Shown here in pieces: positions 1 through 38,863 of a stretch of 38,863 nucleotides of DNA. The stretch is from assembly GCA_902797235.1 (NCBI GenBank), contig CADBSB010000075.1, forward strand, positions 1 through 38,863, in the 5' to 3' direction. Each line of letters opens with the position of its first letter. The stretch's first letter is position 1. The translations under genes were made by a program, and so were the position numbers. Under the pieces are notes generated by a model. The model had not been told where the DNA came from. It made no database searches and saw only the letters and a list, made by a program, of their open reading frames with translations. This DNA comes from an uncultured Ruminococcus sp. Its GTDB lineage: Bacteria > Bacillota > Clostridia > Oscillospirales > CAG-272.

Positions 1-83
1 ACTATACGTAACAGCAAGGGGTTTAACGAAGCAGGAGCGGCGAGATGCCGTCCGAAAACGTGGTTCGGATAATTCTCGTTACC
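1..83. other. Short non-coding left edge
   Basis: No gene is supported here. The stretch follows the stop codon of the minus-strand putative anti-sigma gene. It holds a weak inverted repeat (TCCGAA at 51-56 pairing with TTCGGA at 64-69), but there is no T tract on the minus strand, so it is not called as a terminator. Confidence 0.4.
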
Positions 84-1406
84 CTAACTGTTGTGATACG
101 CCTTCTGCGATTTAAAATATTCCTTATAGCCCGTCACCTCTATCGCGCAGACAAGCGTCTTTGCGTAAGCTCTGTTGTCGTTATAATTCGCCTTGCCTAT
201 ATCCTTATAAAACGCGTAGAACGGTATGCCGTTAAAGTAAGTCAGCCCGACCTTGTCGTATTCGTCAAACGACACCTCCCGCTGTTCCGCCATGCAGAGC
301 GGGCAGGCGTGCCCGCCGAATACGTAGCCCTTGTGTAAAAGCTCCTCCGCTTCCTCAATCGAGATAAGGTGCGCGTCGGCAGTCTTGACGTAAATTTCCT
401 CCGCCGGTTTTTTATAGTGGTAAAAACTTACCGTCGCGTTATTCAGCGCTCCGTCGCTTACAATCGAGCTGTCAGTCTGACGGTAATTTCTGAAATACAG
501 GACTATGCAGTCTGAATATATATTTGAACGTATGTCCGCGACGTTTTTTGTTTTATCGTATATATACACCGTTAAGGAAGACATATCCGTCTCCGTGTAA
601 TCCGCGTAATTGCGTATGATATAAATATCGGGAAGATCGACGTCGAACAGATCGCACAAAAGCTCGCGAAGCGGCTGAAGCGATGAGATCATCTCCTCGT
701 CCGTCTGTCTTCTGTCGACGCTTATATCGACGCCGCCGAACTTTACGGGCTCGTAATCGTCATAATATCTTGAAAAACTTATGCCGTCACACGTCGAGTT
801 TGACGAGGCTGCAATATAATAATTTCTTTCGCTTTCGTAATCTATGTCCGCCTCATAGCTTTCGCTTCCGGAAAATTCCTCATACATTATTTCATAATTC
901 GCGCTGACGCCGAGATTTTTGCAGACCGCGGGCAGATATTTGTTTATAAACGCCCTCGCCTCGCTCTCGTTTGCCGTGCCGTCAATTCTTCTTTCGTATA
1001 TGCCCACGGTATCCGACGCCGTTACGGGCTGACAGTTATAATCAAGCCCGTCAAGCGACGGAGCATACACCTTAGTATATATCTTCGTCCCGCCCTCAAG
1101 GGTTTTCAGCGACGTTATATCCGCTATCTCCTGCGCGGTGTAAACGTGGTTGCCGGGTCCCGGTATATCGGTACCGGAACTCGTCGTATCTGTACGCTCT
1201 GTGTCCGTTACCGCGGGCGTTTCGCCTCCGCCGAGCTTTGCCGCGGTTATGAATATGACCGGCAGAAGCACGGCGAGCGCGATTGCGGCGGCTATAAGCG
1301 AGATCCTTAAAGCCCTGCCGCCGTTTCTCTTTTTATACTCGGACGTTTCCTCTATATATTTATCGTCCGCAAGCTCCATTTTTTGTAATAAATCTTTTCC
1401 TCTCAC
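84..1406 (-). CDS. Putative transmembrane anti-sigma factor with large extracytoplasmic domain
   Basis: Protein of 440 residues. A charged cytoplasmic N-terminus (about 1-33) is followed by one hydrophobic helix (about 34-57, rich in Ala, Ile and Leu), then a Thr/Asp-rich linker and a roughly 350-residue extracytoplasmic region. Near the C-terminus are two close cysteines (C368 and C371, in HACPLC). No zinc-binding anti-sigma motif (HxxxCxxC) is visible in the N-terminal part and I do not recognise the outer domain. The start codon overlaps the stop of the upstream ECF sigma gene by 4 bases, so the two are translationally coupled; that arrangement is typical of sigma/anti-sigma pairs. The role is inferred from this context and the one-helix topology: holding the sigma factor at the membrane until an envelope signal is sensed. 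It could instead be a sigma-regulated effector. Confidence 0.6.
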   Translation of the reverse strand: MRGKDLLQKMELADDKYIEETSEYKKRNGGRALRISLIAAAIALAVLLPVIFITAAKLGGGETPAVTDTERTDTTSSGTDIPGPGNHVYTAQEIADITSLKTLEGGTKIYTKVYAPSLDGLDYNCQPVTASDTVGIYERRIDGTANESEARAFINKYLPAVCKNLGVSANYEIMYEEFSGSESYEADIDYESERNYYIAASSNSTCDGISFSRYYDDYEPVKFGGVDISVDRRQTDEEMISSLQPLRELLCDLFDVDLPDIYIIRNYADYTETDMSSLTVYIYDKTKNVADIRSNIYSDCIVLYFRNYRQTDSSIVSDGALNNATVSFYHYKKPAEEIYVKTADAHLISIEEAEELLHKGYVFGGHACPLCMAEQREVSFDEYDKVGLTYFNGIPFYAFYKDIGKANYNDNRAYAKTLVCAIEVTGYKEYFKSQKAYHNS

Positions 1407-1963
1407 AGCTCTATCCCCTCCTCTTTAAGATAAGACAGCAGCTTTTGTCTGCAACGGTGAAGCGTGACTTTGACGGAATTTTCGCTGATTCCCGCGCCCT
1501 TTGATATATCGGCCACGCTGTCGCCGTAAAAGTATCTGCGCATGAATATCATGCGGTTGCCGTCCGACAGCGACGACAAAAAGCCGTTTATTGCGTCGCG
1601 TATCGCCATATCGTCAAGCTTACATTCCGTATCGTCGGGCGAAGGTATGCAGTTTTCAAGCTCCTCCGATAACATAACGTACGTAACGCTGCGCTTCTGT
1701 CTGTTATTTTTGCGGCAGACGTTGAGCGACAGATTGCGTATGATACGCATCAGGTACGGAAAAAGATACTGCCTCGGCTCGTTCGGCGGGATGGTGTTCC
1801 ACGCTTCAAAATACGTACTGTTTTTGCATTCCTCCGCGTCACACCGATCCTCCGTTATGTTAAGGGAGGCGGTGTATAAGCGACTGCCGTACTTTTTGTC
1901 CGTCTCGGCGATCGCGACCTCGTCTCTTTGCAGAAACAGATCGACAATTTTGCTGTCTTCCAT
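1403..1963 (-). CDS. ECF-family RNA polymerase sigma factor
   Basis: Protein of 186 residues, the usual ECF size. The sigma-2 region spans about residues 20-95, with the conserved run YLMRIIRNLSLNVCRK. The sigma-4 helix-turn-helix spans about 125-180, with ADISKGAGISENSVKVTLHR followed by the usual charged tail. It would direct RNA polymerase to a small regulon. A ribosome site (GAAAGG) lies upstream of the start at 1963. The sequence upstream on the minus strand contains TGTAACCTTT, which resembles ECF minus-35 elements and suggests autoregulation. The 4-base overlap with the downstream membrane protein indicates a sigma/anti-sigma operon. The family call is firm; the signal and regulon are unknown. 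Confidence 0.9.
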   Translation of the reverse strand: MEDSKIVDLFLQRDEVAIAETDKKYGSRLYTASLNITEDRCDAEECKNSTYFEAWNTIPPNEPRQYLFPYLMRIIRNLSLNVCRKNNRQKRSVTYVMLSEELENCIPSPDDTECKLDDMAIRDAINGFLSSLSDGNRMIFMRRYFYGDSVADISKGAGISENSVKVTLHRCRQKLLSYLKEEGIEL

Positions 1964-2005
1964 TGCTTTTTTCCTTTCATTTGAAGGTCCTTCAACCGTA
2001 TAAGC

Positions 2006-2029
2006 AACATTTGAGGGGAAAGGTTACAT
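2006..2029 (-). promoter_or_regulatory. Candidate ECF-type promoter of the sigma/anti-sigma operon
   Basis: Read on the minus strand, TGTAAC (2028 to 2023) followed by CTTT resembles the AAC-containing minus-35 elements recognised by many Firmicute ECF sigma factors. A plausible minus-10 lies about 16-18 bases further on. It would make the sigma gene autoregulated. The call rests on motif likeness only. Confidence 0.35.
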
Positions 2030-2048
2030 AAAACCGAAAAATTCGGGT

Positions 2049-2073
2049 AAAAAAGGGCGAGCATAGCCCACCC
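2049..2073 (-). terminator. Rho-independent terminator after the cystatin-like lipoprotein gene
   Basis: On the minus strand a GGGC / GCCC stem (2069-2066 with 2058-2055) is followed by a run of T (complement of the A run at 2049-2054). It sits just past the stop codon at 2093 and separates that operon from the ECF sigma operon. Confidence 0.55.
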
Positions 2074-2092
2074 TGTTTTATGTATCAAGTTA

Positions 2093-2851
2093 TCAGCTTA
2101 AATACGAAATAAGGTCGAACACCTCAACGGACGTGACCTGCGCGTCACCTGACGCTTCGTCGAAGACTGTTACTACGTAAAGATCGTATGAAGCGTTGGG
2201 AACTACGGGCGCGCCGTATGCGAGGATCTTGTAGTTCGTACCGGCAACGACCTGCGTACCGAGGACCGCGGTCGGTGTGAGCGAAAGACCTACGTAATTA
2301 TCGATCGCGCCGTCGACCTTCGCCGATACGCTGAGCTTCGTCTCATTGACGTCCGCATCCCAGCCGCCGGACGGATTCTCGCCCGCGGAGCTGTTTTCTT
2401 TCGTCTTTATATCCGCTATGTCTATATCGGTTACGCGTTCCACGGCTGTCGAGCCGTCGGTACCTTCATATACCGTGATAACGCACCACGAAGGGGTCGC
2501 GCCCGGAACGACGATCTTTTTAACGCATAAGAACGCGTATTTCCGGCCGGCAACCGTCTGCTTTGCCAGAACGTCTTTCGGGGTATAGTCGACGCCGACG
2601 CCCAGGCCTTCGCCGGAAAGCGCCTTTTCAAATACGGCCTTTTGTTCCGCTGAAACGTTGTCCGCCGCAAGCTCGCCCGCCTGCCAGCCGCCGCCTATTG
2701 CCATACCCGTGTCGTCGATGATATCGTCGGTCGTATCTTCCTTCGTACCGTTCGTCGTCACGCTTGCGTTGTTGTTTGAGCAGGCGGTGAAGACCGCCGC
2801 GGCAAGCGCGATAACGAGCATCACTGAAAGTAATCTGATAAGATTTTTCAT
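2093..2851 (-). CDS. Lipoprotein with two cystatin-like repeats
   Basis: Protein of 252 residues with a signal peptide and lipobox (FTAC, lipidated C24), then a Thr/Asp-rich linker. Two repeats follow. Repeat 1 (about 53-145) has GGGW at 53-56 and QTVAG at 98-102. Repeat 2 (about 162-247) has GGW at 162-164 and QVVAG at 200-204 in the context LGTQVVAGTNYKI. These match the two best-known cystatin/stefin signatures: a glycine near the inhibitory N-terminus and the QxVxG loop, which together wedge into the active site of papain-like cysteine proteases. The order and spacing (about 38-45 residues) are as in cystatins. The predicted role is a surface-anchored cysteine protease inhibitor. It lies 15 bases after the small 123-residue gene and shares its promoter. 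The motif match is seen; inhibitory activity is inferred. Confidence 0.75.
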   Translation of the reverse strand: MKNLIRLLSVMLVIALAAAVFTACSNNNASVTTNGTKEDTTDDIIDDTGMAIGGGWQAGELAADNVSAEQKAVFEKALSGEGLGVGVDYTPKDVLAKQTVAGRKYAFLCVKKIVVPGATPSWCVITVYEGTDGSTAVERVTDIDIADIKTKENSSAGENPSGGWDADVNETKLSVSAKVDGAIDNYVGLSLTPTAVLGTQVVAGTNYKILAYGAPVVPNASYDLYVVTVFDEASGDAQVTSVEVFDLISYLS

Positions 2852-2866
2852 TTTATTGCCTTTCTT

Positions 2867-3238
2867 TCATTCTTCCGTTTTTTCTTCGACCGTCTCTTCG
2901 GCTTTTTCCTCGGTCAAAGGTTCTTCTTCGGGCGCCTCAGCCTTTTCCGATTTGGCAGATATGTCGTCTATCTTCTCATCCGCTTTTTTTACAACGGCCT
3001 TTGCCGTTACCGTTACGGATTTGCCGAGAGCCTTTCCGGATTTGCCGAAGTTGCGGCCGACCTCCGTCCAGCTTTCTTTAAGTCCGTTCGGTTTTATGTT
3101 CCCGTTCTCGTCCTTAGGTTCCTCGTCAAGTATTATATCCGCGCCGACCTTTACCGATCTGACGATCGATTTTCCGAGCCCGGCAAACGTAACGCCCAGG
3201 TCTTTACCTGTGTTTTTCCATTCTTCCTTAACTCCCAT
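2867..3238 (-). CDS. Small charged helical protein of unknown function
   Basis: Protein of 123 residues, starting MGVKEEWKN. The start at 3238 is chosen because AAAGGAG lies 8-10 bases upstream and a strong promoter lies just beyond. Two related segments are visible: about 5-32 (EEWKNTGKDLGVTFAGLGKS) and about 54-80 (ESWTEVGRNFGKSGKALGKS), so it looks like an internal duplication of an amphipathic W-x(n)-G-K-x-L/F-G helix. A highly acidic Glu/Lys tail follows (about 95-123). There is no signal peptide or membrane helix. I recognise no named family; the amphipathic repeats recall phasin-like or membrane-surface-binding proteins, but that is only a resemblance. It is the first gene of an operon with the cystatin-like lipoprotein. 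Confidence 0.7.
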   Translation of the reverse strand: MGVKEEWKNTGKDLGVTFAGLGKSIVRSVKVGADIILDEEPKDENGNIKPNGLKESWTEVGRNFGKSGKALGKSVTVTAKAVVKKADEKIDDISAKSEKAEAPEEEPLTEEKAEETVEEKTEE

Positions 3239-3268
3239 TTTGTTTTCTCCTTTCATTAAACTGCCTCT

Positions 3269-3297
3269 ATTATAACGCATTGATATGAAAAAGTCAA
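3269..3297 (-). promoter_or_regulatory. Sigma-A promoter for the 3238-2093 operon
   Basis: On the minus strand TTGACT (3297-3292), a 17-base spacer and a perfect TATAAT (3274-3269) precede the gene starting at 3238. It is divergent from the promoter of the 3419 gene. Confidence 0.85.
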
Positions 3298-3335
3298 TAG
3301 TATGGAATATATTTTGATATTTTTTAATATTTCTC

Positions 3336-3364
3336 TTGCATTTTCTAAAAAATTGTGTTATGAT
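3336..3364 (+). promoter_or_regulatory. Sigma-A promoter for the GAP1-like gene
   Basis: TTGCAT (3336-3341), a 17-base spacer and TATGAT (3359-3364) lie 55 bases before the start codon at 3419. AAGGAG at 3404-3409 is the ribosome site and fixes that start. Confidence 0.8.
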
Positions 3365-3418
3365 ATAAAATAAGATATTATGCGTAATTATTGATTTTTT
3401 CAAAAGGAGATATGTTTT

Positions 3419-6040
3419 ATGGGTCTTCATCAGATCATACACGCCGGCTGCAGAAGCGGTCTGTACGGTAACCCGGCGGGCTTCGGTATACTCACGTCGG
3501 ACAGAGATTTTCCGCGCCAGAACGAATTCGGCGATAAGCTTTCGGAATACAGAGCGCCTGAGATAGATACGGTAAATCCCGAATATTCGGAGAGAATAAC
3601 GTCTTTCATGCCCGTGTCCTTCACGTACAGGTACAAGGGCGGCGAATGCGCGCTGACGCGCTCCGCCTGCCTCGGCAAAAGCGCTTTTGAGGGCGGGATG
3701 GATCATATAAGCCATTCGATTTTGTTTTCATACGGCGATTTCAACTCATATCCGTGCGAATACATCGGTTCCGCGTCGTTTCTGACGGAGCCGCCGGCGG
3801 ACGCGGTCAATTCCGCCTCGGGCGTCGGCTATATCGGCGCGCCGATACTCACAACCAGCACGACGGTGACGGTGAACAAGGTGATGAAGTTCTTATCCGT
3901 CAACGGCAGATTTGAGATATTCAGGAATATGCTCTGGGCGCTCATACACAAGGAGGACGCAAAGAGGAGGATCATCATCTGCGACGAGCAGGAAAACACC
4001 ATACTCTGGATCTCCGCTCTGAACTACGTCCTGCCGCTGTCATACGCGAAAAAGATCTCGTATTCCACGTACGCCTACGACCCGAGGACCGCGGACGTCG
4101 ATATCTGCGGCGTCGTGTCAAACTGCACGGCGTACAACAGGGAAATATATGAAAACGAGAACTTCTTTGTTTTCGATCTGACGACGGGCGACTGCTTCGA
4201 CCCCGGCAGGTACGCGGACGAGGACGATTTCTACGCGTTCATAGAGAATACGATGCTCCACAGCTACGAAACGCTTAAAGTGTTTCACACGTATATCGAG
4301 CTTTTCTGCGATACGGACAGGGTAACGCAGGCGCTCTGCCCCGCGTACCTCATGGCGCGCGCGTCAAATTGCTTCACCTCCGCGTCGGACGCGTTCAAGT
4401 CCGTTTCGGAAAGACAGTTCGACATAATATCCGAGTATTCCGGCAGACACAGCAAGTACGGCGGAAAGCTGTTATTGTTTGAATCCATCCTGAGCGTATC
4501 GGAGGCGGTGCTCGGCTTCGGCTCGGCATACCTTACCAAGGTGCTTGCGTATATGTCCGCGATATATAAGGACGCGTCGTATATACTGCAAAGCGGCTTC
4601 CGCGCGCTCGCCGTCGATTCCGTGCCGATATCAATGATCGAGCGCGACGTAACTTCCGGCGCGTTCAACGCGTATTTTGAAAACGTAAAGAAGATGACCG
4701 CGTTCTGCGGCATCAGCATAACGGACGAGCTGATGAGCGAAAAGAGCCGCAAGGCGCTTTTGTGGGTAGCAGGCTATCAGCACGTCGAATGGAAGGCCGA
4801 TTTCATAGTATCGCTCATATCCGAATACATACACAGCCACGGCTCGAGCCACGAGTGCCTGGCGCCCCAGGAAAAGATAGGCGGCTTCCTCTCCTCCGTG
4901 ATGAAGGAACGCTACGCCTGCGGTACGGACAAGGCGGCGTCGGAGCACGCGCTCTCGCTGTTCTCGGACGACGTCAAACGCTTCTGCGCGCTTGAAGAAA
5001 ATCTCGAGGCCGTTACGGACGGTATACCGGACGGACTTGCGATCCAGGTCAACCTCACCACGGCGTTCTCCGAGCTGGCGGCGGCGCATTTCAAGGACAA
5101 CCGCAAGGAGCTGTTCAATTTCCTGGCGGCGGAGGAAAAATTCGACCTTATGTGGTCCACCCTGCGCCAGATGATAGCGACGTACGACGTAAAGGAGACG
5201 GGCCAGCTCATAACGGAGCATCACAACGAGTATTTCTCGGCTTCGCCCGAATACGCACAGAGGTATCTGCCCGCCGCGCTTGAAGAATACTACGATAACT
5301 GCAAACGCAAAAAGCCGGACGGCGTAAAGGACGCGGAGGATCTGATCTTCGGCATACTTTTGTCCGACAGACTTGTGATAAGCATATCCGAGCCCGTTAT
5401 GAAGGGCGTAATATCCCGCATCCGCTTCAACAAGCCCAATAAGGAAGCCGAGAAGGTTATAAACGACGTCTGTGAGTACGAATGTCAGATAAGGGGCAAG
5501 GAGCTGACGGGCAAGCTGTTATGTCTTGCTTTCGGCGTTGCCGCCGCCGGCATAAACAACCGCAAGGATTACCACAGCGCAAAGCCGTACCTTTCCTCGC
5601 TTACGAGCAAGGAGCAGATAAACGTAAGCGGCTTTACCGACAGCGAGGCGGACACGTACCTGTCGTGGATCTTACCGCTGTTCGCCGAGAACGCGGAGGC
5701 GGAGGAGATACCGTACGTTTACGGTCTGTTCAGCATGACGGCGCCGCAGTCAAAGATGTTTGCGGAATGCTTCTGTGACGAATGGCTGCAGCAGAGCAAG
5801 CATTCAAGCGATTATTCCGATTTCTGCACGTTCTTGCAGTTTTTGTTCACCACGCTCGGCGCGGAGGAGCTGGAGGCCGTCGCGGACAAGGTGAACCGCC
5901 TGAATTCAAGAAAGCTCGAGCAGCTCAAGCTCGACGCGGAAACGGCATTTTCAAAGGATTTCGCATTAAAAGAGAAATTCAATCTGATGATCTCCATACA
6001 GCCTAAGAAAAAAGGCTTTTTCGGGCTTTTCAAAAAATAA
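3419..6040 (+). CDS. GAP1-like (GTPase-associated protein 1) family large protein
   Basis: Protein of 873 residues, cytoplasmic (no signal peptide or membrane helix). The N-terminus (about 4-28) carries HQIIHAGCRSGL followed by GFGILTSD, the pattern I associate with the N-terminal domain of GAP1 proteins, described from NTP-dependent conflict systems that often include GTPases. The next 250 residues look alpha/beta, including a segment with IIICDEQENTILWISAL. The remainder (about 270-860) is a long, mostly helical region with no recognised catalytic motif. The C-terminus ends in a short basic tail, FFGLFKK. No GTPase or STAND ATPase gene adjoins it, so if the family call is right this is a solitary member. 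It is transcribed alone from its own promoter, divergently from the cystatin-like operon. Family assignment is moderate; function is unknown. Confidence 0.55.
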   Translation: MGLHQIIHAGCRSGLYGNPAGFGILTSDRDFPRQNEFGDKLSEYRAPEIDTVNPEYSERITSFMPVSFTYRYKGGECALTRSACLGKSAFEGGMDHISHSILFSYGDFNSYPCEYIGSASFLTEPPADAVNSASGVGYIGAPILTTSTTVTVNKVMKFLSVNGRFEIFRNMLWALIHKEDAKRRIIICDEQENTILWISALNYVLPLSYAKKISYSTYAYDPRTADVDICGVVSNCTAYNREIYENENFFVFDLTTGDCFDPGRYADEDDFYAFIENTMLHSYETLKVFHTYIELFCDTDRVTQALCPAYLMARASNCFTSASDAFKSVSERQFDIISEYSGRHSKYGGKLLLFESILSVSEAVLGFGSAYLTKVLAYMSAIYKDASYILQSGFRALAVDSVPISMIERDVTSGAFNAYFENVKKMTAFCGISITDELMSEKSRKALLWVAGYQHVEWKADFIVSLISEYIHSHGSSHECLAPQEKIGGFLSSVMKERYACGTDKAASEHALSLFSDDVKRFCALEENLEAVTDGIPDGLAIQVNLTTAFSELAAAHFKDNRKELFNFLAAEEKFDLMWSTLRQMIATYDVKETGQLITEHHNEYFSASPEYAQRYLPAALEEYYDNCKRKKPDGVKDAEDLIFGILLSDRLVISISEPVMKGVISRIRFNKPNKEAEKVINDVCEYECQIRGKELTGKLLCLAFGVAAAGINNRKDYHSAKPYLSSLTSKEQINVSGFTDSEADTYLSWILPLFAENAEAEEIPYVYGLFSMTAPQSKMFAECFCDEWLQQSKHSSDYSDFCTFLQFLFTTLGAEELEAVADKVNRLNSRKLEQLKLDAETAFSKDFALKEKFNLMISIQPKKKGFFGLFKK

Positions 6041-6047
6041 TAAAAAA

Positions 6048-6117
6048 CGCGGAACGGTAAATTGTTAATATTCTGTAAATTCGAGGCGGATTTGAAACTT
6101 TTTATACACGTTCCGCG
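6048..6117. repeat. Perfect 9-bp inverted repeat with a 52-base loop
   Basis: CGCGGAACG at 6048-6056 is the exact reverse complement of CGTTCCGCG at 6109-6117. It spans most of the gap between the GAP1-like gene and the dockerin protein gene. There is no T tract after the second arm, so it is not a classical terminator. It may be an operator-like or RNA structural element in the leader of the next gene. Confidence 0.5.
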
Positions 6118-6152
6118 GTCTATATATATAAAGGCACTAGGGAGAAATACTT

Positions 6153-7820
6153 ATGAAAAACAAATTTTTGAAATTTACCGTTATAATACTCGTTTTGGCG
6201 TTCGTCCCCGTTTTCCCGGCGCTCGCGATCGAAAGCGAGGGACTTTTTCAGATCGAAAGCGATCATTCTACTCTCATATCGTGCGACGCGATAAACGACG
6301 ATAACGGAGACGTGATAACACAGATCAATTATTTCGGCCCGCACAGCGCGCAGATCACTCAGGAATTGAGCGGCGATAAGATAACGCTTGTCGGCTTTGT
6401 CGTATGCGACGTCAAATTCACGTCGTTCGGTTACGGTTACGTATCGGACGGCGGAACGGCTGTGATGAACAGCGAAAAGCTCGGCGATGAGGACGGCTAT
6501 CTGAATTCCACGTTCGGCTTTGTCGTAGGTGAAACGGGCGAGGCGTCGAGATTTTCGATCGACGTACCCGTGTATGACGGTGACAACGAGTTTTACGCGC
6601 TCATAGAGCTTGAAGACGGAAGCATATACGAGATATTACACGTATTGTATAAGGGAACAAACGGAAAGAAGCCCGAATATCCGAAGGAGCAGGACGTTGC
6701 CGTTACCGTCACGGTCGACGGGACGGATATAAAAAACAAACCGTACACCGTCTCCGCGTATATAAACTACGACTATTTCTTCATCGACATGGAGGACGTG
6801 ACGGAGGAGATAGATAAGAAATTCGGCGGCGAGTACGCGGTAAGGGAAATACTCATAAACGGTACCGAGGTCGATTTCGGCGATCAGTACGACAATATGC
6901 CGCGCGGCGATCTGCTGATATTAGACGGTTACGAGGACGGCGACGAAATATCCGTAACGTATGAAAAGGTAGCGTCCGCGACGATCGACCCAAATTATGA
7001 AGGCGGAAAAAAGATAAAGGTCAGGGCGGTGCACGGCGCGCCCGTATCGTTTGACGAGGTCTATGCGAGAAAAGACATGATAATAGTCGATTACAACACA
7101 AAGCCGGACGGCAGCGGAGAATCCTGCATAGTCGACGGGTACGCCGTTTTCCCGTCCGATCTCGGTATCGATCTGAACGGTCTCACCTTATACGCGATAT
7201 GGAAGGAGCTTGGTATCCCCGGCGACGTCAACGGCGACGGACGCTTGAACAACAAGGACGTCGTAACTCTGTTCAGGTACGTTTCCGACTCGAACACAGC
7301 GTGCGATGAATTTGCGGCGGACGTGAACAACGACGGGCGCTTGAACAACAAGGACGTCGTAAACCTGTTCAGGTACATTTCGGGCGGCGACGTAAAGGCG
7401 TATTATTACGGCTATAAGCTGAATCAGAGCGTCTCGGGCTTTAAGTTCGAAGTGCCGAAGGGCTTTGTTGAAGCCGGAGCGGACGACGAAAGCCTCGTGC
7501 TTTTCGGTATTTACGGCGACGTGATTATCGCGGAGGTATCGGCCTGGCCGTCGTATATGACGCTTTCGCAGGTGTCCGACGCGCAGTTCAGACAGATCCT
7601 TGAAAGCAACGCGAACGTCAAGGTCGATTCGATAACACGTACGACGATAAACAAAGCTTACGCCGTGCGCGTTAAATACACGATGAAGGAAGGAAATACC
7701 GCGCCGTGCGAGGCGGTGTTCATAGTAAAGGACACGTCGCTTTTAACGCTTACGTATATCGACGCGTCCGGGCTTTATACGTCCGATCTTGAAAAAACCG
7801 TGCTGTCGGTAAAATGGTAA
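6153..7820 (+). CDS. Secreted protein with internal type I dockerin module
   Basis: Protein of 555 residues with an N-terminal signal peptide (about 1-25, ending near ALA). Residues 26-350 are acidic and beta-rich and match no family I can name; about 290-350 resembles a bacterial repeat segment ending in a conserved LYAIW. A dockerin lies at about 355-411: two duplicated calcium-binding loops, DVNGDGRLNNKDVV and DVNNDGRLNNKDVV, each followed by LFRY. A further domain of about 140 residues follows (YKLNQSVSGFKFEVP to the end), which looks like a small PsbP/DcrB-type fold but is not certain. Dockerins bind cohesins on scaffolds or the cell surface; one in the middle of a chain is less common than a terminal one. 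The ribosome site AGGGAG precedes the ATG. No catalytic motif is seen. Confidence 0.75.
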   Translation: MKNKFLKFTVIILVLAFVPVFPALAIESEGLFQIESDHSTLISCDAINDDNGDVITQINYFGPHSAQITQELSGDKITLVGFVVCDVKFTSFGYGYVSDGGTAVMNSEKLGDEDGYLNSTFGFVVGETGEASRFSIDVPVYDGDNEFYALIELEDGSIYEILHVLYKGTNGKKPEYPKEQDVAVTVTVDGTDIKNKPYTVSAYINYDYFFIDMEDVTEEIDKKFGGEYAVREILINGTEVDFGDQYDNMPRGDLLILDGYEDGDEISVTYEKVASATIDPNYEGGKKIKVRAVHGAPVSFDEVYARKDMIIVDYNTKPDGSGESCIVDGYAVFPSDLGIDLNGLTLYAIWKELGIPGDVNGDGRLNNKDVVTLFRYVSDSNTACDEFAADVNNDGRLNNKDVVNLFRYISGGDVKAYYYGYKLNQSVSGFKFEVPKGFVEAGADDESLVLFGIYGDVIIAEVSAWPSYMTLSQVSDAQFRQILESNANVKVDSITRTTINKAYAVRVKYTMKEGNTAPCEAVFIVKDTSLLTLTYIDASGLYTSDLEKTVLSVKW

Positions 7821-7838
7821 AATAAAGAAAACGCGAAA

Positions 7839-7870
7839 AAAGGCTGAGGGTAAAATTTCTCTCAGCCTTT
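7839..7870. terminator. Bidirectional terminator between convergent genes
   Basis: A 10-bp perfect stem (AAAGGCTGAG at 7839-7848 with CTCAGCCTTT at 7861-7870) lies between the plus gene ending at 7820 and the minus gene ending at 7885. T-rich flanks occur on both strands, so it can serve both. Confidence 0.8.
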
Positions 7871-7884
7871 GTGTTTTTACGGCT

Positions 7885-9078
7885 TTACTCCGCCGTCATA
7901 TTATCGAAATAGCCCTGAACGAGTATTATGGGCGTGCCCTTGTCGCCGGAGCCGGAGGTCAGGTCGCAGAGCGAGCCTATAAGGTCGGTCAGGCGGCGCG
8001 GCGTGGTGCCCTGAGACACCATTTTGCCGACGAGATCGGAATCCTTTTTCTTTATGTACTCCGCGATAACCGCCTTCAGCTCGTCGCCTTTCAGATGCGC
8101 GAAATCGTTGTCAGCCAGATATTTGAGCTTGACCTCGTTCGGCCGGCCTTCAAGTCCGGGCGTGTAAGCGGGGGAGACGACCGGGTCGGCGAGCTCCCAT
8201 ATCTTTCCCACGGGATCCTTGAAAGCACCGTCGCCGTAGACCATTACCTCAACGCGCTTGCCCGTCTTTTCAAATATCTCCGCTTGTATGCGTAAAACTA
8301 TCGGTTCGCAGTCGCGCGGGAAGAGCTTTACCGTGTTTTCCGTCGCCTTGTTCGATCCGAGCAGACCGAAATCCTTGTTGTAGCCCGAGCCGTCGACGGA
8401 CTTTGTCAGTATCTCGTCAAGTCCGACGACTTTTTCCGCGCCTGCCTTTATCAGCTTTTTCTTCGTTCTGAATCTCGTATGTATATCGCAGTTTATAACG
8501 TTTTTGGTATAGTCGAGTATCGCGCGGCAGTCGTTTGCGAAAATGACTTCTACCTCGCAGCCGCATTCGGCGATAAGGTCCTTGTAGTATTCCACGTAGT
8601 CCACACCGGTGAACGGATGCTTTACGTAACCGAAAAGCTCGCGGTATTTTTTCTCGTCAAGCACGTCTCTGTACGGGTCGACGTCCGCGTCGTCAAGCGT
8701 TTCGTCGTCAAAGAGGTGGTTTCCTACCTCGTCCGACGGGTATGACAGCATAAGCGTCATTTTCTTTACGCCCTTGGCGATACCGCGCAGGCAGATCGCA
8801 AAGCGGTTTCTCGACAATATCGGGAATATAAGACCTATCTCGCCCTCGGGGAATTTGGCGGCGACGTCCTTTGCTATCTGCTCCGTCGTGGCGTAGTTGC
8901 CCTGCGCGCGGCCCACCACTGCCTCGGTAACGGCTATAACGTCGCGGTCGCGGAGAGCAAAGCCCTCGCCTTCGGACGCGGCGAGCACGGACGATACGAC
9001 TATATCGGCTATATCGTCGCCCTGCCTTATGATAGGCGCTCTGATTCCTCTGCTTACGGTTCCTACAAATCTTTCCAT
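7885..9078 (-). CDS. CofE/FbiB-like glutamate ligase family protein (annotated F420-0:gamma-glutamyl ligase)
   Basis: Protein of 397 residues, resembling the coenzyme F420-0:L-glutamate ligase family in its longer clostridial form. Recognisable segments include an N-terminal RDRDVIAVTEAVVGRAQGN (about 41-59), a central IFPILSRNRFAICLRGIA region, and MVYGDGAFKDPVGKIWELAD followed by NEVKLKYLADND. In archaea and actinobacteria the enzyme adds GTP-activated gamma-linked glutamates to F420-0. Nothing else of F420 biosynthesis is visible here and most Clostridia are not known to make F420, so the true substrate may be another acceptor. It starts 19 bases after the CotH gene with a good ribosome site (GGAAAGGA), so the two are probably co-transcribed. 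The family is fairly secure; the substrate is not. Confidence 0.75.
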   Translation of the reverse strand: MERFVGTVSRGIRAPIIRQGDDIADIVVSSVLAASEGEGFALRDRDVIAVTEAVVGRAQGNYATTEQIAKDVAAKFPEGEIGLIFPILSRNRFAICLRGIAKGVKKMTLMLSYPSDEVGNHLFDDETLDDADVDPYRDVLDEKKYRELFGYVKHPFTGVDYVEYYKDLIAECGCEVEVIFANDCRAILDYTKNVINCDIHTRFRTKKKLIKAGAEKVVGLDEILTKSVDGSGYNKDFGLLGSNKATENTVKLFPRDCEPIVLRIQAEIFEKTGKRVEVMVYGDGAFKDPVGKIWELADPVVSPAYTPGLEGRPNEVKLKYLADNDFAHLKGDELKAVIAEYIKKKDSDLVGKMVSQGTTPRRLTDLIGSLCDLTSGSGDKGTPIILVQGYFDNMTAE

Positions 9079-9097
9079 TTTTGTAAATCCTTTCCGG

Positions 9098-10942
9098 TTA
9101 TTTAAAATATTTGTTTATCTGTTTTAAATACGATAAGAAATACGCGGGGCGGTTTTCCGCCCATTTTTCCATTGATTTTATATTTTTCTTCCATACTCTT
9201 GCCGTATAATCGCGGTGTATCGTTCCTGCCCAGCGGTCAAGGTGGTACGGTATCTCGTTTTTGATCTGGGTCGAATACCTGTTCATTATGTTTTTCAGCG
9301 CCGTCACCGCCTCGTCGGAGCAGAGAGTTTTGCAGAATTTTATAAAGCTGTTTCTGAATCCGTCGTTGTGTAAACACAAGGCAAGCAGGCTCTGAACGTA
9401 GAGCGAATCGGGGTAATTGTCCTTGACCTCATATTTGCCGTCGTAAAAATTGCCGAGCGTGAATTTTATCGTGTCCGTGTCCGCCTGCGTGTAAATCTCG
9501 GGTAAAACGAGACATTGGTAGCGACCGAACGCGAAATCCATATCGCGCATGGAGAAGCGCCATTTGCCGTCGCCGTACGTGTTGCCGTCCTTCGCCTCGC
9601 CCGTGTAACGCCACACTCTTATGTTGTTGTGCGGCCAGTCGGTGTTGCAGACGTATAAGCAAATCGCGCAGTATTTCATAAAGCTTTCCGTATCGAGCTG
9701 CGAGGACAGTTTTTCATAGGCTTTGTCAAGCGTGGCTTTATCGCCGCCGAGCGCTTCGCGCGCCTCACGGCACATCTTTAAATATACGTCAAGCTCGCTC
9801 TCGTCGCCCTCGTCCACCTCGTAGTAAAACCACACGTCGTCAAAGCGGCACTGACCGCCGTTATCGTGCTTGCCGCAGTGGCGCGTGGTGTCGAGCTCGG
9901 ACTTTATTACGGTTATCTTGTCCTTTTCAAGCCCGTAGACGTTTAACATATAATCGTCGTTAATATCCTCTTTCATATCGAGGATGCCGTAGTACTCGCC
10001 GTTCAGATATACGACGGCGAAGCGCGAGGTCTGATACGTCACCTCCGGCGCGTATTCCGCTGCGAAAGCGTTTGAGACCGCGTCGCGCGTCAGCGTCATC
10101 ATATCGGGATCGGCGGCGGTCGCCTGCAAGGAGTCGTTTCCGCCGTTGCGCAAAATAAATCTGTCGTAGCGCTGCAAAAGCTCTCCGCCAAGCGTCTTTC
10201 TGTTGTCGAACAGCGGGTAGTCAAAGCTGCCGTTGCCGTTATATTTCATCTCGTCGTAGTATCCGTCTCGACGCGCTGTCACGCGGAACGATTTCTGCGG
10301 CAGAACTCTTGACGATCCGCCGAAAATACGCAGTCCCGCGTCCTGCGATACGACGCGCTCGCCGTCGGCCTTGTATATTTCAACGTGGCACGGGCGCTCC
10401 CACTCTTTTCCCGAATTCGTCGGATGGTCGATTATGCCGGTTTTGCCGTAAAGATTATCGTCCTCCGTCACAAGCGACACGATAAGCGTGCTGAATCTGC
10501 CCTTTTCGGCTTTTATGTACGTCGCGGTCTTTATATAGCCGAGATATTCTCCGTCACGATCAAGGCACACGGCGCGGACGACGGACGTGCCGCCCTCTAA
10601 AATCTTAATTTCACTGTCGTATTTTTTTGAATTTTTGTCGGGCTCCGAGCAGTCGAGCGTGTAGGTGATATACGCCCCTTCCGGCGAGTTCTCCGGAAGG
10701 GAGAGCGCAAGGCTCTGCGCCTCGGAATAAACGCCGCCCTTTACCGAAAACACGGGCGACAGGCGCGGGTCTTCCTTTTTCGCCTCTTCCGTCTCAGTCG
10801 CCGCGTCCGTCTCCGCCTCCGTTTCCGTTTCAAAAACGGCAGTCTCCGTCTCCGCTATGGCGGGCGCGGCGGTATCACACCCGACGGCGAATAATAGCAC
10901 GGCGGACAACAACACGGTAAGAATTGATTTTATACGTTTCAT
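9098..10942 (-). CDS. CotH-kinase family lipoprotein
   Basis: Protein of 614 residues. The signal peptide ends in a lipobox (FAVGC, lipidated C22), followed by a Glu/Thr/Ala-rich spacer (about 27-57). Residues about 63-145 look like a chitobiase/beta-hexosaminidase C-terminal-type beta domain (VFSVKGGVYSEAQSLALS, with ITYTLDCSEP). The rest is a CotH domain: GLRIFGGSSRVLPQKSFRV (about 207-225) and the kinase-like metal/catalytic segment WRFSMRDMDFAFG at 461-473, with D467 and D469. CotH proteins are secreted atypical protein kinases, best known for spore coat CotB phosphorylation; vegetative surface versions with lipoprotein anchors are common in gut Clostridia and their targets are mostly unknown. 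It is first in an operon with the CofE-like gene, and its leader carries a mini-hairpin array. Confidence 0.88.
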   Translation of the reverse strand: MKRIKSILTVLLSAVLLFAVGCDTAAPAIAETETAVFETETEAETDAATETEEAKKEDPRLSPVFSVKGGVYSEAQSLALSLPENSPEGAYITYTLDCSEPDKNSKKYDSEIKILEGGTSVVRAVCLDRDGEYLGYIKTATYIKAEKGRFSTLIVSLVTEDDNLYGKTGIIDHPTNSGKEWERPCHVEIYKADGERVVSQDAGLRIFGGSSRVLPQKSFRVTARRDGYYDEMKYNGNGSFDYPLFDNRKTLGGELLQRYDRFILRNGGNDSLQATAADPDMMTLTRDAVSNAFAAEYAPEVTYQTSRFAVVYLNGEYYGILDMKEDINDDYMLNVYGLEKDKITVIKSELDTTRHCGKHDNGGQCRFDDVWFYYEVDEGDESELDVYLKMCREAREALGGDKATLDKAYEKLSSQLDTESFMKYCAICLYVCNTDWPHNNIRVWRYTGEAKDGNTYGDGKWRFSMRDMDFAFGRYQCLVLPEIYTQADTDTIKFTLGNFYDGKYEVKDNYPDSLYVQSLLALCLHNDGFRNSFIKFCKTLCSDEAVTALKNIMNRYSTQIKNEIPYHLDRWAGTIHRDYTARVWKKNIKSMEKWAENRPAYFLSYLKQINKYFK

Positions 10943-10965
10943 AAAACCTCAAACGTTGTAATAAC

Positions 10966-11053
10966 GTTCGGCGAAAGCCGAACTCATAACTTTTTGCCGA
11001 CAGGCAAAAATCATAACTCTAAACTTGCCCGTAAGGGCAATCATAACTAAAAC
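10966..11053. repeat. Mini-hairpin array A with TCATAACT linkers
   Basis: Three perfect short hairpins stand in a row: 10966-10983 (7-bp stem, GAAA loop), 10991-11010 (8-bp stem, GACA loop) and 11025-11040 (6-bp stem, GTAA loop). Stem sequences differ, but the linkers repeat: CTCATAAC, TCATAACTCTAAAC and TCATAACTAAAAC. The array lies between the CotH start codon and its putative promoter, so on the minus strand it would form the 5' leader of that transcript. A 6-base palindromic pair AACGTT (10952-10957 and 10963-10968) abuts it. Confidence 0.85.
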
Positions 11054-11076
11054 TTTTGCCTGTGACTTTCAAAATT

Positions 11077-11106
11077 ATAATACCATATCCTTACCTTAAA
11101 AGTCAA
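11077..11106 (-). promoter_or_regulatory. Sigma-A promoter for the CotH/CofE-like operon
   Basis: On the minus strand TTGACT (11106-11101), an 18-base spacer and TATTAT (11082-11077) face the CotH gene. Transcription would begin near 11070 and run through hairpin array A before the start codon at 10942. Confidence 0.65.
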
Positions 11107-11190
11107 CGCAAATTTGTGAAATTACAGAATAAAAATACAATTTGACGGAATTTGTTATATAAAAATAAAAAAACAACTGCAAAACATACA

Positions 11191-11219
11191 TTGACAAAAG
11201 CTTTCATTTGTGATATTAT
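11191..11219 (+). promoter_or_regulatory. Sigma-A promoter for the 11250-13714 operon
   Basis: Perfect TTGACA (11191-11196), a 17-base spacer and TATTAT (11214-11219) lie about 30 bases before the ATG at 11250. Confidence 0.88.
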
Positions 11220-11249
11220 GTAGAAAAATATATATATCGGGAATATAAT

Positions 11250-11702
11250 ATGAGAGCCAGATACGTTTTTGAGCATATAATGCTGCCGTACCTGCTTGAC
11301 AGACGCGGCGGGGATTTCGTTTCCGTTTTGATGATACAGAAGCAGTCGCTTTTATACAAGCTCTGCGCTTCCGCATACACGCAGGAGGGCGAGGAGTTTA
11401 ACGGCAAGCCCGATGATTTCGGCTTTGAGGCGGCGCGGTTAGACGAGCTGACCGCGTGCATGACGCTTAAAATGCCCGCGCCCGAGATACCTGGCGACTG
11501 TAAATACATATACATCCTGTCCGACGCCGAGCCGTTCAAAACGTCGTTTTTCACGGTAGAGCGCGACGGTGATGACGGGCTTATGCTTTGCGGGCAGAAC
11601 GGGGACGTACATTTCACGTTCGGACCGTTCGACGACGAGAAAAAGGCGCTTGCGCTCATGCTCGGCGTTCATAAAGACAGCGCAAAGGGAAATATGGAAT
11701 GA
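11250..11702 (+). CDS. Hypothetical protein
   Basis: Protein of 150 residues with no signal peptide or membrane helix. It contains a predicted helical N-terminal half (RYVFEHIMLPYLLDRRGGDFVS) and a beta-rich C-terminal half with FTFGPFDDEKKALALML. I recognise no family. It is the first gene after a strong promoter and overlaps the VanY gene by 4 bases (ATGA), so the two are translationally coupled. The ribosome site is weak (GGGA). Real coding is supported by the promoter, the coupling and codon use like that of its neighbours. Confidence 0.7.
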   Translation: MRARYVFEHIMLPYLLDRRGGDFVSVLMIQKQSLLYKLCASAYTQEGEEFNGKPDDFGFEAARLDELTACMTLKMPAPEIPGDCKYIYILSDAEPFKTSFFTVERDGDDGLMLCGQNGDVHFTFGPFDDEKKALALMLGVHKDSAKGNME

Positions 11703-12376
11703 AAAAATACCTCTGCATAGTAATTACAATACTGATGTTGATCTCAGCTGTCGCCTGCAGTCGTCCCACAGGCGATGCGAGGCTCGATTACCTTGTGCTT
11801 GTAAATAAAGAAAACAAGCTGCCTGACGGATGGGAGCTTGCTTTGGATACTGTCCGCATCACAAACTCTGTCGGAGACGAAGTTGAAACAGAACGCGCCG
11901 CATACGACGCGTACCTCAAGTTAAGCAAAGCGCTGGAGGACGAAGGCATACACGTTGAACTTGATTCCGCTTACAGAAGCGTTGCGGCTCAGCAGAAGAT
12001 AGTTGACGATTTTACAAAAAAATACGGCGATGATTACGTTAAACAATACGTCGCCGTTCCCGGGTATTCGGAACATCACACGGGACTTGCGCTCGATCTG
12101 TATCTCATAGTTGACAAAAAGACCGTTTACGAAAACGAGGACCTCGTCACGTATCCGGATATATGGGCGAAAATACACGAAAAGCTTGCCGCGTACGGCT
12201 TTATTCTCCGTTATCTTGAAGGCAAAGAGAATATTACGGGTTATAATTACGAGCCGTGGCATATCCGTTACGTAGGCTCGGAGAGTATCGCAAAGCAAAT
12301 AACGGATAAAGGAATAACGCTTGAAGAATATCTTGACAGGCTGCCTAAGACAGACGTCGCGCCGCCTGCCGAATAA
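11699..12376 (+). CDS. VanY-type D-alanyl-D-alanine carboxypeptidase lipoprotein
   Basis: Protein of 225 residues with a lipoprotein signal (AVAC, lipidated C20). The peptidase M15B/VanY domain is complete: the SxHxxGxAxD zinc motif is SEHHTGLALD at 124-133 (H126 and D133 as ligands), and EPWH at 175-178 supplies the catalytic Glu and third zinc ligand. An upstream S-AYR motif (DSAYRSV, about 89-95) fits the substrate pocket. It should trim the terminal D-Ala from peptidoglycan stem peptides outside the membrane. It sits between a hypothetical gene (4-base overlap) and aspartate kinase (21-base gap). There is no VanA/VanH-type gene nearby, so a housekeeping wall-remodelling role is likelier than vancomycin resistance. 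Confidence 0.92.
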   Translation: MKKYLCIVITILMLISAVACSRPTGDARLDYLVLVNKENKLPDGWELALDTVRITNSVGDEVETERAAYDAYLKLSKALEDEGIHVELDSAYRSVAAQQKIVDDFTKKYGDDYVKQYVAVPGYSEHHTGLALDLYLIVDKKTVYENEDLVTYPDIWAKIHEKLAAYGFILRYLEGKENITGYNYEPWHIRYVGSESIAKQITDKGITLEEYLDRLPKTDVAPPAE

Positions 12377-12397
12377 CACGTAAGGAGAAAACAACAA

Positions 12398-13714
12398 ATG
12401 TCGATAGTAACCAAATTCGGCGGCACGTCGCTTGCCGACGCTGATAAATTCAAACAGGTAGCCGATATAGTAAAAGCCGATCCCGAAAGGCGGTACGTCG
12501 TCGTATCCGCGCCGGGCAAGCGCTTCAAGGGCGATTTCAAAATAACCGATATGTTTTACCTCTGCTACGAAAAAGCCGTTGCGGGAGAAAACATAGACGT
12601 GTTGTTCAACGAGATAACGGAGCGTTATCACGAGATAATCGAGGGGCTGAACCTCACCATCTCCGTCGACCGCGAGCTTGACCGCATCAGAAACGCCATG
12701 TATAACATGACCGGCCGCGATTACGCCGCGTCCCGAGGAGAATACTTGAACGCGCTCATCCTCTCCGCCTATTTAGGCTACGATTTTATCGACGCGCGCG
12801 AAGTCGTTTTCTTCAACAACGACGGCACGTTCAACGCCGAATACACGAACGACGTGCTCTCCGCAAGACTGAAACGCCACGAAAGAGCGGTATTCCCGGG
12901 CTTTTACGGCGCGATGCCGAACGGCACTATAAAGACGTTTTCACGCGGGGGCTCCGATATAACGGGCTCGATCGTCGCACGCGCGGCGGGCGCGAAGCTG
13001 TACGAGAACTGGACGGACGTTTCCGGCTTCTTAATGGCTGACCCGAGAATCGTTGAAAATCCGAAGATAATAAACACGATAACCTACCGCGAGCTGCGCG
13101 AACTTTCGTACATGGGCGCGACTGTGCTTCACGAGGATTCCATATTCCCCGTACAGATAGCCGGCATACCGATAAACATAAGGAATACCGACAGACCGGA
13201 GGACAAAGGCACTATGATAGTCGCCGAAACACCGATGTACGATACTAAAAACGTCATTACGGGCATAGCCGGAAGAAAAGGCTTCACCGCGATAAACATA
13301 TCGAAGGACCTGATGAACGTTGAGGTCGGTTTCGGCAGAAAGGTGCTCGGCGTGCTTGAAAAGAAGAACATTTCCTTTGAGCATCTGCCGTCCGGCATCG
13401 ACACGATGTCCGTTATAGTCAAAAGCTCGGAGATTTCCGGCAGGCTCGACTACATTTTGAACGGCATACAGCAGGAGGCCTGCCCCGATTCGATAAGCGT
13501 TGAGGAAAACATCGCTCTTATCGCCGTCGTCGGCCGCGCCATGGTAAAATCAAAAGGTACCGCGGCAAAGGTCTTCAAGGCTATCGCCGAGGCGGATATA
13601 AACGTAAAGATGATAGACCAGGGCTCCGACGAGCTGAATATCATTATCGGCATTGAAGAAAAAGACTTTGAAAAAGCCCAAAAAGCAATATATTCGGAAT
13701 TTATCAAGGGCTGA
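12398..13714 (+). CDS. lysC: Aspartate kinase (monofunctional)
   Basis: Protein of 438 residues, the normal size of monofunctional aspartokinases. It phosphorylates aspartate to aspartyl-4-phosphate, the entry to lysine, meso-diaminopimelate, threonine and methionine synthesis. The ATP-site motif KFGGTS is at 6-11. FSRGGSDITGS and LYENWTDVSGFLMADPR mark the Asp-binding and catalytic core, and two ACT domains occupy about 300-438 (INISKDLMNVEVGFG and LIAVVGRAMVKSKGTAAKVF), the allosteric end-product sensor. AAGGAG lies before the ATG. No lysine riboswitch or attenuator is seen in the 21-base gap upstream, so it is expressed with the VanY gene. The gene letter could differ by isozyme; the function is secure. 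Confidence 0.93.
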   Translation: MSIVTKFGGTSLADADKFKQVADIVKADPERRYVVVSAPGKRFKGDFKITDMFYLCYEKAVAGENIDVLFNEITERYHEIIEGLNLTISVDRELDRIRNAMYNMTGRDYAASRGEYLNALILSAYLGYDFIDAREVVFFNNDGTFNAEYTNDVLSARLKRHERAVFPGFYGAMPNGTIKTFSRGGSDITGSIVARAAGAKLYENWTDVSGFLMADPRIVENPKIINTITYRELRELSYMGATVLHEDSIFPVQIAGIPINIRNTDRPEDKGTMIVAETPMYDTKNVITGIAGRKGFTAINISKDLMNVEVGFGRKVLGVLEKKNISFEHLPSGIDTMSVIVKSSEISGRLDYILNGIQQEACPDSISVEENIALIAVVGRAMVKSKGTAAKVFKAIAEADINVKMIDQGSDELNIIIGIEEKDFEKAQKAIYSEFIKG

Positions 13715-13732
13715 TTGTTTACAAATTGTTTG

Positions 13733-13761
13733 TTGATTTTTCCGCTCTTTAATGATAAAAT
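13733..13761 (+). promoter_or_regulatory. Sigma-A promoter of the T-box transcript
   Basis: TTGATT (13733-13738), a 17-base spacer and TAAAAT (13756-13761) lie immediately upstream of the T-box leader. Transcription would begin near 13768, in the A-rich run just before the leader's first stem. Confidence 0.75.
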
Positions 13762-13770
13762 CACAAAAAA

Positions 13771-14030
13771 AGAAAAGCGTTGACGGAGAAAAGTAAACGT
13801 AAGGTATGATCTCAGAGAGCGCGCGGCGGGTGTGAGCGCGTATCGTATATGCGTTGAAGCTCGCTCCCGAGCCGCGATACCTAAAACGATAGTGATTAAG
13901 TGTCGCCGGTTTCCGCCGTTAAAGGGATACGCCGTTATCAAGCGGTTAAAGTTATAAACGCGGGTGGTACCGCGGGATACGTTTGTTATTTCGCCCCGAC
14001 GTCGTATTTGACGTCGGGGCCGTTTATTTT
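13771..14030 (+). promoter_or_regulatory. T-box leader with leucine (CUC) specifier
   Basis: All landmark elements can be read. Stem I: the GGAGAAAAGTA purine motif (13785-13795), pairing of AACG (13796-13799) with CGTT (13852-13855) and GTATGAT (13804-13810) with ATCGTAT (13842-13848), the AGAGAG bulge (13814-13819), and a 5-bp stem capped by the GGGTGTGA loop. Specifier loop: GAAG then CTC at 13860-13862, six bases before GAGC, the same spacing as in glyQS leaders. Antiterminator: the T-box CGGGTGGTACCGCG at 13961-13974, whose TGGT would pair with ACCA of an A73 tRNA such as tRNA-Leu. An 11-bp terminator stem follows. Uncharged tRNA-Leu should therefore permit transcription. The downstream gene is an acyl-CoA synthetase, an unexpected target. 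Confidence 0.92.
13993..14030 (+). terminator. T-box-controlled intrinsic terminator
   Basis: GCCCCGACGTC (13993-14003) pairs perfectly with GACGTCGGGGC (14010-14020) and is followed by CGTTTATTTT. It is the off-state structure of the T-box switch, ending just before the ribosome site GGAGG at 14031-14035. Confidence 0.88.
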
Positions 14031-14040
14031 GGAGGACTTT

Positions 14041-15705
14041 ATGTCTACATTTATTGAAAGGACAATAAGCGGGCAGGTGGAGTACATAGCCAAGACCATG
14101 CCCGATCATCCGGCCGTCTTATATCATTCCGGCTTTGATTTCAGAAAGACTTATAAAGAGCTTGACGAGGAGTGCGACAGAGTTGCAAAGGCTTTCCTTG
14201 CGCTCGGCATCAAAAAGGGCGACCATATAGCCATGTGGTCGACGAACTACCCTCAATGGATAATCACGCTTTTCGCGGCGTCAAAGATCGGCGCGGTTTT
14301 CGTGACGGTGAATACCAACTATAAAATATACGAGGCGGAATATCTGCTGAAACAGTCGGACAGCGCGTGCCTCGTCATGAACCGCGGATTCAAGGACACG
14401 AGCTACGTCGATATAATGAAAAAACTCGTGCCCGAGGCATCAAAGCAGGGAGACGGCTTCAAATCAAAGCGCCTGCCCGTGCTTCACCATATAATAACGA
14501 TAGACGAGGATATAGACGAGCCGGGAATGCTCCCGTGGGAGAAATTCAAAACGCTCGGCGACAGCATATCCGACGAGGAGCTGGCGGCGGCAAAGGCGAA
14601 GAACGATATACACGACGTTGTGAATATACAGTACACGTCGGGCACCACGGGCTTCCCGAAGGGCGTAATGCTGACGCACTACAATATTTTAAACAACGGT
14701 CTGTCTATCGGCGACTGCATGAAATTCTCACCGGTCGACAAGCTCTGCATACCCGTGCCGTTCTTCCACTGCTTCGGGCTCGTGCTCGCTATAATGGCTT
14801 GCATAACGCACGGCTCGACGATGGTCCCGGTCAACTATTACAGACCGCTTGAAGTGCTTGAAACGCTTGACGCGGAGCAGTGCACCGCGGTACACGGCGT
14901 GCCGACGATGTATATAGCGATGCTGCAGCATCCGCGCTTCAAGGAATTCAAATTCAACCTCAGAACCGGCATCATGGCGGGCTCGCCCTGCCCGGTCGAG
15001 ATGATGAAGCGCGTCATCGACGAGATGGGTATGCGCGAGATAACGATAACGTACGGGCAGACCGAGGCGTCGCCCGGCTGTACGATGACGACGACGGACG
15101 AGACGTTAGAGCACCGCGTGAATTCCGTCGGAAAGGCCATGCCGAATATAGAGACGAAGATAGTCGACCCCGAGACGGGCAAAGATCTTCCGGACGGCGT
15201 GAACGGCGAATTCGTCGCGCGCGGCTACAACATCATGAAGGGCTACTATAAAATGCCGGAGGCGACGGCGCAGGCGATAGACAAGGACGGGTGGCTGCAC
15301 ACCGGCGACCTCGCGTGCCGTATGCCCGACGGGTATTATAAAATAACCGGACGTATTAAGGATATGATCATCCGCGGCGGCGAAAACATTTATCCGAAGG
15401 AGATTGAGGATTTCCTCTACACGCACGAAAAGGTGCGCGACGTTCAGGTCGTCGGCGTGCCGAGCGTGCAGTACGGCGAGGAGGTCTGCGCGTTCATAAT
15501 CCCGAATGACGGTATGACCGTGACGGAGGATGAGATAAAAGAGTACGTGCTTGCAAACATGGCGCGCCACAAGGTGCCTAAATACGTGATAATAACGGAC
15601 AGCTTTCCGATGAACGCGGCGGGCAAGATACAGAAATTCAAGCTCCGCGACATGGCGACGGAAATGCTGGGGCTGCAGGACGCGGCGTCTATTGTAACGG
15701 CATAA
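14041..15705 (+). CDS. AMP-forming acyl-CoA synthetase (fatty acid:CoA ligase family)
   Basis: Protein of 554 residues. The start at 14041 is fixed by GGAGG at 14031-14035; an in-frame upstream ATG at 13900 falls inside the T-box and is rejected. ANL superfamily motifs are complete: the phosphate loop YTSGTTGFPKG from 198, YGQTEASP, the adenylate Asp in TGDL at 421-424, the hinge GRIKDMIIRGGENIYPKEIE, and the catalytic C-terminal Lys at about K529 in AAGKIQK. The pattern is that of FadD/medium-chain acyl-CoA synthetases, making acyl-CoA from acid, ATP and CoA. Control by a leucine T-box suggests the physiological acid may be a branched short-chain acid such as isovalerate. It is first in an operon with an epimerase-like and an amidohydrolase gene. 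The family is secure; the substrate is inferred. Confidence 0.88.
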   Translation: MSTFIERTISGQVEYIAKTMPDHPAVLYHSGFDFRKTYKELDEECDRVAKAFLALGIKKGDHIAMWSTNYPQWIITLFAASKIGAVFVTVNTNYKIYEAEYLLKQSDSACLVMNRGFKDTSYVDIMKKLVPEASKQGDGFKSKRLPVLHHIITIDEDIDEPGMLPWEKFKTLGDSISDEELAAAKAKNDIHDVVNIQYTSGTTGFPKGVMLTHYNILNNGLSIGDCMKFSPVDKLCIPVPFFHCFGLVLAIMACITHGSTMVPVNYYRPLEVLETLDAEQCTAVHGVPTMYIAMLQHPRFKEFKFNLRTGIMAGSPCPVEMMKRVIDEMGMREITITYGQTEASPGCTMTTTDETLEHRVNSVGKAMPNIETKIVDPETGKDLPDGVNGEFVARGYNIMKGYYKMPEATAQAIDKDGWLHTGDLACRMPDGYYKITGRIKDMIIRGGENIYPKEIEDFLYTHEKVRDVQVVGVPSVQYGEEVCAFIIPNDGMTVTEDEIKEYVLANMARHKVPKYVIITDSFPMNAAGKIQKFKLRDMATEMLGLQDAASIVTA

Positions 15706-15715
15706 GGAGGATAAG

Positions 15716-16531
15716 ATGATGAAGCTTTCGTTTTCAACTTTGGGCTGCCCGGAATGGCATTGGAGCGACATATACGCCACCGCGCGCGATTTAGGCTACG
15801 ACGGCGTTGAGATACGCGGCATAGGACGCGAGATGTTCGCGCCGAAGATGAGCATTTTCAGCCATGAGAATATAGAAAACACGAAAAAGACGATAGAGGA
15901 CGCGGGTTTGCAGATACCGCTTTTCACCACGGCGGCGTACTTATCCGACCCGTCTCAGCTTCCGCTTGCGGAATTTGAAATACTCGCATACTCTCAGCTC
16001 GCGCAGAAGCTCGGCGTAAAATACGTGCGCATAATGGGCGAGAAAACGCCCGAGCCGCAGTATGAAACGACTGTGGACGAGCTTGCGGAGCAATACGGAA
16101 AATTCTGCGATCTCGCCGCCCCCTACGGCGTGACGCTGCTTATTGAGACGAACGGCATTCTGGCAAAGAGCGCGGATATGAAAAAGCTGATAGAAAAAGC
16201 GGACAGAGAAAATTCCGGCGTTATCTGGGATATACACCACCCGTACAGATTTTTCCGCGAGACGCCCGCGGAGACCGCGAAAAACATAGCGAAATACGTG
16301 CGCCACGTCCACGTAAAGGATTCCTATATAGAAAACGGCGCGGTGAAGTACGCTCTTATGGGCTACGGCGACATACCGGTCGAGGATATAAAGCACGAGC
16401 TTGATAACGTCGGCTTTGACGGATTTTATTCATACGAATGGGTCAAGCGCTGGGTGCCGGAGCTTGAAGGATCCGGTATAGCGTTCCACAGCTACGCCGA
16501 TTACATGAGGTCGATAGATGAAGATATTTGA
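15716..16531 (+). CDS. Sugar phosphate isomerase/epimerase-like TIM-barrel protein
   Basis: Protein of 271 residues of the AP-endonuclease-2-type xylose isomerase-like TIM-barrel family (IolE/YcjR/hydroxypyruvate isomerase relatives). Typical metal-site strands are visible: FSTLGCPEW at the N-terminus, GYDGVEIRG, LLIETNG with a metal-binding Glu, VIWDIHHPYRF, and RHVHVKDSY. AAGGAGG lies just before the tandem ATGs at 15716 and 15719. It starts 10 bases after the acyl-CoA synthetase and overlaps the next gene by 14 bases, so the three are one transcription unit under the leucine T-box. Substrate cannot be told from sequence; an aldose/ketose epimerisation or a keto-enol isomerisation is typical of the family. 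Confidence 0.82.
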   Translation: MMKLSFSTLGCPEWHWSDIYATARDLGYDGVEIRGIGREMFAPKMSIFSHENIENTKKTIEDAGLQIPLFTTAAYLSDPSQLPLAEFEILAYSQLAQKLGVKYVRIMGEKTPEPQYETTVDELAEQYGKFCDLAAPYGVTLLIETNGILAKSADMKKLIEKADRENSGVIWDIHHPYRFFRETPAETAKNIAKYVRHVHVKDSYIENGAVKYALMGYGDIPVEDIKHELDNVGFDGFYSYEWVKRWVPELEGSGIAFHSYADYMRSIDEDI

Positions 16532-17318
16532 CGTACATACGCATATTTACCCGGACGCCATAGCGGAGCGCGCCGTCGCCGCGCTTGACAAATTCTATGA
16601 ATTCGTGTCGGACGGCAAAGGAACGTACGACGATCTTGCGGTTTCAAGCAAAAAGAACGGCGTAAGCGGCTTTCTTCTCCTTTGCGTCGCGACAAACGCA
16701 CACCAGATACACAGAGTAAACGAATCTATAATATCCGCCGTCAAGCGCGGACGCGAGGACGGGTTCGAGGCGTACGCCTTCGGCGGTATGCACCCGTGCG
16801 ACAATATGGAGGAGGAGATCGAATTCTGTATAAATAACGGTCTTTCCGGCATAAAGATACACCCCGATATACAAGGCGTCGATATAGACGATAAGCGGCT
16901 TTATCCGCTGTATGAAATGGCGAACGGCAGATTCCCGATATACTTCCACAGCGGAGACGACAGACCGCAGTATAAGTTTTCCACGCCCGAAAAGCTTGCA
17001 AGGATATTAAAGGAATTCCCGAAGCTCGTCGTCGTCGCCGCGCATTTAGGCGGCTATATGGCAAACGACGAGGCGATAGAGTACCTGCGCGGAAACGACC
17101 GCGTCTGGTACGATACGTCGTCCGCTCTGTGGGCGATGACGACGGAGCGGGCGGATGAGATAATAAGCGCGCTCGGAGTCGAACACATGATGTTCGGAAC
17201 GGATTATCCCGTAAAATACGCCGATTCCGAGCTTGAAAGGTTTTATAAGCTCCGCCTGACGGAAAAGGAAAGAGAAGACATTTTGTATAACAACGCAAAA
17301 GCGTTTTTGAAAAATTAA
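16518..17318 (+). CDS. Amidohydrolase family metal-dependent hydrolase
   Basis: Protein of 266 residues of the amidohydrolase-2 (ACMSD-like) group. It has the N-terminal HxH metal motif in FDVHTHIYPD, IKIHPDIQG, the metal-binding His in IYFHSGDD, AAHLGG, and the catalytic Asp in FGTDYP. Members hydrolyse or decarboxylate small cyclic or carboxylated compounds. It overlaps the preceding isomerase gene by 14 bases and is followed by a terminator, so it ends the T-box operon. The precise reaction is unknown. Coupling with an epimerase-like barrel suggests a small carbohydrate or lactone pathway, but the tie to leucine or acyl-CoA metabolism is unclear. Confidence 0.82.
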   Translation: MKIFDVHTHIYPDAIAERAVAALDKFYEFVSDGKGTYDDLAVSSKKNGVSGFLLLCVATNAHQIHRVNESIISAVKRGREDGFEAYAFGGMHPCDNMEEEIEFCINNGLSGIKIHPDIQGVDIDDKRLYPLYEMANGRFPIYFHSGDDRPQYKFSTPEKLARILKEFPKLVVVAAHLGGYMANDEAIEYLRGNDRVWYDTSSALWAMTTERADEIISALGVEHMMFGTDYPVKYADSELERFYKLRLTEKEREDILYNNAKAFLKN

Positions 17319-17334
17319 GAATTCAAGATCAATG

Positions 17335-17360
17335 AAAACCGCACTCAGATGCGGTTTTTT
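17335..17360 (+). terminator. Rho-independent terminator of the T-box operon
   Basis: AAAACCGCA (17335-17343) pairs with TGCGGTTTT (17350-17358), followed by further T residues. It lies 17 bases after the amidohydrolase stop. Confidence 0.9.
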
Positions 17361-17399
17361 CATTCATAAATAGGTTACAAAAGAAAACGGGAAAAGGTG

Positions 17400-17428
17400 T
17401 TGACAAAACGGATAAGACGGAGTATAAT
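17400..17428 (+). promoter_or_regulatory. Consensus sigma-A promoter of the MarR/ABC exporter operon
   Basis: TTGACA (17400-17405), exactly 17 bases, and TATAAT (17423-17428): a perfect match at both hexamers. It overlaps the tandem operator-like sites, so strong basal activity is probably held down by the repressor. Confidence 0.95.
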
Positions 17429-17454
17429 TAACGTGTTAAAAATTAACGTGTTAA
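17428..17454. promoter_or_regulatory. Tandem palindromic operator, two copies of TTAACGTGTTAA
   Basis: Two identical 12-base palindromes (TTAAC-GT-GTTAA) occupy 17428-17439 and 17443-17454, centre to centre 15 bases. The first abuts the minus-10 box and they cover the likely transcription start. AT-rich palindromes at a marR promoter are typical repressor sites, so autorepression is the natural reading. Confidence 0.82.
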
Positions 17455-17465
17455 GGAAGATGAAA

Positions 17466-17960
17466 ATGAAAGAGAAAAAACAAAAAAACGCCTCTCAGCA
17501 GGCGGTGAGGCTGCTTATGCTGACCGACCGGCTCCACCGCGCGGCGATAGAGGCACAGATCGACAAGCTGGGCATACACAGAAGCCAGCATTTCGTTCTG
17601 ATGCACCTGTCGCACTGCGAGGGCGGTATCCCTCAGTCCGAGATAGCGAAAAAGCTCGACATAAGCTCCGCAGCCGCGACGGTAACGCTTCAGAAGCTTG
17701 AAAAAAGCGGGCTGATAGAGCGCAGAACGGCGGACGGCGACGCGAGAGCGAAGATGATAACGCTGACCGAAGCGGGCAGAAAAACCGTTGAGCAGACGCA
17801 CAGGCTTTTCCTTGAAGTTGACGAGCAGATGTGCGGCGGCATGACGGACAAAGAGCTTGAAACGCTTTGCCTGTGCCTGACAAAAATGACCGAAAATCTC
17901 AAAGCCGCGGGCCACGACGATCCGTTCGGCGTAAATTCAAAGGAGGACGGAAAAGAATGA
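17466..17960 (+). CDS. MarR-family transcriptional regulator
   Basis: Protein of 164 residues. Start 17466 is chosen over 17460 because AGGAAG at 17454-17459 then has proper spacing; a longer frame from 17397 would begin upstream of the promoter and is impossible. It has the MarR winged helix: IDKLGIHRSQHFVLMHLSH, then PQSEIAKKLDISSAAATVTLQKLEKSGLIER as the recognition helix region, and the wing TADGDARAKMITLTEAGR, with dimerisation helices on both sides. It overlaps the first ABC exporter gene by 4 bases, so it probably represses its own operon and responds to an exporter substrate or toxic ligand. Two operator-like palindromes sit at its promoter. Confidence 0.92.
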   Translation: MKEKKQKNASQQAVRLLMLTDRLHRAAIEAQIDKLGIHRSQHFVLMHLSHCEGGIPQSEIAKKLDISSAAATVTLQKLEKSGLIERRTADGDARAKMITLTEAGRKTVEQTHRLFLEVDEQMCGGMTDKELETLCLCLTKMTENLKAAGHDDPFGVNSKEDGKE

Positions 17961-19687
17961 AAAGATGGTTCAAATATATAAAGCCGTACCTTCCGTACTT
18001 TATTTTAGGTCCCGTCTGTATGCTCGTTGAGGTCGCCGGCGAGGCGGTGATGCCGAGGCTCCTCGGTATCATCATAAACAACGCAAACGACGGTACGCTT
18101 ACGACGGGCGGCTCCATCGGCATCATGATACTTATGATCGTCATAGCGATAATCATGATGGCGGGCGGCGTAGGCGGTGCGTATTTCGCCTCAAAAGCTT
18201 CCGTCAATTTCGCCGCCGATTTAAGAGCCGACATTTACGGAAAAATACAGAATTTCTCGTTTGAAAACATAGATAAATTCTCAACCGGCTCGCTCGTAAC
18301 GCGCCTTACGAACGACGTTACGCAGATACAGAACCTCATAAACATGATGATGCGCATGGCGCTGCGCGCACCCGGTATGATGATAGCGTCGCTCATAATG
18401 GCGATACTGTTGAAGCCGAAGCTCTCCGTGGTGTTCGCGGTGAGCATCCCGCTCATGCTCGTCGCCGTCGGATTCATCATAAAAACGGGCTTTCCGAGAT
18501 TTACGAAAGTGCAGACAAAGCTCGACAAGCTCAATTCCACGGTGCAGGAAAACGTGACGAACGTACGTGTCGTAAAGAGCTTCGTGCGTGAGGATTACGA
18601 GACGGAAAAATTCCGTGCCGCAAACAAAGACCTGAAAAACACGGGCATTTCGGCGTCAAAGGTAATGATCTTCATGCAGCCGGTGATGACGCTTATAATG
18701 AACATAACCGTCGTCGCCGTGGTGCTCATAGGCAGCAGGCTGATACTCAATATGGAGATGACACCGGGCGACCTTTCGTCGTTCATCATGTACGTTACGC
18801 AGATACTCATGTCGCTCGTGATGGTAACGTTCATGTTCACGTTCTCGTCGCGTGCGCTCGCGTCCTCGCGCCGCATACGCGAGGTCCTTGACGAGCCGAT
18901 AAATCTGACGGACGACGATGCGGCGGACAAGGAACGCAAGGTGGAGCGCGGCGATATAGAATTCAAAAACGTGTCCTTCCGCTACTATAAAAACAGCGAG
19001 GACAAGGTGCTTGACGATATAAGCCTTACGATACCGGGCGGCAGCACGGTCGGCATAATAGGCTCCACGGGCTGCGGCAAATCAACGCTCATTTCGATGA
19101 TACCGCGTCTTTACGACTGCGACGAGGGCGAGGTGCTTGTGGACGGTGTGAACGTCCGCGACTACTCGCTCGTCAATCTGCGCGACGGGATCGGCATGGT
19201 CTTGCAAAAAAACACGCTGTTTTCGGGCTCTATCGCCGAAAACCTGCGCTGGGGCGACGAGGAGGCTGACGACGAGACGGTGAAGCGCATGGCGGAATAC
19301 GCGCAGGCGGATAAATTCGTATCGTCGTTCAAGGACGGCTACGATACGATGCTCGTCCAGGGCGGAACGAACGTTTCGGGCGGACAGAAGCAAAGGCTCT
19401 GCATCGCTCGCGCGCTTCTGAAACAGCCGAAAATACTCATTCTCGACGACAGCACAAGCGCGGTAGACACCGCGACCGAGGCGATGATAAGACGGGCGTT
19501 CAAAGAAGAATTGCAGGGCAGTACAAAGATAATAATAGCGCAGAGGATATCCTCCGTTATGGAATCGGATATGATAATAGTCATGAACGACGGAAAGATA
19601 ACGGGTATAGGAACGCACGACGAGCTGCTTTCAAACAACGTCGAATACCGCGAGATCTACGAATCGCAGACGGGAGGTAAAAACTGA
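17957..19687 (+). CDS. Heterodimeric ABC exporter subunit 1 (degenerate ATPase site)
   Basis: Protein of 576 residues: six membrane helices (about 1-320) fused to an ATPase domain. Walker A is GSTGCGKST at 369-377 and the signature is VSGGQ at 473-477. In the Walker B region LILDDSTSAVD, the residue normally a catalytic Glu is Asp (D498), and the H-loop His is Gln (Q529, in IIAQRIS). Such changes mark the subunit that supplies the non-hydrolytic site in exporters of the BmrCD, LmrCD and TM287/288 type. It should pump lipids, drugs or peptides outward with the next gene's product. Start 17957 overlaps the MarR stop by 4 bases, with AAGGAGG upstream. Confidence 0.92.
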   Translation: MKRWFKYIKPYLPYFILGPVCMLVEVAGEAVMPRLLGIIINNANDGTLTTGGSIGIMILMIVIAIIMMAGGVGGAYFASKASVNFAADLRADIYGKIQNFSFENIDKFSTGSLVTRLTNDVTQIQNLINMMMRMALRAPGMMIASLIMAILLKPKLSVVFAVSIPLMLVAVGFIIKTGFPRFTKVQTKLDKLNSTVQENVTNVRVVKSFVREDYETEKFRAANKDLKNTGISASKVMIFMQPVMTLIMNITVVAVVLIGSRLILNMEMTPGDLSSFIMYVTQILMSLVMVTFMFTFSSRALASSRRIREVLDEPINLTDDDAADKERKVERGDIEFKNVSFRYYKNSEDKVLDDISLTIPGGSTVGIIGSTGCGKSTLISMIPRLYDCDEGEVLVDGVNVRDYSLVNLRDGIGMVLQKNTLFSGSIAENLRWGDEEADDETVKRMAEYAQADKFVSSFKDGYDTMLVQGGTNVSGGQKQRLCIARALLKQPKILILDDSTSAVDTATEAMIRRAFKEELQGSTKIIIAQRISSVMESDMIIVMNDGKITGIGTHDELLSNNVEYREIYESQTGGKN

Positions 19688-21642
19688 TGCCGAGAAATAT
19701 AGAACAGCTGAGACGTCAGTATAACAGCGTCGCAAAGGACCCGAAAAGAGCCGGTCTCGGCGGCGGTCCGAGAGGCGGCGGCCCCGGCGGTATGCGCGGA
19801 GCCTCCGGCAAGCCGAAGGATACGAAAAAAACGCTTTCCCGCCTGATCGCTTACGCAAAGGGATATACGGGCAGGATAGTCGCCGTGCTTTTGTGCATGG
19901 TGGTGAGCACCGTTACCTCGCTTATAGGCGGCTATATGCTCGCACCGGTCATAAACAGACTTACCGCGGCGGTCGCGCCGCAGATGGCGGAGAGCTTGAG
20001 CGGGCTTGAAGCAAAGGTCGGCTCATACGTCGGCGATCTTTCGGATCTCATATTCAAAAACGAAAGCGTCATGTCGTATATCGCGACGGCGATGATAATT
20101 CTTTCCGCCGTGTATCTTATAGGCGTTGCCGCGACGTATATACAGAGCCGCCTGATGCTCTCCGTATCGCAGGGCATAATCGAAAAGATAAGAAACGATC
20201 TGTTTGAAAAGCTGCAAAAGCTCCCCGTAAGATACTTTGACGGTCATCCCACGGGCGAGATAATGTCGCGCTTCACAAACGATATAGACAATATAGACGT
20301 AATGATAAACAACTCGCTCACCTCGCTTATTTCGGGCGCGGTGACGCTCATCGGAACGCTGATATTCATGATAAGCACGAGCTGGATTTTGACGCTCATC
20401 GTCGTCGCGTTCTTCCCGATATTCGCGTTCGGCGGTGCAAAAATAGCGGGCATATCCCGTAAACATTACGTGAGCCAGCAGGCGGCGCTCGGCGCAGTCA
20501 ACGGATATATGGAAGAGACCGTCACGGGTCAGAAGGTCATAAAGGTCTTCAACCACGAGGACGAATGCGTTGAGGAATTCGGTTTGCTCAACGACGATAT
20601 GCGCGACAAGCAGTTCAACGCGCAGTTCTGGGGCGGCATCGTCGGCCCCGTTATGGGCAACACGTCGCAGATAACGCTCGCCGTCACGATAGGTATAGGC
20701 GGCATACTGATGATAAACGGTATGCTCGGCGCCGGCGGTCTTACTGTCTTCTCGTCTTACGCAAGGCAGTTTTCGATGCCGATAAACTCCATATCTCAGC
20801 AGATGGCGACGGTCTTCGCGGCGCTTGCCGGAGCTGAGCGCGTGTTTGAGGTCATGGATTCCGACCCCGAGACAAAAGACGCGGCAGACGCGTCCGATAT
20901 GCCGGATTTGAAGGGCAGCATAGTGCTTGAAAACGTGACGTTCGGCTACGTCCCGGGCAAAACGGTGCTTAAAAATATCAGCCTTTACGCAAAACCGGGG
21001 CAGAAGATAGCTTTCGTCGGCTCGACCGGCGCGGGCAAAACGACCGTCACGAACCTTATAAACCGCTTCTACGACATAGACGAGGGCAGAATAACGATAG
21101 ACGGCGTGGATATAAAGGACATAAAGCGCGACGTTCTGCGTAAGAATATAGCAATGGTATTGCAGGATACGCACCTGTTCACGGGTACGGTAATGGAGAA
21201 TATCCGCTACGGCCGTCTTGACGCGACGGACGAGGAGGTAATCGAGGCGGCAAAGACCGCGTCGGCGCACAGCTTCATAATGCGTCTGTCCGACGGCTAC
21301 AACACCATGCTCGAGGGCGACGGAGCCAATCTGTCACAGGGACAAAGACAGCTGCTCAATATCGCGCGCGCCGCCGTATCGAAAGCGCCGATACTGATAC
21401 TCGACGAGGCGACGAGCTCCGTAGACACGCGTACCGAGCGCCATATTGAGCACGGCATGGACAGGCTGATGAAGAACAGAACTACGTTCGTCATAGCGCA
21501 CCGCTTATCTACCGTACGCAACAGCAACGCCATAATGGTCCTCGAGGCCGGCGAGATAATCGAGCGCGGCGACCACGACGAGCTTCTCGCCATGAAGGGC
21601 AGATATTACGAGCTTTACACGGGCAAAAAAGAGCTTGACTGA
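19687..21642 (+). CDS. Heterodimeric ABC exporter subunit 2 (catalytic site)
   Basis: Protein of 651 residues. A cytoplasmic N-terminal extension (about 1-45) is rich in Gly and Arg, followed by six membrane helices and an ATPase domain. Walker A is GSTGAGKTT from 445, Walker B ends in the intact Glu E574 (LILDEATSSVD), and the H-loop His is H605. Its signature is LSQGQ (549-553) rather than LSGGQ. This fits the partner's degenerate site, because in the dimer the signature of one subunit completes the ATP site of the other. The ATG overlaps the stop of the first subunit gene by one base (TGATG), so production is coupled. A terminator follows. Confidence 0.93.
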   Translation: MPRNIEQLRRQYNSVAKDPKRAGLGGGPRGGGPGGMRGASGKPKDTKKTLSRLIAYAKGYTGRIVAVLLCMVVSTVTSLIGGYMLAPVINRLTAAVAPQMAESLSGLEAKVGSYVGDLSDLIFKNESVMSYIATAMIILSAVYLIGVAATYIQSRLMLSVSQGIIEKIRNDLFEKLQKLPVRYFDGHPTGEIMSRFTNDIDNIDVMINNSLTSLISGAVTLIGTLIFMISTSWILTLIVVAFFPIFAFGGAKIAGISRKHYVSQQAALGAVNGYMEETVTGQKVIKVFNHEDECVEEFGLLNDDMRDKQFNAQFWGGIVGPVMGNTSQITLAVTIGIGGILMINGMLGAGGLTVFSSYARQFSMPINSISQQMATVFAALAGAERVFEVMDSDPETKDAADASDMPDLKGSIVLENVTFGYVPGKTVLKNISLYAKPGQKIAFVGSTGAGKTTVTNLINRFYDIDEGRITIDGVDIKDIKRDVLRKNIAMVLQDTHLFTGTVMENIRYGRLDATDEEVIEAAKTASAHSFIMRLSDGYNTMLEGDGANLSQGQRQLLNIARAAVSKAPILILDEATSSVDTRTERHIEHGMDRLMKNRTTFVIAHRLSTVRNSNAIMVLEAGEIIERGDHDELLAMKGRYYELYTGKKELD

Positions 21643-21653
21643 ACATAAAAATA

Positions 21654-21694
21654 CGACTAATCCGGAATTCAATTCCAGATTAGTCGCTTTTTTT
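21654..21694. terminator. Strong bidirectional terminator
   Basis: CGACTAATC (21654-21662) pairs with GATTAGTCG (21678-21686), with an inner GGAATT/AATTCC stem, and a T7 run follows on the plus strand. It separates the ABC exporter operon from the convergent flavodiiron gene ending at 21708. Confidence 0.9.
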
Positions 21695-21707
21695 GTTAGT
21701 TTTTTTA

Positions 21708-23498
21708 TTACTTTAACGGCTCAAAGTCGGCGGCACCGTGCTTGCAGAGCGGACACACGAAGTCCTCGGGCAGCTCGTCACCCTCGTAGACGTAACCGCA
21801 GACCTTGCAGACGAAGCCTTTTTTGCCCTCGGTCTGTGGTTTCGGTTTTACGTTGTTCTGATAGTACGTGTAAGTCATCGTTTCCGCGTCGGAGATAACT
21901 CTCGCCTCCGTCACGCTGCATATGAACATACCGTGCGTGTCAAGGTCTATATACTGCTCGACTTTAAGCGACATGAAGCTGTTTATATACTGCGGCAGAA
22001 ACGCAAGACCGTTGTCGGAGTGAAGCGGCGTGATCGTATCGAATTTATCGACGTTTCTGCCGGAGCGGAAGCCGAATGATTCAAACACGGAGAACGGCGC
22101 GTCGACGGACAGGCAGTTCACGTTCATCATACCCGTCTGCTTTATGACGTGGTGCGAGTAGTTCTGCTTGTTTATCGTCACCGCTATCCTGTTCGGCGTG
22201 TTCGTCACCTGCGAAACGGTGTTGACTATAAGGCCGTTGTCCTTTTTGCCGTCGTTGCACGTTACTACGTACAGACCGTAACCGATGTTGAACAGAGCGG
22301 TCATATCCTGCTTCGTAACGGGCTTGTCGCTCTTTGCGATATATTCGCGGCAGAGCTCGTCGGACAGATCCTCTATCTGCTTTTTGTTCTCGTCGTTCAT
22401 CGCTGATTTTATCTTTACGACAGGCTCGGCGAATTTGAGATTCTGGCAGCCCTCGAGCATTTTAGTCATCGTCTTTGCGGCGAGAGGCGCCCACGAGCCG
22501 TTTTCTATCAATGCGACGGTACGGTTCTTATATCCGCGCTCCGTCAGATGCTCTATGAATTCGCGCATGAACGGGAAGATGTCCGCGTTGTACGTCGTCG
22601 TAGCAAGCACGAGCTTGCCGTATCTGAACGCGTCCTCGACCGCCTCGGCCATATCTTCTCTCGCAAGGTCGGCTATCGCCACCTTCGGGCAGCCCTTTTC
22701 CTTTAATTTATCGGCTAAAAGCAGGGCGGCTTTTTTCGTATTGCCGTAAACGGAGGTGTAGGCTATGAAAACGCCATCCGTCTCGGGCGTGTACGTCGTC
22801 CACAGACCGTACAGACGGAGCACCTCGGGTATCGTGTCCGTAAGTACCGGACCGTGGAGCGGGCAGATGCGCTCTATATCGAGCGCCGCGGCTTTTTTGA
22901 GCACCGCCTGCACCTGTGCGCCGTACTTTCCGACTATGCCGAAATAGTAGCGCCTTGCCTCGCACGCCCAGTCCTCCTCGACGTCGAGCGCGCCGAATTT
23001 GCCGAAGCCGTCGGCGGAGAAGAGCGTTTTTGAAGCCGAATCGTACGTCATTATGACCTCGGGCCAGTGGACCATGGGCGCGGTTATGAACGTGAGCCTG
23101 TGCCCGCCCAGATCGAGCGTGTCGCCCTCGCCCACTTCAAGTCTTCTGCCCTCGAAATCATTTCCGAAAAAGTTTTTCATCATCGGGAAGGACTTGGAGT
23201 TAGATACTATCGTCGCGTCGGGGAACGCCTTTGCAAACTGAACGATGTTCGAGGAATGGTCCGGCTCCATGTGCTGGACTATCAGATAATCCGGCTTTCT
23301 GCCGTTCAGCACGGCCTGCACGTTGTCGAGCCACTCGTGCGAAAAACGCGCGTCCACCGTATCGAAAACGGCGATCTTTTCGTCCGCAATTATGTAGGAG
23401 TTATACGCCATGCCGTTCGGCACGTCGTACTGACCTTCAAACAGGTCTATCTCATGGTCGTTTACGCCGACGTAATAAAGCTTGTCCGCTAATTTCAT
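21708..23498 (-). CDS. Flavodiiron protein fused to flavin reductase and rubredoxin domains
   Basis: Protein of 596 residues with four modules. Residues 1-245 form a metallo-beta-lactamase-like diiron domain with the full ligand set: H76, E78, D80 and H81 (HMEPDH), H144, D163 and H215. A flavodoxin domain spans about 246-395, with the FMN loop YTSVYGNT. A flavin reductase-like domain spans about 400-535 (MTALFNIGYGLYVVTC, then NGLIVNTVSQVT). A C-terminal rubredoxin has iron ligands C564, C567, C582 and C585. It reduces O2 to water and/or NO to N2O in the cytoplasm, and the fused rubredoxin and flavin reductase probably shorten the electron path from NAD(P)H. It follows trxA with a one-base gap, so the pair is an oxidative/nitrosative stress operon. 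Confidence 0.95.
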   Translation of the reverse strand: MKLADKLYYVGVNDHEIDLFEGQYDVPNGMAYNSYIIADEKIAVFDTVDARFSHEWLDNVQAVLNGRKPDYLIVQHMEPDHSSNIVQFAKAFPDATIVSNSKSFPMMKNFFGNDFEGRRLEVGEGDTLDLGGHRLTFITAPMVHWPEVIMTYDSASKTLFSADGFGKFGALDVEEDWACEARRYYFGIVGKYGAQVQAVLKKAAALDIERICPLHGPVLTDTIPEVLRLYGLWTTYTPETDGVFIAYTSVYGNTKKAALLLADKLKEKGCPKVAIADLAREDMAEAVEDAFRYGKLVLATTTYNADIFPFMREFIEHLTERGYKNRTVALIENGSWAPLAAKTMTKMLEGCQNLKFAEPVVKIKSAMNDENKKQIEDLSDELCREYIAKSDKPVTKQDMTALFNIGYGLYVVTCNDGKKDNGLIVNTVSQVTNTPNRIAVTINKQNYSHHVIKQTGMMNVNCLSVDAPFSVFESFGFRSGRNVDKFDTITPLHSDNGLAFLPQYINSFMSLKVEQYIDLDTHGMFICSVTEARVISDAETMTYTYYQNNVKPKPQTEGKKGFVCKVCGYVYEGDELPEDFVCPLCKHGAADFEPLK

Positions 23499-23499
23499 G

Positions 23500-23814
23500 T
23501 CATACCCCCAGCATATTCAGTATTTCGTCTTTTCTTTTCAGTCCGTTGGACGTGCTGACGGCCTTTCCGCCCTTGAAGACGATGAGAGTGGGGATATACA
23601 TAATATCGTATTCCTCCGCAAGCTCCCTCTGCTCGTCAACATTGACCTTGCCGACCTTTACTTTTCCGTCGTATTCCTTCGCTATCTCCTCGACGGTCGG
23701 CGCGATCATACGGCACGGACCGCACCAGGAAGCCCAGAAATCAACGAGCACGGGCAGCTCGCTTTGCAGAACCTCCGTTTTGAAATTCTCTTGTGTCAGG
23801 GTGATCTCAGCCAT
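23500..23814 (-). CDS. trxA: Thioredoxin
   Basis: Protein of 104 residues, the standard size. The active site is WCGPC with C31 and C34, in a classic context ([16 protein letters not shown]), and the cis-Pro loop is YIPTL. Start 23814 is set by AGGAGG a few bases upstream; longer in-frame starts toward 23904 lie before the promoter. It reduces protein disulfides in the cytoplasm using thioredoxin reductase, which is not in the window. It leads an operon with the flavodiiron protein. Confidence 0.96.
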
Positions 23815-23845
23815 TACAGTAACCTCCTGTATATTCATTGATTTC

Positions 23846-23874
23846 ATTATACCCGTAAAGTAAAAATAAAACAA
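23846..23874 (-). promoter_or_regulatory. Sigma-A promoter for trxA and the flavodiiron gene
   Basis: On the minus strand TTGTTT (23874-23869), a 17-base spacer and TATAAT (23851-23846), about 30 bases upstream of the thioredoxin start. Confidence 0.8.
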
Positions 23875-24031
23875 TAACCGTTTGTATACGAACTGAAAAT
23901 TCAAAGGTCAAAGACATAATAAAAAAATAATTTACAATTTATTTATATAAACAAAGTGCATATGTCGCGTTTGTTGTATATAATAGGACATAATCGGTAA
24001 TTCTATGCCAATATAAAAAGGAATGTGCAAT

Positions 24032-24769
24032 ATGAACGAAAAAGAGTTTGACAAGCAGGAAATTACAATCTCCATAATGCAGGTCATAAGGATCTTGTGG
24101 AGAAACATTTTACCCATCATTCTTATAACCGCCGTCGTCGCCGCCGGAGTGTTCGTATTTGAAAGTTTTTTTGTAAAGCCCAAATATAAAGCAACGGCGA
24201 TGATTTACGTACAGGCTAAAAAATTGACGGATGAATCGCAGGTAAGCACCGGCGACCTTTCCGTTGCTAAACAGCTTGTTAACACGTACGCTATAATTTT
24301 AAAGACCGACGAGGTGCTTGAGGACGTGGCTGCCGCGCTCGACCATCAGGTCTCTGCGAGCCAGATTTACAGCACGCTGACCGCGGAAAGCATCAATAAC
24401 ACCGAAATATTCTCGATCAACTATACCGATACGGATCCCGAGCGCGCGAGGGACGTTATAAACGCTCTCGCCGATATAGCGCCCGAAAGGATCAAGGACG
24501 TCGTAAAGGCCGGCGAGGCTTCCGTCGTTCAGAAGGCCTCCACGCCGAAGAGCCCGGTCTCTCCGAAAAAAACGCGCGATACCGCGATAGCCGCGCTTGC
24601 CGCGTTCGTCGTTTCCGGCTTCATATTCGTTCTGGTGGCCATACTTGACACGCGTATAAGAACGGTCGAAGATCTGACGGAAAACTTCAATTTCCCGGTA
24701 TTCGGACAGATACCGACCATAACGGCGGACGTAACGTCGGTACAGAAGGAGGACAGCGAGAATGAATAA
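24032..24769 (+). CDS. Wzz/CapA-type polysaccharide co-polymerase (BY-kinase activator)
   Basis: Protein of 245 residues from the ATG at 24032. The in-frame ATG at 24023 is too close to AAAAGG at 24017-24022, so the later start is preferred. Topology is that of a chain-length determinant: a short cytoplasmic N-terminus, helix 1 at about 25-50, an extracellular domain (about 51-180) with KYKATAMIYVQAK near its start, and helix 2 at about 185-210 preceded by a Pro-rich motif (ASTPKSPVSPKK). A cytoplasmic tail follows. In Firmicutes such proteins activate a separate CpsD kinase and set capsule or exopolysaccharide length. It overlaps the kinase gene by 8 bases. No glycosyltransferase, flippase or polymerase gene is in the window. 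Confidence 0.88.
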   Translation: MNEKEFDKQEITISIMQVIRILWRNILPIILITAVVAAGVFVFESFFVKPKYKATAMIYVQAKKLTDESQVSTGDLSVAKQLVNTYAIILKTDEVLEDVAAALDHQVSASQIYSTLTAESINNTEIFSINYTDTDPERARDVINALADIAPERIKDVVKAGEASVVQKASTPKSPVSPKKTRDTAIAALAAFVVSGFIFVLVAILDTRIRTVEDLTENFNFPVFGQIPTITADVTSVQKEDSENE

Positions 24770-25664
24770 CAAGAAGAACGCAAAGAACTCAAGCTTAAAA
24801 GAGTTTAAAATTTTAAACGATCGTTCGTCCTTCTCCGTAAGAGAGGCGTACGGTACGATAAGAACGAACCTTCTGTTCTCCGAGCATTCCGAAAAATGCG
24901 GTGTGTTTGCGATATGCGGCGCCAGCGAGAACGCGGGTAAATCGTTATCCTGCATAAACATAGCAATTTCCTTTGCAAAAATAGGTAAAAACGTCCTTAT
25001 AATAGACACAGATATGCGTCATCCGTCCATAAACAAGGCTCTGAGAATCAAAAAGAACACGGGCCTTTCGGACGTGCTTGCAAAGCTGACGAAGGATATA
25101 CCGATAATTTCGACGGATATAAAGAACCTCTGCATACTGCCCGCCGGCAGCATACCGCCCAACCCCGCGGAGCTTTTGTACTCCAACCGCTTCGACAAGG
25201 TGCTTGAAGCGTGCTCAGAGAGATTTGACTACATCTTCATCGACACACCGCCTCTGAACCTCGTTTCCGACGCGGCGATGCTCGCGGAAAAGGTCGACGG
25301 TTATATATTCATAGTCCGCGCCGGCGCCGATACGAGAACGGGCGTCGCGTACGCGATAGACGTTATAACGAAGGTCAACGGAAAAATTGCCGGATTCGTT
25401 TTGAACGACGTCAACGAAAAGACCGCCGGTTATAAAGGCACGTACTATTACGGCAGGTACGGCAGGTACGGAAAGTACGGCTACGGCGGCTACGGCAGGT
25501 ACGGCAAGTACGGCAAGTACGGTAAGTACGGCAGCAGCTACGTGAACAAGTACGACAGCATGGAATTCGCCGACAAGAAATTTACCGAGGCGGACGAAAA
25601 GAAGCCTGTGAAGGAAACTCCCGAAAAGAATGACGCCGCACAGGAAAAACCGGAAGAAAACTGA
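24762..25664 (+). CDS. CpsD/CapB-family tyrosine kinase (BY-kinase) with tyrosine-rich tail
   Basis: Protein of 300 residues. P-loop kinase motifs are Walker A GASENAGKS at 53-61, Walker A' IIDTDMRHP at about 80-88 and Walker B IFIDTPP at 158-164. The C-terminus holds a dense tyrosine cluster, about 15 Tyr between 224 and 264, built from repeats of G-R/K-Y-G. Such clusters are autophosphorylated in trans when the kinase ring forms with its co-polymerase, and this cycling controls polymer synthesis. An acidic Lys/Glu/Pro tail follows (about 270-300). The cluster is encoded by 9-base DNA repeats, so its length may vary between strains. It is translationally coupled to the co-polymerase gene. 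Confidence 0.93.
   Translation: MNNKKNAKNSSLKEFKILNDRSSFSVREAYGTIRTNLLFSEHSEKCGVFAICGASENAGKSLSCINIAISFAKIGKNVLIIDTDMRHPSINKALRIKKNTGLSDVLAKLTKDIPIISTDIKNLCILPAGSIPPNPAELLYSNRFDKVLEACSERFDYIFIDTPPLNLVSDAAMLAEKVDGYIFIVRAGADTRTGVAYAIDVITKVNGKIAGFVLNDVNEKTAGYKGTYYYGRYGRYGKYGYGGYGRYGKYGKYGKYGSSYVNKYDSMEFADKKFTEADEKKPVKETPEKNDAAQEKPEEN
25431..25553 (+). repeat. In-gene tandem repeats encoding the Gly-Arg/Lys-Tyr cluster
   Basis: The bases spell repeated units of the form TACGGCAGG or TACGGCAAG, a 9-base period, with some imperfect copies. Near-identical short repeats allow slippage, which could add or remove phosphorylatable tyrosines in frame. Confidence 0.8.
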
Positions 25665-25710
25665 AAAAATCGGTCATGATGACTGACATTATAAAAATCA
25701 AGGAGAAAAA

Positions 25711-26259
25711 ATGAAAAAGACAATAGCATTACTGCTCATCGCCGTTATGGCGGCAGTCGCCCTCGCGTCCTGCACAAACAGCAAGCCGGCCGATACCTCT
25801 GCCAACACCACAAAGGCTGAAGCAACGACGACCGAGCCGCAGGATACCGAGATAGTCAAAACAAAGGACGACCTCACCTTTATATCAAACGGAGAGATGT
25901 ATTTTGATATAAACCTGTCCGAAGGCGTTTATGACGGTCTGACCATCAAGGTCGGTGACAAAACGGTCACCTCGAGCGGCAAAGTACCCTATACCGACGG
26001 CACGGAAGTAACGGTCGAAGGCACCCCGTCCGAGACCGGGACGATCTACCTTATCGGACGCAGCAACGGTATAGTCACCTACGTAAGCAACGAGATAAAA
26101 GCGACCGATCTCGCAAGAGCTATCGGCGTCATGATCAATGGCGTTGCCGGTGAAAAAACGTATATAATGATATCCGATAAGAGAGACGGCTTCAATCACG
26201 ATCTGAACGCCGACCTCACGGCTTTCCTCAACATCTATATGACAAAAGAGGAAGACTGA
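25711..26259 (+). CDS. Small lipoprotein of unknown function
   Basis: Protein of 182 residues with a lipoprotein signal (ALASC, lipidated C21) and a Thr/Ala-rich linker (about 22-50). A compact beta-rich domain follows (about 55-180), with YFDINLSEGVYDGLTIKVGDK and a C-terminal DLNADLTAFLNIYM. No family is recognised. AAGGAG precedes the ATG. It lies 46 bases after the BY-kinase gene with no terminator between and a strong one after, so it is likely the third gene of the surface-polymer operon. An accessory role in anchoring or sensing the polymer is possible but is only context. Confidence 0.65.
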   Translation: MKKTIALLLIAVMAAVALASCTNSKPADTSANTTKAEATTTEPQDTEIVKTKDDLTFISNGEMYFDINLSEGVYDGLTIKVGDKTVTSSGKVPYTDGTEVTVEGTPSETGTIYLIGRSNGIVTYVSNEIKATDLARAIGVMINGVAGEKTYIMISDKRDGFNHDLNADLTAFLNIYMTKEED

Positions 26260-26282
26260 TCATATAAAACAAAAGCATATTA

Positions 26283-26320
26283 CCGCCCGAAAGCCTTTGG
26301 TTTTCGGGCGGCATTTTTTT
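26283..26320 (+). terminator. Rho-independent terminator
   Basis: CCGCCCGAAA (26283-26292) pairs with TTTCGGGCGG (26302-26311), followed by a T7 run. It ends the co-polymerase/kinase/lipoprotein operon. Confidence 0.93.
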
Positions 26321-26330
26321 ATCTTTTGTC

Positions 26331-26359
26331 TTGATTTTTCACATTATTTATGGTATTAT
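26331..26359 (+). promoter_or_regulatory. Sigma-A promoter for the SIS/kinase operon
   Basis: TTGATT (26331-26336), a 17-base spacer and TATTAT (26354-26359), with the start codon at 26385. It rules out a longer reading frame that opens at 26331. Confidence 0.82.
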
Positions 26360-26384
26360 ATATAAAAAACAAGGGACAAAGAAA

Positions 26385-27122
26385 ATGAACGGGAAAGATT
26401 ATATAGATATAGTAAAGGATACGATAGACCGCGCGTATAACGGGCAGACGGAGGCGGTCAACGCCGCGTCGGACGCGCTTGCGGCGGCGGTGGAGTCAAA
26501 GCATAACGTTTTCGTTTTCGGCTGCTCGCATGCCGGGATAATAGCCGAGGAGGTGTTTTACCGCACGGGCGGACTCGCCGTTATAAACCCGATATTCTTC
26601 CCGGCGATGATGCTCAACACCCGCCCGATAACGATGACGAGCGCGCTCGAGCGCGTGTCCGGCATAGGCACGGTGATCCTCGATCAGAACAACGTCAAGG
26701 AAGGGGATCTTCTGATCCTCCATTCCGTTTCAGGCAGGAACACCGTGCCCGTCGAAATGGCGACGGAAGCGCATAAGCGCGGCGTAAAGACCGTCTGTAT
26801 AACAAACCTAAATTATTCCCGCGCGGTCACCTCGCGTCACCCGTCTGGCAAGCGGCTTTTCGAGGTCTGCGACATAGTGATAGACAATATGGGAGAAAAG
26901 GGCGACGCCGCCGTTACGGTCGAGGGTCTGCCCGAAAAGATAGGGCCGACGTCGACGGCGGTCGGAGCCGCGCTCATAAACGCGATAGTAATCGACGCGG
27001 TCAATAAGATGATTGCCGACGGCACGGTCCCGCCCGTTCTTATGAGCGCAAATCTTGACGGCGGGGACGAGCATAACGCGAAAATTTTTACGGAGTATAA
27101 AGACAACATCTTTTATATGTGA
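26385..27122 (+). CDS. SIS-domain sugar-phosphate protein (UPF0309-like), copy 1
   Basis: Protein of 245 residues from the ATG at 26385, downstream of the promoter. SIS (sugar isomerase) features are VFVFGCSHAGIIAEEVFYRTGG, the phosphate-binding loop LLILHSVSGRNTVPVEMA, and RHPSGKRLFEVCDIVIDN. Such proteins bind phosphorylated amino sugars and act as isomerases, deaminases or lyases. It is a paralogue of the SIS protein at 28106-28840; both share the S-V-S-G-R and HPSGK motifs. The next gene, a sugar kinase, begins one base after its stop codon, so they are coupled. The likely substrate is a GlcNAc- or MurNAc-type phosphate, but this is inferred from context only. Confidence 0.82.
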   Translation: MNGKDYIDIVKDTIDRAYNGQTEAVNAASDALAAAVESKHNVFVFGCSHAGIIAEEVFYRTGGLAVINPIFFPAMMLNTRPITMTSALERVSGIGTVILDQNNVKEGDLLILHSVSGRNTVPVEMATEAHKRGVKTVCITNLNYSRAVTSRHPSGKRLFEVCDIVIDNMGEKGDAAVTVEGLPEKIGPTSTAVGAALINAIVIDAVNKMIADGTVPPVLMSANLDGGDEHNAKIFTEYKDNIFYM

Positions 27123-27123
27123 T

Positions 27124-28116
27124 ATGAAATATCATCTGTCGATCGACAGCGGCGGAACAAAGGTCGCCGCGATACTGTATGATGAAAACCTGCGCCGCGT
27201 TAAAGTTTGCGTCACGGGCAGCGTGCGCGGGAATACGACGAGCGCGGAGCTTGTAAAAAAGCACACGGACGATATAATAAACGGGCTTGAATTGAACGGC
27301 AAAACCGTCGAAACGATAGGCGGCACGTTTGAAAACTCGCTTTATGATAATATCAGAAACGTGTGTGAAATAAAGCGCAAAAGCATTTTCGGCGAGCTTG
27401 AAATGGGGCTTTCCGCCGCGGGCATATTCGGCGACGGACTGCTTGCCCTGTCCGGTACGGGTGCGACCGTGTTCGCGCACGCGGACGGCAAAAAGCTGTC
27501 TGCAGGCGGCTACGGCGCCGCGGTGGCGGACGAGGGCTCGGGCTACTATATAGGGAGGAGCGCCTTCATCGCCGCAATACGCGACGTTGAGGGCAGAGGA
27601 GAGCGCACGGCGCTGTCCGATCTTATACCGCAAACGCTCGGATTTGACGGCAGAAAACAGCTGAGAGAGGCGATATTTTCAATCTACGGCAAAACCGACG
27701 CATCCCCCGTCGCCTCGGTCGCTAAGGCCGTTCCGACCGTCATAAAAGCGGCGGCGGAAAACGATACCGCCTCAAAAACGATTTTGAAAGACGCGGGCGG
27801 GCTTTTGGGCAAACAGATGATATATCTGATAAATTCAAACGGTCTGCCGGCTGATCTTCCCGTGACTGTGTCCGGCAGCGTGTGGCGCGGCAATCCCGTG
27901 TTTTATGACGCGTTTGAAAAAACGCTGAAAGAAAGCTATGATAAAATAAACATCGTCATCCCGCGCCTCGAGCCCGTTTTGGGCGACCTCGCGTACAGGG
28001 CGTACGAGCAGAAAGGTGAGCTGACGGAGGGCGACGTTTCACACATAATATCTGAATTTCCCGAATTTGAGTACGATATAAAACTATCTAAAACGGAGGC
28101 AAAAAATGTTACTTGA
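27124..28116 (+). CDS. BadF/BadG-type ATPase, probable N-acetylglucosamine kinase
   Basis: Protein of 330 residues of the ASKHA superfamily. The N-terminal phosphate loop is SIDSGGTK at 6-13, with the second phosphate motif LALSGTGATVFA and the adenosine region VTVSGSVWRGNP. This arrangement matches bacterial amino-sugar kinases of the NagK/BadF group rather than benzoyl-CoA reductase activators, because there are no iron-sulfur cysteines at the subunit interface. The start at 27124 is one base after the stop of the upstream SIS gene, without a separate strong ribosome site, which suggests coupling. The end overlaps the second SIS gene by 11 bases. It probably phosphorylates GlcNAc or a related sugar that the two SIS proteins then process. 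Confidence 0.82.
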   Translation: MKYHLSIDSGGTKVAAILYDENLRRVKVCVTGSVRGNTTSAELVKKHTDDIINGLELNGKTVETIGGTFENSLYDNIRNVCEIKRKSIFGELEMGLSAAGIFGDGLLALSGTGATVFAHADGKKLSAGGYGAAVADEGSGYYIGRSAFIAAIRDVEGRGERTALSDLIPQTLGFDGRKQLREAIFSIYGKTDASPVASVAKAVPTVIKAAAENDTASKTILKDAGGLLGKQMIYLINSNGLPADLPVTVSGSVWRGNPVFYDAFEKTLKESYDKINIVIPRLEPVLGDLAYRAYEQKGELTEGDVSHIISEFPEFEYDIKLSKTEAKNVT

Positions 28117-28840
28117 CAGATACAGAGAAGCGATAGACGAGCTGTTTAAAAAGGTGCGCGACACGCAGACGGAAAATATCATAAAGGCGGGCGAACTTGT
28201 CGCGGACAGCGTCGCAAACGGCGGGTGTATATTCTTATCGAGCATTTGCCACAGTATGGAGATGGATTCCATATACCGCGGCGGCGGCCCGATATTCTAT
28301 AAGCATTTCAGCTATAATCTGACCGTGGAAAACGGCGCGAGAGTGCGCGACAATTCGGATCTGGGCTACGACAGGCAGGGAGCCGAGGCGAGGTATGCTT
28401 TGATGAATTCGAATTTCCGCCCGGGCGACGTGCTGTTTCTGGCGTCCGTGTCGGGCAGGACGAAAAAGGTAGTCGATCTGGCGTACGAGGCGGTGAAGCT
28501 CGGCATAAACGTCGTCGCTTTCACGTCAATGGAGTACGCGACGCAGGTCGAGCCCGTCCATCCGTCGGGCAAAAAGCTATACGAGATAGCGACTTTAACG
28601 ATAGACAACTGCGCTCCCGCCGCCGAGGCGATGCTCGACGTGGAGGGCATAGAGGCAAAATTCGGCGCCGCCTCCGGCATAGCGTCCGATTATATCATGT
28701 GGAGCATCACGAGCGTCGCGGTGGAAAAGCTGCTTGAAAAGGGAATAACGCCCGGAATTTTAAAGAGCGCCAACTTCCCCGGCGGAAACGATTACAATAA
28801 AACGGTAATAGAGCCGAATTACGAAAAGTACGGCTGGTAA
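28106..28840 (+). CDS. SIS-domain sugar-phosphate protein (UPF0309-like), copy 2
   Basis: Protein of 244 residues. It aligns by eye with the 26385-27122 protein: IFLSSICHSMEMDSIYRGGG, LFLASVSGRTKKVVDLAYEA, and VHPSGKKLYEIATLTIDN. GGAGG lies upstream of the ATG inside the kinase gene end (11-base overlap). Two diverged SIS paralogues around one kinase could be a heteromeric enzyme or two successive steps. The reaction is not identifiable from sequence. Confidence 0.82.
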   Translation: MLLDRYREAIDELFKKVRDTQTENIIKAGELVADSVANGGCIFLSSICHSMEMDSIYRGGGPIFYKHFSYNLTVENGARVRDNSDLGYDRQGAEARYALMNSNFRPGDVLFLASVSGRTKKVVDLAYEAVKLGINVVAFTSMEYATQVEPVHPSGKKLYEIATLTIDNCAPAAEAMLDVEGIEAKFGAASGIASDYIMWSITSVAVEKLLEKGITPGILKSANFPGGNDYNKTVIEPNYEKYGW

Positions 28841-28850
28841 GGAGATAATT

Positions 28851-29303
28851 ATGTTAAAGGTTTCAGATAAAGCCCCCGTGTTCACGCTTAAAGATAAAGA
28901 GAATAACGACGTTTCGCTTTCGGATTTTTCGGGTAAAAAGGTGGTACTGTATTTTTACCCGAAGGACAACACTTCCGGCTGCACAAAGCAGGCGTGCGCG
29001 TTCGCGGCGGCGTACGGACTGTTCAGGAAAAAAGGCGCGGTCGTAATCGGCGTAAGCCGCGACAGCGTATCGTCACACGTTAAATTCGCGGAAAAATACG
29101 AGCTGCCGTTCATTTTACTGTCCGACCCGGAGCTTGAGGTCATAAAAGCCTACGGCGTGTGGCAGGAGAAGAAGAATTACGGCAAGGTCACGATGGGCGT
29201 CGTCAGAACGACGTTCATAATAGACGAAAACGGAAATATATCCCACGTCATGCCGAAGGTCAAGCCGGACACGAACGCCGCGGAGGTTTTAGAGCTGCTT
29301 TGA
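28851..29303 (+). CDS. bcp: Bcp/AhpC-type thiol peroxidase (peroxiredoxin)
   Basis: Protein of 150 residues. The peroxidatic Cys is C44 (NTSGCTKQAC), with C49 five residues on as the resolving Cys, the pattern of atypical two-Cys BCP/PrxQ enzymes. FYPKDN before it and VSRDS later are family markers. It reduces H2O2 and organic hydroperoxides in the cytoplasm using thioredoxin. It lies 10 bases after the second SIS gene with a GGAG ribosome site, so it belongs to the same transcript, an odd partner for amino-sugar genes. Confidence 0.95.
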   Translation: MLKVSDKAPVFTLKDKENNDVSLSDFSGKKVVLYFYPKDNTSGCTKQACAFAAAYGLFRKKGAVVIGVSRDSVSSHVKFAEKYELPFILLSDPELEVIKAYGVWQEKKNYGKVTMGVVRTTFIIDENGNISHVMPKVKPDTNAAEVLELL

Positions 29304-29806
29304 AATCAAAGATAGTTTTAAGAGTGCTCTGCCTGTCGGCAACGGCTTTTATCCTGTTCTGGATATTTATCATGTCAAATCAGAGCGCGGACGATTCGGC
29401 GGAAATGAGCGGCAAGGTCGGCTATACGATAGCCAAGGTCATAAAAAAGGACTTTGAAAAACTGCCGGAAAAAGAGAAGCAGGAATACGTTGAGGAAATA
29501 GATCACACGGTCAGAAAATCGGCGCATTTCACGGAATTTGCGGCTCTCGGCGCGTTTATTATGTTCGATCTCTGTCTGTTCAACATAAAAAAGCCGCTTG
29601 CCGCGTATTTCACGGTCTTATCCGGCTTTGTGTTCGCCTGCCTTGACGAGCTGCATCAGATATTCATTCCCGGCCGTGCGTGTATGTTCACGGACGTTTT
29701 GATAGACACCGGCGGCGTTGCCCTCGGCTGCGCTTGCGCACTCCTGCTCGTTATAATAATCGAAGCGGTGAAAAAGAGAAAACATAAAAAAACGGCGGAA
29801 AACTGA
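29300..29806 (+). CDS. VanZ-family membrane protein (TTG start)
   Basis: Protein of 168 residues if it begins at the TTG overlapping the bcp stop (TTGA, 29300-29303); the first residues read (M)KSKIVLRVLC. Longer frames would run far into bcp. It has about four membrane helices and the VanZ signatures KSAHFTEFAALGAF and LDELHQIFIPGRACMFTDVLID. VanZ proteins are linked to low-level teicoplanin or lipoglycopeptide resistance and to envelope stress, mostly of unknown mechanism. The Lys-rich C-terminus and stop codon are inside the terminator hairpin that ends the operon. The family is secure; the start codon is inferred. Confidence 0.85.
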   Translation: MKSKIVLRVLCLSATAFILFWIFIMSNQSADDSAEMSGKVGYTIAKVIKKDFEKLPEKEKQEYVEEIDHTVRKSAHFTEFAALGAFIMFDLCLFNIKKPLAAYFTVLSGFVFACLDELHQIFIPGRACMFTDVLIDTGGVALGCACALLLVIIIEAVKKRKHKKTAEN

Positions 29807-29821
29807 AATCCGCCGTTTTTT
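29787..29821 (+). terminator. Rho-independent terminator overlapping the VanZ stop codon
   Basis: AACGGCGGA (29791-29799) pairs with TCCGCCGTT (29809-29817), flanked by an A run and a T run. The TGA stop (29804-29806) is in the loop, so the stem's first arm is coding. Confidence 0.9.
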
Positions 29822-29830
29822 CATTCAGAT

Positions 29831-29965
29831 GAATCGGCTTCGCCGTGAATTGATGCTTACGCATCATGAATTGACGGTAAACCGTCATGAATTGAATTGC
29901 ACCATGGCGCAATTCATTAAGGCTGCCGCAAATGCGGCAGCCCCGGCTCGACGGTACGTCGAGAC
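29831..29965. repeat. Mini-hairpin array B with ATGAATT linkers
   Basis: Six hairpins stand in a row: 29835-29845 (CGGC stem), 29851-29866 (6 bp), 29872-29887 (6 bp), 29893-29916 (8 bp around CCATGG), 29921-29942 (perfect 10 bp) and 29947-29963 (perfect 7 bp). The first four are joined by TGAATTGA/ATGAATT-type linkers. Stems are unrelated to each other in sequence. The array fills the gap between the VanZ terminator and the convergent transglutaminase gene end. Confidence 0.85.
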
Positions 29966-29982
29966 GGAAGGAGTTTTTTTAC

Positions 29983-32052
29983 TTACGCAGCCGAGCTGAC
30001 GTATCTGAACAGAGCGACAACGTCTTTATTGTTCACCTTGCCGTCTCCGTTGAAATCGAATATCGTATCAAAATCCGATCCGTCATAGCGAGACACGAAT
30101 CTGAACAGAAATACGACGTCCTTGTTGTTTTCGCGCCCGTCGCCGTTCATGTCGCCGGGTTTTCTCACTGCCTTTTCGGTCTTGTCGTACACCGCGGTAT
30201 ACGTTACGCTGCCGTTACACGTCGCCGAAACGTCTTTATCCCAGCCTTTGAACGTGTACGTGTACGTTTCGTCCGCCTCTCTCGTCGGGTCCGCGGGCAC
30301 GTCTATATCCGCGCCGAAGTGGTACGTTTTCTCGCTTATCTTCGATCCGTCGTGATCGAGGAATGTTATGGTATAGTCGATGAACGTTTCATCATACACC
30401 GCTGTGTACGTAACGCTTCCGTTGCACGTCGCCGAAACGTCTTTATCCCAGCCCTTGAAAGTGTACGTATAAGTTTCGTCCGCCTCTCTCGTCGGGTCCG
30501 CGGGCACGTCTATATCCGCGCCGTAGTGGTACGTTTTTTCGCTTATCTTTGTTCCGTCGTGATCGAGGAATATTACGGTATAGTCGATGAACGTTTCATC
30601 ATACACCGCCGTATACGTCGCGTCGCCGTTTACGGTCGTTACGGTCTTGTTCCAACCCTTGAACGCGTACGTGTACGTTTCGTCGGCTTGCCTTGTCGGA
30701 TTTGCGGGAACGACGACTGTGTCGCCGTAATCGTACTGTCTTTCGCTCAGCACGGTCCCGTCGTGATCGAGGAATTTTACCGTGTACTGCGTTAGCAGCG
30801 TTTTTACCTGCCTCAGTTCGGTCACGTCGCCTGACGGGCGGGTGTTTATGTCGCATATAAGATAGCCGTCGGAATAATCAAAGCCGTAGATCGCCTCTAT
30901 CCCGGTCAGCTCGGGCTTATAGACGGCTTTCGTCTTGTTTGTCGCCGGGTCGTACATATATACCGTGTCCGCCGTGGTGAAGAACAGACGGTGGCCGTCG
31001 GTATCGAGCTTTGAAAAATTGCCGGTCCAGACGTATCCGCCGGGTGCGGACCATATTCCTTCAACAGAGCATATCGGCGTTCCCGTTACCCCGTCGTCGT
31101 TCAGCTTCATCAGCTTCTGTTCCGTGCCGTCTATGTAATATATATCGCCGTCGGCAAGGACGAACGAGGCGTTCGTGCTCTGCCAGAAATACGCGTCGTA
31201 CTTCGTGCTCGTCGCCGGCGCGTAATAGTCGTTTTCGTTGTGATTGGTTTGATATATGCCGGTATTGGAGCGCAAAAAGTTATTGTGCGCGGCGTAGCCT
31301 AAAACTCCGCGTTCGCCCACATTCCAGGTTGGATCGTCCCACGTCACGTCAACGTGGTAATACTCGCCGTCGAGCTTTACGAGGACCCACGAATGGTTAA
31401 GCTTATCGGATAAGCAGCTTACGCATTCTATTCCGACCTGACGGAGCAGGTACAGATACGCTGCCGTGTAACCGTCGCAGACGGATCTTCTTTTTACAAG
31501 AGAAGCGTACATGTTGTAACAGCCGGATTCAAAATCATAATCGTATTCGTTATGTACGGCGAGCCGGTCGTGTATCAGAAGCGCCTTCAAAACATCGCTC
31601 AGTTCGTCGTTATCCTTAATACCGTCAAGCAGCTTGTCGGCAACGGCTTTACATTCCGAAAGCATCGCCATGTATTCTTCTTTTTCATAAAAGTACGTAA
31701 CGACAATAGCCGGTATCGGATTCCCCGTGTATCTTCCGAGAGTATCAACGTGGAAGCACTCCGGTATCTCGCGCCAGATGAACAGCTGAAGATCCGATGA
31801 GGCGGATTCGGGAATGTTGAACTGCGCTATATCTATCGTATCCTTACACTGCTGAAGCTCCGATATAAGATATTCGCGCAGCTTGTCCGTGTCCGTGTAT
31901 TCCGACAGAATCTTCGTCTCCGCACCGCTCATGGCGAGATGTACGGGGCTTGTTACGTCCGTAACGTATGCCGCCGATACGGGTATTGACGGTAAGATCA
32001 TGAAGAGAATGATCAAAAGAACGCATAAACGCTTGACAAAAGAGTTTTTCAT
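29983..32052 (-). CDS. Secreted transglutaminase-like protein with three InlB-type repeats and C-terminal dockerin
   Basis: Protein of 689 residues with a signal peptide (about 1-27). A transglutaminase-like core (about 140-245) shows the cysteine in RRSVCDGYTAAY (C192), the histidine in LNHSW (H220) and the aspartate in YYHVDVTWDD (D235), so the triad is intact. Residues about 285-410 contain short repeated YIDG/YMYD strands like a small beta-propeller or DUF5050-type region. Three tandem Listeria-Bacteroides (InlB-type) repeats of 68-69 residues follow (about 423-628), each with FLDHDG, PTR-ADETYTY and FKGW. The C-terminus (about 632-689) is a dockerin with NGDGRENNKDVV and NGDGKVNNKDVV. 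It is probably a cohesin-docked or surface-displayed peptidase or crosslinking enzyme. Its gene is alone and reads away from the GH2 gene. Confidence 0.9.
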   Translation of the reverse strand: MKNSFVKRLCVLLIILFMILPSIPVSAAYVTDVTSPVHLAMSGAETKILSEYTDTDKLREYLISELQQCKDTIDIAQFNIPESASSDLQLFIWREIPECFHVDTLGRYTGNPIPAIVVTYFYEKEEYMAMLSECKAVADKLLDGIKDNDELSDVLKALLIHDRLAVHNEYDYDFESGCYNMYASLVKRRSVCDGYTAAYLYLLRQVGIECVSCLSDKLNHSWVLVKLDGEYYHVDVTWDDPTWNVGERGVLGYAAHNNFLRSNTGIYQTNHNENDYYAPATSTKYDAYFWQSTNASFVLADGDIYYIDGTEQKLMKLNDDGVTGTPICSVEGIWSAPGGYVWTGNFSKLDTDGHRLFFTTADTVYMYDPATNKTKAVYKPELTGIEAIYGFDYSDGYLICDINTRPSGDVTELRQVKTLLTQYTVKFLDHDGTVLSERQYDYGDTVVVPANPTRQADETYTYAFKGWNKTVTTVNGDATYTAVYDETFIDYTVIFLDHDGTKISEKTYHYGADIDVPADPTREADETYTYTFKGWDKDVSATCNGSVTYTAVYDETFIDYTITFLDHDGSKISEKTYHFGADIDVPADPTREADETYTYTFKGWDKDVSATCNGSVTYTAVYDKTEKAVRKPGDMNGDGRENNKDVVFLFRFVSRYDGSDFDTIFDFNGDGKVNNKDVVALFRYVSSAA
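30169..30786 (-). repeat. Three tandem 204-207-base coding repeats (InlB-type)
   Basis: On the minus strand copies run 30786-30583, 30582-30376 and 30375-30169. Copies 2 and 3 are nearly identical in DNA, differing by scattered substitutions, while copy 1 is diverged. This suggests a recent duplication and possible length variation. Confidence 0.85.
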
Positions 32053-32277
32053 GGACTTTATTCCTTTACACGTATTTCAAACTCATTTTATAATATAATT
32101 TTACGAATATCAAGAGTTTATCGTAAAAATTAAAAGATTATTTTAAATTTTTAAGGCGCGCGGCGTAAAAGCGCATCCGTTTTTTTACACAACAGGGCGT
32201 TATTTCCTTTTGAGGCGAGATTTTACCGGGATGTGAAAAATAAGCCGGTATCGCGTATACGGATTTTGATTAAGATA
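32053..32277. other. Divergent intergenic region
   Basis: AT-rich gap between the divergently read transglutaminase and GH2 genes. A possible minus-strand promoter (TATAAA-like box near 32090) is too imperfect to call. No ORF, RNA gene or repeat is supported; the only clear element is the GH2 promoter at its right end. Confidence 0.5.
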
Positions 32278-32306
32278 TTGACAACAGATAATAAATATGA
32301 TATTAT
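32278..32306 (+). promoter_or_regulatory. Sigma-A promoter for the GH2 gene
   Basis: TTGACA (32278-32283), a 17-base spacer and TATTAT (32301-32306), 32 bases before the ATG at 32338. GGAGG at 32323-32327 is the ribosome site. Confidence 0.9.
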
Positions 32307-32337
32307 AAAAAAAGATAAGATCGGAGGATCACGGAAT

Positions 32338-35300
32338 ATGAAAAATTTTGCCGTAATAAAAAAAGCCGCCGCGGCGGTCCTGTGCTCGCTTTTCATCCTG
32401 CCGAATATACTTACCGTGTGCGATACAGTCGCCGCGGCAAGTCAGGCGGATATGGAGAAAAAGAGCTATTATAAAAACGAAGCTTCCGTTTTTACAAAAG
32501 AGCCGAAGGTCGTAACTCTCGGCACGGAAAACGTGCCTTTGCTCGGCGAAGAAAATTACACTCTCGATCTTGACGGCAAATGGAAAATGACAAGCGACGG
32601 AAAGATCTCCGAGCTGAAAAACGGCAACGGCTGGGATAAAGCGATAGACGCGACGGTCCCCGGCAGTATCCACACGGCGCTTTACGAGGCCGGCGTCATA
32701 GACGATCCGTACGTCGGCGACAATATGAAGGCCGCGAACAAGTACGGTGAGAAAAACTGGTACCTCAAACGCACCTTCAACTACGAGGGCGCGGGTAAAA
32801 GCGTCTTGCTTTGCTTTGAGGGCGTCTGCAACGTCGCGGACTTTTATCTGAACGGCGAAAAGATAGGATCACACGAGGGTATGTTCGGCGGTCCGTATAT
32901 TGATATTACGGGCAAGGTGAAAAAGGGCGAAAACACGCTCGTCGTACATCTGAAACCCGCTAAGGACTACACGCAGACCGTCGTTTTCAATTGCAGCTAC
33001 GGCTGGCATTACGCAAAGCTGTACCCGCTCGGCATCTGGCAGTCTGTCAGTATAAAGGATCAGCCGACGGTAACGCTCGATCATCCGTTCATAACGACGA
33101 CGGATTATAAAAAAGGCACGGTAGACCTTGCGATAGAGCTTAAATCGGAAAAGGGCGGAGCGATAAAAGGCGATCTGACGGTGGAGATAGCGCCGAAGAA
33201 TTTTTCGGGCAAGTCCGCGTATTTTACCGCAAAGGTAAACGAGAGCGGCGACGCGATCCTGCGCTACCGCGCCGACGTGCCGGACGCGCATCTGTGGTGG
33301 CCGAACGGCTACGGCGAGCAGTATTTATACGAATTAAAAACGTATTTCAAATCCGACGACGGATCATCGTCCTATACCGTTTCCGAATTCGGTATAAGAC
33401 AGCTCGATTACGCGCCGCTGCAGGACAGCGAGAGCACAGGCTCCTACAACCGCCGCTTCATCATAAACGGCGTCAAGGTCTATATGAAGGGCGCGGGCTG
33501 GTGTACGATCGACGCGATGATGAGATTTACCCGCGAGGATTACGACAGGATACTTTCTCGCGCGCACGACGCGGGCATAAACTTCTTCCGCTCCTGGGGC
33601 GGCGGACTTGTCGAGACGGAGGAGTTCTACGACCTCTGCGACGAGTACGGCATATGTATATACCAGGAATGGCCGTGCTGCTGGGACAGCACGAAAACTC
33701 AGCCCGCCGACGTTTTGTATGAGACGGTTATTTACGGCGCAAAGCGCCTGCGCAACCGCCCGTCGCTTTTGGTTTGGGGCGGTGGAAACGAGGGCGAGGC
33801 GCCGTATTCCGACAAAGTTCTGAACAATATAGGCAAGCTGACGTACGAAACGGACGGCACGCGCGATTTCTGGCGCCAGGACGGCGGTCCCGGCGCGTCG
33901 AACATCAGACACGACCATATATGGTGGTCGGGCGATTCTCCCGAGCATTATATAAAAATCTACACGGAAATAGATTATCTCAATATGCACGAGTACGGCC
34001 TGGGCGCCATGATGAACAGGCAGTCAATCGAAAAATTCGCGACAAAAGAGGAGCTTTCACAATGGCCGATAAGGGCAGACAGCTCGATCGCCTACCACAC
34101 CGCCACGTTCAACGGATTTTACGGCTGGATGCAGACGCCGTACGGACACGATATAGCGACGCACACGCATTACGCCTCTCTTTTTACGGATGAGCAGTCG
34201 CTTGACGGCATAATCATAGGCTCGCAGTTGTCTCAGGCACAGGCGGATTATCCGCTTGCGATAAACCAGAGGATAAAGGTATCGAAAAACTCCGCGAACG
34301 TCATATATAAGATGAACGACAACTATCCGGGCGCCTCGTGGTCCATCGTCGACTGGTACGGCGCGCCGAAGATAGCGTACTATCTTATGCAGGACGCGTA
34401 TCGTCCCGTAATGGCGGCGTTCACGGCGGATAAATATAATACGATAGACGCGGTAAACGGCTCGTCACCTCTGTCTCTCCCCGTTTATATACTTGATGAT
34501 ACTGTGTCGTTGAAAGGCAAAACGACCTCCGTCGTCATGACCGCGTACGACGAGAATTTGCAGGTAGTGAAGACCGTGGAATACGGCGGCAAAACGGGTC
34601 AGACGGTAAACAGCGTCGGCGATTTCACGCTCACGCCGGAGCAGACCAACCACACGCCGCTCATAATCACGGCGGACCTGTACGTCGGCGGTGAGTTTTA
34701 TAACCGCACGTATATGTATTACAATTACGAATACGACAGCGGATGTCTGTTCTATCTGCCGAGAACGACGCTTGAATACAGCGTTTCCGGCAATACCGTG
34801 ACGGTAAAGAACACCGGCGGCGTGCCCGCGATTGGCGTAAGTATAAAAACGAGCGCGGAGGATACGTTCGTCTGCTCGGACAGCTATTTCATATTAACGC
34901 CGAATCAGAGCGTCGATATAACCGTAAACGACGCCGGGCTTTTCACGGGCGTTGACTGTTTCAATATTAAGGACGCGAAGGATACGACGCCGCCGACAGC
35001 GCCGTCAAACGTCAAGGTAAGCGACGTAAAGTATGACAGCGCAAGGGTGAGCTGGACCGCGTCAAAGGACGACGGCGGGGTGTTCTTATATGAGGTATCC
35101 GCCGTGGAAGGCGATATGATAATAGAAGACCGGGTACACGGCACAAAAACGGAAATGACGCTGTCAGGTCTGCCCGAGGCGACCGAGTATTCGCTCACCG
35201 TTACCGCGATTGATAACAACGGAAACAGAAAACAGTCCGGTATCGTGACTTTCAAAACGCCGAAGGATACGTCGAAGCCGACGCTTCAAAGCGCGGATTT

Positions 35301-37104
35301 CACCGACGACGGAAAAATAAAGTTAGTTTTCGACACGTTCATGGATAAGGACAGAGCCGGGGATATATCGCATTATCTGTTGAATAACGGCGGAGAGGTG
35401 AAGGCGGCGGCGCTTTTAAACGATAAAAGAACGGTGCTGCTTGAAGTTGATAATATCGACGAGGCAAAGCAGTATACGTTAGGCGTAATAGGCTTGACCG
35501 ATACCAAGCTCAACAAAAACGACACGGGATATATTTCCGTCGTCGTAGAGCGCGGCTTATATATGTCCGTCGACTTCGAGGCGGATGAGAACGGCTCGTT
35601 ATATACCGCCGGAAAGCACGTGGCGACGGTAAGGGATATAAACGGCGCGTCTAAATACACGGAAAACGGCGCGCAGGGCAGAGCGCTGGCGGTAAACGGC
35701 GGCTCAGGCGTCATAATCGGCGGCGTGGACTTCTCGTTTCCGGACAACAGCTCCGTCAGCTTCTGGATAAAGGGCAAGGCGACGGACGGCTTCAACCTCT
35801 TGCTTGCAAAGGGCCCGAAGGAATCGGGACACTTTGAATTCTATACGCGCTCAGGTGATTTGTGGTGCTACGCGCCGGAAATAGGCGATATAGATTTGAA
35901 ATACAATATAAACAACGGACCGTCCGGCTGGCATATGCTCGCATTCGTACGGCAGGACGGAAAGCTTCACGTGTACGACGACGGAAAGCTCGTCTCCTCC
36001 GTACCGTTCCGCGGTACGATCTCGGCAAAGGAGCTTGATATGTCGATCGGCGTTCTGAACGAGGGCACGTACGGCTTCGGCGGCAGTATTGACGGAGTTC
36101 GCCTCTATGAGAGGGCGCTTACCGCCGACGAGCTTGCCGATCCGACGGAGGTAAAGGATCCGACGGCGGAAATAACCGGAAACCTTATAGCCAAAAAGGT
36201 AAAAACGGAATTCTCCTTCGGCGCCGGCGCGACCATAAATCTCTGGTTTGATCAAAGCGAAGCAAAAGCCGACTACGCGGTGCTTTTCGCCAAGGCGAAA
36301 AAGAGCTCCGACAAACATTTTGAGATATATACAAAGAACGGTCAGCTCTATCTGTACGCGCCGGGCCGGAACAACGCGGTCGATATATCGCTTAAAGCGG
36401 ACCTTACGCCGTATATAGGCGAATGGCATATGCTGACTGTCGTTCATGACGAAAACAGGCTTATAACGTACATAGACGGCGTTCAGGTCAGCTCCGAGGC
36501 GGTTTACTGGGACGCCGCGGAGGGAGAGGAATACTACACCTGCGGCAGACTGATAGAGGGCGGCCTCGACTTTCCGGGCAAAATATCTGAGCTGACGCTT
36601 GAAAACAAAGCGCTCGATCAGGCGGAAATAAGCGCCCTGTATCAATCCAAGATCAAATACCCGGAAAAAGCGGGCGGACTTGAATTTGAAAGCGACCTTA
36701 TTGAGCTTGAGCCGGACGGCAGCGCCCCGTGCGGCATAAAGGTATCGGGCGATATAGGATATACGCTCGATATCAAGGGCGGCGCCGCAGTGCTCGACGG
36801 TGATACCGTACGCGCGAAGGAGCAGGGAGAAGCCGTTATATACGCCGTATCGGACGGCGGAAAATACACGGCTATGACGCTTGTAAAAGTTGCGGAAAAA
36901 CAGATCGAGACAGAGCCCGTAACGGACGATACGACGGATGAAATAACGACGGAGCCCGAAACGACGGACGAGTGGACGACGATATATCCGCCGGATAACG
37001 ACACAAACGCGTGGATAGTTCCCGTCGTGATCGTCGCCGCAGTCGTCGTAATGGCAGGCGCTGTCGCGGCTGTGGTGATAATTAAGAAAAAGGGCAAAAA
37101 ATAA
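32338..37104 (+). CDS. Giant surface-anchored GH2 family glycosidase (beta-mannosidase-like)
   Basis: Protein of 1588 residues with a signal peptide (about 1-30). A GH2 sugar-binding domain (LDGKWKM, VPGSIHTALYEAGVIDDPYVGDN) and immunoglobulin-like domain precede a TIM barrel. The proposed acid/base is E485 in VWGGGNEGEAP and the nucleophile E552 in LNMHEYG. The overall layout is that of beta-mannosidases and exo-glucosaminidases, although the usual contexts (GNNE and SE(Y/F)G) are altered. Then come a fibronectin III domain (about 882-975), an Ig-like domain (about 976-1070), two LamG/concanavalin-type domains (about 1079-1265 and 1280-1440), an Ig-like segment, a Thr/Glu-rich stalk and a C-terminal helix (about 1556-1582) with a KKKGKK tail. 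It would trim exposed glycans at the cell surface and is followed by a solute-binding protein gene. A longer reading frame from 32233 starts before the promoter and is rejected. Confidence 0.88.
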   Translation: MKNFAVIKKAAAAVLCSLFILPNILTVCDTVAAASQADMEKKSYYKNEASVFTKEPKVVTLGTENVPLLGEENYTLDLDGKWKMTSDGKISELKNGNGWDKAIDATVPGSIHTALYEAGVIDDPYVGDNMKAANKYGEKNWYLKRTFNYEGAGKSVLLCFEGVCNVADFYLNGEKIGSHEGMFGGPYIDITGKVKKGENTLVVHLKPAKDYTQTVVFNCSYGWHYAKLYPLGIWQSVSIKDQPTVTLDHPFITTTDYKKGTVDLAIELKSEKGGAIKGDLTVEIAPKNFSGKSAYFTAKVNESGDAILRYRADVPDAHLWWPNGYGEQYLYELKTYFKSDDGSSSYTVSEFGIRQLDYAPLQDSESTGSYNRRFIINGVKVYMKGAGWCTIDAMMRFTREDYDRILSRAHDAGINFFRSWGGGLVETEEFYDLCDEYGICIYQEWPCCWDSTKTQPADVLYETVIYGAKRLRNRPSLLVWGGGNEGEAPYSDKVLNNIGKLTYETDGTRDFWRQDGGPGASNIRHDHIWWSGDSPEHYIKIYTEIDYLNMHEYGLGAMMNRQSIEKFATKEELSQWPIRADSSIAYHTATFNGFYGWMQTPYGHDIATHTHYASLFTDEQSLDGIIIGSQLSQAQADYPLAINQRIKVSKNSANVIYKMNDNYPGASWSIVDWYGAPKIAYYLMQDAYRPVMAAFTADKYNTIDAVNGSSPLSLPVYILDDTVSLKGKTTSVVMTAYDENLQVVKTVEYGGKTGQTVNSVGDFTLTPEQTNHTPLIITADLYVGGEFYNRTYMYYNYEYDSGCLFYLPRTTLEYSVSGNTVTVKNTGGVPAIGVSIKTSAEDTFVCSDSYFILTPNQSVDITVNDAGLFTGVDCFNIKDAKDTTPPTAPSNVKVSDVKYDSARVSWTASKDDGGVFLYEVSAVEGDMIIEDRVHGTKTEMTLSGLPEATEYSLTVTAIDNNGNRKQSGIVTFKTPKDTSKPTLQSADFTDDGKIKLVFDTFMDKDRAGDISHYLLNNGGEVKAAALLNDKRTVLLEVDNIDEAKQYTLGVIGLTDTKLNKNDTGYISVVVERGLYMSVDFEADENGSLYTAGKHVATVRDINGASKYTENGAQGRALAVNGGSGVIIGGVDFSFPDNSSVSFWIKGKATDGFNLLLAKGPKESGHFEFYTRSGDLWCYAPEIGDIDLKYNINNGPSGWHMLAFVRQDGKLHVYDDGKLVSSVPFRGTISAKELDMSIGVLNEGTYGFGGSIDGVRLYERALTADELADPTEVKDPTAEITGNLIAKKVKTEFSFGAGATINLWFDQSEAKADYAVLFAKAKKSSDKHFEIYTKNGQLYLYAPGRNNAVDISLKADLTPYIGEWHMLTVVHDENRLITYIDGVQVSSEAVYWDAAEGEEYYTCGRLIEGGLDFPGKISELTLENKALDQAEISALYQSKIKYPEKAGGLEFESDLIELEPDGSAPCGIKVSGDIGYTLDIKGGAAVLDGDTVRAKEQGEAVIYAVSDGGKYTAMTLVKVAEKQIETEPVTDDTTDEITTEPETTDEWTTIYPPDNDTNAWIVPVVIVAAVVVMAGAVAAVVIIKKKGKK

Positions 37105-37112
37105 GCCCGGGC

Positions 37113-37141
37113 TTGAAAACGGACGAAAAACGTGATATGTT
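37113..37141 (+). promoter_or_regulatory. Candidate extended minus-10 promoter for the solute-binding protein gene
   Basis: TTGAAA (37113-37118), a 17-base spacer and TATGTT (37136-37141), preceded by TG in the extended minus-10 position. It may allow separate expression from the GH2 gene. Confidence 0.55.
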
Positions 37142-37169
37142 ATAAAAATCCATAATTTAGGAGAACAGG

Positions 37170-38654
37170 ATGAAAAAGATAATTGCAGCCGCTCTTGTCA
37201 TACTCATGTTTGTATGCGCGTGCTCCTGCGCCGGGAACAACGTTCCCGTCAATACGGACACGCAGACCGTTACGGACACCGAGACGGTGACGGAAGCGAC
37301 CGAAACGACGGACGAGGGGTACGAAGCCGATCTGCCGAACGAGAGGTTCGAGGGCGATTTCAACATACTTATAGAGGGCAGCTTCTGGAGCCCCGCGGAT
37401 TCGCTTTATTACGAGGATACATCGGACGATGCCGTGCTTGACGCCGTCTGGAAAAGACAGACGCAGATTAAGGAGCAGTTCGGAGCCGATCTTATGGTAA
37501 CGCCGAGCAACGATACGACCTCAACGCTGAAAAAGAGCGTCAAATCCGGCGACGCTGCGTTTGACGCTGTGATCACGCGTATGCCGCTCATAGCGTCAAG
37601 CGCGTCAAACGGCGACCTTATGGACCTGAATGAGGCGGAGGGGCTCGATCTGTCCAAAAAATACTGGGATCAGAGCGCGAGCGAGGCGTTTTCCGTCGGT
37701 GAAAGAGTGTTCTGCACCGCGGGCGACATCATAAACACGGAGGACGAGGTCACCTGGATAATGATGTTCAACAAAACGCTTGCAAGAAATTTCGACCTTG
37801 AAGACCTGTACACCGTCGTAAAAGAGGGACGCTGGACGTTCGACTATTTCTACAAGCTCCTGAAAGAAACGGGCGCGTCAAAGGAAAACGGAGACGGCAA
37901 GTGGGATTATCTCGATTCCTACGCCTTGTCAACTCACAGGGACATGGCGTACGGTCTGTTTTACGCCGCGGGACTTTCGTTCATAGTAAAGGACGCGGAC
38001 AATCTGCCGGTGCTCAACAGCGCGGAGAATGAAAAAATACAAAAGGTGCTCGATTATTCGCTCAAAGTCATGCGTCAGGACAATCTCACGCTTGACGCGC
38101 ACAAGTGGGTGTCGGTGCATCCGCACGCGACCGATCTGACGTACGAGGCGTTTACGGAGAACAGAGCGCTGTTTTACGCGGAGGTCTTATACTACGTTTC
38201 ACAGCTCCGTTCCATGGATACGGATTTCGGTATTTTACCTATGCCCAAATATGATGAAAAGCAGAAGGATTACATATCGTTCGTCAACCCCGCCGCGTCG
38301 CTCGTCGGTATTCCGATATATCAGAAGTCCAAGGACGGCGGGAGGAGAAGCGGAATCCTGCTTGAAGCCATGGCGTATTATGGATATAAGTATTTGACGC
38401 CCGCGTATCTTGAAAAGCAGATCAAAGGCAAGGCGACGCGCGACGAGGAGTCTATCGAGATGATAGACATTATAATGCGCCACCGCTCCTATGACCTTGA
38501 ACTGATACACGACTGGGGCAACCTTGCAACGTCGTACAGCGACCTTGTTTTCAACAACAAAAACACGTATTCATCCGTATACAGCAAATGCTCAAAATCG
38601 GCTGAAAAGAGGATAAACAACTTCTTGTCGTCGATAGAAAAGAACATGAAGTGA
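37170..38654 (+). CDS. ABC-type extracellular solute-binding lipoprotein (sugar-type)
   Basis: Protein of 494 residues with a lipoprotein signal (VCACSC, lipidated at C18 or C20) and a Thr/Glu/Asp-rich linker (about 25-55). The rest has the shape of a carbohydrate-binding family 1 solute-binding protein: FNILIEGSFWSP near the start, WKRQTQIKEQFGADL, FDAVITRMP, MMFNKTLARNF, and DFGILPMPKYDEKQKDYISF near the hinge. It would present an oligosaccharide to an ABC importer; no permease genes fall within the window. It lies 65 bases after the GH2 gene, suggesting it captures products of that enzyme. AGGAG precedes the ATG. Confidence 0.88.
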   Translation: MKKIIAAALVILMFVCACSCAGNNVPVNTDTQTVTDTETVTEATETTDEGYEADLPNERFEGDFNILIEGSFWSPADSLYYEDTSDDAVLDAVWKRQTQIKEQFGADLMVTPSNDTTSTLKKSVKSGDAAFDAVITRMPLIASSASNGDLMDLNEAEGLDLSKKYWDQSASEAFSVGERVFCTAGDIINTEDEVTWIMMFNKTLARNFDLEDLYTVVKEGRWTFDYFYKLLKETGASKENGDGKWDYLDSYALSTHRDMAYGLFYAAGLSFIVKDADNLPVLNSAENEKIQKVLDYSLKVMRQDNLTLDAHKWVSVHPHATDLTYEAFTENRALFYAEVLYYVSQLRSMDTDFGILPMPKYDEKQKDYISFVNPAASLVGIPIYQKSKDGGRRSGILLEAMAYYGYKYLTPAYLEKQIKGKATRDEESIEMIDIIMRHRSYDLELIHDWGNLATSYSDLVFNNKNTYSSVYSKCSKSAEKRINNFLSSIEKNMK

Positions 38655-38690
38655 TAAATAGGATAACAATAGCAAAAAGGGGCTGTCGCA

Positions 38691-38742
38691 TTCGGCGCGG
38701 TTTGATAAGGCAGTAATTTTAAATATGCTATACCGCGCCGAA
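38691..38742 (+). repeat. Long-loop 11-bp inverted repeat
   Basis: TTCGGCGCGGT (38691-38701) is the exact reverse complement of ACCGCGCCGAA (38732-38742), with a 30-base AT-rich loop. It leads directly into mini-hairpin array C and might help end transcription of the solute-binding protein gene, although no T tract follows. Confidence 0.65.
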
Positions 38743-38828
38743 GCTAAATTCGCCTAACGGCGAGCTGAATTATGCTCCGCATAGCTAAATTTGCTGTCGC
38801 AAGCTAAATTCGGCTTTGCCGAGCTGAA
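38742..38828. repeat. Mini-hairpin array C with AGCTAAAT linkers
   Basis: Four short hairpins: 38750-38763 (TCGCC/GGCGA), 38771-38783 (TATGC/GCATA), 38791-38802 (TTGC/GCAA) and 38810-38822 (TCGGC/GCCGA). They are separated by AGCTAAAT, GCTGAAT, GCTAAAT and GCTAAAT, with GCTGAA at the end. The period is about 20 bases. The rest of the window to 38863 holds AT-rich sequence with more TTTAGC-type words and no gene. Confidence 0.85.
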
Positions 38829-38863
38829 AGAGGCGAATTTAATTTAGCTTTAAAATCCTTGAT

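Follow-up and report, generated by a model that had tools for sequence, protein, structure and literature searches.

A leucine T-box before an acyl-CoA synthetase gene in an uncultured Ruminococcus, and a proposed salvage of branched short-chain acids

We found that a transcriptional leucine T-box stands directly before the gene of an AMP-forming acyl-CoA synthetase (ACS) in the window, that is, in the whole stretch of 38,863 nt (contig CADBSB010000075.1 of assembly GCA_902797235.1, from an uncultured Ruminococcus sp.) that was analysed. The earlier note on this DNA had described this arrangement; the leader was confirmed in our analysis, and sequence could hardly give a stronger case for a leucine T-box at this place. 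The best explanation, which we consider quite probable, is a salvage route under T-box control that turns branched short-chain acids into branched-chain amino acids (BCAA). This interpretation, too, had been proposed before, and genomic context supports it. The strongest evidence in the sequences comes from the conserved genes of the downstream operon, from a LeuA-like protein (LEUL) and from parallel isoleucine and valine systems.

The leader RNA and the genes behind it

The T-box lies on the forward strand between lysC (12398-13714), an aspartate kinase gene over its cut-off, and a putative operon of three genes. An Rfam covariance search with the full model placed it at 13771-14001 (RF00230, E 3e-26), and its 120.2 bits exceeded the curated cut-off of 93. 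Stem I (13775-13875), which holds the AG bulge, the GGTG loop and the specifier loop, was recognised by our covariance model R1 at 74 bits, a score obtained for a leader that itself belongs (as L006) to the building set of R1. In the sequence, the motifs AGAGA and GGTG were located at 13814-13818 and 13829-13832, and the specifier loop reads GAAGCUCG, with a 4-bp stem, GGAG/CUCC, beneath it. Covariance alignment and sequence place the specifier codon CUC (leucine) at 13860-13862, followed by a G, and the leucine reading of the earlier note was thus kept. An alanine (GCU) or serine (UCG) register found no support in the covariance alignment. Further downstream, the UGGU of the T-box bulge (13965-13968) is complementary to the ACCA end of an A73 tRNA, and a strong predicted intrinsic terminator hairpin of 12 bp (13993-14020), with a T-rich tail after it, would compete ahead of the gene; folded alone it gave -25.2 kcal/mol, and 0 of 200 shuffles were as good. 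The genome indeed contains a tRNA-Leu(GAG) with the acceptor end CTCGC-A-CCA, i.e. A73, so that the specifier codon matches a genomic tRNA whose discriminator base is compatible, as had been anticipated. The promoter claimed for this leader stands less firmly: a forward-strand site, TTGATT-17-TAAAAT, is present at 13733-13761 and agrees with 9 of 12 consensus positions, but the call is weak on its own because five sites of that quality were found in 3.9 kb against 3.4 expected.

The reading of the specifier was checked inside the genome. The covariance search listed five T-boxes for the assembly, four of them over the cut-off, and on the same alignment the remaining four read UGG, ACC, GUC and AUC before a trpX-like gene, thrS, valS and ileS, respectively. 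Both valS and ileS were over their NCBIfam cut-offs; the trpX-like gene reached 213 bits, below its cut-off of 390, and thrS, which is cut by a contig end, 276 bits, below 384. Since the codons of these four T-boxes match their downstream genes, the CUC reading counts as checked. Upstream of the tryptophan T-box of this genome, a match resembling Gut-1 RNA was also seen (L002:1212-1284; 45.9 bits, below the cut-off of 50).

We rejected the idea of a decayed, hitch-hiking T-box, because specifier, UGGU and terminator are intact and orthologues in other genera have similar leaders; a reading as leucine catabolism was likewise rejected.

The gene behind the leader, on the forward strand like the rest of the operon, occupies 14041-15705, and its product carries the AMP-binding (323.1 bits) and AMP-binding_C (58.6 bits) domains over the Pfam gathering scores, in agreement with the earlier note. 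Its nearest model, the PRK12583 fatty acid CoA ligase (NF009233), was matched at 721 bits, below the curated 832. Because ACS matches general ligases, its substrate cannot be read from similarity; we propose it as an isovalerate--CoA ligase. It is followed by TIM (15716-16531), a xylose-isomerase-like TIM barrel (AP_endonuc_2, 101.7 bits), which in many relatives is the N-terminal fusion partner of ACS (~840 aa in all), and by AMH (16518-17318), an Amidohydro_2-type hydrolase (95.3 bits) and the last gene of the putative operon, which several relatives keep in the same gene order. A phmmer comparison with solved structures pointed to no function for TIM (best 22 bits) or AMH (best 55.7 bits). 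Neither of them has a role in the proposed path, and this counts against the best explanation. Beyond the operon, a perfect TTGACA-17-TATAAT promoter is present at 17400-17428, at the start of a MarR-type open reading frame listed from 17397; the true start of this frame is probably further downstream.

Leaders before orthologous and related synthetases

The earlier note had asked whether orthologues of ACS carry leucine T-boxes. We surveyed 146 genomes, including that of the window, and detected ACS in 91 of them at E <= 1e-100. Thirty loci from this survey and 80 named ones, from a set of at least 80, gave, after five duplicates had been dropped, 105 distinct loci. The model R1, a covariance model of Stem I, was built on 43 leaders that a script had picked for their pairing in lower Stem I; this selection accounts in part for the covariation seen in helices 1 and 2, and helix 3 played no part in the choice. 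By R1, a leader was present upstream of ACS or its operon at 51 of the 105 loci. The specifiers of these 51 were CUC in 46 and CUG in three, and two leaders had an aberrant 3' side (L015, L026), of which L015 is CUC on the Rfam alignment and L026 is not readable with confidence. R1 found no leader in 45 of the 96 orthologous loci that have at least 420 nt upstream; the other 9 of the 54 leaderless loci have less than 420 nt, and the 45 include one from the window's own genus (L009, G006). A leucine T-box before ACS is common but not universal, and the expectation thus held for about half of the loci. One ACS locus (L045) lies on a contig titled Balneolales, possibly a mis-binned contig.

The Stem I pairing script returned 108 leader matches in the loci examined, exact duplicates removed. 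Fifty-nine rows (58 distinct, L077 appearing twice) lie directly before LEUL, ACS or TIM and read, by the script, CTC in 55 cases, CTG in three and GCT in one; the carriers of CUC leaders include the named species Acetanaerobacterium elongatum (L042) and Candidatus Formimonas warabiya (L077). Another 38 rows lie directly before XACS, a second synthetase, and read ATC in 24 cases, GTA in 12, CTG in one and TCC in one. Two further GTA leaders precede XACS genes that are cut off, and one more precedes ilvE-ParA-vorBAG (L175). The GCT (L186) and TCC (L199) rows are register errors and read, by eye, CTC and GTA. An exception that remains is the XACS leader L188:12405-12668 (G078), which reads CUG (leucine) whereas its sister leaders read GUA (valine). 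The last eight rows precede unlabelled genes, including thrS and valS of the window genome, and false hits seem to be among the remaining six. The script also missed leaders that R1 or Rfam found, including L017, L023 and L024 (three of 13 re-tested) and L091. Rfam located ten T-boxes in four clusters (three each in L181 and L185, two each in L188 and L190), all with E <= 1e-13 and two of them over the gathering score.

At another locus (L078:3757-3914), a T-box antiterminator without a recognisable Stem I precedes ACS, TIM and KFOR genes in the order ACS, TIM, PorC/VorG-like, 4Fe-4S, alpha and beta. We did not accept it as a full T-box and left its codon uncounted; it is possibly a stemless or decayed T-box.

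Parallel synthetases and the LeuA-like protein

XACS (~755 aa) consists of HTH, cupin and AMP-binding parts and often precedes, singly or as a pair, ParA-, VorB-, VorA-, VorG- and IlvE-like genes. The one XACS scanned (L105) had MbcS (NF047394) as its nearest NCBIfam model, at 435.8 bits and below the curated 850. The closest solved structure was 3etc_A (640.9 bits), which we take to be a Methanosarcina enzyme preferring small branched acids. All three systems stand within 20 kb of each other in L181: an AUC leader before XACS (1416-1656), a GUA leader (6535-6779) before XACS, ParA, VorB, VorA, VorG and IlvE, and a CUC leader before LEUL and the TIM-ACS fusion. The first two are T-boxes for isoleucine and valine, each ahead of an MbcS-like HTH-cupin synthetase in a vor-ilvE cluster.

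We further compared the XACS sequences with their leaders in a tree of 39 rows, namely 37 leader-linked XACS and two synthetases of the window genome, with one GTA row omitted as too short. The 24 AUC-linked XACS and the window genome's L195 formed one group, whose support of 94/91 fell slightly short of the starred level; the GUA-linked XACS lay outside this group. The specifier labels required five changes on this tree against a shuffled mean of 13.5, and 0 of 200 shuffles were as low; the sequence groups of XACS follow the specifier codon. Since MbcS takes 2-methylbutyrate and isobutyrate, and isovalerate poorly, a likeness to MbcS would suit isoleucine and valine rather than leucine. The pattern fits what is expected if XACS serves isoleucine and valine and a separate subfamily, ACS, serves leucine.

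In many relatives LEUL stands between the leucine T-box and the TIM-ACS fusion. It was compared in 43 copies (L075:1656-3125 and 42 others), and both histidines of the catalytic HxH were replaced in all 43, so that the metal-binding residues of LeuA are not kept. The GDG of the leucine-binding (allosteric) domain was kept in 43 of 43, and the two LEUL scanned contained HMGL-like and LeuA_dimer domains and scored below the LeuA cut-offs. We infer that LEUL may be a leucine sensor acting on TIM-ACS. The putative metal site of TIM, as judged by D172, is kept in 31 of 32 proteins where TIM is separate and in 37 of 38 where it is fused without LEUL; in the LEUL-bearing architecture the site is eroded, with D172 in 22 of 42 and E241 in 23 of 42. 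This hints that the functions of TIM and LEUL may overlap.

Gene content, the proposed route and known systems

Presence of LeuB, LeuC (as hacA_fam), IlvC and VorB was judged by curated cut-offs in the 111 genomes that are at least 90% complete (110 if low contamination is also required). ACS and LeuB occurred together in 16 genomes, ACS only in 49, LeuB only in 37 and neither in nine. For ACS and VorB the corresponding counts were 58, 7, 10 and 36; for XACS and VorB, 53, 2, 15 and 41; and for XACS and IlvC, 13, 42, 38 and 18. In the 50 genomes where none of LeuB, LeuC and IlvC passed its cut-off, ACS and VorB were both present in 40, and in 37 together with XACS; in the 43 genomes that have all three de novo genes, these numbers were seven and five. 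Fisher values for these associations overstate the evidence, because the genomes are related, partly incomplete (mostly draft) and not independent. Absence of LeuB or LeuC refers to one model each, with cut-offs that miss divergent forms; the control genomes were over cut-off in 9 of 14 cases for LeuB, 7 of 14 for LeuC and 14 of 14 for IlvC. It speaks against the best explanation that LeuB is present in 16 of 65 ACS-positive genomes and IlvC in 13 of 55 XACS-positive ones, and that VorB stays below cut-off in seven of the 65 ACS-positive genomes.

The window genome (88.8% complete) contains the three kinds of gene that the proposed route calls for. Besides ACS, it has a VorB over cut-off with adjoining VorA- and VorG-like genes on contig 10, which bears out the predicted 2-oxoacid:ferredoxin oxidoreductase, and an IlvE over cut-off on contig 188. 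Contig 59 holds XACS, and contig 195 a related synthetase; R1 found no T-box in the stretches around the XACS and vor genes of this genome. The absence of leuABCD predicted for it was borne out in part: LeuB and LeuC were not found over cut-off, the best LeuB match being nearest to isocitrate dehydrogenase models and over no cut-off, and IlvC and IlvD were likewise absent over cut-off, with no match at all, but LeuA is over cut-off, as is a citramalate synthase, on contig 131 (L122:594-3669). LeuA beside a CimA-type gene, with no LeuB or LeuC over cut-off, was also seen in G003, G006, G010 and G011.

In the mechanism that we propose, leucine shortage would let uncharged tRNA-Leu(GAG) accumulate; pairing of its anticodon with CUC, and of its ACCA end to UGGU, would let the antiterminator form and the ACS-TIM-AMH operon be transcribed. 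ACS would then make the CoA thioester of a short branched acid, with isovalerate the likeliest candidate; Vor, encoded elsewhere in the genome, would turn isovaleryl-CoA, with CO2 and reduced ferredoxin, into 2-oxoisocaproate, which IlvE would aminate to leucine. In relatives, the XACS that AUC or GUA T-boxes control would turn 2-methylbutyrate or isobutyrate into the CoA thioester and feed the adjacent vorBAG and ilvE. To a wider proposal we give an even chance: that many Clostridia, having lost de novo BCAA synthesis, use three synthetases under cognate leucine, isoleucine and valine T-boxes for isovalerate, 2-methylbutyrate and isobutyrate, one shared Vor and IlvE, and LEUL, with its catalytic site lost and its leucine-binding domain kept, as a leucine sensor that restrains the isovalerate synthetase.

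The synthetases might instead supply primers for branched membrane fatty acids (isovaleryl-, 2-methylbutyryl- and isobutyryl-CoA for FabH), with the T-boxes merely sensing the amino acids from which these primers otherwise derive. MbcS of Staphylococcus aureus does so for two acids (PMC10026030), and the scanned XACS is MbcS-like. However, T-boxes report tRNA charging rather than lipid need, the clusters contain vorBAG and ilvE, and genomes in which LeuB, LeuC and IlvC were not found carry the module more often, which fits amino acid supply; we regard this alternative as unlikely.

Lower still is the probability that the pathway runs in the oxidative direction, with 2-oxo acids turned by Vor into branched acyl-CoA and the synthetases taking part in amino acid catabolism. 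Vor can work in both directions and is used by peptide fermenters, but a T-box turns its operon on at amino acid shortage, the wrong moment for catabolism, and AMP-forming synthetases spend ATP toward acyl-CoA. Equally improbable, in our view, is that ACS activates another acid needed at leucine shortage, e.g. one that goes into a metabolite derived from leucine, and that TIM and AMH are its partners in catalysis. In proteins where TIM stands alone or is fused in the absence of LEUL, the retained putative metal site indeed suggests that it may have enzymatic activity; this account, however, leaves unexplained why isoleucine and valine have systems of the same kind, why Vor and IlvE are shared, and why the module goes with missing de novo genes.

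The analysis names a concrete candidate gene for activating each of the acids. If salvage of branched acids holds, acid activation would join the processes that T-boxes control. The specifier codon would predict the substrate of the synthetase, a prediction that can rarely be put to so direct a test. Such salvage would also explain BCAA synthesis in organisms without LeuB, LeuC and IlvC, and make it easier to predict where isovalerate, 2-methylbutyrate and isobutyrate are cross-fed.

The leader has the same parts as known transcriptional T-boxes (RF00230), namely Stem I, specifier, UGGN bulge and antiterminator/terminator, and leucine T-boxes are known, e.g. before leuA in Geobacter (PMC2700814, PMC2494555); it differs from them in its target, an acyl-CoA synthetase. 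The main text of a T-box survey (PMC2494555) contains none of the strings CoA, ferredoxin and fatty, and acyl only inside 'aminoacyl'; the same holds for the text of the TBDB paper. Within the open-access literature searched, T-box and acyl-CoA synthetase came together only in unrelated passages of PMC2700814.

The proposed chemistry is that of the rumen isovalerate carboxylation route. Isovalerate, 2-methylbutyrate and isobutyrate as precursors of leucine, isoleucine and valine are credited to Allison and co-workers (PMC7356843, whose reference list holds Allison papers of 1962, 1966 and 1971), and the same overall conversion is described in methanogens (PMC10658910). The passages of PMC7356843 on this route leave the activation genes and their control unnamed; here each acid would have a synthetase with a cognate T-box. 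MbcS of Staphylococcus aureus activates 2-methylbutyrate and isobutyrate, with butyrate and isovalerate as poor substrates (PMC10026030). It is the nearest NCBIfam model of the scanned XACS, which differs in its N-terminal HTH-cupin part, its score below cut-off, its vor neighbours and its T-box control; the window's ACS is nearest to a different model, PRK12583. LEUL resembles LeuA, 2-isopropylmalate synthase, in its domains and its GDG, and departs from it in the replaced HxH. Taken together, the RNA class and the chemistry are known; what is new is their combination, with three cognate amino acids, and its new elements are the activation gene, the control of that gene by tRNA sensing, and the parallel channels for isoleucine and valine.
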